From positions 640,601-704,600 of the forward strand of contig NW_001799066.1 in NCBI RefSeq assembly GCF_000165425.1: 64,000 bases of DNA, in the 5' to 3' direction. The translations under genes were made by a program, and so were the position numbers. Below the pieces are notes generated by a model, which had not been told where the DNA came from, searched no databases, and saw only the letters and a program-made list of their open reading frames with translations. Of this stretch, positions 1-64,000 are shown piece by piece. Source of the DNA: Paramecium tetraurelia. Taxonomy: Eukaryota; Ciliophora; Oligohymenophorea; Peniculida; Parameciidae. Each line of letters starts with the position of its first letter. The stretch's first letter is position 1.

Positions 1-41
1 AAATTAAATAAAATCTTTTTTTATTTAAGCAAGCATAAATT

Positions 42-670
42 ATGGGAATTTCAAGAGATAGCAGACACAAAAGAAGACTTACAGGAGGTCGTATGCCAAT
101 CCATAAGAAGAAAAGAGCTTTTGAGAAAGGAAGATAAGCTGCAATGACTAAATTAGTATCAGGAGAAAAGAGAGTTAGAAGATTAAGAGTGAGAGGAGGA
201 AATTTCAAATTCAGAGCACTCCGTTTATCAGAAGGCAATTTCTCTTGGGGAAGCCAAGGTGTTGCTAAAAAAGCTAAAATTGTTGAGGTGGTTTATCATC
301 CATCCAATAATGAATTGGTCAGAACCAAAACTTTGACCAGAGGTGTCATTGTCTAAGTTGATGCTACTCCATTCAAATAATGGTATGCCAAGAAATACAA
401 CGTTGAATTGGGATCAAAGAAGAAGAAGGTAATTGATCATCATAATCATAGGAAACAACTGGAGAATAACCTAAGAAATTAAGTTCAAAGCAAGAGAAAA
501 GAGCTAAGGAAAATGTTATTGATCAATTCGTCTAAGAATAATTTGCCAATCAAAGATTGTTAGTCAGAATTACATCAAGACCAGGATAATCAGGAAGAGC
601 CGATGGCTATATCTTGGAAGGAAAGGAATTAGAATTTTACATTAAGAAAATCGAATAAAAGAAGAAGTGA
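42..670 (+). CDS. RPS8: 40S ribosomal protein eS8
   Basis: Structural protein of the small ribosomal subunit. The 201-residue product begins [12 protein letters not shown] and carries the family blocks [20 protein letters not shown] and [10 protein letters not shown], then [20 protein letters not shown] and a basic tail (KKIEQKKK). Length is close to the human protein (208). The start is fixed by the conserved N-terminus at base 42. One phase-0 intron, 429-451 (23 nt, GTA...TAG), restores the frame exactly. TAA is read as glutamine at several places (for example GRQAAM, where animals have GRPAAN), which sets the genetic code for the window. It is convergent with the kinase gene that ends at 768. 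No doubt about the identity. Confidence 0.97.
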
Positions 671-767
671 TTTCATCATCAATACATTAAATTGCATAAT
701 AATAGTACATCCTAGAAAATATATTGTATTTCATAAACACAATTTAAATTAAGATATTAAATTGATG

Positions 768-2374
<1,607 letters not shown>

Positions 2375-2502
2375 GGGTTCCAAAGAAAGTGTGATCCCCT
2401 AAAATACTGACAAACTCAAATCAGGAAGTGATAAGTAATAATCAAAGGGAACTTTTTTTTGTATTGTGCAAAATTAACAAATGGATTTGATCTCTAAAGT
2501 AT

Positions 2503-3589
2503 TCAGGAAATATTACCAGCTTGAATTTAGTCATCCTCAGTCTATCCATTTTATTGGGCATTGTTTTTTTCAATACTAGCTACTTATTCGATTAAATAAT
2601 TATATAGGTTGCACGTTGTTTAATTAGCAAAATCGAATAAGTAATAGTATCTATTAAAATAAGATGACTTAATACTTATGGTTTTTGTAGTATAAAATTA
2701 TTTAAAGTTTCTGCTTAGGATCATAATCTAATATTTCATCATTTTTGGTTTTTGTTATTTGTTTTGGCTAAGGGGTTTATTCAGTTTTAGAATGTCCTTA
2801 ATTCAAGGATTTTGATTCATTATCTGCTTTTTTTATAGGTTTTGATTAAATAATTTATGAAGGACCTTTGTGGCCTTTTTAATAAATCAAGATATCCTCT
2901 ATGGATTATCTGTGATTAGTGGATGTATCTGAAATAATAGATTGCTTATTTAATTTTTAATTGAAGTATTTTTGGTATTAGTTTTATATCATTTAAGCAT
3001 TTTTCAACTTTAATATATTAAGTATTTTACCATATCAAATAAGTATTAGTCCTTCTATTTCTATTTTTTTAATTATGGTTTGCTTTAGCCTGTAGGTGTT
3101 TAGTTGTGTGATGTTTTAGTTGTTAAAGGATGCTTAAAGAATTCCTTCTTCTGAATAATATTGATTGAATGATTACCTCTAAGGAGACTGTTGCTAATGA
3201 TAAATTCTTGCTTTTCAAAGTTGCCCTTTTGGAATTGCTACCCTCGTCAGTATGAACTCGTAATTCTGCTATCTATAGAATTATAATATTCATAATATTA
3301 CATTGGGTTGTGAAGTTTTGACTCTATCACTTTTTAATGTTTGCAGAAACACATTATCAATACTTTTGCTACCTTTTAATTTGGCTCTCATTGTATTAAC
3401 AGCTTAAGCTAAGGAATTTCGTTCCCTCTTAAAGTAATCAAGTAATTTTGCTTTTCCTTTTTCAACAGGCCTTTCTGTTTTTACTGTTCCAACACTCGGC
3501 TTGTTATTTTTCTTTTCTTGTCTTTGTGGGGACTCTTAAAAACTATTTCGACCAGCCATTTTTTGCATCTACTGACTAAGCTTCTTCAT
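2503..3589 (-). CDS. Hypothetical protein, basic, Q/K/S-rich
   Basis: A 327-residue product assembled from five exons with introns of 29, 26, 23 and 25 nt; together they give an exact open frame from ATG 3589 to TGA 2503. It is rich in Lys, Gln and Ser (for example FQESPQRQEKKNNKPS) and has a short helical stretch, YFKRERNSLAQAVNTMRAKL. No domain was recognised. Its end is odd: the last exon (NGQTEDDQIQAGNIS) runs into the region where the next gene on the same strand could start. If the last intron is not spliced, the gene would instead stop at 2570. I prefer the spliced form because the intron is canonical and the final exon reads as better protein. Function unknown. Confidence 0.65.
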
Positions 3590-3893
3590 TAACGATGTTA
3601 AATAATTTAGATAAAAAATTAAATGTTATATTGATTCCTAATTTTATTTTTATTCATTATCTTAAAATGTTGAGGGCATTGCTTTTCCTTCATCTTCTTA
3701 TTTATTTTTTGTGTTTTTAACATTTTTAAGCACAAAAAGATTTTATACTTATTATGACAAATAATGACGAATTCAGTATCTCAAGATACCCGTATAGAAG
3801 ATGGAATAGTTCTCACCATCTTAATGTGAAAATCGAGACACTAAGTAGAACATTATTATGACTTATTTTATCATAAATATTACATAAATAAAA
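3590..3893. promoter_or_regulatory. Divergent intergenic region
   Basis: About 300 bp of very AT-rich DNA between two divergently transcribed genes (ATG 3589 on minus, ATG 3894 on plus), so it must hold both promoters. An ATG at 3754 opens a short frame that hits TGA after 38 codons and does not connect to the downstream gene. No defined motif was seen. Confidence 0.4.
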
Positions 3894-6800
3894 ATGCAAT
3901 TTCATTATCACAAGTAAGAATACAATAGAACATTCAAAAAGAGCATTTAATAATATAAGGGATTATTCTTTAAGAATATCAATCCTAAATTGGATATCTA
4001 TAGAGACAAATCGGTTTCGTTTAGAAATGGGAGAGTGATTGGAAAAACTTGGATTTAGGACATTACGTGTTTTGATGAAGAGATTGAAGATTGTTCATTT
4101 TACAAAAGAGGATGTCAGATTGTTCTAAGAAATTCATTAGACATCATTAGAGTGGTATCAGAGAACTTCAATACTTTTAGAATTAGAAAAAATGTTTCTC
4201 ATAGAATTTAACTAAATGAAGAAAATTATATCAACTATCATGAAGGAACATTAAATGGTTAACCAAATAGATTGATTACTCAAAATTCATATTATATAGA
4301 AGAGATGTGTTGTACAATCAATCAGAATCAGCTAATACCATTAGGAATCAAAATTGAACCTTTAATTAAATACTCTAAAATAAGATGCATCAAATTGTCA
4401 GAGGAAACCTATTGTTTACAATAAATAAATAAGGAGAAATGTTTAAATATTTTGATCCACCAAAATAAACAGGTCCCATTCTACAATGATGTGCTTTATC
4501 TAGAAGGTTAACTATCCTACATTAATGGCTATTTCCTGCTATTAAATAATGAAAAGTTATAAATGATTAATTCACATGGCGTTGAATATGAAGAAGCATT
4601 GCATGGACAATGTTACTTGGATGGATCTGAAATATTTATATTAAGAGACATTTCAATAGATGAGCAACAAGTTAAAAACACCATAGATTTTACTATTAAA
4701 GTCACAGGAGTATTGCTTAAATTGTAGATCATAACCAAATCTTTAAAGTTGAAAATGATGTTAGAAGATAATTAAATACCACCTGAAGAGATACCTGATT
4801 ACTTAGTTAAAATTAATGATTAAAAGTTCATTAAGGAAACTGTGAAAAAATTATGGAAACAAAAAAGCATCAATAAAATTCAATTAATTGAAATCTTCAA
4901 TGTATTAGTTGGAATGAAAAAGTCAACTAAATTAAGAGGAAAATTAAATTTATTGTAATGTTATGAGACTGAAAACTTAGACAATCTATCCTTTATTAAT
5001 TGTATTTAATCTGAAACTTGCAATCTTGAGTAAATAATTAGATTGTTTTAGAATCACGTCATTTACAATTATATTCACTTCCTGAATTTAATAATAAAGC
5101 ATAAACCAAAATTTCTTGATGAAGTCTTACCAAATGGGGCTTTATTTCAAAATTTTGAACCCCTTGAACAAGGAAGTCTTTCTAAATAAAATAAGCTTAA
5201 TGATTTGAGCTTTCTTGGTGGTTCTAATGTTCCAAAAATTTAGACCAATTATTAAAAGATTGCAACATAATTCTTGATTCAATGTCATGGCATATATTAT
5301 CTACCTTTCCAATAGGAGGATTTTACATATTTCTTATATGATCTATTGGTTAAAGGCGGTTAGTCAAGATTAACACTTAAGCAATTTATGCAAGAGTAAG
5401 ATAAATTATATACTCTTTTCACATATAGTTCAAAAGTAGAATCCCTTTTTGGAGAATTAAATCAATATTATAAATAGCATAATTTAAATTGGTTCGATGA
5501 AATGCTGAATCAATTAAGAAAAACTCAATATCCAGTTTAGATTTTCTAATCTATTCTAGACTACTGTCCTAATCTAAGTACTAAAGAATACCTTATTCCA
5601 GTTAATCTGGCATTTGAAAGAATTCTGACTTTCACAACAGATAACCATCAATAATTTTAGTAATTGTTAGATTCTTTCATATTTATCAGGAATTCATTTG
5701 ATTAAGATGAATATGATTAATTATAAAATCTAATTTCCTAATTGCAATAATCAACAATTCTATCTTAAATTATTTTAAACTTTAATGTCACTTATTAATT
5801 AAGTACGATCATAAATAAGATAATGCTAAATTCAGATGAATGTTAGAAATGCATAGAGTAATTACTTGAAAATTATCATGTAAATAGAGTCAAATAAATG
5901 TAATTTAAAATTACAGATAAAACCTTCAATTTATAAAACTAAAATGAATTGAAATAATGTTTTTCATATGGATTTAAGAATTATATAAAAGACGACAAAA
6001 AAATAGAAATATCCTTATTTAGAAAGAATCTTGAATTTGGTAAATACAGAGATGCTAAGCTTCTTTGTCAATCCTTTAATTTAAGCACCAATTAATTTGA
6101 TGAGGCAATATCAGATTCTATGTTTAGATATCTATAGCTTCAAAAGAAAATTGATTATATTGAAGATGAAAGGAAGAAGTTTTTAGAAATTGCAAACGAA
6201 GTGCAAAAAATTAAAAAAGAGAAACTTGTCAAAACAAAGAAAACCATGAGTCTATATAAATTCATTATTGAATCAAAAGAGGTGGGAAATTATAAAGACT
6301 TAGATTAATTTAAATGCAATTAGATTTTATTTCAAATTTATCGACGAACATAAAATTTAGATTTACCATACATAAGATTAAAAAAGAAATTAGCAAAAGC
6401 TAACGATTTAACTATATATGATCGAGAGTTTTGTAAATTTATGATAGAGTTAGCACAAAAGAATTTTACTATTAAACCACAAAAGGCCTAATTTATATTA
6501 GAAGATCTTTCTAAAAATGGAGATGAATTAATTTAATCTGAAGTATCAATAATTCTATTATAATTCTCAAAAGATGAAAACTAGAAAAGAGAACAGTACT
6601 GGAAGGTCTTAAAATAGTCGTCATCTGTAGATACAATTTAAACTTTATTAAAGTTTTAGCAAAAACAAACTAAATAAATCTAACTCATTCCTTAAAAAAT
6701 TGAAATACTTTGCAAGGAATTAATAGAAGTATCATTAGAAAATTCAATCAGCCTAGCAAAATTTGAATAAGAATATAAAAAATTTTATACTGAGAATATA

Positions 6801-7751
6801 ACTGATGTCGTATTTCTGGATGCTCTATTAAAAGATCCCCAAGAGGCTTTCTTTTTGCTGTAAATAAAACAATCCTAAAACAGTAAGTTGTTGATTCAGA
6901 AATTAGTTTAAAGCCAATTATTGAATTCAGAAAAAATATTAATTTATTATATTCAAACATTTGTAAAGCCACTTAATGTAATCAATCTGTTATAGGGAGA
7001 TGATTAGGAACTTGAAGAATTAGCTTAAGCTCTTGTCATTAGTTAACATAAACAAATTTTTGATAAAAAATGCATCTTCAATAAAAATGAAAGACTAATC
7101 TAAATTATGGAAAGATTAGACACTTTAGAGTTGGATAATATTATTCCCGAATTCAAATATTTTAAGGATTTAAACTTTTAAGAATTAAAGATTCAAAATT
7201 TTCTAAAGAGAATACAATAAGTTGATCTGAAAGAATATTATTAAAATAATGAATAAGGTTTGAAAAGTTATGTCAAAAATTAAATTAAACTCATCCCTGA
7301 AATAATTAATATCAAAATAGATTTACGATATCATTTTATTATTTATGAAGACATTTATGGATTCACTCCTATAGAGAAATAACTTATTCGATCTTTCATC
7401 AAGCAGTGTGTAATTAATAATAAACCATTTATATATTATGATAAGATATATAAATAAATCATATCTAAGGAATTCGATTTTGAGTAAGTGAAAGACGATT
7501 TTTATGAAATAATTGAATGCGAATGTATTTTCATAATGATTGAAATAGCAAAATATTATTTTTAAAAATAGAAAGAAGTCATCTAACTTTATTGTAAAAA
7601 GTTATTATCAAGAAATTAAATTAATGATGAAGTCACATTTTGGCTCAAGCAAGACCCTCAAGATTAAGTAAGGAATATTTTATTTGACACTTTAAAATAG
7701 TAGAGCACATCTTTATAACTAAATAATGAACTGAGATCATTGATTGTTTGA
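3894..7751 (+). CDS. Large hypothetical protein, 1,285 residues
   Basis: A single uninterrupted frame from ATG 3894 to TGA 7749-7751 with dozens of TAA/TAG glutamine codons and no TGA, which is strong evidence of selection. The product starts MQFHYHKQEYNRTFKK. It is rich in Lys, Leu, Ile, Asn and Gln, without a signal peptide or clear membrane segment. A helical, charged stretch lies near the middle (around residue 760: QLQKKIDYIEDERKKFLEI). Sparse Trp and Gly and many long helices suggest a soluble scaffold or solenoid-type protein, but I recognise no family. The start was chosen because the frame upstream of 3894 has no other ATG. Confidence 0.75.
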
Positions 7752-8134
7752 ACAATTAATAATTTATTTTATTATTAATATTTATAATTAGGCTGTTTAT
7801 CGTTAATATATTTGCCATTTTTATTCATAATATTTATACAATTATATTTTAGACCTGTTCTTTTATATACATGAAGAAATTGATTTTTAATTGACTAAAT
7901 AAAGTTTAATAAACAAATTAAGTTTGTAATTTAAATTTACATTCAGAAAAGAACAAAGAATCTATATTTTTTATTCATTAAAATCTAATTTTACAGTTGG
8001 AAAAATACCAAGTCAAGAATTTGTCATTAGTTTTTGATCAAAAAATTAACAATTAACAAATGAATAAATCTCATAATTGTTAATATTTTTTGATTATTTG
8101 ATAAAATTTAATTGATAAAAAATATTTATTTTCT
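7752..8134. other. Intergenic, AT-rich
   Basis: About 380 bp between two same-strand genes. Nothing protein-like or structured was seen in it. It should contain the polyadenylation region of the upstream gene and the promoter of the downstream one. Confidence 0.5.
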
Positions 8135-10003
8135 ATGGATAACTAATAATTGATCGAAGAACCTTAGATTATCAACTATGAATATTAAAATCCAGAAAGA
8201 TCATAAGAAGGATTTAGAAGTTTAAAACCTTTAAATGAGTAAGATGAAATTTAATAAATCAATAAGTCTCAATTAAAGAATTTAAATTCATCTTCTATTT
8301 AAGGTTTTTCTAAATAATAGAGCGGAATAGGCCAAGAGAATCAAGATGATGACTTAAATTTCATTTAAAAAGAAAAATAAGGAAAAAATAGTATTGAAAC
8401 CCTGTAAGGTGAATAATAATAAATCCCACTTTAATAATTTAATTAAAAAGAAGAGAACTTAATTGAAAATGAATCAAAGGTTCCTGAAGTTTAAATACAC
8501 CAAAAGAAAATACAGAAAACAGATGATAAAGAACTCAAAAATTATTCTCAATTTAATAATAATTCCAAAACAAAGGATGTTAAACAAGTGACAATTAATC
8601 TCTCAATCGAATAGAATTCTAAACATAATTCAGATTTGAAAAATGAATAATAATAAAACATTAAAAAAAATTTTTAGAAATAAATATAATAATACAAGAG
8701 AGATGAGAAATAATGTAATTAGATGATAGAATCTAATTTAAATCAAATCTTTTTATTTTATACTAATTAATTTTAAACTCATAATAAACAAACAAAAGAT
8801 TAAATTTTATAAAAATAAGTTTTAAATTTACAATAATTTATGAATTTTTGCAAAGATTTTCAAATACTAGATTTATAAGTGACTAATGAATTTATTTAAT
8901 AATATGCTGGTCACAAAGTCTAAAAACCTTTGTATAAAATAAAATATAAGAACAGAGTCGGAGGTACTTACGTAATTTCAAAGTATATCCTAGAGGAAAT
9001 TTTTTAGAAATGTTCAAATATTCATTAATTAAGTTTTTAAGAGTTTTTATACTCTTTGATAAAAATAGCAGATATTACATTTCCAGTTTCTAACTCATTG
9101 CAAGCATTTTATTTGTATTTAGGCTTTCATGATCCAGAAATCTATTCCAAAAAGTTAATAAATCCTTAAGATATGAATTAAACTAGAATGCAAGTTTAAA
9201 CCACTCCTAATATTAAATAAGAACTTAAAATCACCCGTTCAGTAGAAAAATAAACAAAATCTCAAAACCATAGAATTGATTATTTATAACCGATTTCTAA
9301 GTTGAATTAGATTTAACTTCTGCAAAAAAACACTAAAATATACTCAAATAGAAATTAGGGATAAATTGTTAAATACGATTATAGAGATGACATTTGTGAT
9401 TTTGACCCTAGAAAATTACTTTTGGAAGGCGATCTAATAGACTAAGAGGATGAATTTTATTTAAGAGATTATTAGATAAATAACCAAGGAGGAGTTAAAA
9501 AATAAGAACTTATCAATTAATATTAGGAAAGAATCAAATATTACTAGTATCCATATTAAAACTAATAATCTAAAAGTAAGCAAGGTTAAACAGAATAAAT
9601 ATATATATAATAAAATCAATAAGATTTATAACAAAATTTGAGGCTTCAACAAAACACTATGTCTATAAAAACTATTTTAGAAAAGCAAGATGCTTATCTG
9701 GTCAATTCTAAAATAAATTAAACGACAAAATAATTGTAAAAGTAAAAATTTTAATAAATTCATCCTAATTCATTTGAACTTAGGAATAATTATAATATTG
9801 TAAAATAACTTCCAGCCTTAAATTTATCTTATGCTTACCCAAATATAAGTTCATCGATTGAGAGAGATTAGTTAAATACATCCTAAAATCACTAGTAAAT
9901 CAAAGAGAACACAAAAAGATTGGAAACAACGAATGAAAAAAGGGAATTGAAAGGAATCTTAAAAAATTAGTACTATTCAATTAGAAAGATTTTTAGAAAA
10001 TGA
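8135..10003 (+). CDS. Hypothetical Q/N-rich protein
   Basis: An intronless frame of 622 residues. The N-terminal third is low-complexity Q/N/E (SQEGFRSLKPLNEQDEIQQI and similar). The middle has a folded-looking segment, GGTYVISKYILEEIF followed by HQLSFQEFLYSLIKIADITF and LYLGFHDPEIYSKK. This may be an EF-hand-like or helical pair resembling those in axonemal and cytoskeletal proteins, but I cannot name a family. The rest is again Q-rich with basic patches. The first TGA is at 10001-10003. Protein-like sequence continues beyond it in another frame (FLENEFHFINTQSLMF), so the true C-terminus may be longer if a base is missing near 9990. Confidence 0.65.
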
Positions 10004-10367
10004 GTTTCATTTTATTAATACTTAATCTCTCATGTTTATTTCTTCAATATAAAATCTAAACTTTGTTATCTGTATATATTAAATTACAATATATTATCAA
10101 TTAGCATTTAGAGAAGCTAAAAAATTAAAGAAATCAAGTTAATCATAGAATTCGTATTGAAATTAATTATAAAGTTGTTAGTAGTATAATTAGATCACTG
10201 AAAATGAACAGATAATTATTCTTAATCAAGCTAGAAGTCCTGAAATAGGAGAGACACGAATAGATTCAAAAAGGTAATAGACCTTTATGAAGATCTAATA
10301 TTAGAACCAATAAATGTGGATGTAAATTAATATAAAAAAATTATACGTTTTTGAATATAATAATATA
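10004..10367 (+). other. Unresolved stretch, possible continuation of upstream gene
   Basis: Between the TGA at 10001 and the next ATG at 10368 are protein-like fragments in a shifted frame: SFREAKKLKKSSQSQNS, then QITENEQIIILNQARSPEIG. An in-frame TGA separates them, and a possible 33-nt intron precedes them. Either the upstream gene continues with unrecognised splicing or lesions, or these are remnants. No stop occurs in the last fragment before the next gene. Confidence 0.35.
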
Positions 10368-12387
10368 ATGAAATTCATTGCACTAGCGATGTTAGTGATG
10401 TTAGCAACATCACAAGAATTCGTAGAATTTTACTCTGCTTTTTCAAATGCAGACGTAGGTTAATTGGAGGGTTGGACAATACAAGGATAATTGGCAAAAG
10501 CTTAAGCTGATAATTTTTTTACTTGTTCAGATGCCACTGTCTTTGGAGGACCTAAGACATTTGGTAAAGGTGCAATAGTTACCAAACAATTTTAATTGCC
10601 TCCACATTTTTAGATTAAAATATAAGTTGAAGTCTGGAAGTATAATAATTCATTAATTTTAGATTCGATGCATGGGACACTTAGAGATAGTTCTTTTATT
10701 TGGACAATTACCTTTGGGAAACTATGTGGACTGGAAGTGATGGAACAAAGAGATGTGCAACTCCAGCAGGTGGTAATGTGAATTCATTCTCAGTTGATTA
10801 AACAATAACTCATAATCATGCAGCATTATTTATTGCATTTGCATCTTCAGCTGATAAAACTGCCGATAAAGTATAATTAATACTAATCTTTAGATGTCTT
10901 GGGGTTTTAGAAAATTAAAATTATCCTATTTGCCATGTCCAGCTGAATGTGGTACATGTCTTGGCCCAGACGCTATTGTTTGTTAAATGTGGGTGCCAGT
11001 ATCGTCAAGTTGGATAAAGAATATTGATGCTGATGGATGGAGTGCAAAAGGATCTTCAACTGTTATTAAATCAAGTACTTGTGCTGGAATTCCAATCATT
11101 GGTGGTCCAGGTAATTTCGGTAATAACGTTTCAATTTAAAAAATCTTTGATAAGCTTGTCCCACATTATAGAATTAAGGTGATAGCATAATTTTGGAAGA
11201 TTGATAATTGGGATAATGATAATGCAGTTTTGTCTATTGATAATCAAGAAAAGTGGAAATAGAATGTAGCTTAAGTAGAAGATAAGGAATATTTCATTTG
11301 TGATAAGATCAGTCCAGGAGGTGTTGATGGAACAGAAAAGATTATTAATGTTAACTTTGAAACTCCTCATAATTATGGTGCTGCCCTTGTAAAATGGACA
11401 TCCACAATCAAGAAGTCATCAAAATAAGCCTCTTGGGGTATTAGATAATTCCAACTGTATGTTGCATAATGTTCAAGCAATTGTGCAACTTGTACTGGAC
11501 CAAGTGTTGAAGATTGTACAGCTTGCGTTTCTCCTTATGTATTATTGGACCCAGAAGATGGAAATGGATCTGGTTGTGTATTGAAAGGAGATTGGGTTGA
11601 ATTCACATCAGAATTCTAAGGAGCAGGTTGGACAGCTAATGCAGATTGGAAAGTTGCTGATGGTAAAAATGGACCAGATTTTACAACACAATGTGGAGAA
11701 TTCAAATTCTTTGGTGGTTTTGATAAGACTGGAAAAGATGCTAAAATCACTAGAAAATTCAATTTACCTGCTCATAAAAGAATTAGAATTGCATTTGAAG
11801 CTTGGAAGATTGATAATTGGAATGGAGAAGATTATTTTGTTAAAGTTGATGGATTAAATGTTTGGTAAAGAACATTTGGATTTGGAGATCCTGGACTTGC
11901 TGATATTTGTGGTGGAGATGGATTTGAAAATTATGCTATTGTTGATTTTGTTATTGGACATGAAACACCCACTTTGGATTTACTTATATCAACCACTATT
12001 GGAAAAAACAATGATAATGCTTCATTTGCACTTAAAGGATTTAAACTCTATTATGAAAAACCAGATGCCTGTGCCACTCTTTATACAGAATGCAATTATA
12101 CAGGTAACCATTGTATTCTATTAATTACTTAGGAAAATCATTTAACATGTGTGAAGATTTACCTAATTTCTAATTAGCTAAATATCCAAAGCAAAATCAA
12201 ATCAATTTAAGTCCCAGCAGGAGCCAAAGTCATTCTCTTTTGATGAAATGGATTATAATGGTATCTAATAGTTGTATAAATAGGAAAAACAATCGAATAC
12301 ACTGAAAATCAAAAGTGCATTGAAGAATATCAATACAAATTCCTTTAAACAAACTCTTAAAGTTATGTCTTAACAGCCAACAATTGA
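10368..12387 (+). CDS. Secreted modular protein with C-terminal beta/gamma-crystallin domain (granule-tip type)
   Basis: Signal peptide MKFIALAMLVMLATSQ. Three similar modules of about 170 residues follow, each with GW near the start, a Cys, an F-GG motif, a K-F-LP-H block and a VWK-D-WD motif, separated by short Cys clusters (CPAECGTC, CSSNCATC). The last about 90 residues form a beta/gamma-crystallin Greek-key domain (FNMCEDLPNFQLAKYP, SIQVPAGAKVILFDEMDYNG, KTIEYTENQKC). Tetrahymena Grt1p and Igr1p, which decorate secretory-granule tips, have the same kind of C-terminal domain, so a dense-core-granule or surface role is inferred. Introns of 23, 23, 29 and 23 nt were placed. The crystallin domain needs two one-base corrections (A4 at 12193-12196, T4 at 12238-12241) to be in one frame. 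Confidence 0.7.
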
Positions 12388-12406
12388 TATAATAAATAGC
12401 ATATAA

Positions 12407-13366
12407 TCATAAAAATCCAACCTTTTTTTTGGTGTTTTTGCTCCGATCTTACTTTGGTTCGTTTTTATCATTTTCTAATATTTGTTATCCCTTTCCGTCA
12501 AACATGTCAGATAATGTATTTTCATAACTTTACCAAATATTTTCTTCTAAATAATTTAAATCTTTAATTTACTTTTCTTCATATTTGAAGAGACATTTTC
12601 ATTCTTATTTTATTGCTGTTGCGGTTGTCTTTTTTTCATTTGTTATAATGATTTATTCACTTTATTAATTGCATAATATTAGATGAAATAATTTGCCATA
12701 GGAGTAAAGTTTATTTAACATATCTTCTCATGGTCAATTTGATCATCTAAAATGTATACACTCAAGTCTTCATCCTTGTCTCTTACTTTATATTAGGCTC
12801 TTTCTTTTTCATTCAATCTCTTTATGTAATCCTATTCTAACTATGAAAACGCAGATTTATAATTGTTGCATCTATTTTCTAAGGAATGGATGGTCAACAA
12901 CAAAGGATTAATAATGTCATTTATAAGAATTTTGTTATGATATTGGTCATCTACGATTTTGCAATCGAACACCCATGTTAGAGTGTAGATCTTGATTACA
13001 TTACTATAGCCATAATACAAAGAAGAGTCATTCAACTTGAAGGAGTATTCTGCTTGAGGGTCAAATTTGAGGGCCAACTCTAATAAATCCAACACTCCTT
13101 AGAAATTCGTTGTTTATATTGATTTATTGTAAAGTTCTTTATCCTTTTAAATGCGGTCTTTATTGAGCTTGCAAATCCATGATTATCTGAGATTTGTTAT
13201 GACTATATCTTATTTATAAATAGTACAAATTAAGCACTTATCTATATTGATTCCAGCTCGTATTATATAAGGTGTGTTTCTACATCCTGTCCACAAGGGT
13301 TAAACTGGAATTAGTAATTGAGTGAATACCTTTCAAGAAATTGACATCCTCCTCTTCGACATTCAT
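12407..13366 (-). CDS. XLF: XLF/Cernunnos-like non-homologous end-joining factor
   Basis: A 302-residue product, close to human XLF (299). The N-terminal half follows the XLF head fold: strands KCLICTIYKQDIVITNLRQSW (compare human ...LLVSDLQQVW), then ALKFDPQAEYSFKLNDSS, then LTWVFDCKIVDDQYHNKILI with INPL (human FYWNFHC... and LIRPL). Next comes a coiled-coil stalk (SQLEQDYIKRLNEKERAQYK). The tail is disordered and Gln-rich and ends KNTKKKVGFL, a basic cluster followed by Gly-Phe-Leu, matching the Ku-binding motif at the end of vertebrate XLF (KKPRGLFS). Introns of 25 and 26 nt give an exact frame; without the second, the tail motif is lost. XLF supports XRCC4-ligase IV joining of DNA ends in the nucleus. 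Ends 19 bp from the convergent crystallin gene. Confidence 0.8.
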
Positions 13367-13643
13367 TTTTTTTTAAATTAATTAATTTATGAATACTCAT
13401 AATTATAAAGAAATAAGTTATATCTATCATTTTTAAATCCTCATTCAAATGTTCTTTGCTTATAGATTAGGACTGATTAAGCATCCCTGAGATTAATATT
13501 GATAAATGTAACATAAGGATCTTGCTGATGTATATTTCTAAATGATAATAATTATTGGTTGATTTATAATTCAATATAATATCTTTCTTAAGATTTTTCT
13601 AACAATTTAATTATGAGCAATCATATAATTAATATTTAATCAA

Positions 13644-13940
13644 ATGGGATGTTCCTTAAAAAAAGAAAAACAAATCTCAACTATTAATATTAACGAGCAA
13701 AAAACTTATTATTTTGTGATAATGAATGGAGAAAAAGAACTCAAAAAGTTTAAAAAGGCAAGCAGATTCCCAAATTCAATACCAATTTTGGGCTCAATAG
13801 GTATTATTTAACATTCAGTAAAACTAGATTATAGTACGATAATATAGAGAAGAAATAAACTCTTTCAAACTAAAATTGATCGAAATGCATTGGAAATGCA
13901 GAATATTGAGATTTTAGCCTAGTAACAACAAAAAAAATGA
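13644..13940 (+). CDS. Small N-myristoylated hypothetical protein (MGCSLKKEK)
   Basis: Starts MGCSLKKEKQ: Gly2 fits N-myristoylation and Cys3 palmitoylation, so the product should sit on the cytosolic face of a membrane. The frame to TGA 13938-13940 gives 98 residues, or 89 if the canonical-looking 27-nt segment 13800-13826 is spliced. The terminal AQQQQKK is followed by a run of eight A, and in the next frame protein-like sequence continues to TGA 14221 (LKDHRDNLYYINDQLLYYHI, then QFLYYRGQKIVINLIQ). With seven A in the run the gene would be about 190 residues. I cannot tell whether this is an assembly error or a real C-terminus. No family recognised. Confidence 0.6.
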
Positions 13941-14911
13941 GTTAATATTTATATTTCTAAAGGATCATCGAGATAATTTATATTATATCAATGACCAGCT
14001 TTTATACTATCATATTGATGTTAATGACGAAAATTTGATAATTATAATGTAACTTTTTGATTTGGAGATATTAAGATACTTTTAAAAATCTTAATTCCTC
14101 TATTATAGAGGTTAAAAAATAGTGATTAATTTAATATAAATTTAAAATGATTAAATATTGCACTTTCTAATATCCACAAAATATTATACAGTTTTAATCA
14201 ATCATATCTTAAAGAACTAATGAATTAGTTAAGTAGTAAAATATTCCTTAACATTATTTCTTAACTCTGGAATGATCTAAGGGAATATAATAAAGATAAA
14301 AATATACATTTCTCAATATTTCAACTAAGATAGTTCAGAATAATGTGAATGATGAATTAGCAATTGAGAATCACTGCAATGTTCATCTTCAAGAGTTATC
14401 TTATACATATATTATAATCCTTATTAATAATAAATATAAAACAATCAAAAAGGCACTGTCCACAAAAAGTCATAAATTATTCTTACTTCTTGAAGTTTTT
14501 ATGGTTCAAATTGCATAAATGCCTTAATACTTTAGTTCTAAATATAAAATGAGGAAGACATAGAATCAATTTAAAAATATGAAGAAAAATAAAATAACAA
14601 TTTTATTATCAAAATATATAGAAATACAGAAAATACACTAGTCATAAAGTGATAAAGATATGAATAGAATTATTTATGATATTTAAATAAATTTATAGTG
14701 ATAATTATGAATATCTTAAAAGTAAATACTAGATCTTTCATTTTTCAGAACTTTTGGAAAATTTGAGTATAAAATAGTCAGAAATATTAAGAATTATTAT
14801 GACCAACATATTTTTACTGTTACTGATAAAAATACTAATGGTAGTCTTTCTTTCAGATTTTAAGTAAATACTTATTTAATATATTAAAATATACAATTTA
14901 AAATTAACAAA
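13941..14911. other. Mostly noncoding AT-rich stretch
   Basis: The first 280 bp contain the shifted continuation described for the small MGC protein. From about 14224 to 14911 I see only AT-rich sequence without a sustained protein-like frame on either strand. Confidence 0.45.
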
Positions 14912-17900
14912 TCAAACTAGTTCTATTGATTCCGGTTTTCGAACATAGATTTAAAAATCATAAAATCTCTCAATTGCCAAATCAAATAAAAATAGCATAA
15001 ATGTTAAAGCTAGTGCTAAATAGAGTTGTGGTCTAGAATATAGAATGAAATATATACGAGGCTAGATATCTATAGAAGTTAAATGATGGAGACAATTCAT
15101 GGTCATTCACCATAATCAATATTAGCCAATAAACAAGAATTGATAGTACGATGAAAAATATGGTGAAGTTATAATTAGTATAAGTAAAAGTGAAGATCTT
15201 AAGGTTAACAAGAATAATGACTATTCCGTAAATGAATACTCCATCTTCAAAAAATTCCATAGTCATACCATCATCCATGTTTTAGTTCTCTGTAGAAAAT
15301 GTGCAGACTAGAAATATCATCAAGCCTTGAACCATTCCATTAAAAACCCAGAGCCAAAACTTAATGATTGTAAAAATCGGTTATTATCTAAATTAAACAT
15401 ATACATCTGGTTTATCCTCCAGCAAATTATGCGAGGTTTTACTCCATTGCAAATATTCTGAAGAAGGATGCATTTCATCAAAGAGAGCATAGAGCACCTA
15501 AGGGAGAGCAGCAAAAACTGTGTTAAACAATGAAGATAACCACTGATCGTATAAGTATTACCCACTGAAACCATTGAGAAATCCAAACCAAAAGTAGGGA
15601 GTGATGAACACCTAGTTCTTAAAAAATATGTATAGAATTGTGAGTGCATTTCTTCTTGAACACTCAACCCCATAATAAAACATTAATCGCTTAAGATGTT
15701 TGAATTCTTGGATTGCAAAGTCAGCGGCTCTGGCAGCTTGTGTTCCTTCAACTCCTTAAATTCCCACTCCAACATGAGCCTATCGACATATGATCAAATT
15801 TACCTCATTTATCATAGAGACATCATTAGCTCCATCTCCTATAGCCAAAGTATAAGCCTTGGGGAGATTCTCTTTAACCAAAGCTACAACTTATTGTTTT
15901 TGTTTTGGAGACACTCTAGCCACTATGACTACTTTAGCAAAGAAAGCTCTCTTGATTAGCATTGATTTAAGTTGTGGATTCTCTAACATTACTGTTAATG
16001 CCTATCCACTAATTACCAATGCAATATTAGCTGATTCATTGCAATAGTGCAAAAACACCTCTTCTATACTTCCAACTGTAATTTCAGTAACTACTTAGAG
16101 CATATCCTTGCTGTCAATGAGATTACATGAATATCCTATCGAAATAGCAGTTTCAACTTTATCACCAGTTAGAACCCAAACTTTAATCCCTGCAGACTTT
16201 AAATCTGAAATAGTTTATCCTACATCATCTGCTAACAAGTCTTCAACAGCTGTAATTCCTAAGAACTCCAAATTCAATTCAAGTTTCTTTTGTAAATTAT
16301 TCATCATCTCTTCATCTTTCTCCTCTTATGCCTTTTTATATCTATAAATTTAAAAAAAATGATACTCTGCTAAATATATGTCCATTTGACTTTAAGTAAA
16401 AGTTTTTCTTCCCAACATTAATGTTCTGTATCCTTGAATTGCGAATTGATGAATTATGTGTTAATGTTTGCATTCTCCTATTAATTCAAGTAATACTTCA
16501 TCAGCGCCTTTGCAAAATAAAACATATTCATTTCCTGTTTTGACCACAATGGTCATTCTCTTTTTTTCACTGCTGAAATCAAAACTCATCACTCTGTGGA
16601 ATTGAGTTTTGTTTATGGTTAGATGATTATTATTATCGATGCCTTAAAATAAATACCCTTTTTATTCACAATATTCTAATATTGCTAATTCATCAGGTGA
16701 AGATCCTATCAATTTATTTTTTGATTTTACAACAGAATGACATAAACTCATGCACAATAATGCTTCTTTTTCATTTAAAGCAAATAGTTCTCTAAATTAC
16801 ATAGAATTTTTAGTTAATGTACCTGTTTTATCAGTGAAAACAATATTGATTTCTCCTAATTATTCAATCAAATTAGATTGATGCGATTTTGAATTTGGCA
16901 TTACTTTGTCTGACTCCAACATCTTAGCTTAACCAAACTTTACCAATTCCACATTCACTACCAGAGATATTGGTATGAAGTATGAAAGCAATGAAAACCA
17001 TAATCCAAAATCTATGAATACATCATCTCTAGTAAGTCCCAAATAAGTATAATTAAGATGATTGTTTGTCCATATGAATTCATATATAGATGACATCAGA
17101 CAAAATAATACCAAACTGATTGATATAGAAATGATACAGATTCTCATATACTATTCTAATCTACTTCTTTTCGTCCTTTCTTGAGAGCAATTCAACATAA
17201 TTTTACAGTTCATGCCACTGTAAATACACAAACCTATTATCCACTCTGTATTTTTTAGCACACAACCTCTTTCAATAAAATTACCATAATTTAATGAATC
17301 CACTTAAGAATTACTAATTTGATAGGTTCCTGATAGTTTATATAATATTGGGTTCTTCTAATCGTATACAAACTTTACGTTGTTATTTTTCTCCTTGTGA
17401 TTAATTACTATATAAATACAAAGTTTATTGCATTATCGATATGGTACCTTTATTATAAATCATAGATTGAATATTTTTATTTTAAATTTGTCTCACCATC
17501 AATTTACTTTGTCTCCACATATGCTATACCTCCTTAATAACTAGATGAGAGTATCAAGATATCGCATGGAATACTTTCATTTTCCATAATCAAGATAATG
17601 TCAGCTTAATAGATATCCTTCCAATTGCATTATATAAACTAATTTTCAAAGTATTTATGTGATTTACGATTGTTCTCTTCTTGATCAGATTTATATCTAT
17701 TTTTAATTAGAGTTCTAACCTTGAATATTCTTCGATGGCATCTTTCAAAATGCTTATACTCATCATCATTGCCAATGGCCCATAAATAGTTGGAACACCA
17801 TTTGTATAAGAAGTTGCAGGAATTATCTATAATATGCCGATGACAATGAAATAAATATTAGCAGGTTACGTAATTTACTTAATAAAAGCATACGGAAGAA

Positions 17901-18024
17901 AAGTAAACCAGGTGGTCTTCATTGTTGTAATAATGTTTGGTTTATTCTTCATCGGAGTGTCATCTGGTAAGATAATGTTGTCTGTCTACGAAATCTATTC
18001 ATTTATTTAGAAGTAACTATTCAT
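14912..18024 (-). CDS. P4-type ATPase (phospholipid flippase)
   Basis: About 1,010 residues. P4 ATPases translocate phospholipids from the outer to the cytosolic leaflet. The N-terminus has the family block [20 protein letters not shown] and then [11 protein letters not shown]; the actuator region is [12 protein letters not shown]. The phosphorylation site is FTDKTGTLT, followed by [10 protein letters not shown] and CKGAD. The hinge is [12 protein letters not shown]...AHVGVG, followed by [18 protein letters not shown]. About ten membrane segments include [11 protein letters not shown] and the last, [16 protein letters not shown]. Seen introns include 23 nt near 17718, 24 nt inside the GDGAND block and 25 nt near the end; at least one more is needed for an exact frame. 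The ATG at 18024 precedes EQISQTDN. A Cdc50 partner gene is not present in this window. Confidence 0.93.
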
Positions 18025-18136
18025 TGAATGAAATAATATTTTCTACAAATATATTATATATGTTCTTTTCTTAATTCATATAATACAATATTAAGAAATA
18101 ACTTTTTAACATAAATAATTGATTAAAATTTAATTG

Positions 18137-19476
18137 TCAATCTTAATTTGTGGCACTTTTGTCATCATCATCAATAACTCCATCAACTATTCCAGAATCT
18201 TTAGATAGAATCTCATTCCTTATAGATTCATCAATTTTTATATTAACACTAGAAGGATCAAATTGTTTCTCTTATTCATCCTATTCATTAACAGCTTCAT
18301 TAACTTCATTAACATCGTTATTGTTATCTTCCTACTAATTAACATTCTAATTCTCAATAACTGCATTATCACCTTAATCCGATTATTCTTGTTTATTTTC
18401 CTCATTTTGAACATTTTCTTAGGTGGTTTTAGCTATAGTATTATTTGCTGTTTGGATGGATTCAATTATCTTTTGAATTCCTGGTATTTATTTTGGATTA
18501 TACATATGGATCTTATGCTTTAGAGACTCTTATAATTTTGATCTCTTTAATTTTTGGAATTAGTCCATGTCTAAAGTGAATTGATGAAGCTATTTAATAT
18601 CTTCCACAAGTTCAGATGGTATCACAGTAAGATGTTTTAATTCCAAAATATGAAAGTTATATTCTGATCCCAAAAACAGAAATTTAGCTTCAAAATGGAT
18701 TGGTTTACCCTTTTCCAACTTCTAAAATGTTTCAATTTAATATTAAGAGTCCCTTACACCAACGATAATATCAGGCAAATCTTCAGTTGATTCAGTTGGA
18801 TCCATCTTTAAATACACCCAATAATTGAAACTGAAATTTGGATCATGATTAGGTTTTGTTTGAATAAAATCACTAAAATTAATTTTGTTTATCATACCCT
18901 TTCCATGAAACTATTTTATCCTTAAAATAGGTTTCAAATTGATGTCTTGCTTTCAAACCATTATCAATAAATTAAAATTTGCCACAAAATTATAAGAAAT
19001 CAACCCACGTTTTGTTCGAATAGATATTTGCTTCAATTTATGGTTGCTCCTTCTCTGTAAAATATTCAAAGTAAAAAAACAAACAAACTATGATCGTCAA
19101 TAAAACCAAAGCATATTTTCTAGATACTACTACAATGCAATTGCCAAATCTAAATTATAGCACTTAATCGTTGATATTTGGTAATTAAAAGTATTTTCTT
19201 TTTTCTAATTCTTGATTACAATAGTAGCATCTCTTTATAATCATCTTGACATTTATTTATTTTATTTACTTTTGTTGATTGAAACACCAATGGGATTATA
19301 AATATGCACCAAATTCCGAAATAAAATAAGGAAACAAAGGAAATTATAAATGAAGCTGGAGATGGCACTTATTCTAAAATACTTTCCCTAGCTGCACCAC
19401 AATTAGGACAAACTGGTTGTGTTGAATTAACTGCTGTCTCAGATTGCTCTTCATTCTCTGTCTTTGAAATTAACAT
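18137..19476 (-). CDS. LITAF-like membrane zinc ribbon fused to a wolframin-type C-terminal domain
   Basis: A 429-residue product; two introns (25 nt each) give an exact frame. Residues about 20-75 look like a LITAF domain: CPNCGA, a hydrophobic segment (FIISFVSLFYFGIWCIFIIP), then RCYYCNQ, i.e. two CxxC knuckles around a membrane insertion. A second hydrophobic segment follows (YALVLLTIIVCLFFYFEYF). Residues about 130-290 match the C-terminal luminal domain of wolframin (WFS1): IVSWKGDFI, then DIIVGVRDSQYQIETF and KGKPIHFEAKFLF, ending LELKHLTVI. The tail is acidic and disordered (VIDDDDKSATNQD). Wolframin is an ER calcium-homeostasis protein; LITAF proteins act in endolysosomal sorting. The combination suggests an ER or endolysosomal membrane factor. 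The first intron uses an AAG acceptor. Confidence 0.65.
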
Positions 19477-19659
19477 AATTAATTATATTATTGATAAAAT
19501 TCCATCATTTTTTACTATTTTATTTAAATTAAATTAACATGTGTACATCATATTAGAAGTTAAATATTCTCAAAAACCAAAAAAGCTGAGAGTGAACAAA
19601 CAACTATAATATTTTGGAATATTTTAATATAAATAAATTTTAAGAAAAAATCTAAGAAA

Positions 19660-22282
19660 TCAATAATCCTTATCCCAATTAGGATCACGAGCTTTTTCAG
19701 GCTTGTAAACATTCTAAGCAGTGGCAAGATCATTCTAGTCTACTAATTACACTGTACTTTAATTTCTTCGGTAACCAATTTACCAACCTGGATAGCTTTT
19801 TATATATCTTTTTCACTATGTAATTTGTTTTTGGGTGGCAAATAAGGAGGTTTTAACTCTCTGTTAATGAGAAGATCCTAAATTATACATTCCAATTTAC
19901 ATAATCAAATCTTTCGAAAAAAGTGTTGTTTTTTAAACTAGCATAAGATGATCCTAGTCTGAGCTCTGGAGTTTTACTCAGCAATTACTCAATCAATTTC
20001 TTGGCTTTTCTATCTTTCAATACTGAGGGAAATGTTAACTATTTCTTTTAAATTTCCTCGTATATTTCATAACTAATAAAGGATTCATAAACAAATATAC
20101 GGGTCATCAGCATCTTCAGCATATGGAACATTTCCACACATAAATTCATACAAACAAATTCCTATGGACCATAGATCAACTGAGTATGTGTATCCTTTAC
20201 CAGTTAAAATTTCTGGGGCCATATAATGAGGAGTTCCGATAATAGTGTATGTTCTACCATTTTTACTCTTTAAATTCTTAGCTGTTCCTAAATCAATCAG
20301 TTTCATGAACCCCTAATATTTATGGTTATTGAAAATACTTTTTCATCAATCATGATATTCTCTGGTTTAATATCCCTATATATGATGTTATTCAAGTGTA
20401 AATATTCCATGCACAAAATCAAAGATCCGATATAGAATTGAGAATCATAAGTATTAAGCAACCCAATGTCTCTGATTACATCGAAAAGTTCCATTCCTCT
20501 GATATATTCTTCCAAGAAATATATATAAGTAGTGTCCCTGAAACTTCTAGCAAAGTGCATTATTAGTGGAAAGTTAACAGTTTCCAAGGCTATCTTTTCT
20601 TAGGCCAAATGTTTTTCAAGATTTTATTCAATTATTTGAGCCTTCGAGATACATTTTAAAGCATATATCTTTTTATCCATTTTGTTATGCACCAAATAAA
20701 CATTACCAAATTGTCCCTAGCCTAATTTCTTCACATGAATCAATTAATCCAATTAAAAATGCTTAAAAACATCCTATTTTTGACCTTCCTCCTTTTTTAT
20801 AAACCTATCATGAGCTTTTTCATTCTTAGCAAATATTTGCTCTAAGGATCCTCCAATAATCTCAAAGAATTATTTAAATGTTATTGTTGCTATCATTCCT
20901 TCATCCTTCATTACAACTGGCTCTCCCAATTTAACATTTTCTCCTTGATCTAAAAATTTATCTCCAAACATTTATCCCTTCTCTAAAATTTCCTTTCCAT
21001 ACCTTACTGACCCTTACAAGACAATAATTATCTCTCTACAAGCTTAACCTTTCTCTATGATTACTTCTTCACTTTTTTTTTGCGTCTATTGCATATTGCT
21101 CACAATTCTTTCCACTTACAATTTTGTCAGTTTGCTAAGCACAACATGTCTTTCAAATGCCCATCGCTGAAGATTACTGTACATAATCAACTGTATCTTG
21201 TCTCCCAAAATTCTAGTTAAATCATCTCTTGCTAAAGCTAAAACTGTCGCATCCTCTTTAATTGCTTTTGCAGTGGCCCCCCTTACTGAATTCTATTATA
21301 ATGCTTATTCTCCCAAAGAATCCCCTGCCCTCATTATTCTAAGTTCTTTTCCTCCTCTTGATATCTATATTTCTCCCTTTTTAATAATAAAGAATGAGTC
21401 AGCCTGATCTCCTTCATTAACTATAATCTCTCCAGCTTTAAAATTTAAATTTATTAATGCTGATGGAATTGCTGCTTTTTAATCATCAGTTAAAGATTCT
21501 ATTTGTAATATGTTAAATTACCAAAAAACGGCACTTTATTTATGAATTCCTTATTCTAATCATAATCCTTTTATGAAATTGATTCAATTGCTTTTCTTAC
21601 AGTATTTCTATCAATTGCCCAGAATGCACAATCTAAAAATGTAATACTTTTTACCTCCTACTGCCTTGACGGTAGCGGATCTTGGTGCATTATATAATAA
21701 GGCCAGCTCTCCGAAGGCTTCACCACTTTTTAAAGTTTTTTTTAATTCATTATTGATGATAATTTAGCACTATCCACGCTCAATCAGAAAGTATGAACTT
21801 GCCTTATCTCCCTATTTAAAAACCATTTCACCATCATGAACTGTGCAATAAAACATTTTATCAATTACTTTCACTCTTAACTAATAAAATTATTTATATA
21901 CTTGTCTTCTGGTTGTAATTACCCAAATATAAAGCTATTTCCAAAAGCATTCAAAAGCAATTAAAAATCAAATGGACTTTTCACTTTCTCTTATTTTTGC
22001 ACATTCTCATAAATTACTTCTTGATCGATAACTGCAGCTATTTTTCCCATCTTCTTTTGCTCTTTTCTTTTAGGCTAAGTTGTATAGAATTTTAATCAAT
22101 ACTTCGTTCTCTTATTTTGCTTAATCAATTGATTATGCTGGTTCTTCCTATTTCTCAGGTGCTTGAGTCTTCACCTCATCAGGTTTTGGGGGATGAACTT
22201 ATTAAATAGGAGGAGGTTAGGATGTGTTCACTTCTATATCATTTTTATCATTAATTGGACTTTACCGACAAATGTTACCCAT
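19660..22282 (-). CDS. cGMP-dependent protein kinase (PKG), N-myristoylated
   Basis: About 840 residues. It starts MGNICRQSP, a myristoylation signal like that of apicomplexan PKG. A basic stretch KRKEQKKMGKIAA precedes several cyclic-nucleotide-binding domains. One phosphate-binding cassette is perfect (GEAFGELALLYNAPRSATVK); the next is divergent (GDSLGEQALQQNSVRGATAK), and a third, more degenerate domain follows (GDKFLDQGENVKLGEPVV). The kinase domain has [34 protein letters not shown] (DFG replaced by DLG, as in PKGs), GTPHYMAPE and VDLWSIG. The C-terminus ends PEKARDPNWDKDY. There are several tiny introns, including 28 nt near 22110. In ciliates PKG is linked to ciliary beat and secretion. 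The multi-CNB layout resembles alveolate PKGs rather than animal PKG. Confidence 0.92.
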
Positions 22283-22695
22283 TGTTTATTTATTAATAAA
22301 ATAAATGGAAATAAATTTATTATATTTATCTTAGCTGGTGTTTCAAGTTTCCTCCTCTATTTTAAATCATCTTTTCAATTATAAATATAGAATTCAAATC
22401 CTTTTATCATTTTTTATATAAGTATTAGCTTAATTGAAGAGACATAATGTTAAAAACAATTTATTTGACATTTAAGGAATTAAATTATATTGTATCTTCT
22501 AATTAAAATTCGTTTCAGTTAGACATAAAAAATTTTGTTGAAAATAAATTATCATAAGACTTTATTCTATCTTATTTCTGATTCATGTATTATTTTTAAA
22601 AGAGCAAGAACATCAAAATGAGCTTCAATATGTATTATTTTTAATTCCTCACTTTTCTCTAGGGAGTTGAAAGGCATTATTTTTTCCAATTTTTA
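22283..22695. other. Intergenic, AT-rich
   Basis: Upstream of the PKG start. I see no convincing coding frame; sequence is AT-rich with T-runs. It should include the PKG promoter. Confidence 0.4.
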
Positions 22696-23164
22696 TCAGA
22701 GGTAAAAAAACAAAGAGACTAAAATACCATACTGTTATTGAAGACTTCTGTTTATACATAATGATTAAATTTTATCATTTTTAAAAAATTAAAACTTATT
22801 ATCTATCACTATCAAATATTTATAGATCATATGTAATATAATATCAATCATTATTAAATCTTAAGGTAGGTTTATTTAATCATTAGTGTTAATTTTAAGA
22901 ACCTGATATTTAAAAGCAATTTTGTAGGAATTAATTATATATTTCTCCCTTGAAGCTTCCAGAATTTTTCTTTCAAACAATTTGCTTTCTAAACAATTTC
23001 TTGATTCGGTTTAACAATTATTATTAAGCTATTGCACTACTGATTCCAAAGCAGTTGTTCTTTTTTCTCTATAAAAGGAATGGAGGTTTATATTTAGTTA
23101 TTTATAAGTTTAGCATATCCAAATAGGTTAAAATTTAACTATGACTTCCTTTATCTAATTTCAT
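22696..23164 (-). CDS. Weak hypothetical gene, possibly decaying
   Basis: The minus strand opens with MKLDKGSHSQILTYLDML and continues KKNNCFGISSAIAQQQLLNR; after a possible 25-nt intron (AAG acceptor) it reads ILEASREKYIINSYKIAFKY. The composition is protein-like, with glutamine at TAA/TAG, but the last 60 codons to TGA 22696 are rich in Ile, Leu and Lys and could be untranslated. No family was recognised. It lies in a tract where neighbouring loci are broken, so it may be a remnant. Confidence 0.35.
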
Positions 23165-23999
23165 AAAATTAAAAATAATTATTTTTATGATGTACTAACG
23201 AAATATTTACTCTTATTTTTGTGTTATTTTATTCGTACAATCTACAATTATTGATAAGGCTCCTAATTTTACTTTTGTTTTTATTAAAAATAAATTAAAT
23301 TTAATATATAGAATTCTTACCTTTTCAACATGACTTATCAGTTACTCCTCAATGAAAACTTAATAAATAAATTATTTATAAGATTGCAATAATAAATTTA
23401 TTTGAATTCTGAATAATCAATATGGATAAATCATAACCTTTTCCAATGAATATACCTAATATCGATATAATAAGGTAAACTTGTATAATATTGATAATTG
23501 ATAGTAACAAAATGCAATAGTAAAAGTTTTAAAACATATATTAGATCTCTTAGCTTTCTTTATTTTGTTTAAAAAATAGAACAATAAATAATACATGAAA
23601 GCAGGCTATGACAAAGCATTAAAAAATTTAGAACTTACTTGTTGAATTTTTATAATTTCAATAGGCAAAAGCAATTTTTGTTTAAATTGGACATTTGAAT
23701 TTGGATTCATGATTTTTTATTGCTCCAAGATTATATAATTAAATTTAAGCCAATGATATGAAATTTTAAGTAGCTTTTGAAATTAAAAAGAATGGTATAG
23801 AATGTTAAAGGAGAAATAATTAATTTTTATTTTGAAAAAACTATTTGATAAAAATATAATTTCAAAATGTAGTTAGAAAATTATCGTAGGAAATCAGTAT
23901 TAGATAAGGGATTTTTGATTAAAAATTTTTTTTTTTGGAAGCTAAAAGAGATTCAATATAGACAGAGGATTTTATAATCAAATTTTAGCATTTTTCAAT
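23165..23999. other. Gene-poor stretch; possible remnant of SET gene 5' half
   Basis: Short protein-like pieces occur on the plus strand (MDKSQPFPMNIPNIDII near 23420) but I could not connect them into an open frame. A SET gene should have its N-terminal half here, so this may be its decayed or unresolved 5' part. Confidence 0.3.
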
Positions 24000-24688
24000 A
24001 TGTATCATATAGAATGCGTTATGAGTAGATGTTTTGGATGGGATCTTAAATCTACTTGTCTAGTTCCTATAGCTGATTTCCTTAATCATTCTAATAAAGC
24101 ATGCACACATTATATGGTTCATTCAGCGTTGGAAAAGGGTAGTTTTTCTAAATCAGAGGAGTAAGCTAATTTTCAAACATAATATGTCATAAAAAGAAAC
24201 AATATGAATATGAATATTTTAGGTATTGAGGCTGATAATGAGATACAGAAATGGGAAGATGAGAAAATTAAATTTATTTTAGAGAATAAACAGTGTTTAA
24301 GAGATCAGAACGCCTAAAATGGTCCAAAGGAGTATTAACCCCAATTGTAACCAAAAATCTTATTTTTTGAAGACTAGTTATATGTAGGTATTAATTTGAA
24401 ATAAATATCAAAGAACCTGCTTCTTCAATTAAGTAATTAGAAGGAAAAGCAAGAGTTGGATTAATAATTGCAATTGTAATATTACTCATTGCAATTCAAT
24501 TGATCTACAAATATAGAAACACTCTGACAGAATGTTGTTTCCCTCGAATCGACAAATAGTCCCAGAAAAATATGATAATTAAAAAGGCTGTTGTGAAAAG
24601 TGTTTCGATTGTTTCAAAAAGGATTAGGGTCATCGTCATCATGTAGCCGAACCTAATTCTTAACATTAAAATTAAAGTTTGGAATGAT
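24000..24688 (+). CDS. SET-domain methyltransferase (RuBisCO-LSMT/SETD family), 5'-truncated, with C-terminal membrane anchor
   Basis: Residues 5-35 match the core of LSMT/SETD3-6-type SET domains: CVMSRCFGWDLKSTCLVPIA followed by DFLNHSN (the family's LVPxADxLNHS). These enzymes methylate protein lysine or histidine. The N-terminal SET half is not recognisable upstream, so a start at ATG 24000 gives only a partial catalytic domain. After a linker and a 26-nt intron (24388-24413, AAG acceptor) comes GLIIAIVILLIAIQLIY, a membrane anchor not usual for this family. Left unspliced beyond that, the frame ends at TGA 24686 (220 residues). Splicing 24537-24559 instead gives a Cys-rich tail, CCEKCFDCFKK, but then no nearby stop. 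Pseudogene or unusual small protein. Confidence 0.5.
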
Positions 24689-24808
24689 TAAATACGTATT
24701 ATAAAATTATTGCTAATTAAATATAACATTTATAAAAAGATTGAATAATAATGCTCTTATTATTCTTGTTACTCTAAGACATCTATTCATTCCTATTATC
24801 CTTCGAGA

Positions 24809-25934
24809 TTGATTCTTTTTTCCATTATTCCACATCCCATATTTCACTCTTCCGTCTGCCATTAAAAATTTACCTTTTCCGTTCTATTTACCTTCATGTC
24901 ACTCTCCTTCAAGAACCTTCCCATCTGGCCACAAGCACTTCCCTTTCCCTTATTTTTTATCATTAACATATTCGCCATGATACACTCGGCCATCTCCCCA
25001 TTGATACACTCCATAACCATGCATTTTATTATCCTTCCATGTACCCTTATACCTTCTTCCATCACCCCAAACGTATTCTCCCTATTTTCAATTAAAATTT
25101 TACTTCACCATATATTTTATTATCAAACCACTCTCCTTCAAAATAGCTGCCATCAGGCCACTTATAAGTCCCTCTTCCCTAAATTTTACCTTCAAAGTAT
25201 TGTCCCTCATAAGGTGAATTATCAATCCCTATCATGTAAACAACAATCTTATACATTTCTCTTATCCATGTCCGTGTTGATAATCATCATTCCATTATCC
25301 AAAGTATATAACTCCATTTGATTGTTTGTACTCTCAAAATCCGTTTGCTTTATCATTTTACCATTCGCCCTCATAAACATCTCCATCGACATGATAAAAG
25401 GTTCCTTAACCAAATGCTTAATTATTTTTCCATTATCCAATATATTTGGCCCCGTCTTCCCATATTTGTATTCCCTATTCATCTCTCTTATCTCCCAACC
25501 ATTCTCCCTCATATGTTGATCCACTAATAAATTTATATTTTGATCTATATTCCCTTTAAAGTGATTCAGATTTGATTGTTACTTCATAAGTATATTAAAA
25601 TACATTCATACTCTTCTTTGGTAAAATATTTCTGCTTCCCCCTCTTACTCTTCTTATCTGTGGTTACTTAGTCATTCTAAGACTTATTGAACAGCAGTTT
25701 GGTCTATAAATAAGCCTTCCTTACTTTGTATCCCTTCCATTATTTTTATATCATAATAGCCATTTTAGTTTATAAAATCTATTTCTATGCTTACTTCTCT
25801 GCACATTAATATTCAACTTTCTAGCTTACTATAACAGCTTTATTGCTTTCTGATTTCTTCGTAATGGTGACTTCATTGATTTAATCTAATCTATCTTTTT
25901 AACATTAAGAACAATTTGAACAGTGTGATCCCAT
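24809..25934 (-). pseudogene. MORN-repeat protein pseudogene (MGSHCSNC... IQ motif ... MORN)
   Basis: Same architecture as the intact gene at 49994: N-terminal MGSHCSNCSQC (myristoylation plus Cys cluster), an IQ-like helix (AIMIQKQWKGYKVRKAYL), then about ten MORN repeats (STYEGEW, DVYEGEW, SYFEGEW, RVYHGEY and so on). Introns of 22, 26 and 22 nt can be placed. Two in-frame TGA codons break it. The first, at 25334-25336, is where repeats expect Gly (ANGF-stop-EYKQSNG); the second, at 24899-24901, is where they expect Trp (VLEGE-stop-HEGKQNG). MORN sequence continues in frame after both. The original 3' stop is also lost. MORN proteins tether membranes or cytoskeleton; this copy is probably dead or expressed only as fragments. 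Confidence 0.75.
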
Positions 25935-26341
25935 ATAAAGTTATACAAATAAACAAACAATTAAAAAAACATTTCATTTTTGATTCTATTTTTAGTTAAT
26001 CCATGTCAGTCCAATTTCATTATGAATGTACAAAATCACTCTCCTCATAATTATGTACTTTTCGATCTAGTTAGTTGCACTAGCTCATCCTTTTTTTGAT
26101 TGATATTATTATTTCTATATAATTTTATTTAAGTACGTTTAATTGTGTTTACATATTATTAATAATAAAAACTATTTTCATTTTATCAAGTATAAATATC
26201 GTAACTTAAACAAACCACTTTAGATTTATCAAATCTGATAAATTATTAATTAAATAAATTAAATTTTGTATATATTATGATATCTTATGTTTAATAATCA
26301 AATATTTAGGAAAAATAAAAAAATAAGATTAAGTATATTGA
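25935..26341. other. Divergent intergenic region
   Basis: About 400 bp between the MORN pseudogene start (minus) and a small plus-strand frame. It is AT-rich; nothing else was recognised. Confidence 0.4.
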
Positions 26342-26629
26342 ATGATGATTTTAGAAGTCAATAATAAATTTTGGGTCTCAAAAGTACAACTAATACAAGA
26401 ATTAAGGTTATTATTATAATTTTATTCTTTAGAGTTTGATGAAGAAAATTATAAATTTGCAAATATAATGGATAATAAATCTAAATAAATGAATGTAAGT
26501 CATTTGTCTAATAATTACAACAATAAGATATACGAACCAAAAATGGAATGTTAAGAATTTTAGAATTTTATTTATTATTCTGAAATTTGTAAAATATCAA
26601 ATAATAAATTTAAAGAAAAATCCACATGA
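26342..26629 (+). CDS. Small hypothetical protein or gene remnant
   Basis: An intronless frame of 95 residues: MMILEVNNKFWVSKVQLIQ, then LEFDEENYKFANIMDNKSKQ, ending NKFKEKST. It reads as protein with glutamine at TAA/TAG. Just downstream the next frame is also protein-like (NPHEYKLLSPEKNQYRQ), which suggests a longer gene interrupted by a frame shift near 26600. No family recognised. Its position next to two broken loci favours a remnant. Confidence 0.35.
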
Positions 26630-27413
26630 ATATAAACTCTTGTCCCCTGAAAAGAATCAATATAGATAGCCTAAACAGAAGTAGCCATCAAATTTTGAAA
26701 AAAAATTAAAAAATTAATTAAATTATAATCAATTTAGAATTGTTTTTGTAAGTCTGATCTCATTTATAAGGGACTCATGAATGTGTAGATGTTTTAATTC
26801 TTAAACTTATTAATTACAAAAATCTATCATAATAATAATTATACAAAGTGTAAACATTTCTTGATTAAAAATTAAATTATCATAAACTTCTTGATGATTT
26901 CATAAAGGGGGCAGCCTGAGGGAATTCATCCTGGGCCTGTTTCTTCAATGAGTAAATTGGAAAGGCTTAGATGGGATGCAATGAGATCTAGAGAGGTCAA
27001 GAAATAATAAGGGGAAAAAATGTGATGTTCAAGGAAAAAGGCACCCCTGAAAATACGGTCGAGCCTAGATGCTTAGAGGAGGATGTTGAATTGAATTTCT
27101 TGATTATTTCAATCTTAGACTTTAAATATGTTTTCCTTTAACGCATATATCTAATGATTTTAGTTTTAGTTCAGTTGTTGAAATAAATTTAACATTAGAT
27201 AAGGTTTAGATAAACTTTAAAATCAAAGAAAGATTTAGGATTAAATGTAAAATATCATTATTATTAATACTAAAATATATATATTTATAATTTGATATAA
27301 TAATACTTTTTATGCTTATTTAATATCTATAAGGAAATAGAAAAACTCAATACTATAAATTTAAAAAAATTATAGTTATCTTTTATATAAAATAATGTAT
27401 TACTATTCTAATT
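26630..27413. other. Gene-poor stretch with one GC-rich island
   Basis: AT-rich except for about 200 bp near 26894-27094, listed separately. Downstream it covers the 3' flank of the minus-strand surface-protein gene that ends at 27414. Confidence 0.5.
26894..27094 (+). pseudogene. GC-rich short ORF broken by one TGA (or structured RNA)
   Basis: Base composition is clearly richer in G than the flanks. The frame from ATG 26894 reads MISQRGQPEGIHPGPVSSMS, then KLERLRWDAMRSREVKKQQG, to TGA 27023-27025. It continues in frame as SRKKAPLKIRSSLDAQRRML to a second TGA at 27092. This is basic and protein-like, about 66 codons if the inner TGA were sense. No family recognised. Alternatives are a noncoding RNA gene (a TGATGA box occurs at the 5' end and CTGA boxes within) or a fragment of a decayed gene. 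Confidence 0.3.
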
Positions 27414-30400
27414 TCAAAGTGGTACTTCAAACATAATATTCCTAATTGCTCTTTTGAGTTAGAACTTTTTTGGTTTGGTTAACCTGTAAATTTTTTTAAG
27501 TTTATTATAAAACTTATAAACACAATTAATTAAAGGACCTAATAATCCAAACATTAAGCAAGCTATTTATAAAAAACCTATTCTAATTATTTAATCAGGA
27601 GTAAAAACATTGTTAAAATCTTTACAAAATGACAAATTAACCAATGTAAATAATATTACCGAAACCTCTACGCACAAGATATTCATCAAGTCTAAAATAG
27701 TATTTGTAACCTTAAGAATAAATAAAAACCCTATATATGCACAAGTGGAAAAGGAGAGCATTATGCATTATGCTATAGAGAAATCTTGCATTCTAATTAA
27801 AATTAACACAAAGGTAATCTTTTTTAACATAATAATCTATTAATGCTGTTAATTTTTTAATTTTTTGAAATCTATGTTATTACTGGGTATCTCAAAATTT
27901 CTCACTCCAATACATATTCCTATTATAAAATATATCAGACAAAATATTAATGACACTAAAGTTCTAATTCCTGATTATTAGTTAAAGGTTAAATACAATA
28001 AAACCTTAAAACTTAAATCCCAAGTATTAGCATAGTAAAAATCTATTATCAAATTTATGGAGTCAAAATTTAAATATTTCTTTATCTATTTATTTTATTA
28101 ATATAGTTTTATTGCAAGCGACTCAAATGCTTTTGATTTCCGTTTTCTGAAAAAATAAATGAAATATGAAGTAAAACAAACCTTTAAGCAAAACTTCAGA
28201 TACATTTTCAGAATTATCAATAATGAAAAGAATAAAATTACCTACATTAATTAGCTATATATATTAGTTATTAAATCAGCATTAATTTAATACTGATAAA
28301 ACTTCCCAAAACCTTAAATTATATTAATCCCTAACTAATTTTCAAAATTATCTTTAATTCCCAAAAATTATAATATTGGATCCACTGATATCAATTCAGA
28401 AGATTAAAAATAAATATTAAGATTTTCTGGATATTCTACATTTATAAACTTCAAATATGAGTAAAATTATAATGTATCTAAGATTTCTAAAAATTATTAG
28501 GGAGAACCAAGAAGCAATGCAAAAATAGCGAAACCTCCTAATGCAAGCATAATATTGTAACCAAATTTTTAGAAATTTTTAGAAACTTCTATTTATGCCT
28601 GATTTAGAACTAAAGGGGCATTTAATTCAATTTATTATGACTATGGTGGTACTGGTAAATCGTTTTCATCCAATAAAATAAGATCGACCTTAACTTCTAA
28701 AATTGGATTTTATGAGAGTTGTTAGTTAATTTGAATTTTTAATTCATAATTGATATCTCGAGTCTCATTTGAGACTATTTCTACTACAGGAAAAATACTG
28801 ATATTATAATAAGTAGGACCTATGTTAATTGAATTAACATTATAATCTAAAAAGTTATTTTCTTATTAATTCAGTTTAACTTTATTATTATATGATAATT
28901 AAACATATTGTGTGTTAAAAGTTGAGTTTAAAAATGCAATCGAAATTCTAGGAATACGGGAACATTAACTTAATAATGAATAGGATTCTATGCAATTCCA
29001 ATTCTCTTCAATTTTACATTAATTTGAACATCCATCAGAATTGATCCTGTTTCCATCATCACATTCTTCATCTTTGTTTACAATCCCATTTCCACATGAG
29101 ACACACTTCTTATTTTCCAAAATATAATCTGGTTTACATAGGAGGCAATTAGCCCCATCGCAAACTTAGCAATCATTCTAGCATTCAGGTTGAATTGGAT
29201 CAATTTCTTCAATTTCAATTAGAACTATTGGAACACATTCACCATTTATAGATTCTTCTTCAACTTTACACACATCTTAACATTTGCCAGATTCACAAAT
29301 TTTACAGCCAAAATTACATTAAAATTAACATTCAAAACAACCATCATATTTAATGTTGTTTCCATCATCACATTCCTCTAATCCACTTATAACTATTTTA
29401 TCACCACATATTGGTGTGCATAAATGATGTGCCAGCTTGAAATTTGCTTCACATAGGAGACAATTTAATTCCTTATTGCAAAATTAGCAATAAGATCCAC
29501 ATTAAAATAAACAATCATAGCACCCATCCTCAATAACATAATTACCATCATCACACTGCTCATTAGAATGTAATGCTATTTAATTATCTCCACAAATTTG
29601 CTAACATTTATTATCAACCAATTGCCATCCCTCAAGACAAACATAACATTTATCTTAAAGACATATTAAACATTCTAATTAGCAGTTTTATATACAATTA
29701 TTACAATCATTATTTTACAAGCTAACTAAATCTTAACAATTACAAATTTCAACACATTATCTTTTGCTTGGTGAAAATTTATAACCTTTTTTACATTCGG
29801 TTTAACTATCTTATTCATGATCTAAAATAATTTAAGAATCTGGAAAATAACAAACCGAAAAACTTTAAATTATGTTTAATCTATAATAATTATTTTAAAG
29901 TAGATTATACTATTAAGATAATTACAGTATTGATTGTTATTGAGAGTTAGGTTAACATTAAATGCCATTTTTTTCAAGATAATTGGTCCAATTGATGAGA
30001 ACACCAGTTTCTAATTGTTCAACAAAGCTTTCATCAAACTAAAAACCATGTTTACACCTATTATTTACAAGAAAATAGGATTTTTCACATTCCTTACAAG
30101 TTCCATAAGTGCAAAGGATGCAATTTAATGGACAAGAAAATTAGCAATTATGGCAACCATCGTATGGATTAGAATTACCATCATCACAAATCTCATTTAA
30201 CATTAATTTCTAATCACCACAAATAGGTATACAATTATTTTTTGTGTACAAAGTCCAGCCATCTAAACAGTTGATGCAGATTCCATTTACGCAATTACTA
30301 CAACCCAAATTACAATCGTATTGATTAGAGAAACACCCATCAAATGGCTAAATGTTGAAGTCTTTACATTAATAATCTTCATATATATCAGTAAATAATG

Positions 30401-31402
30401 AAAAATCTCTGATTCCAAACCAAGAAGTAGAGCCATCTGTTTAAGTTAATACCTCTATTCTAAGATTTACATTTTTATGTTCAAAATCCGATATTTATAC
30501 TTAAAATACTGTAAAATTATAACATAATGGAATTGAGGATTATACATAAGAATCTGAGATTTTAGTTATTACCTATTAATTATCAATTTTCAAATCTATT
30601 GTTGATGAAGTTTAGTTGAATATTAACACTTTCATATTCAAGCTTATTTTTTTATGAAGATTTAAAACGAATTCTTTGATAAAATTAGTCCCTGATGATC
30701 TTAAAAAATTGAAATCTATATTTATTTATTACTTATACCTGTGCATTACTATACTTATTAAGAAACTATGTTGTTAGTCATCCACCCATCATCTACAGAT
30801 ATAGTGGAGAAAATTTTGTTATTAAACGATTAATAAACTAATTCCCAAATCTTTTGAGTAGTATTTATGACATTTAAATTAAATTCAGAAAAGCCCCATG
30901 AAGATTAATTAGAGACCATTGTAATTTGAATGGAAGAGCTCTAGTGAATAATATTTTCAGATATATCATATGATTCATATGGTGTACAACCGTTTGTAAA
31001 AGTGTATAGAGATTTTTAGATTAAAAGTTTAAGTTCGTTGTCAACATACAAATAGAAAAAATAGTTAGTAGCGGATCTCCTATCTATATAATATTATAAT
31101 TACATCCAAAGTTTAAATGACAGATTGACTTAATAATGTGGAGGAAGCTCAAAAGATTTTGATGTTAAACTATTAAAGGCCCAGTTTGTGCATTCGTTCA
31201 TGATTAAGACGCTTTTTAATCCACAATTTGCCACTGTATACCCATGATTATCCCTTTAGTATATATTCCAATCTTAATATAGCAATAACATACCAAAGCT
31301 TGCGGATGTAAAAGTTCCATGAAAATTACTATAAATTAGTTAAGACCTGCTAATTTATATTAACAGGAAATAAAAATTCAGAAACAATATTGGCATTTTC
31401 AT
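27414..31402 (-). CDS. Large Cys-rich surface membrane protein with DUF4215 repeats
   Basis: 1,321 residues with one 23-nt intron near the 5' third. The N-terminal signal sequence is MKMPILFLNFYFLLIQISRS. Two modules follow that resemble those of the crystallin-domain protein at 10368 (CGLKSVLIMNECTNWAF, LPPHYQVNLSFKLWM; later SWFGIRDFSLF). The middle has at least four DUF4215-type repeats (CGDQKLMLNEICDDGN, CGDKIVISGLEECDDGN, CGNGIVNKDEECDDGN) among many CxxC pairs. The C-terminal 400 residues hold several membrane helices (LVSLIFCLIYFIIGICIGV, FGLLGPLINCVY) and a basic cytosolic tail. The layout, a large extracellular Cys-rich region plus polytopic membrane domain, is typical of ciliate surface proteins; ligand and role are unknown. 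Confidence 0.85.
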
Positions 31403-31785
31403 TGGGGATATAGATTGAGAAATAGTTTTAAATTTTTAATCATTATTTTTTATTATAATATTAATTTTATTACTCATGGTAGTTATTATAAGAAAGGATG
31501 AAATTATTGAAATATTTTCAAATTTTCATAAGTTGGCTAACCGTATCTCTTATTTCTAATATTTAATTTATTTAGTTAAATGTTTATCAATTTATATAAG
31601 ATCATATTTAATAATTATATTAATTAAAATTAATTTTTCAAATCTAAAAAATATTGTAGACATCGTTTAGTGATATTATAGTCTAAATTTTAAAATACTC
31701 ATTTTAATTTAAAAAAGATAAGTTGATTCTTAATTTAGCTGAAATATACATATATTAAATTTGGAAGATAAACTGGAGCATAACA
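31403..31785. other. Intergenic, AT-rich
   Basis: About 380 bp between the surface-protein start (minus) and the tRNA gene. No coding frame or structure was recognised. Confidence 0.5.
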
Positions 31786-31866
31786 GTCAGTTTGGCCGAG
31801 TGGTTAAGGCGGTGGACTTGAAATCCACTGGGTTTACCCGCGCAGGTTCGAATCCTGCAGCTGACG
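31786..31866 (+). tRNA. tRNA-Ser(UGA)
   Basis: Complete 81-nt tRNA. Acceptor arm GTCAGTT pairs with AGCTGAC, discriminator G. A-box GGCCGAGTGG and B-box GGTTCGAATCC are intact. The anticodon stem GTGGA/TCCAC closes the loop CTTGAAA, anticodon TGA, which reads UCA serine codons. The long variable arm is typical of class II tRNA-Ser. No intron and no encoded CCA. It is not a suppressor tRNA. Confidence 0.97.
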
Positions 31867-31867
31867 A

Positions 31868-31874
31868 TTTTTTT
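31868..31874 (+). terminator. RNA polymerase III terminator
   Basis: A run of seven T starting two bases after the tRNA-Ser 3' end. Confidence 0.85.
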
Positions 31875-31921
31875 CTAAAGTTGATACAAATTTGGATATA
31901 AGCCATGGCTAGATTAATATT

Positions 31922-32750
31922 TCAATTAACCGATATATTTGAATATGAATGGAGATCTTAAATTTTCTCTGAGAAGGTTTGATTAGTATTGTGATCATGC
32001 ACTATAACAAATCCAATTTTTTTATAGATTAACTAAACTTAAGAAATCTGAATTAACTTATTAGTTTTGAGATTGTTTAGAGTCTTCCAAAGAACTTGTG
32101 CTTTAGAAAATGATAATTCTCTAAAATTTCTCTCTTTTTTAAGGAGGAATGTCCCAATACAATTATTCATCAAGCTATTAAAAATATTGAATATATCCAT
32201 TAACGATATTTTGGGTCTAATTTAATTTTTATCAGTAATAGAATTTAAATCTTTATCATTTATTGGTTTGTTATATTTTTAATGATTATTCTAGATTATT
32301 GATTTCTGTGATTCTTATGCTTTTGTGATTTTGGAATCAGAAGTTTCATCCAAACATTCCCTACAAAGGAAAGTTTGTACTAATTCTTAATATTTATCAT
32401 TTATAAACATTCTTTCATAACAGCCAACTTTTAGTTTCCATTATTATCCACATCTTGTAAATAAATATTCCTTTGCCATTCTTTTAGAATTTCTAATTGA
32501 TTTCGCCAATATAAACACTATTTTTTTAAGAATTGCAAATTTGTGACCTGTGAATTGAATCACATCCATGCTCTCCATATAAGTGATTGGATAAGCAGAG
32601 TCTGGGGAAGACATTATTGAATGTTCTCCAAGCATTTATTTGCTGAGAGTGTACTGCATAAATTCCAGGCCTGGAGTCTATTATATTGAAACTAGCTTGT
32701 GATACTTCACTAATAAATGAATCGCTGTCTGAAACTCAAATATTACCCAT
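31922..32750 (-). CDS. Hypothetical protein, 260 residues
   Basis: Two introns (18 nt immediately after the fourth base of the CDS, and 28 nt, both ending AG) give an exact frame: MDSDSFISE, then TPGLEFMQYTLSKQMLGEHS, then an Ile/Lys/Arg-rich helical part (ILAKSIRNSKRMAKEYLF). There is one CxxC pair (FLCRECLDE) and a tail ending YSNISVN. No family was recognised. The first intron would be among the shortest in the window; if it is not real, the start is unknown but the rest of the frame stands. It is convergent with tRNA-Ser, 56 bp away. Confidence 0.55.
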
Positions 32751-32917
32751 TTAATTAAATATAGAAATATACACATAAATCTCACAGATTAACATACTAA
32801 ACCCAAATATTTTTAAATTTTGAGTTTAATATATTTTAATAATAATCCTTATTTATTATTTTTAATCAATTTTCTTAAACATAATTGTAATATTTACATA
32901 ATTAGATAATTTTTAGA

Positions 32918-33945
32918 ATGAATTTATCAAGAAAATAAAGATAATAAAGTTTAATCCTTCGAATAAAAAAAAATCATTTATAAGGGCAGCGTGAGATTAG
33001 ATAAATTTACCAACATAAAACCAAACAATATTAATCCTACTCAGAGAATATAAAAGTCATTTGAGTCCAATCATTAGACAAAAAAGAGCTTAAACTATTT
33101 TAAAGTAGTTGCTTAATGAATATAATTAACAGTAATATAGGTTGATTAAATTTAGAGTACTTGAAGCCAAATCCTCAAGGAATTTAAAACTAAAGAGAAT
33201 ATCAGTTGATTACAACTATTCAATTTAATTGCCAAACATTGAAGAATATTTCCATTCATAAGATAAACTCCAATTGCTCAAAACAATTAAGAATGAAAAG
33301 AATAGAGTGGAAAATCATATTGAGAAATTAGAAAAAATCAAGAAGGAATTAGATCTTTCAGATTATGTATTTACTCAGCATAAACCAAATACTTATCATT
33401 CAAATACACCTGGCAAATCTGCAAGGAAACAACACACACTTAAATTAAATACAAGTGGCAGCACAGTATTTGGAAAAACAGAGAATGTGAAAAGGCAATA
33501 ATCAATTATTGATTGTGAAGACAGAAAATAGATTGATAAAATCAAAGAAATCGAATTGTATAGGAAGTACGAAAAAGTAAGAGATAGCAAAGTGTTACCT
33601 CAGTTAGTAAATCAGATAAATGAGTCTTACGAAGAAAAGAATAAGTTAAGCGATAAATTCAATAGACAATTATATTATTGCATACACAATAGGGATTATA
33701 GCATATAAGATAAAATTAAAGAGTATAAAAAGGATAGTTTATCCTACTCTCAATTTTATTCAATTTAAAAGAGACTTAAACAACATATGGAGGGCAGATT
33801 CAAGGCAACAGAGAATCAAGTTGTAAAATTTGATGATGAACTAAAGAATCTAGCCAAAACTAATAGATTAACTGCAAGTAGAAAGCAACAACTATCTAGA
33901 ATAAAAATTGAATTGGAGAATGGTAATTAATTAGAAAATTATTGA
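32918..33945 (+). CDS. Hypothetical coiled-coil protein
   Basis: Rich in Lys, Glu and Asn with heptad-like stretches (LLKTIKNEKNRVENHIEKLE, KIKEIELYRKYEKVRD) and a Ser/Thr linker (TPGKSARKQHTLKLN). The main frame is certain from about 32990 to TGA 33943, with a 28-nt intron ending CAG near 33108. The 5' end is not settled: ATG 32918 opens a frame that joins the main one only if the A9 run near 32965-32973 had eight A. No family recognised; filament-like or cytoskeletal by composition only. The next gene downstream on the same strand starts at 34086. Confidence 0.55.
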
Positions 33946-34085
33946 TATGAATATAAATAGTGTGTTTAAATATTAAATGATTGTCACTATCATTCTTCCA
34001 AATGAATTAAAATAATAGATGGCATTTAAAATAAGTATGATTTATAGTTTAGAGTGTGAGTGATTAATTTTATTATTATAATATA

Positions 34086-34993
34086 ATGAATAATGTAAAT
34101 TTAAGAGTAGTAATTCAACTAGCCTATTTTATATTGGTGCTTACAATAAAATTAAGTTAATCATAATTCAGAATACTTTTAAGTTATTTTAAGTATGATC
34201 TTGACTGTGCTCTTTATACCTTTAATAGATATGTGAATACATGCGTTGAGCAATAATAACTGATATTTAAATCACTATGGTTAGTTTTAAATCTATTTTG
34301 TTGGGCAGCGTTGATCTTGGGTTGATAAATGATGGATTCCTAAGTAGATTTCAGTATTTTTGGTTGGGATTAACAATATAACTAGAATTTGATTCCACGA
34401 TCCAAAATTAAATAGTTAGAGTTGGATACCTCTTGGTTGTAATTGCTTCAGCAAATTAGACTTCAATTTATCTATTAATTGATTCGTCTGCAATTGGGAT
34501 CATTTTTGGCGAAGCTTTGTATGGTTTGCTACTATTATATTAATTTATTGTGAAAACAAATTAGTAGGTAAAGAAGTTACCTCTACATAAATCCTGTTCT
34601 CATAGTTTTACTGAGAAAATAGAGAGTCCTCAATAACAGATATTTGATGAAGACTCGAATCAAATTAAATTTATGCCATTGAATTAAGGATTAGGAAAAA
34701 ACTCTTCATTATATTCAAGGGATCCATCGGTTCTAGAATAGATAGAATAGTAAAAAACCTTTTATGAGATTTTATTCAATTAGTTTCCTGAAGGAATATT
34801 AATAATCAAAGATCAAAATAAGATTGATTATCACAATAATCAAGTCTACAATTTGTTGGGAAGAAAACATATTCAAAATAGAAAAGATTAAATATTGCCT
34901 CGTTTGTATGAATTAAAGAATTATAGTTCGAAATTTCAATTTGAGGAATAAACATAGTTTGACAAATTCTTTTCTAATAGGAATGAGAAATGA
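34086..34993 (+). CDS. Membrane sensor-like protein with PAS-type domain, truncated
   Basis: The N-terminal part has several hydrophobic helices (VVIQLAYFILVLTIK, SLWLVLNLFCWAALIL, YLLVVIASANQTSIYLLI). These are followed by a cytosolic PAS-like segment, FYEILFNQFPEGILIIKD...NKIDYHNNQVYNLLG, the pattern of sensor kinases of the hybrid histidine-kinase type found in ciliates. The frame ends at TGA 34991-34993 without any kinase or receiver domain. The exons between 34230 and 34420 are not resolved: the helices lie in two frames, perhaps joined by a 32-nt intron. Either a short receptor-like protein or a 3'-truncated sensor kinase. Confidence 0.45.
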
Positions 34994-35303
34994 ACATTCA
35001 ATAATATATATTTAACATATATTTGATAAAACAATTCCAGTATTATGAAGGTAGGAATGATAATAGATTTATAGATATAATGGAAAAATCGGAACTATTA
35101 GTTGATATATTTGGACATTCAAGTTATATATTATTAAGTCTGATTAATATCGTATTGAGTTCTTAGCCCAGACAACAAACTGGAAAGGATATTTGATTTA
35201 ATAATCAAAGATTAAAATATTATATAATACAGAATTTTTAAGATATGTTGAACAGTTTAATAAATCTAATTGACTGAAATTTTATATATATAAAATATTA
35301 TTA
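34994..35303. other. Intergenic, AT-rich
   Basis: About 310 bp in which the remaining domains of a sensor kinase might have been expected. I found no HisKA, ATPase or receiver motif here. Confidence 0.4.
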
Positions 35304-36245
35304 ATGAACACTTAGGATGAGATACTTTTGTTAAAGAAGTGCATCTGTGAATTTTTAAACAAAATTCTTCCCACAATTAAGGATCCATTAATTTTAACTA
35401 GATAAAGACTTAGTTAATTTAAGACCGTGCTATTAGATGAACTAAAAACTATATCGGATGTATATTTCTATGTTCAGACACTGTAATTTCAAGAAGGGTT
35501 AGTCTTAAGGACTGACACAAAGATTGAACATGACAGAAATCCTTCAGGAATGAATTTAGGCATGTTGAACTTAAACTCAAACCCAACTATATCAGAAAAG
35601 AGAGTAATTCCTAATTCCTTTGGTTTAAATAGAGGACTAGACACCTAATAAACAAATGCTGGAAACCAAGCAAATCCTAAGATTGAGATTGCATCCTTAA
35701 ACTGCCAGCAAAATCAAATTGTTGAAGATTAGTAAGAGAAAGAATTTCCAAAGTTGGGCAAAGATATATTTTTTAAAAGACCTTCAACAAGAAAGTTATC
35801 TATTAAGACGAAAGATACAAAAGCTATAGAAAATAATTATAAACCAATTGATGAAATTTAAAAATTAAATTTTTATGGATAAAGAGCAGATAATTTTAGT
35901 GTTCTGAATAATTATTCTAAGAGAATACCCATTTTTGATAAAGAGATGTTGCTAACTGAGATTAAGGAGAGTGAAAAGATTATTCGTAAAAACACAACTA
36001 CTTTAAATGCTGTGTATAATAGAAGTTTTGAAATAATGACTGGCGACAAAGAATAGAATTCAGAATAGTTAAATAGCATTTAATAAGGCTTGCGAGCATA
36101 ATAAGATTTAAGAGAATTATAAAATGCCTAAAGGAATGCTACATTGAAAGGGTATTCGATTTATGCTAAGAAGGATAAGGATATTGCAAAATAGAGAATG
36201 GATGAAATTGCATAAATCAATGATAAAAAGAAACTATATTTTTGA
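35304..36245 (+). CDS. Hypothetical protein, 313 residues
   Basis: An intronless frame. A helical N-terminus (LLKKCICEFLNKILPTIKDP) is followed by a Ser/Asn-rich middle (NLGMLNLNSNPTISEKRVIP), a basic patch (FFKRPSTRKLSIKTKD) and a helical C-terminus (RAQQDLRELQNAQRNATLKG). No signal peptide, membrane segment or recognised family. Phosphorylation-type motifs are frequent, so a regulatory or structural cytosolic protein is plausible but unproven. Confidence 0.7.
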
Positions 36246-36269
36246 TAAATTTATTTAATAATAGATTAA

Positions 36270-37355
36270 TGAATAAATTATATCCAACAGATAAATACAT
36301 CATCAATATTTTGAATATCCTCAACGTTGGCTACAATTAATCTTGTTTTGTGTGCTTTGCTCTCCAACATAATGTTTGGATTCTCATTTTCCCCTATTTT
36401 TAAGAAAATGTCATTTATTTATCAAGTTGATAGTAGGTAAGAAATTATTAAATGATTAAAGATATTTGTGATTTTTTATAATAAGTTTTACTGTCTTTTG
36501 GTAATAATTATTAAGTGAAGCATTTTAGTAATTTGTGAATGTTGATTCAATTTGTTTTTGTATCAATTATTTCTTATATGATAATACTTATACTTACTGT
36601 AATACCACGAAACATAATCATTTAGATTTGATAAGAGCTTTTAATTTGTGGCTAATTGGTTTCTTCCTGAAAATAGAATCCTTATTATGGTGATTATAGC
36701 GTTTGTTTTCAATGCAAGCTCAGGAGTATCTATTAGAATTCTACTAACTATTTTAGGGGATTTTTAGATCAACGTTCATCCAACTGTTTAATAAATTGAA
36801 TTAGGACGTGCTCTAATTGAGAGCTTGATGTTTTTGCTATTTGCCAGTGTTATAGTTGCTAGTAATCCTGATTTCATATTACTAACAATTAGTTTTGCAT
36901 TCATCTTAGGAACAACAACATATTTTACATTGCAGATGGCATATTTTATACCTCCTTTTGATCACTCTCTCAAAGATTAAAGTAATTTAGTTTTGGTGTG
37001 TGTGATAGCTTGATTGATTGCCAATGTTTGCTTTGGAATTGCCATAAAGAATAGTCAATCTTATAAATAAGTGTTGAGGATTTGTTATATCTAAATGACT
37101 GTATTATTTGGAATGCTCATTCTAGCTCTGTATGTATACAAAGTATTTTTCTTTATTGTTTATTTTTTTTTGTGTGGAAGTTCTGCCCTTATGGCTTTGA
37201 CTTTTAATTTCTCTTGTGAATTATGCTTTCCATTAAGCGAAAATACTACAATTTTTTATTTCACTAGGAAGACAATTAGTTATGTTCCACTTTGGCTATC
37301 ATATTTTATGATATTTATGTTAATCTTAATTTGTAGCTCTAATTTTATACCATGA
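36270..37355 (+). pseudogene. Degraded MFS transporter related to FLVCR/SLC49
   Basis: Fragments line up with FLVCR-type transporters. The first helix is FEYPQRWLQLILFCVL in one frame; then NIMFGFSFSPIFKKMSFIYQ in another. After a broken stretch come FLPENRILIMVIIAFVFNAS and VQQIELGRALIESLMFLLF, then ISFAFILGTTTYFTLQ and the signature-like FSCELCFPLSENTTIFYF. Lesions: no ATG in the first frame, a frame change near 36360, stops around 36450-36560, and an in-frame TGA at 37011-37013 inside a membrane helix (CVIA-stop-LIANVCF). A cytosolic-tail-like fragment continues in a shifted frame after 37352. SLC49 members move heme or choline; this copy is not expected to be functional. Confidence 0.6.
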
Positions 37356-37503
37356 AAATTAACGAAAACATTAAGAGATCAGAATAGGATATTCAAATGG
37401 ATGATAGAATTGAAAAGAAAATACTGAAGTCAGCTTATTAGATCAATAAATTTTAATGTTAGCAACAATGATTATTGATTATATATATAAATTAATATAA
37501 ATT

Positions 37504-37776
37504 ATGCTAAAGGTAATTGGATTTTTATTATTGCTACATTCAGCCATCTCATTAATCAGATATAGAAAACATTTAATTTACAATGACACGACTGATTAAT
37601 ATCATATACCTTTGGATGTAACAATTCATTTATAAATCTGATAGATCTTATTGGAAATAATTGTGGGATTTGCTTTAAATATGTTTTTTGGAGTTATTAT
37701 GGATAAAAAATTTGCTAACATACATGAATTTCCACATAAAAAAACGTACACCTTGAATTTACTATCATAGCTATGA
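37504..37776 (+). CDS. EMC5: ER membrane complex subunit 5 (EMC5/MMGT)
   Basis: 81 residues after removing a 27-nt intron that contains a TGA. The protein MLKVIGFLLLLHSAISLIRY...RKHL, then YHIPLD, joined to ILLEIIVGFALNMFFGVI, follows the EMC5 plan: helix, QHRxYL-like loop, SLPLDI-like turn, second helix. The family usually has 105-170 residues, so the cytosolic tail is short here. EMC5 is a core membrane subunit of the ER insertase for tail-anchored and polytopic proteins. It lies intact between two pseudogenes, which makes it a useful control showing that the region is not simply misassembled. Confidence 0.7.
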
Positions 37777-37923
37777 CTAAGCTTTCTAAAGACCTAATTT
37801 CAGATAACCTGGTGGTAGAGGAGGAGTATTATAATCTGTAGTAAAAGATAAAATCGGAAATTTTGACATCAACCATTGATAAATTTGTGTACATTAATAT
37901 ATCTGTTTTTATACATATTTAAT

Positions 37924-39222
37924 TCATCTAAAATAATGTAATGCTCTTGCTGTAAGTCCTTAAACCTTTGATTCATCTTCAGTTTAATCAAGCCAATATT
38001 CCTCAAATAATGCTATGTCTTCTGGCTTAGAAGCATCAAGTTTAGTCAATTATAAATATTCAAATGTTGGATGATCTTTCTAGGTAATATTAATTAATCT
38101 CTTACTAAAAATTATGGAATTTCAGTTCCTTTCCATATCTAAGCTCCACAGATTTAAAAATCTGGAACATCCCCATAGACACTGTGGATAGCAAATGGCC
38201 ATTTTTTAAAATGAGGATCAGTTCTTTATGGAAATCCATTGCAATTATTTCAAAACGAAATCAAAACCTTTGCATCTTATTCAGCCTTAATATATTTAAT
38301 AATCCATATAGACCATCCTTAAGAATCAAAATGTTCCAAAATGTTTTGAATTCAGCAGCAAAATTTTTTGATGCTAAAAATTATCTTTTCCAGTCGTCAA
38401 TGTTGAAAGTAGATTATGGTAATAAATCAAATTCACATTATTATTTTATTGGCTTCTCTTCTTCGCCTTCATCTTTTGAATGAGCCTTTTATTATTAAGT
38501 ATTTTATGGTAATTATTATTTTAACTATTTTTATTATTATTATTAATAATATTATAATGGGAAAGGTTTTATGGCAATATTTGGTTTTTCCATAATACTT
38601 AAGTTATAAATATATTTTACATCCAAAAATGCAGGTATTTCTGATACTTATTTGTACTATCTAGAAATAATTTGGAATTGTATCTCTGTATTTGTATATC
38701 AAATGTAAAGGAAATAATCTTTAGAAATAAGTTGCTAAAATTAAATCAGCAATTGTTAATAATTAGCCAACCAAGAAATTGTTTTTTTTAAAGTGATTTT
38801 CTAATATTTTTAATTTCCAATTCAATTCTTTTTTATTTCTTCTTATTTTTAGAGTGTTGTCAATCCAAAACCAAGAATTGGCAACAGCAAACCAAGTAGA
38901 GTAGGTTCCAATTCGAGCGATGTAAAATCTAACCATTGCTTATTGATAATCTGTTATTCCAACCAAAGGTTTTCCTCTGGTAACATATTACAATATGGCA
39001 TTGCTTGAGCTAGATATCCTTCTGGTGTTTCTAACAAAGGAAATTTACCTACAGTGATCTTAGTCAAAAAAACGCTGGAGTCTAATGCAAATAAAAGATT
39101 TGTACTTCTAAAGCTTTAAATTCTACAAAATAATTAATAATTTAAACATTGGCTAATTAAGCAGCAACTATTATCTTGCCAACTCTTGGATTACCAACTG
39201 TATACGTGAGTTTATGTGACAT
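37924..39222 (-). pseudogene. Translation elongation factor 1-gamma pseudogene
   Basis: All parts of eEF1B-gamma are recognisable. GST N-domain: LTYTVGNPRVGKIIVAAQLA, then KFPLLETPEGYL. GST C-domain: NKQWLDFTSLELEP, then FLVGQLLTIADLILATY and SEIPAFLDVKY. Conserved C-terminal domain: FDLLPQSTFNIDDWKRQF, then HSVYGDVPDFQICGA, HPTFEYLQLTKLD and GLTARALHYFR. The reading frame is broken by a shift at the T7 run (minus strand, near 39066), TGA 38822-38824, a one-base insertion near 38668, a shift near 38325 and TGA 38250-38252. A 26-nt intron near the 3' end is intact. With lesions spread over the whole length this is a real pseudogene, presumably of a gene with functional paralogues elsewhere. 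Confidence 0.88.
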
Positions 39223-39606
39223 GAAAATATCTTTATATTAAATTTAATTAAATCCAGATAAAGTCCAAAACAATTAGTGTAATTCTCTTTTGGTTGTTAT
39301 TTAAGTAAATAATTAGATTGATATAATGATTCAAACATTTATGTTTCAATGAATAAATTTTGGATTTGGTATGAAAATTGACATCAATAGCAAGAATAGG
39401 CCAGGAGAATGACCCATAGCTAATATTAAGAGAGTAGAGAGAGTAATAACTTAAGAAAACAGTAAAAACAAAAAAAGATAGATTGAGTATTATTATTGAA
39501 TATTGATTTTATTAATTAAAATGTCTCTTAGCCAATTATATGGGAAATAAACAATCAATTATGCAAGTACACTATAAAATTAATCAATTTAAGAGAGCTC
39601 AGATAA
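39223..39606. other. Divergent intergenic region
   Basis: Upstream of both the EF1-gamma pseudogene and the coiled-coil gene at 39607. An ATG at 39521 (MSLSQLYGKQTINYA) could be an upstream first exon of the latter if 29 nt were spliced, but the acceptor (GAG) is unusual. Confidence 0.4.
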
Positions 39607-40507
39607 ATGAGATTTCCAAATGATTCACAATCATTTGGATTACGTTAAGAATATCATGATTTTACATAGTTGCATCGTCAGCCCGCTGAAACAAAGAAGC
39701 ATCAACGAGCGAAGTCAACTCTGTAGAATAATTATAGATAAGGGACTCCTATAACAGATTTAGAGGAAGTAGAGGGAGAGAAGTTGTTTGATTAATTTTT
39801 TAAGCTAAACAACTCCAAAAGCGATAGCGACTTTATGAGAGATTCTGTGTAAAGAGATTTAAAGCAGCCTGAATCTGAATTTTTAAGGTTTGTGGAGAAC
39901 GCAATAGAATATCATAAACAATCTGAGTTGCACTTCAGACCTGCTATTAAAAAGAATTAGCATTTGGAGAAGAAAGCAAAGGAGCTTGTTATATCGAATA
40001 GATTGTTGGCAAGTGAAATCAATCGATATAAATAGAAGGAGATCGAGTTAAAAAATAAGATAAAAATATTGCAAAAAGAGTATTAATTAGAGTTGGGTCA
40101 ATTGATATAGAAGAATGAATGGTTGGAGGAGTTGTTGGTGAAACAAAAAATAGACAATGAGAATTCTTTGTTGGCTGTTAAGAAATCTTTAGAAATGATG
40201 CAAGGAAGATGCATGTGTCAAAAGGGGATGGTTGATAAGATAATGAAGGAAGTTAAGTAACAATCTAGACAATAATATGATCTCCAGGTGACCCATTCAT
40301 CATCGGAATTAAGCAGTAACACCGAGGAGGATGATTTCAATTTTGATTATATGAGGAGGAGAAAATCTTTATCAAAGGTAATAAGTTAAATAAACATAGA
40401 CATCAGAAGAACATCAATTCGTACTTGCGAGAAGCAAGAATTCTAGGGAGTTTGCCAGAGATCTCTTTATAAGAAAGAAGCATATACAAGACCCGTATTA
40501 TACATGA
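39607..40507 (+). CDS. Hypothetical coiled-coil protein, 292 residues
   Basis: One 22-nt intron (GTAATA...ATAG near 40379) gives an exact frame. N-terminus MRFPNDSQSFGLRQEYHDF is followed by an acidic Ser-rich region. A long coiled coil occupies residues about 115-190 (LEKKAKELVISNRLLASEIN, KEIELKNKIKILQKEYQLEL). Near the end are an acidic stretch (SNTEEDDFNFDYMRRR) and a basic tail (FARDLFIRKKHIQDPYYT). No family assigned; likely cytoskeletal or centrosomal in style, by inference only. Stops 18 bp before the next same-strand gene. An alternative upstream start at 39521 is possible. Confidence 0.65.
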
Positions 40508-40525
40508 ATATTAAATTATAATATA

Positions 40526-41981
40526 ATGGTTTTCATCAAGAGATTAGTACCCCTTTCAATTTTGTATTGTTTCGAAGGAATCATGTTGGGACTGATTTTA
40601 TACAATGTTCCTTCTAATTTGATAGATAAAGGTGTTGAGATAAATAGATATAACTTTTCATTCGTTGTGCTATTACCTTACTTGTTCAGATACATAGTTG
40701 CACCCTTGATTGACAGTGTAAGTTGGGATAAGATGGGTAGAAGAAGAAGTTAGTTGGCAGTTTTGTATTTTGGATTGGGGTATAGAGTTGCTAAAAATTC
40801 TTAGAGTTCTGTTATATTTTTCAAATTTCTAATCGCTAGATCCTAGTACATGGTTTTGGAAGGCCTTCTGGATTGTATGTTTGTTGGCGTGCATTGACAT
40901 CATAATAGCAGCTTGGATAGTTGAGAGTTTAGAGAAGCATGACAGAGGGTATGGAGCATTGGCTCAATTTCTAGGAATTTTGATAGGGGGATTTATTGGA
41001 GCATACATCTTTAGGATGTTCAACTCGCTTGAATTTTGTAACACATATATATATGCCATTCCTTAAGAGATACCATACATTACACTCTAAAGTGAAATTA
41101 TAGATTTATTTTTAGTTGCATTCTAAGATTTGTCTTACATATCTGTTGGACTTGCAGTTGCATGTATTATTATCATTCACAATGAAACAACCTCTAATTA
41201 AGATGTAAGAATGTCATTATAATAGATAATCGAAGCTTACAAATCAGCTCTTGGAGCATTTTAGAATCGGCATTTGACTGTTTTCTTTCTGTTTTTTTGT
41301 TTTTTCAGAATAGGGTAGATGCCGATTGATTTGGCACATATTCACTTGATGAGAGGGTAATTGACAGAGGGTTAAATTCAATTTTTAGAAATATTCACCT
41401 TTCCAATTGCATGCATTTTACCATATTATATGGCCAAAATGATTAAGACAAGGGTGTTGGAAATTAGACTTATAATCGTATTTTCCATCTATGAAATTGG
41501 TATACCAATCATATAAATCTAATATTACTAGCTATATCAGGAGTGTTTATCATAACCTTGTTTGCCTCAGAGGAGAACTTTCCATTTCCATACAGAGATA
41601 CCTTATTGAAAATATCATTAATAAGTGTTTGGTTGTTAAATTTGATTAACATAACTCTGGCCCAATCGTTCATTTACAAAAGCACTCAAAGTTCAATAGC
41701 GGCAACTTTCATTGGTTTGTTAAGTAGAAATGTTTGTTATATTTTCAGCCACTGGAATTAACTTTCAATTTATTTTTGAAGGATTCGTGGAATATTTATT
41801 AGCCAATTATAATTATTATTTGATTTGGGCATGTGGAGTAGGAATTTATGCATTATTTTTTTTCCATTTAGCTTCGAGGGCAACCATGATCGATTAATTG
41901 AATTGCGAAGAGTTTAGTTTAGAGATTGACATAAAAAAAGAAAAGCTTCTTATTAATACTGAACTAGCAACTTTGGCATGA
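40526..41981 (+). CDS. MFS transporter of the acetyl-CoA transporter/AmpG type (SLC33A1-like)
   Basis: 457 residues, three introns (25, 32 and 25 nt), exact frame. The start VPLSILYCFEGIMLGLILYN and the block LLPYLFRYIVAPLIDSVSW...DKMGRRRS match the SLC33A1/AmpG signature (APIVDS, then GRRKSW). About eleven hydrophobic helices follow, including LAQFLGILIGGFIGAYIF and LAVACIIIIH. The C-terminus is short and charged (KKEKLLINTELATLA). SLC33A1 imports acetyl-CoA into the ER lumen; AmpG relatives move amino sugars. Substrate not determinable from sequence. Intact, unlike the MFS pseudogene 3 kb upstream. Confidence 0.8.
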
Positions 41982-42112
41982 TAATTAATTAGAATTTTGT
42001 ATGTAATCATTAGTTACGCATTATTACTTTACGTTATTATCATATTATGCATAAAGAAGAAGAATGTAAATAAAGAGTATTATAATTTATTTATATTATA
42101 TTATCAATTAAA

Positions 42113-43149
42113 ATGGATGATCGATTGATTGAATTACATAAAGTACAAGCATGGTTATCTAGATGTCTGGCAGATAGGATTCATTTTAATTGAACAACTC
42201 CAACTCCTCTTAGGATGATGATTTTATGCCTCAATTCTTTCAGAAAATAAAAAAGGCACTTTAGTGTTTAGAGAGAATCAAAGAAAATAATAATAGAATG
42301 TAGGAGATGTCAATGAAGTATGCTAGAGCAACTACATCAAATGTAGAAAAAGGTATTACAATCATCTGATCCGATTAGAGTTGTCACGAGAATTAGAGTA
42401 GATTATGGCCTAAAATTAACAATATAGTAACGAATTAAAAGATGCAATGAATGATATAAAAGAAGATGTTGAAAGAAGTGAAAGAGATTACTCAGTAACC
42501 AATTTGCATTATAAGAGGATCAACCTGAAACCCAAATGAAAATCAATCAGAGAAATGCATTAACTAGTAAAGTTCAGGAAGTTTTACATGCTTCTTCTCA
42601 AATTTCCATTAAATACAAGACTTGTGTTAGAGAGAAAATTAGGAGGTAAACGAAGATCTTAGATGAAAATGCCTCAGAAGAGTTTTTAGATGAAATATGC
42701 AATGATCCATAAGTATGCGAATTTTATCGAATATCTAATTAGAAAGCAACGTAATTATTACAAGGAAAACTCTATGGAGAAGCTCCTTCTGCTATTCTCA
42801 CAAATACTGTCTCAGATATATAGGAGAAATACAAAGATATACAATAGTTGGAAAGAGTATTTTCTTTAATTATTAATTAGTCTGTTTAATTAGTATATTA
42901 ACTATTTGTAGATTTAGCTATCTTAGTTCATGCTTAAGGCTAATAAATCGATAACATAGAAATTAATCTTGACTCAGCTAAAACTTATGTCGGCAAGGCA
43001 GAAAAAAGCCTTGTGGATGCAAAGGAAGACCATCAATCAGCTAAAAAGGTATTCACGCATTTCATCACTTTTAGAAAATATGTTGTGTTATCCTAATTGG
43101 TGTTGTAATTTTAGCAGTAATTATAGGACCAGTTGTTGCGACGTCATGA
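42113..43149 (+). CDS. Syntaxin (Qa-SNARE), plasma-membrane type
   Basis: N-terminus MDDRLIELHK is joined across a 20-nt intron to MSGRQDSFQL. Then come the Habc helices (FFQKIKKALQCLERIKENNN), the linker, and the SNARE motif with the family block (IQEKYKDIQQLERSVQ), VDLAILVHAQGQQID and NIEINLDSAKTYVGKAE. The C-terminal anchor is CCVILIGVVILAVIIGPVVA. Introns of 20, 26, 24 and 26 nt, plus perhaps one of 30, end in AG. One base seems missing near 42489: VERSER changes frame before LLSNQFALQEDQPETQ. That is either a sequence error or a recent lesion; the rest is perfectly conserved. Qa-SNAREs drive fusion at the target membrane and here fit a secretory role. Confidence 0.82.
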
Positions 43150-43317
43150 ATTTATATTAACAAGTTATTTTTATATATTTTTATTGCTCAATATAAATTG
43201 TTTTATTTATTTATTTATTGTTATTTGCATTATAATAATTTCAGTAGATATCATTATTAGTATAAAAACTATATAGGTACTTTAAAATTTAGAAAAATTA
43301 GATCTAATACTTAAATA

Positions 43318-45072
<1,755 letters not shown>

Positions 45073-45587
45073 TCTTGTTCGATTGCCATGGTTATTTAAT
45101 TATTACTATTCCGTCATTTTAATAATATAAATGTTTTATTTCTTTATATTTTTGTTATTATTTTAATCGAAAAATATAATACTATTATTAATTATCAAAT
45201 TTTATCATCAGCATATTTAAACTTCCCACAGAACTATTCCAAACTAATATTTAAGAGATTAATATCATTATTCAATCGAAGAAAGACAAAAAATCTAAAA
45301 GAATAATTGCTTGAAATATAATTGTGAAAAATGAAAGATCAGAACTAAGTTTATAAAGAAACCCTATGTTTATAAATCAAATGGAAATATAACATTGAAT
45401 TCAGAATAAACTTTAAGTCTTCATCTATTTTATGGCAATTTTAAATTTCTGATTATTTAATTTTTTTAATTTGCTGCACAACAAAAAAATATGTAATTAT
45501 TTTGATTATCATGATAATAGAAATATATATTTTATATATATATAAAAAAAACCATATAAAATATTAATTTATTATATTAAAATCGAT
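45073..45587. other. Divergent intergenic region
   Basis: About 515 bp of very AT-rich sequence with a (TA)n-like tract near 45525-45545, between the SNF1-like kinase (minus) and an orphan (plus). No coding frame seen. Confidence 0.5.
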
Positions 45588-46484
45588 ATGGATTAATCAT
45601 ATTATTCTATTCACTAGTTACTACAAACAAAAAGAGATTTATTAAGGGATAACATAAGAAAAAATGATTTAATGAAAACATTAGAAGATAAAAGAATAAA
45701 AATTTAATAGAATTAACAAGATTAGGAATCATAAATAGTTTAATACAATTCCTCAAAAAGAAGAAGAAAAAACAGATAAAAAATTGAAACAGAAGGTTCA
45801 TCAGAAGATGATGGTTTTAATCGATTAACTAAACTAAAATCAAAAAAGAATTTAACACCAACTTATTTGATATAAATTCTCGACTATCTTAAAACAGACC
45901 CATACGGATTTTAATCAATAAGGATATTTACTTTATGCGAAGATGCAATTTTAGATGAAAAATTAATTAATTCACCTTTGGTTCCATATTTAGTTGAAAT
46001 CATCTATGCATTAACTAAATACAAACAATAAATTCCTTTTAAAGTAATTATTCTTCAAATATATTTAGCCTTTACCTTTACTCTTAAAAGCATTTAGCCT
46101 TCATTAAGAATATATAATTTTATAATACATCTAAATGTATTTATAAAATAACAAGCATGAAAAACATTAGATTGATTAATTTTGCAGATAACAATTTCAA
46201 AGTGAAGATTAGAATCTGTTATATGTATTATGCAAGAGTTTCAAATATGTAATAGTAATTTTTATACTTAGGCCAACCTGTAAATGTTGCTATTTTTGTG
46301 TGAGACTATTGGAAATAAGGATCTTGTTCAAGCAATAAAGTTTTATGGAGAGTTCATATTCGACACAAATATAGAATATCAAAAGGGATATAGAAGCACT
46401 ATTAAAAAAATATAATAAATAGCTGAAATTGTGTTAAGTGGTCCTGAATTCTATTTTACGCAAGAAGAAGATCTAGAAATTTGA
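45588..46484 (+). CDS. Hypothetical protein, 282 residues
   Basis: Two introns (25 and 23 nt) give an exact frame. A charged, Gln-rich N-terminus (LLQTKRDLLRDNIRKNDLMK) is followed by an acidic-Ser spot (GSSEDDGF), then an all-helical body: TPTYLIQILDYLKTDPYGFQ, LVPYLVEIIYALTKYKQQIP, FLCETIGNKDLVQAIKFYGE. The helical pairs could be an armadillo/HEAT-like or VHS-like fold, but no signature is clear. Ends FTQEEDLEI. Function unknown. Confidence 0.7.
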
Positions 46485-46559
46485 TTATGTTTACTTTATT
46501 TTATGTTTAAACAATCAGCTCAAGTTAATTCAGTATATAATTTGATATTTTATAATATA

Positions 46560-47168
46560 ATGTAATAAAATTAATGCGTATAGACTTCCGCTTTTGAGTT
46601 TGCTTTTTAATTATAAGATCTAATCTACAGAGAAACAAAGCTAAAATCTCCTTCTCTCTAATACAATTTTTCAAAATCAACAAAAGCTATTTCGAACTCA
46701 AAGTAAATAAAATAAATAAATTCACATCGAAGTGTTGGTGAAATAAACCCAAATATCTCATCTCCCGCTCCTAAAAAACTATTAGGCAAGCCAGTTGAAG
46801 GAAGGGCATTGCTGGCTAATTTGATGTTTCCGAGTCAAGTCAAAATGAAAGTGTCAATTATAGAGCAAAACAAAGAGAAAAAGGATTAACCAACTTCAAA
46901 AAATATTCATATGGCAAGAAGGCTTAGTCAATACAATTAAAATGAGTCTAAATCATGTAAATAGTTTGAATGGATCAATAAATTTAATTTACAATTACAA
47001 AAATGCAATTATTATGTGAACAATGATAAATCAGTAAAATTAAAAACACATAGAAAAAGACAGTTATCTGTATTGGATGATGTCCAACCTATTAGTTCTC
47101 GAAATCTTTTTGTAAATGGAACTTAGAGTCACTTTTCAAGTCGAGACAAGACACCAAATAAAAAATGA
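46560..47168 (+). CDS. Hypothetical basic protein, 202 residues
   Basis: An intronless frame: MQQNQCVQTSAFEFAFQLQD, a Ser/Pro-rich part (NPNISSPAPKKLLGKPVEGR), a short MFPSQVKMKVSIIEQNKEKK segment and a basic C-terminus (SRDKTPNKK). Mostly disordered by composition. No family recognised. Lies 76 bp after the upstream orphan and 11 bp before the next gene, all on the same strand. Confidence 0.65.
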
Positions 47169-47179
47169 TTAAATTAAAT

Positions 47180-48935
47180 ATGAATACTAAAATAACTTTG
47201 CGTAATTCAAAACAAAATAGCTTTCTAAATTCAGTCTAAACTACGCACAGACACACATTGTCCTAGGGTATAGAACTAAAGTTGGAATCGCCTACAAATA
47301 GAGAAACTTCTGGATTCACTTCTTTTTAATCTTTGAAATCTTCATCGATTCATCTTAAAAAATTAGTGAAATCTCCAACTTCTTAAATAAAATCTGCCAG
47401 ATAATTTGACTTAAATGAAAACTTTCTTAATTAGAGAACTTCAATAGTATAAATGATGCAAACATTTTCAAACAATTATGAAATCATATAATAATCAGAG
47501 CCTTTAGAAAATATTGACTTGTAAAAACTCTTTCCAGTAGAAGAACAAAAGAAGTCCTAAAACAATGAAATAGTTCCTCATGAATCAAAGTTAAGAATAT
47601 TTGAGTTAAAACAAGAGAGCAATAATTGGATCTCAATTAATAGATTTAGATTTCATTACTTTTCAATTAAAATATAAGGTTAGGAATCACCAATACAGGT
47701 TTATGTAAAATGTGATTAATCAAGGTTGCTCAATTATAGAATGTATATATCTACGACTGCTTCCTTCCCAACCAAATTCAATAGCGAAGCTGTTGTATAA
47801 TCTAAATATTTTAAATATTAAGATAAAAAGCACAATGACAAATTTCTAGATAAGTTCCTATATATAGCAATATACTCAGAAGAAGACTGTGAAATTTCAA
47901 TATCATTTCTATATGGAAATCAAAGCATTAAGAAATAAAAGCCTAAGAGATAAAAGCCAAACTATGATAAGTACAAATACTGGTGGCAGCAGTAAAAATT
48001 TGATATGAGTTGTGAAACTGATAAAATAAACAGTAATCTTGATACTAGGTAATATTCAAGAGAAGCTAGAAAAGAGAAATTAATTCAATCACAAGATTAA
48101 TTAGATCTAAGAATGAAAAATGCAATGAGTAGAAAAAAAGAACTTAGTGAAGATAAAAAAATGGATTTATTGTCCAAGTATTAAGCAAGTGAAGCCTTAA
48201 AAGAAATTAGAAACCAATAAAAGCTTAAATAAAGAATAAGACATGCAATAACAAAATTTCAAATCAGTTGGCTTGGTATATTTATACTTATACATCTGGC
48301 TGAAAATATGAAATCTATGTTAGATGTATTTAACTTGATATTCTTAATTAGGAAGCAAAAAAAAGAAGTAAATATCTAGCCAAAGGAAGACTAATCGTAT
48401 GGAAATACAGAACTACAACTATGATTAAAATAAAAGAGAGTGGGCAAAATGTTGATTAGAGGAACTTATTTAAATTATGTATGACGATGTGTATTTTTGC
48501 ATCTCATAACAAAAAGAGAATTAAGACTGATGTTTCTAAAGTGCTAAGATACTTTTTGACTTTGACTCATTAATATTGCCATTTCATTTAAAAACATCAG
48601 GAACTAACATATAAAGGTAATGCAATTATTAAATTTTAGTAAATTATGTAAAAAGAGTATTTAGAAATCTAAAATAAAAAGAAAAAGCATATAAGGATAG
48701 ATTATGGAGAATTCTAAACAAATATGCCTAAGAAATACTTCATACTTTGGGAGCACACTTTACTAATCCAAAAAAGAGAACTTACATCATTGATAGGTAA
48801 TTAATTGACTTATCAAGAGTTCAGCACTATAAAAAGCAATGGAAGATTTTTTATCATAGAAAAAAAGGAAATGCCAACAATTTATTTAAGGCTATGTCAG
48901 AGAAAAAGATTAAAAATAAGTAAATTTACCATTGA
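47180..48935 (+). CDS. Hypothetical protein, 568 residues
   Basis: Introns of 26 and 23 nt give an exact frame to TGA 48933-48935. The N-terminal 120 residues are Ser/Thr/Lys-rich. A beta-like region follows (NNWISINRFRFHYFSIKI, RLLNYRMYISTTASFPTKFN, FLYIAIYSEEDCEISISFLY), perhaps a C2- or galectin-like sandwich. Next is a charged helix (EARKEKLIQSQDQLDLRMKN) and an all-helical C-terminal third rich in Lys, Arg and Tyr. After the TGA the same frame continues with good protein character (KKVVDLALNMMQPEMFDTPS, YDDLYGIFRTYIHYKKM) to TGA 49113, so the stop may be a lesion or be read through. No family recognised. Confidence 0.65.
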
Positions 48936-49993
48936 ATATAAACTAAGAAAGTAGTTGACCTTGCTTTGAATATGATGCAGCCAGAAATGTTTGACACTCC
49001 TTCTTATGATGATTTATATGGAATTTTTCGTACTTACATTCATTACAAAAAAATGACATCTCAACAATCGCAATAGTAATAGCTAAAATCTTAATAATTA
49101 TAATAGTAACAATGATAATATTATATATATTTACATTTAGTATTTAACTTTTAAGATGTGTTATTATATAATTAATTTAACATTTTCATTGAGTGCTTTG
49201 ATTTATAAGATATTAGAATTTGTAATTTCCTTTGGAAATTGATGGTAATCCAAAAGAATATTGTAATTTTGATATCATATTTCATAATAACATAACTTAT
49301 TTTAATTTGCAACTTAATATTTAAATCATATTATGTAAATAATATTGATTTAAAAACAATAAAGAGATAAATAATTTATTTCTTTTTTCATTAATTTTTA
49401 TATCAATAGATGATTAAATATATAATAATGATTATTAAAGGATTTTAAATGATGATTACAAATGATTTTCAAATTTTTTGTTATCTTTAAATGATCTTTA
49501 TCAATATCCTTAATTTAATTATTTAGTGTTAATTATAAAATTTCTCGTAAATTTATTTATATTCACTTTTGTATATAAATTTTTAAGAAAACTTTTATAT
49601 TTCTAAATTCATTACTAATAATACAGCAAACAGCCAGAAGAGAAATTGATAAATATTATTAATTTAGTTTAGCTCTTAAAATCGTAAAGCTTGTACATAA
49701 TTAAGTTGGAAATAAAATAAAAATATCTATTAAATAAAGGTGAATCTAAGAGAAATGGTCAATTGTGGAACTGAATTTAATTACAATACTAATTTAGTAC
49801 AAATTTATATAAAAATAATCTGAAATTAAATAAGTATGTTATGTTAAATTGTAGTATATTTTTTTCTAGTAAGAAAATGAACTAAGGCATAATGAAGGTT
49901 GCAGTGTTCACTAGCAGTAAAATTAACCTAAATAATTATGAAATTAATTATTCTGCACTAGGTTTAACCAATAAATATAAATTAATATAAAAG
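48936..49993. other. Possible C-terminal extension, then AT-rich intergenic
   Basis: The first 180 bp hold the in-frame continuation of the preceding gene. From 49116 to 49993 the sequence is very AT-rich with no sustained coding frame. Confidence 0.5.
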
Positions 49994-50947
49994 ATGGGCT
50001 AGAGTTGTGCATCTTGCTAGCATAAAGATGAAGCTACTCCTGGCTAAAATGGTATAGAACTGAAAGATTAACTTGCAGAAGAAGACCTAGACGACAGTTA
50101 AGAGTTTGATGCTAGTATTATATTATTATAGTCGAGAAAGTCCTCCTTCTACTTATTAATGCAAAACTATGGAAGCCGATATTCTGCAGTTTTAAAAGAT
50201 TATCTCAAACGTGAAAGAAGAGGACTACGTAGAGGAATCGAAGGAATAATAAATAATTTTCGATGATTAATCTCGATATTTGGGAAGTATAGTAAATGGA
50301 AAAGCAAATGGGTTTGGAAAGTTATGGTTAGAAAATGGAGACTTTTATTAAGGTGATTTCGTAGAGAATATGATGGAAGGAAATGGAACTTTTAATTACT
50401 TGAAGGGTCCAATATACGAAGGGGAGTTTAAGTCAAATAAACCAGACGGTTATGGGATAGAAACCTGGCCAGATGGATCAATATACGAAGGAGAATTTAA
50501 GGGAGGCAGAAAACATGGAAAAGGTTGTTATAAATGGCATTAAGGATGTGTTTATAATGGAGACTGGAAGGATAATATGATACATGGTGTAGGAAAATAT
50601 GATTGGCCTGATGGAAGGGTATGGTATAGTAAATATTGCAGTCTTATTCTGGGAGTTGGATTAAAAATTAAATGCACGGTCGAGGGAAATATATATGGAA
50701 AGATGGAAAGTGTTATGATGGAGAGTACTAAAATGATAAAAAATGTGGTTTTGGCATATTCTATTGGCCCGATGGAAAATAGTTCTAGGGTTAATGGTTT
50801 AATGGAAGACAGCATGGGAAAGGATTAATGATAGGGAAAGATGGTAAGAAAAAGATAGGTTCTTGGTTGGAAGGAAAATTAGTGAGCTCCACAGAGGATG
50901 AAAATTTCTAAATTATGCCAGAAGGTTGGATTTTATAATAATAATGA
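49994..50947 (+). CDS. MORN-repeat protein, N-myristoylated
   Basis: 300 residues after removing introns of 28 and 23 nt; exact frame. MGQSCASCQHKDE gives a myristoylated Gly2 with nearby Cys. A helical linker (MEADILQFQKIISNVKEEDY) precedes about nine MORN repeats: GFGKLWLENGDFYQGDF, YEGEFKSNKPDGYGIETWPD, YEGEFKGGRKHGKGCYKW, VYNGDWKDNMIHGVGKYDWP and so on. The C-terminus is non-repeat (STEDENFQIMPEGWILQQQ). MORN arrays bind phospholipids and build membrane-skeleton contacts such as ciliate cortical structures. It is the intact counterpart of the MORN pseudogene at 24809-25934. Confidence 0.87.
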
Positions 50948-51092
50948 TCTTATTTGTATCATTCTTTAAACTACAACTTAATTTATGAGAGTATATTCTT
51001 ATTCAGCAAAGCAATATCAAGATAGAATGGAAGTATAGTTAGTACTAAGCGAATAAGTTTGATTTTTATAATAAACCTCCAAATTATTAAAA

Positions 51093-52099
51093 ATGAAAAT
51101 TAAAAGACACGCCGAACATATATCTGATGATTCTGGGCAAACTTTCTTCGAAGTGTTCTAAAAAGCCATTTCCAAATACGAAGTTGAGAACCAAAAGTCA
51201 TTTCCCAAGCAAGATAGCGATCGATTCACTCTATACGAGGATTTGAAGTTAATCTTAGAACTATCTAAAATCAACTAGATTGAGCCATCACATTTTGATA
51301 GAATAGCAGCTCTACTCAAAAGGTCTAAGGCAGTCTTGAGGAGAAGGTAATTAATGAAATAAACCTAGATATCAAGAGTATTTGAAAAATGTAAATCAAG
51401 AGGACTTATAAGTGATATTTTCCTATCTACAACATTATGGTGCCTATGGATACCTTATTTTTTCTCTTGAGAATGGATCGTAGAGACTATAAGACATAGA
51501 GCCTTTAAAACAAAATGAAACTCCGATTAAGACCCCAATTCAAACTCCAATCAAATAAGTAACTAAGTAAGCTTCACATGCACCTGTAATGAACGAATAA
51601 AAAATTCCCTCACAACTATAGTCATAATAATAATAGCCACAACAATAGAAATAATTCATAGAACCAGAATCCCAAAAGAAGGTAAAACCTAATAATAAAT
51701 TTTAATTGTCTGCAAAGTAAATACTATTTATAATCTAGTTCAAAATATGATGTGTCAAACAAAAAAATGAATGCCTTTAAGTAAGAATCAGTAGTGTTAA
51801 ACTCAGAGTAGAAACATGAAAACGAGGAACTGAAGTTTATATTGAAGACGCTGTCTGAAACATTAAAAATATCATATTAAGAATTATGCCAAAGAATGTA
51901 TTAATGCTCTGGAGATTTGAATACTCTTTTGGATGTATATCTAAATCATTAAGAAAATTTGCTATGGACAAAGGAAGCTGATGATGCTTTGAAAGCTTAC
52001 TTGGTGGAAGAAAACTAATTTGAAAAACAAAAATTAAGGGCAATCCTTCATGGAGAGGAATAGATATAGAAGAGAAAGGAATGGTTATATGGAAAATGA
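51093..52099 (+). CDS. RAP1 (TERF2IP)-like protein: Myb-like region and Rap1 C-terminal domain
   Basis: 320 residues with two 22-nt introns, exact frame. The last about 80 residues follow the Rap1 C-terminal (RCT) domain: helices LKFILKTLSETLKISYQELC and CSGDLNTLLDVYLNHQ, then LLWTKEADDALKAYLVEEN and LRAILHGEEQIQKRKEWL. Compare human RAP1, ...PVWSRxDD...FGAQNVARRIEFRKK. The N-terminal part has a possible Myb-type helix set (LYEDLKLILELSKINQ, FDRIAALLKRSKAVLRRRYQ), linked by a Q/P-rich spacer. RAP1 binds telomeric proteins through the RCT. Upstream sequence in the same frame from ATG 50983 (MRVYSYSAKQYQDRMEVQ) is protein-like but cut by TGA 51060. Identity is by motif resemblance only. Confidence 0.55.
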
Positions 52100-52164
52100 A
52101 AGGATGTAGTTTAAAGGAATTTATGATATTTAACAATTAAATTTTAAATAACTTAATCAAAAAC

Positions 52165-53044
52165 TCATTTATGTGCAGTAGCATCCATTTTAAGAATATC
52201 TGATGGCAACATGATGTGATTTCTAGATTCAGCTAGAATGGCAGATATTTCTCTTGCATATTCTATTCTTCTGACATCCAAGAAGGCTAAAAGAACATTA
52301 AATATGCAAGATACCTGGATTAGTTAAGGCAGATTTTCCTACTAATTCAATAGATTTGGCTTCTCCCAAGGCCTTAATTACAATACTTTTCTTTGCTTCT
52401 CTTGCTTATTCAACAACAAACTTTGCTCTTTCAGCCTCTTATTAAGCAACTTATTTAGCTTCAACGGCATCCAAGTATTCTTTTCCAAAAGTGAGCTCTG
52501 TGATTGATACATCGTCTATTGCAATTTTGAATTAGGCTGCTCTTTAGTCTAGGGCTTGTCTGATTTTGAATGAAACCTAATCTCTTTGACTCATCAATTA
52601 GGAGGCAGTGTATTAGGCCACAACAGATCTCATTGTTTCATTAACAATGGAGGGCAAGACTTTTTCATCATAATCAATTCCTAAAGTTCTGTAAATGGTT
52701 GGAAGATCATCACTGTAAGGTCTATGGAGTACTCTGAGAGTCAATAGAACATTTTGCATATCTTTTAGAATAATTTAAAAGGGGATACCTCTATTGGCTG
52801 TATTGGCCTTGATTTGTCTGGGTCTTGTCTAGATATTATAATCAATGGGGGTCTCAAAGTAGGGGATTCTGAAATGCCATCCTTCCTTGTACTTTTCTTC
52901 TTGGAGTCCTAAAAACTTGCTGAATTTGATAGCACAATGTCCAGGCTCGACAGTGAAAAAGCAGTTTTTAACCAAGACTATGCCGAAAATACCTGCTGTT
53001 CCAAGACTTATAAGCATTTTTAAGGATTCTACTTAGGCAGCCAT
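52165..53044 (-). CDS. PHB2: Prohibitin-2
   Basis: 283 residues with one 28-nt intron near the 3' end, exact frame. N-terminal membrane anchor ([15 protein letters not shown]), then [33 protein letters not shown], the signature [40 protein letters not shown] and [15 protein letters not shown] coiled coil. The [16 protein letters not shown] form and the internal membrane anchor are those of PHB2 rather than PHB1. Prohibitins form ring complexes in the mitochondrial inner membrane that stabilise proteases and cristae. Divergent from XRN2 with a 42-bp gap, so the promoters must overlap. Confidence 0.93.
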
Positions 53045-53086
53045 CTATCTAAGATTATATTTGTGTTGGAAATTTAATTAATTAAA

Positions 53087-55490
53087 ATGGGAGTACCCGC
53101 ATTCTTTAGATGGCTATGTGCCAGAAATCCAAAGGCTCTTTTAGAAGTCTTGGAAAATTCCGATGAATCCTCCTTATCAAACAACCCAGATATTGATAAT
53201 CTATATCTTGATATGAATGGTATCATTCATCCCTGTTCTCATCCTGACTAAGGAGGCATTCCAATTCCAGTCACATATGATGACATGTTTGTGAATGTAT
53301 TTCACTACATAGATCGTTTAGTTGATATTGTTCGTCCAAAGGAATTGATATACATGGCCATTGACGGTGTTGCCCCAAGAGCAAAATTGAATTAATAAAG
53401 AAGTTTAAAAATACAATAAATCTATAGGTCGTAGATTTAGAGCTGCATAGGAATCCATAAGAATTCAAAAGGAAAAGGAACGCTTACGAGATTACTGGAG
53501 AACTTAAGGCTTAAATTCGGATGCTTTAAATACTTATATTGAGAAAAACTTTGACAGTAACTAAATCACTCCAGGAACTGAATTCATGCAAAAGTTAAAC
53601 ATTGCCTTGCAGTATTACATTTATGATCGAATGAACAATGTATCAATACATATCATCTAATATTAGAATCCTCTATTTAGAAATGTTCTCATAATATTCA
53701 ATGATTCAAGCATCCCAGGAGAAGGAGAACACAAAATCCTTTAATTTGTGAGAGATCAAAGAAGGCAAATGAATTATAAAACAGTCAGGCATTGTTTGTA
53801 TGGAGCCGATGCCGATTTAATTATGTTGGGTTTGAGTACACATGAGCCATATTTTTATGTGATAAGAGAAACGATAATGGCTAATGATGATAAACAATGC
53901 TCCATTTGTTAACAGAAGGGTCATTTCTTTACTGATTGTAAAAAGAGAGAGAAGGTGATTGATGATTTGAATGGAGAAATTAAGTAATATAATTAGATTC
54001 AATAACAACAAAAGAATAAATTAATTTAAGTTGATTTTCAAATATTGCAACTTAATATTGTTAGGGAATTCTTATATTTTGAGACTAGGGATTTACAAGC
54101 CTCCTTGAAAGGGTAATATGATTTAGAAAGAATCATTGATGATTTTGTATTTATGTGTTTTTTAGTCGGAAATGATTTTCTACCTCATATTCCTTGCTTG
54201 AAAATAACAGAAGGAGGTATTGATTGTCTGCTGATTATATATAAAACAATTCTGTCATAAATAGGAGATTATTTAACAAATTGTGGAGAACTGAATTTGT
54301 AATAGATGAATTAATTTCTATTTCATGTTGGATTAATTGAAGATGAACTCATTAAAGGTTAGGAGAAAAAGAAGGAAATAGTTAAGAATAGAAGAGAAAG
54401 AAATGCAGAAATGAAAGAATAAAAGGTTTTGATGGCTCCTGAGTTTAGTATTGTAGATACATAGAAAGAGATTCTATCCAAATTTAAATCTGCATTAAAA
54501 GACAAATTGACAGAAATCAATCAATAAGAAATTGATTAAGCGTAATCAGCAAAATCATCACAAGAATTAAAGAAATGGAAGGCTGTTAGTTACAAGTAAA
54601 GATATTACTAAGAGAAATTTGGAATAAAACCTGCTTAATTTAACGAATTTCAGCATAGAATAAAGATATCATATTTAGAAGCATTGGCTTGGACATTAAA
54701 ATATTATTATTAAGGATGTGTAGATTGGGGCTGGTTCTATCCTTATCATTATGCACCATTTGCATAAGATCTGACCAATTTGGATTAATGTCTGTTTGAA
54801 TTCTCATTGAACACTCCTTTTAAGCCATATTAGTAATTATTAGCAGTGCTGCCTCCTTAATCAGCCTAATTTCTACCCAGACCTTATTAATAATTGATGT
54901 TAGAGACTTCATCTCCTATAGCAGATTTCTATCCAACTGACTTTGTAGTTGATTTGAAGGGCAAGAAATTTGCATGGCTTGGAGAGGTAGTATTGCCATT
55001 TGTTGATGCTGATAGACTAATAAAGGCAAGTAATATAGGAGTTAGTTTATCCAAATTGGAATAGGAAAGAGATAGATTAGGATAAACATTGATCTTTAGT
55101 CTTAAAAAACATGAATCCTTTAATTTCTAATAGTGTCATATCTAGGTTTAAGTTGATTGGTTACCTCGTTTTCCAGTTGGAAGTGAAATCAAATCGCCCA
55201 TACCTACTATGGGAAACATCTTCAATAATTAAATTATTTGCGGGGCTTTATTGAAAACAATAATTGAAATTGATGCATCATTTATCTAGAATCAGATTAG
55301 GAAAGGAACTATTATGCCACCAGAATTCTTGGATGAATATTACATGAATTAATGTGAGTAGAATAAGAGATCGTTTGGAGGTGAAGCTGTAAGAAGGATA
55401 GTTTATTCGATTTTGGGAGTCAAATAAGTGAGGAGATTAGACAGATAGTAAGACGATTTTGATTAAATAAAAAAATAAACAAAGTTATGA
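53087..55490 (+). CDS. XRN2: 5'-3' exoribonuclease XRN2/RAT1
   Basis: 792 residues with one 25-nt intron, exact frame. Catalytic N-terminal region: [80 protein letters not shown]. It has the CCHC zinc knuckle ([14 protein letters not shown]) that distinguishes XRN2/RAT1 from XRN1. Later conserved blocks: [33 protein letters not shown], and LPPQSAQFLPRPYQ. It degrades RNA with 5' monophosphates in the nucleus and acts in termination and rRNA processing. Shorter than human XRN2 (950) because the C-terminal tail is brief. Its TGA overlaps the ATG of the next gene (ATGA). Confidence 0.95.
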
Positions 55491-56806
55491 TATTATCATT
55501 ATTTCTGGGCAATCGAGCTGTGAATTTGGGAGTCACTTCCTAATATCTAGATGTAATTATTAGTGTGATTGAGTTAGTTATAAAATAAATTCGAGGAAGA
55601 AGACCCTATTTTACATCAATTTGATCATAACAATAGACCTCATGCATTATACTTTGGTAATGATCTAGACCTATCCAAATCTTTAAATAGAATCAATATG
55701 AATTCATTAAAATAAGAAACTTAGGAAGTCCCTATTTTAAATCAATAGGATGAAGATGAACCATAGATTATAAAATTAACTTAAAAATATTTACATCAAA
55801 TGAAAATAGACTCGAAGCAGATATTCAACTATAAGAAGAACTTTGAAAATGAAAACGACCTTTTCACTACCAATTTGGATTCTGCTTAAGTGGAATCATT
55901 TTAAGATAACATTTAAACTTAATTGGAAAAGGCAGATTAATGTGATGGTTTTGAATTAATCATCGATTGTGAAACATGTTATGGCGAGATCGGATTGAAG
56001 ATTGTTGATTCCTTGAACGATCTCCAAGGAAATAGCAAAACTCCTAAATTAGTATTTTCTATTGTAGATTCCTACAATAATACAAAAAATAGAATTATTA
56101 ACAGGTAAACAATGTGTATTTATTAAGATCATTAACTTTGACTCAATATAAGGAGAATTCTACGTTATTGATACCTCTAGAAATGAAAGAAATGCAAATT
56201 CATTCAAATCAATTAGAACTTAATTAGTAGTACTCCTTCATCATCAACAATATACTCTCAGCATACAAATGTACTCAAGAATATGTGAATATGCATGAAT
56301 TCTGTAAGAGAATCACACCAGTTCCTTAAAATAATATCTTCAATGTTTTGGCTTCAATTCCCTCACTTTAGGATAAGCCAGAGGATAACATCTTGAATTA
56401 CAAGCAAGCCAAGAATTTTGATAGGTTTTACTTTTCATAAGAAATTATAAATTTGAATTCAGAGAGGGAGTCATTTGGTGAGTCATATTTTTTAAGAGGT
56501 ATTTCACCATTTCCAAATGAAAGAAATCTAAAATCATATGGAGTAGACATCAGAATTCTGGATTATATTTATTAAGTGCCTTAGATATATGATTATATTG
56601 AATTGTTACCATTTCATAGCAGCATTTTTAGTAATGAGAGTTATAAGTTTACGATTCTAAAATTATACAAAGAATTAAATAGCATTAAGAAAATGGGATT
56701 TTTGTAATATGAAAAGTAATCCTTTGAGGATGATTAGCAATTGAAATATGATTTGTATTAATTGATAGAGAATTACGGTGGTATTGATGAAGAGGAATAA
56801 TTGTGA
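55487..56806 (+). CDS. Misato/DML1 homologue
   Basis: 421 residues with introns of 25 and 29 nt, exact frame. N-terminal tubulin-like block [32 protein letters not shown] region, the family's central part NYKKNFENENDLFTTN and DGFELIIDCETCYGEIGLKI, then the C-terminal tubulin-like half (NYKQAKNFDRFYFSQEIINL, SYFLRGISPFPNERNLKSYG). Misato is a tubulin/myosin-like protein that helps the CCT chaperonin assemble tubulin and affects mitochondrial distribution. Starts inside the stop codon of XRN2, so the two must have separate or unusual transcription signals. Length fits the family (400-570). Confidence 0.75.
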
Positions 56807-56927
56807 TTGTTATTTATTTATTAATATATTTGATCATAATCAAATAAGGTCCTGAAATCCGAGTGTCTTTCTAAAGTTAATCACTTCTTCGCTTGATAAT
56901 GTGCTATCGTTTCTGTATTAGATTTCA

Positions 56928-57125
56928 TCAAAATCTATATGTAAATTCAAAAGGTTTATTTACTTCTTCTCCTGTACTTTCTTCTTCTATTGTTGAGGAA
57001 ATGTGTGCCCAATCTTGGATAACCTAGACAATCTAAGAAATCATTGTACTTGCCAATATCAGTATGGGGACTGTGAATATAGTGACATCAATGCCTAATC
57101 TGACAAACCATGGGATGGGTCTCAT
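56928..57125 (-). CDS. Small single-pass membrane protein
   Basis: 65 residues: MRPIPWFVRLGIDVTIFTVP...ILILASTMISQIVQVIQDW, then an acidic tail (STIEEESTGEE) to TGA 56928. Sequence after the stop stays protein-like in the next frame (DEIQYRNDSTLSSEEVINFR, TLGFQDLI) to TGA 56840. One T fewer in the T4 run just before the stop would join both into about 94 residues. One membrane helix with a Pro turn; no family recognised. Divergent from the gene at 57147 with only 21 bp between the ATGs. Confidence 0.5.
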
Positions 57126-57146
57126 TTAATAATATTTAATAAATTA

Positions 57147-57632
57147 ATGTAAAATAATAATTGTTTGTTTTGCGAAAAATAAAGATTAGAAGGAGTCATC
57201 CATTACCCAACTCTTTTATAAACAGTATCAATCCATCCTATCAAGGCACTTTACTTAAAGTACAATCCTCAAGATGAAATGACTATTGATGATCTCATCA
57301 AACATTCCCATAAGAAATGGGTCATAGATTTTTATGAGAAATCACAAGAAATACAAGACCAAGAGTTTCTCAAGAAATACCATGATTGTCATGAGATCAT
57401 CTCCAAATTAATTGATTTGACGGATTATTACAAATATAGATTGGACACACCTAATCTGTTTATGCTTCCATTATTTAAATTGATCAAAAATTACAATAAA
57501 TTACGAAAGTATCATTTTCACTATTTAGAGAATACCATTACACTTAAATCAAATATAAATTAAAAATATTGTTACCCTAAAATCGCAATAATGTTGATAT
57601 TCAATTTACGCAATTGTTGCAATTAACAATGA
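57147..57632 (+). CDS. Hypothetical protein with N-terminal CxxC
   Basis: An intronless frame of 161 residues: MQNNNCLFCEKQRLEGVIHY, then a helical body (IDDLIKHSHKKWVIDFYEKS, HDCHEIISKLIDLTDYYKYR, LPLFKLIKNYNKLRKYHFHY). Rich in His, Tyr and Lys. One CxxC pair could bind metal. No family recognised. The last 35 codons (after LKSNIN) look less coding, and the stop TGA 57630-57632 overlaps the ATG of the next gene, so the true end may be earlier through an unrecognised intron. Confidence 0.6.
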
Positions 57633-58447
57633 GTAAACAAGAAGAAGAACAACCATCTTTGATTTCTCTCCTCAATAAATTGTAACCACAACAAACTAAA
57701 ATGCCTAAATAAATAAAATCATATACTCAATAATCGAGTTTATCGACAACTAAATTATTTCAAAAGCCCTTGATTAAATAGAGTGAATAATTAAGTAGAA
57801 AACTTAAATCCATTCTAAATGGGGATATTCGTTAACAAATACCACAATAAATGCCACAACAACAACAAATGAAGAAGACATAATCAAAATCTCATTCGTC
57901 CATTAAATTTCATACACTTCACAGTGTTAATAACAATTCAAAAAAACTGAGTATGTAAACAAGTTAATCAAACCTGTAATCAATCAAAACTTTGGGATAA
58001 AGCAAAATCGGATCTCAGGCAGATATAATTAGTAGCATATACTTACAGAAAAGCAACCCTATTGTTAAAAATAGATAACAAAGAAAATTAATTTAATTAT
58101 TTTATAAATGATTACATTATTTACATTTATTTTACTCGCAGTTTAAGCCATTTACATCTCACATGCTAAAAAGAATATCAGTCAATCAATTTGATTGTCT
58201 CATCATCTTAAATGAATTAGGATTTGCGTTTAATAATGATTCTCCTTTTTTTTTCGTGTATATATTTTTGATTAAACTGCATATACTAGTTATTTATAAT
58301 CTTATTAAAATAGTAAACATAATGTTTTCATTTTCGAGTAGAGTCAAACGAATATGGATATCATAAACAGTATCATTGATAGATGCACAAATGTATTCAT
58401 TTATTGTTAGAGCTCTATTACAATAAATCAACTTTTAATTTCACTGA
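57629..58447 (+). CDS. Hypothetical Q/S-rich protein
   Basis: The first about 150 residues are clearly coding and low complexity: MSKQEEEQPSLISLLNKLQP, SLSTTKLFQKPLIKQSEQLS, KKTQSKSHSSIKFHTLHSVN. After about 58080 the frame becomes Ile/Phe-rich and probably untranslated. The only in-frame TGA is at 58445. With one A fewer in the A4 run at 58080-58083 the gene would end at TGA 58110 after about 160 residues, which is more plausible. No domain recognised. Confidence 0.5.
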
Positions 58448-58955
58448 TAGATTATATTATAATGGAATCACAAATATCTCTTTATTACTACCTCTAACTT
58501 AAGTTATGATATAATTTAGATACTAGGAAGTTTAGTTTGTGTTAGAATTTAGAGTATGATGGTAGTTTAAAATGTAAAAAGGAAATAACAAAGCATAAGT
58601 AACCATAGAAATAAATTAATTAAATGTTAAATTATCAGCTTGAAAGAAATATCGATAATTCATCATTTCTCTTTTATCTAAATTGTTTACATACTTGTAT
58701 TTTATCATTTTAATTATATTATCTATGTTCGTGTTTTATTATTATAAGAATAACAGAATTTATTAAGTTTTATTTTGAAAAGTTAAAATAGTAAAAATAG
58801 TAATTGGAACATTACTTATCTTTGATATTTCCAGAGAACTTTGTTTCTGCGTGACAACAACGCTCTTGTAGAAGAAAATTATTTATTAATTTTCCACAAA
58901 GATTTAATACTGAAATAATAATGTATATTGATATTTAATATATAAAATTAAAGTT
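58448..58955. other. Intergenic, AT-rich
   Basis: About 500 bp with no sustained protein-like frame; contains the promoter of the calcium-dependent kinase gene. Confidence 0.5.
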
Positions 58956-60676
58956 ATGGGTTGTTTATAACCAAAAAAACTTAATAGGATAGTGGCTATG
59001 TAAACGACTAATAAGGATCTCGTATTCACTTCAACTGCGGATATTCATAAACTTTATTCGTTTGGTAAAGTATTAGGGATTGGTGCTTTTGGTAAGGTAT
59101 TGGTTGCCAAAATGAGAAACAACAATTCTAAACAATATGCAATTAAAATGATCGATAAGAGGAAAGTAAGAGGGAGAGAAGCAATGCTGGCAAACGAGAT
59201 CTACGTACTTTAGAAGTTAGATCATCCCAATATAATTAAATTTTATGAGGTATATCAAAATGAACTCTACTTTTACATCATAATGGATTATTGTGAAGGA
59301 GGAGAATTGGTGGAGCGGATATAAAAAAGTCAAAAAAATCTTAGCGAAGGTCAAGTGCAGAACATAATATTTAAAGTAATTATTGAATACTAAGAGAGAT
59401 CTGCTCAGCGATTATGTATATCCATGAATAGGGCATTATACATAGGGATATTAAGCCTGAAAATATTTTATTTTCGACGAAAGATCCAAATGCTGAGCCA
59501 AAATTAATCGATTTTGGATTGGCTATAAAATTTGATTCAACCAATCTTAAGTATTCAGAATTAATAATGTCTTAGATAATTGAAAGCAGCTGTAGGTACC
59601 CCTTTGTATTTGGCACCCGAAGTAATTGAAGGAAAATATAATGAAAAGTGCGATGTTTGGAGTCTTGGCATTTTACTCTTTCATCTATTATGCGGTTATC
59701 CACCATTTTATGGCAAGAATAGAGCCGATCTTTATGAAAATATCTAGTATCAAAATGTATGATCTCATCGTCTAAAGGTAGTTGATCTTCGATAGGAGAC
59801 ACTGGAATAATGTTAGTGATGAAGCTAAGGATTTGATTAAAAAGATGTTGAATAAAAATCCGAATATTCGACCAAGTGCAAAGGATTGTCTACGTCACCC
59901 TTGGTTTCGAAGAAAATTTTAACATCCAGTTAAATTGTAAAGAGGTAGGACTACTATAATTTCAATGAAATCACCTTAATTTGAGGATCAGAGATCAATA
60001 TATTAAATGTTGAAAACATACAGAATAGGTGCTAAATTTAAGAAGGAGGTAATGAAGGTGTTAGTAAATTAAATGAATGAAAAAGAATTGGGGAGGTTAA
60101 AATAAGTATTTTAGAAAATAGATGTTGATAATTCAGGAACTATCACTGTTTAGGAATTGAAGGAAGCATTAATGGAGGAAGTATAAATAATCTCTAAATT
60201 TAGGGGTCACATATAAGTCATGAAGAGATAGAATAATTGATCTAAATAGTAGGATTTGAAGTTTTGGAAGAGGACAAAGACGATAATGATTGTGCATCTA
60301 CAACTAAATCAAGCAAACAACTTGTAATCAAATATAGTGATTTTCTGGCTGCATGCATTGATGAAAGAAGAGTTCTAACCAGAGAAAAAGTAGTCTATTT
60401 GTTATATCTTAGTTGTGGTCTGTGTTCAAATACTTTGATACTCAAGATGCCAATTTTATTATGAAAGAAGATATCAAAGAAGCATTAGCCAGACATGGAA
60501 GATAATTATCAGATGAGAAAATAGAAGAAATGATATATGAAATCGATCCAAATCATGATAATAAAATTAGTTTTGAAGAGTTCTGTTAAATGATGGGTGT
60601 GGCTGGAGTTGAATAAACTATGGATTTTAAGGATGAAATAAAAGAGCAATTAATTTTTCAACAATCTCAAGAATGA
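58956..60676 (+). CDS. Calcium-dependent protein kinase (CDPK), N-myristoylated
   Basis: 533 residues with introns of 23, 25, 25, 23 and 23 nt, exact frame. The start MGCLQPKKLNR is a dual acylation signal (myristoyl Gly2, palmitoyl Cys3). Kinase motifs: [62 protein letters not shown] and [11 protein letters not shown] junction domain ([18 protein letters not shown]) leads to EF-hands. The first ([13 protein letters not shown]) is canonical; the next two are degenerate ([10 protein letters not shown]...; [13 protein letters not shown]); the fourth is [13 protein letters not shown]. CDPKs link Ca2+ to secretion and motility in alveolates. The acceptor of the first intron is GAG rather than TAG, which is unusual. 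Confidence 0.93.
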
Positions 60677-60961
60677 TTTCTAATCGTTTATTTTCACATT
60701 TTTAAATCATTTACTATTTACAGGTTGTTTTTACACAATTCTCAAATGGGATACTTTATCTTAAAGCAAAATAAGTATACCCTAAATTATCTATCACTTA
60801 ATAGATGATTTTGAGTATCGAAAATATATTCAAAAATATGACATTAAATTTTAATTTATGATATCGAATATAATCAAAATCTATATAATAAAATAAAAGT
60901 CATATTATTAAGAATAATGGCTTTTTAATATTTTTTTATCTTACCAAAATCAATATTTAAA

Positions 60962-62504
60962 ATGATATTAATTCTTCTCATCCTTCTTTTGGGAGGGACC
61001 CAATCACAAGGATGTTAGCCTTATGGAATTAGATTATTTTTAGGGCATTACTTTAGTTATTTGAGAAATTCTTAGGATGTCATTCGAATAGTTTTCAATA
61101 CTGAAGTATATAACATATTTTGATGATTTCTAGAAAGAATGCAAAGGTTAGTTTGTTCTTGAGTTGATGGATAACAAAAAAGGAAATCAGGTAATGGCAT
61201 CCTAAATCACATATTATGATACTCAATTATTAAACATGACATAAATATATGAAAAGAGTGAGACTATTCAATATAAATATGAAACATTTATTCACACATT
61301 TAAGATAGGCTTAAATAACGTAGACATCAATGTATCGACCTCTTATAATTACACAATTGTTTCTAAATAAAATTCAATATTATCTGGTCCATATAAATTT
61401 GATATCCCTTTGGCATAAAACGAATAAAAGTTCTTAGTGTTTGGAGATATGGATTCAAATTGGGTATAAAACTATTCTAAAGACACATTTAATTGGTTAG
61501 AAAATTAGGTAAATTCTGACAAGCGATACGATTCAATCATATTTACAGGAGATATGGCATATGATTTAGAAACGAATAATTGCTAATAGGGAGACAATTG
61601 GCTAAGAAATCTTTCGGTATTTACCAATAGATATCCCTTTATGGCAGCTCCTGGAAATCACGATACAGGAGAGAATAAGTTTTATGATTTCTTCAGAGCT
61701 AATTTCGGCGCTTTATTTTTAACAGAATATAACACCAAAAGTTATCTTAATGATTTCTTTAGTTTTGATGTAGGAATGGTCCATTTTATATAATTTAATC
61801 CAATAAAAATAGTTTATCAAAATGATATTGATAACGTCACTCCTCTCATAGTAGAACAAATGAGAAATGATTTAATTCATGCAAATTACAATCGAGACAA
61901 AGTGCCTTGGATCATTGTGTACACTCATTATCCTATATATTGTTCAAATCCCTAAAGTGTTCAGTGCTTAAACAATTTTAAATATTTATCAGAGTTTGAA
62001 GATTTGTTTGTAAAATACAAGGTGGATTTGTATTTGAGTGGTCATGTACATACCTATTAAAGAAACAAACCATATTATAAGAATAATATTGCAAAGTACA
62101 AATAACAAGATAATATCATCTCGGAATACTAATATCCTGTATCGATAATTGAAGGAGTTGCAGGTACAGATTTTGGGAAATAAAATGAAACGTTTCCAGA
62201 AGCAGCATTTATGGAGATTCAAAATCCAAATCATGGAATAGGAATAATTACAGTTAAAAACTCTACACATTTATATTATGAGCATATAACAGTTTCAGAT
62301 AACAAAGTTATAGATGCTATATGGTTGGATCGTTCTATTGATACTACTAATACCTCAAATCATGATGGTTTTGAGATTGTTATGTGGGTAATCTTTTCTG
62401 TTTTGCTGGTCCTTACTGGTGTTTCTATCTATTATAAGTCAAATTAAGGAAAGAAAAGTAAGAAGAAACTATTGGATGAGACAATAACTATGGTAGTCAG
62501 TTGA
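60962..62504 (+). CDS. Purple acid phosphatase-like metallophosphoesterase, membrane anchored
   Basis: 504 residues with one 28-nt intron, exact frame. Signal peptide MILILLILLLGGTQSQ. An N-terminal Ig-like domain precedes the metallophosphoesterase core with all metal ligands: VFGDMDSNW, FTGDMAYDL, APGNHDTG, WIIVYTHYPIYC, LSGHVHTYQR. Near the C-terminus a membrane helix (IVMWVIFSVLLVLTGVSIYY) ends in a basic cytosolic tail (GKKSKKKLLDE). Purple acid phosphatases use an Fe-metal centre to hydrolyse phosphomonoesters outside the cell or in lysosomes; here the enzyme should be anchored with the catalytic domain luminal or extracellular. Followed after 11 bp by a tandem paralogue that lacks the catalytic residues. 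Confidence 0.9.
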
Positions 62505-62515
62505 ATTTTTATGTA

Positions 62516-63888
62516 ATGATTATTTTATTAAATATTCTTATATAATTCTAAGAAATTGAAGGAAGAATCTGCAATCCTTATGGTTTCCGATAGTCTTTGG
62601 GACATTATTATTCAATTTTAAATTACTAATCAGACGTCCTTAGAATAACATTCAATTCCGAGGTAGGACATATTACTTAGAAAAATAGGGTCCTTGTAAA
62701 TCTGCGTTCATTGTTCTTTTGGATAATTATACATTTTATGAATATGAAACCAATGTAATCTAAACAAATGGGATGTCATTTTGCAATACTTATCATTCCT
62801 TCTCTCACACCTTCTAAATTGGGACCAAATATTTACAATAAAATAATCAAAGCAATTATTATGTCCAGGAAGGCAAATCTATATATGGTCCATTTATGAT
62901 ATAGTAAGCAGGATTCTAGAATCCAAGTAGATTCATTGTGCTAGGTAACATGGATTCACAGTGGAAACTAAATAATTCTCAACATACATTTGAGTTCCTA
63001 GAAAATTCTGCTAAAATCTATGAATAGTTCGATGGAATTATTTATTTAGGAAGTATGGGTTTTAATTTAGAGGATGAGAATTGTTTGCAGGGTGATTATT
63101 TTCTAAAGAACATTTCGACATTTGCTTCTCATTACCCTTTTATGATTGCCCCAGGGAATTATGATGCAGGACAATCAAAAAAGTTTGTTTTTATAAAGTA
63201 ATAGTTTAAAATGCCTATTATTTCAGATTACAAACTTGATTTACTTGAATATTATAGTTTTGATGTTGGGTTTGCTCATTTCATTTAGTTCAATCCCTTC
63301 TAATAGATAGTTATGGATATTTAAGGATAGAAAATACTCGATCTACTTGATGAAGACTTAAGAAGAAATCAAAAGCCTTGGATTATAGTATTTACCCATT
63401 ATCCCTTGTAATGTTTTGGAATTTCTTAATGCCAGTTATTCACTAACAAATTATAAGAGTATATCAACATATTCAACAAGTATCAAGTGGATCTAGTATT
63501 GTCCTCATATGCCAATATTTATTAAAGATATATGCAAAGCAATCTCAACTCATTTATTCAAGTGATTGAAGGAATAAGTGGGAATGATATGAATTGGGAG
63601 AATGTCTACATGAATTCAGAGGAAATTGTATATTAATCTAAAGAGATAGGTTTTGGAGAATTGATAATTCATAATGAAACTCATCTCTTTTACTAGCACA
63701 AACTATCTAAGAATAATTAAAGCATTGATGAATTCTGGATTATTAAGTAGAATAGGGAAGAAATTTCACATTTTATCAGAATTACATTAATTTTAATTAT
63801 GATTACATTTATTTCGCAATTATTTGTAATATATAGATGTGTGAGAAGAGAAAAGTTATAAAGGTAATTTTAGATAGTAAGTGAATGA
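62516..63888 (+). CDS. Purple acid phosphatase paralogue, predicted catalytically dead
   Basis: 448 residues with one 26-nt intron, exact frame. Collinear with its neighbour from the start (RICNPYGFRQSLGHYYS) to the membrane helix (LILIMITFISQLFVIY). Ligand motifs are changed: GDMDSNW is GNMDSQW, TGDMAYDL is LGSMGFNL, APGNHD is APGNYD, SGHVHTYQR is SSYANIYQR. Only the FTHYP histidine and the Asn of the GNxD block remain. The frame is open with no lesions, so the protein seems maintained without metal catalysis, perhaps as a receptor-like or regulatory partner of the active enzyme. The intergenic gap of 11 bp is too short for a normal promoter. Confidence 0.85.
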
Positions 63889-63962
63889 GTAAATGATTAT
63901 TTATAAATGATATTTGATTTATAGTCTAACAGCTTAAAGGTTTTCATAATATGATATAAAAT

Positions 63963-64000
63963 ATGACAAATCAAATTTCTCTTCCTTATTAAATAACTTC
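63963..64000 (+). CDS. Possible start of a further gene (runs off the window)
   Basis: ATG 63963 opens MTNQISLPYQIT to the window edge, 75 bp after the preceding stop, a typical spacing. Too short to identify; weak. Confidence 0.25.

Follow-up and report, generated by a model that had tools for sequence, protein, structure and literature searches.

A Paramecium gene joining a LITAF-like zinc ribbon to a probable distant relative of the wolframin lumenal domain

Does a gene of the ciliate Paramecium tetraurelia join a LITAF-like membrane zinc ribbon and the C-terminal OB-like domain of wolframin in one protein? Wolframin (WFS1) is an animal protein, and its loss causes Wolfram syndrome. The initial annotation proposed such a fusion at one locus of the window, the 64,000-nucleotide stretch of contig NW_001799066.1 analysed here (positions below are those of the window), and held that no described protein has this combination. 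None is reported in the open-licence PMC literature searched, and the fusion is a new combination of known modules.

Gene structure and paralogs

The gene occupies 18137..19476 on the minus strand, exactly the interval originally annotated, with an ATG at 19476 and a TGA ending at 18137. Splicing and translation, together with paralog alignment, give two introns and a protein of 429 amino acids; the ciliate code was used, in which TAA and TAG encode glutamine and TGA is the only stop. At the level of sequence the gene is confirmed as real. The description of it as one continuous gene holds only after splicing. Translation of the window reveals not a single open frame but a coding sequence of three exons in three different frames, separated in genomic DNA by two 25-nt introns. 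The genetic code, the very small introns and the base composition all fit Paramecium.

Exon 1 (19270..19476, minus strand; residues 1-69) encodes a short acidic tail (TENEEQSE), CPNC and the first hydrophobic segment, as seen from splicing and hydropathy. It is followed by intron 1 (19245..19269, minus strand; 25 nt, phase 0, GTAAATAAAATAAATAAATGTCAAG), which has counterparts of 26 and 25 nt at the same position in the paralogs. Exon 2 (18898..19244, minus strand; residues 70-185, the last codon being split), delimited by splicing and paralog alignment, contains CYYC, a linker, the second hydrophobic helix and TWVDFLQFCG...KIVSWKG. Intron 2 (18873..18897, minus strand; 25 nt, phase 2, GTATGATAAACAAAATTAATTTTAG) is likewise found at the same position in the paralogs, with 25 and 24 nt. 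From splicing and translation, exon 3 (18137..18872, minus strand) encodes the remainder of the OB-like domain and an acidic Q/N-rich C-terminal tail. This low-complexity tail (residues 311-429; 18140..18496, minus strand) is poorly conserved in the alignment of three proteins and occupies the place of the C-terminal hydrophobic helix of wolframin. All the elements from which the fusion had been proposed (CPNC, a hydrophobic segment, CYYC, a second hydrophobic segment, VSWKG, DIIVGVRDSQY and LELKHLTVI) lie within one spliced protein.

When the domain and the exon-2 region were used as genome queries, two further copies emerged, on contig 121 (C121, locus L036) and contig 2 (C2, locus L037), and no fusion genes beyond these three. 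One additional weak match, C191, was taken as chance (28% identity, E 0.49). The introns of C121 and C2 are 24 to 26 nt long and lie at both intron positions of the window gene, and the spliced proteins can be aligned end to end, with identities to the window protein of 81% (C121) and 56% (C2). The architecture is kept in both paralogs. Given the shared intron positions and end-to-end alignment of the three proteins, the domain order is no chance join of neighbouring frames.

Selection was assessed over residues 18-310, which span the three modules and exclude the acidic tail. Between the window and C121 copies, dN and dS were 0.025 and 0.64 for the ribbon, 0.064 and 1.30 for the linker and helix, and 0.071 and 0.57 for the lumenal part. 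Between the window and C2 copies dN was 0.14 to 0.28, and dS, near saturation, was at least 1.7 or not computable. As dN is far below dS in all three modules, residues 18-310 have been kept by selection.

Intron 2 of C2 is 24 nt, against 25 nt in the window and C121 genes. Since this length is a multiple of three and there is no in-frame TGA, retention of the intron would add eight residues and leave the frame intact.

Next to the fusion gene on its downstream side lies a gene (17210-18048, minus strand) that by eye resembles a P4-ATPase (lipid flippase), and a similar sequence is also found downstream of the C121 copy. With a flippase-like neighbour after both, the window gene and C121 look like duplication partners. 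LITAF has been reported to bind PE, which is a flippase substrate; the tie between this and the neighbouring gene is probably coincidence. Upstream of the fusion gene, a frame at 20085-20306 (minus strand) reads by eye as part of a protein kinase domain.

The LITAF zinc ribbon

The ribbon, with its membrane insertion, comprises residues 18-85 (19197..19425, minus strand) and is interrupted by intron 1. PF10601 (zf-LITAF-like) matches these residues over profile positions 3-69 of 70 with 49.6 bits, against a cut-off of 23.8 (E 4.5e-13), and the LITAF plan first read by eye is thereby upheld. Two CxxC pairs, C23/C26 and C75/C78, flank hydrophobic residues 40-68, and their cysteines are invariant in all three copies. 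On this profile match and these motifs, the presence of a LITAF zinc ribbon in the fusion protein is certain.

LITAF domains are abundant in this genome: PF10601 matched 84 stretches, some of which are exon fragments of one gene, and contig 172 carries five matches within 3.5 kb (291650-295115). Among the best-scoring 30 of these 84 stretches, the frame ends at most 15 residues past the second CxxC of the ribbon in 28 (for L009, L016, L027 and L030 the tail was read by eye, the script having picked an earlier CxxC). The tails of L023 and L028, also among the best-scoring 30, are 136 and 118 residues long; by eye they are alike and do not resemble the OB domain.

With LITAF/SIMPLE and CDIP1, the PF10601 proteins, the fusion protein shares a zinc ribbon whose two CxxC pairs are split by a hydrophobic segment. 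It differs from them in carrying the ribbon near its N-terminus, with a second helix and about 300 more residues behind it. LITAF proteins are described as usually having a proline-rich N-terminus and the LITAF domain last (Ho et al., PMC5142333). The fusion protein departs from this canonical architecture, its ribbon being N-terminal with no proline-rich tail, and inspection of its N-terminal tail by eye revealed no PPxY or PSAP motif. The ciliate N-terminal tails carry a diacidic motif (E-N-E or D-N-D) comparable to E-N-E in WFS1, although motifs this short are common and carry little weight.

The C-terminal domain and wolframin

The candidate wolframin-like lumenal OB domain comprises residues 141-269 (18620..19031, minus strand) and is interrupted by intron 2; the evidence for it comes from grafts and phmmer. 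No Pfam family passes its cut-off over the C-terminal domain, and the ribbon is the sole above-cut-off family in the protein. The two wolframin families, PF19913 (WCOB) and PF20053 (WC-rich), match none of the three proteins at E values up to 10. A search of the genome with each of these models also gave no match; as it misses the fusion gene too, it cannot show that wolframin is absent. Matches below threshold were found for the window domain to Sigma54_activ_2 (E 0.052) and DUF4909 (E 0.19), and for C2 to DUF4839 (E 0.076, 13.6 bits, profile 19-103 of 123). The last covers residues 26-107 of the 165-residue C2 domain query, an OB-like stretch, and could be either chance or a lead toward another OB relative. 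A PDB sequence search gave no match with the C-terminal domain or with an approximate human WFS1 segment, and with the profile gave four weak matches, the best to V-ATPase subunit S1 (E 0.42). AlphaFold, run on exon 3 alone with no alignment, gave a mean pLDDT of 37.8, too low for a usable model. Viral and prokaryotic contigs each yielded 59 pattern stretches, none of which was confirmed by tblastn.

The query and graft host was human WFS1 651-890. Its reference residues agree with published variants in 30 of 30 cases; W666, Q667, Q668, G670, A671, C673 and P675 are presumed. In phmmer this segment scored 8.9 bits against C2 (E 4.5e-5 in one comparison), with both blocks in order, a score reached by none of 1000 shuffles and by none of 1083 open-frame segments taken from this genome. 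The window copy scored 1.4 bits (reached by 20 of 1000 shuffles and 12 of 1083 segments) and the C121 copy -0.1 bits (36 of 1000 and 30 of 1083). A profile of the three sequences gave 3.7 bits on WFS1, which 27 of the 1083 control segments equalled. For the three proteins 692, 678 and 634 of the 1000 shuffles gave a reported score, the rest being counted as below, and the control segments were six-frame open-frame pieces of the window and the retrieved loci, coding or not, 690 of which scored. Ungapped identity to WFS1 is 9 of 50 residues for the window protein and 10 of 50 for C2. Profile comparison, put forward at the outset as a check of the wolframin domain, gave a low value: hhalign with the three-sequence profile returned a probability of 6.8% (E 0.0054, single comparison). 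On these direct tests alone, the case for wolframin in the sequence is weak to moderate.

Because local profile searches penalise short stretches heavily at entry, the ciliate segments were placed in register inside human WFS1 and the change in Pfam score was followed for WC-rich and WCOB, a readout of our own design rather than a standard membership criterion. The unmodified human segment scores 124.4 bits with WC-rich and 116.7 bits with WCOB. When ciliate residues 142-191 replaced human 659-708, WC-rich scores were 76.8, 78.5 and 78.1 bits for the three proteins, compared with 55.9 to 58.4 for six shuffled grafts, 59.5 for a reversed graft and 63.9 to 70.5 for eight grafts of nucleic-acid OB domains (PF01336) from the same genome, aligned on their first strand. 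The ciliate grafts therefore stand about 20 bits over shuffles and 6 or more over the best of eight OB grafts. The OB controls align only from WC-rich profile positions 26-36 onward, whereas the ciliate segments align from position 1. Replacing the first half alone (human 659-682; two copies) gave 111.6 and 113.3 bits, against 103.6 and 102.7 for two shuffles, a gain of 8 to 11 bits; the second half gave 92.7 and 92.6 against 70.2 and 68.5. Shifting a graft out of register by two residues still gave 71.8 bits in WC-rich, since the model realigns it.

In WCOB, ciliate residues 201-269 in place of human 769-846 scored 42.0, 42.1 and 48.6 bits, against 30.4 to 36.8 for six shuffles. In a shorter context the window and C2 grafts (C121 left out) scored 43.2 and 49.9, against 30.8 to 41.2 for eight OB grafts. 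These gains are 9 to 16 bits over shuffles and 2 to 9 over the best OB graft, the smallest being that of the window graft, whose 43.2 bits exceed the best OB control (41.2) by just 2. Graft contexts were 240 residues for WC-rich and 231 for WCOB with three copies, 130 for the reversed, half and OB grafts in WC-rich, and 147 to 153 for OB grafts in WCOB; the effect of context is taken as 1 to 3 bits, judging by how far the baseline of the shuffles (55.9-58.4) lies from that of the reversed graft (59.5). Overall, the in-register fit beats 12 of 12 shuffled, the one reversed and 16 of 16 OB-fold grafts (eight per model), although some of the eight OB controls may run into introns and near-identical pairs among them leave fewer than eight independent cases. 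From these comparisons, roughly a third to a half of the WC-rich gain is the common OB pattern. The remainder points to wolframin in particular, as does the WCOB gain with less certainty.

The likeness extends to the order of features. Residues 148-157, T-W-V-D-F-L-Q-F-C-G (18981..19010, minus strand), match WFS1 665-674 without gaps; the human letters, T-W-Q-Q-Y-G-A-L-C-G, were in part checked against published variants. Together with the strand that follows, the ungapped pattern shared with wolframin is T/S-W-x2-[FY]-x2-[FL]-C-G-x23-V-x-W-x-G. The wolframin lumenal region and the ciliate proteins have in common a membrane helix, a linker, the W/C-G motif, 23 residues and the V-x-W-x-G strand, followed by D-[IV]-[IV], L-x2-G-x2-I-x-F, LGS and ELK. 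In human WFS1 the last helix before the lumenal region presumably ends near residue 650. Ciliate T/S148, F152, L/F155, G157, W183 and G185 correspond to WFS1 T665, Y669, L672, G674, W700 and G702, all of which carry listed variants. A sequon at N146 lies three residues ahead of the W in the window and C121 proteins and is missing from C2; that of human WFS1, N661, lies five residues ahead of the corresponding W.

Other parts of wolframin are missing. The ciliate proteins lack its C-terminal hydrophobic helix and five of its six cysteines, and have a short loop where wolframin has a cysteine-rich one. After the second helix only C156 (human C673) of the wolframin cysteines is present, in all three proteins, the identity of the conserved six being assumed here. 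Conservation of six lumenal cysteines in wolframin is described in PMC7016017. In the AlphaFold model of wolframin discussed in PMC8387240, strand 1 of the OB fold and an extended loop come from the cysteine-rich region, so a relative could drop the loop and keep the strand; in the ciliate proteins strand 1 is kept and the loop is short. Compared with full-length wolframin, Pfam and hydropathy reveal no Sel1-like repeats, EF-hand or multi-spanning part in the 429-residue protein, which has two hydrophobic regions only.

The C-terminal domain is likely to be an OB fold and is probably a distant homolog of wolframin WC-rich/WCOB. As first annotated, the wolframin domain survives in part: grafts beat the shuffled, reversed and OB controls in both models, but Pfam is silent at E ≤ 10, the hhalign probability is 6.8% and the hallmark cysteines are missing. 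The same observations would be accounted for if the domain were an OB fold of another or undescribed family, its likeness reflecting a pattern that OB domains share (strand 1 with V-x-W/V-x-G, then L-x2-G-x2-I-x-F ahead of strand 4) and not any special tie to wolframin. We consider this rather unlikely, although it is the stronger of the two competitors. Nucleic-acid OB domains of the same genome share the generic strand pattern, and both wolframin models credit them in part: in WC-rich they score 4 to 11 bits more than the reversed graft of equal length, and in WCOB one control reaches 41.2 bits. The failure of direct searches to find wolframin, the absence of its cysteines and the fact that the best sub-threshold Pfam match of C2 is DUF4839 over the OB-like stretch (E 0.076) all agree with a different OB family. 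However, the likeness reaches upstream of the OB strand, where T/S-W-x2-[FY]-x2-[FL]-C-G alone is worth 8 to 11 bits over shuffles. None of the eight OB controls aligns to this part of WC-rich, and no Pfam family of any kind is above its cut-off over the domain.

It is very unlikely that the region is not an OB fold at all, but a ciliate-specific domain added to a LITAF protein, its resemblance to wolframin being chance. Chance would be in keeping with an ungapped identity of 9 of 50, the low hhalign probability, the 12 of 1083 genome segments that score as well as the window protein, and the fact that the profile found nothing among PDB sequences with E below 0.42. It would not readily produce grafts from three paralogs that beat 12 of 12 shuffles (six per segment) in two separate Pfam models and in the right order.

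Topology, proposed role and origin

The orientation of the protein is a separate question. The second hydrophobic helix, at about residues 113-131 (19059..19115, minus strand), is by Kyte-Doolittle hydropathy and charge count probably a true transmembrane segment that would leave the C-terminus lumenal. Net charge in the window and C121 proteins is +3 before this helix and -1 or -2 after it, a pattern that favours a cytosolic ribbon and a lumenal OB domain. We infer this arrangement, which is that of the initial annotation; the charges of the window and C121 proteins fit it, and those of C2 (0 before, -1 after) give no clear preference. Alternatively, both hydrophobic segments may be shallow, in which case the OB domain too would face the cytosol and the protein would be a cytosolic scaffold, as other LITAF proteins are. 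Human LITAF is described in PMC5095921 as a zinc-stabilised monotopic endosomal protein with both ends cytosolic, and CDIP1 likewise has both termini cytosolic (PMC5095921); a long acidic Q/N-rich tail would also be unusual in the lumen. An entirely cytosolic protein nevertheless seems unlikely, given that the second helix is long and hydrophobic, with the charge difference noted above in two copies, and is missing from the 28 of the best-scoring 30 LITAF loci that end shortly after the ribbon.

We are moderately inclined to the whole reading, in which the protein may cross the membrane once and act as an adaptor, its LITAF ribbon lying in the cytosol and its wolframin-like OB domain binding a partner in the lumen. 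Confidence in it is slightly lowered by the DUF4839 match of C2 and the uneven charge count. As one of three paralogous ciliate single-pass membrane proteins, it would hold the LITAF ribbon on the cytosolic face, anchored by a shallow hydrophobic insertion. The second hydrophobic helix would cross the membrane, and a short linker would lead into the lumenal wolframin-type OB-fold domain. By analogy with the WFS1 lumenal segment this domain would bind cargo or a partner protein. The ribbon, on the cytosolic side, would attach to the lipid surface of Golgi or endosomal membranes and link the complex to trafficking. The protein would thus be a compact, minimal sorting adaptor, with partner binding inside and membrane and coat coupling outside. 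The suggested cargo-adaptor role draws on work on human WFS1 and LITAF. In PMC8632972 the lumenal segment of WFS1 is described as binding proinsulin and other vesicular cargo, and diacidic motifs of its cytosolic tail as binding SEC24.

Kinship with wolframin, if it holds, is of real interest because Schaffer et al. (2020, PMC7016017) describe wolframin as a protein unique to metazoans whose origins have yet to be traced. The same source describes its cysteine-rich segment as one that could not be unified with any known domain. It is possible, and we suggest it tentatively, that the lumenal wolframin module is older than the divergence of animals and ciliates, or was transferred between the two, and that its ciliate version, mounted on a LITAF anchor, is a small cargo receptor. 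If this is true, wolframin would have arisen by recombination of an older helix-plus-OB unit, and the disulfide-rich loop would have been added later in animals. A non-animal relative without the cysteines would then be an outgroup for the disease domain and would reveal its old core, for which the candidates are T665, Y669, L672, G674, W700 and G702, identical or like in kind in the ciliate proteins. In a protein of about 430 residues, a lumenal domain of wolframin type could also be tested jointly with a trafficking module on the cytosolic side.
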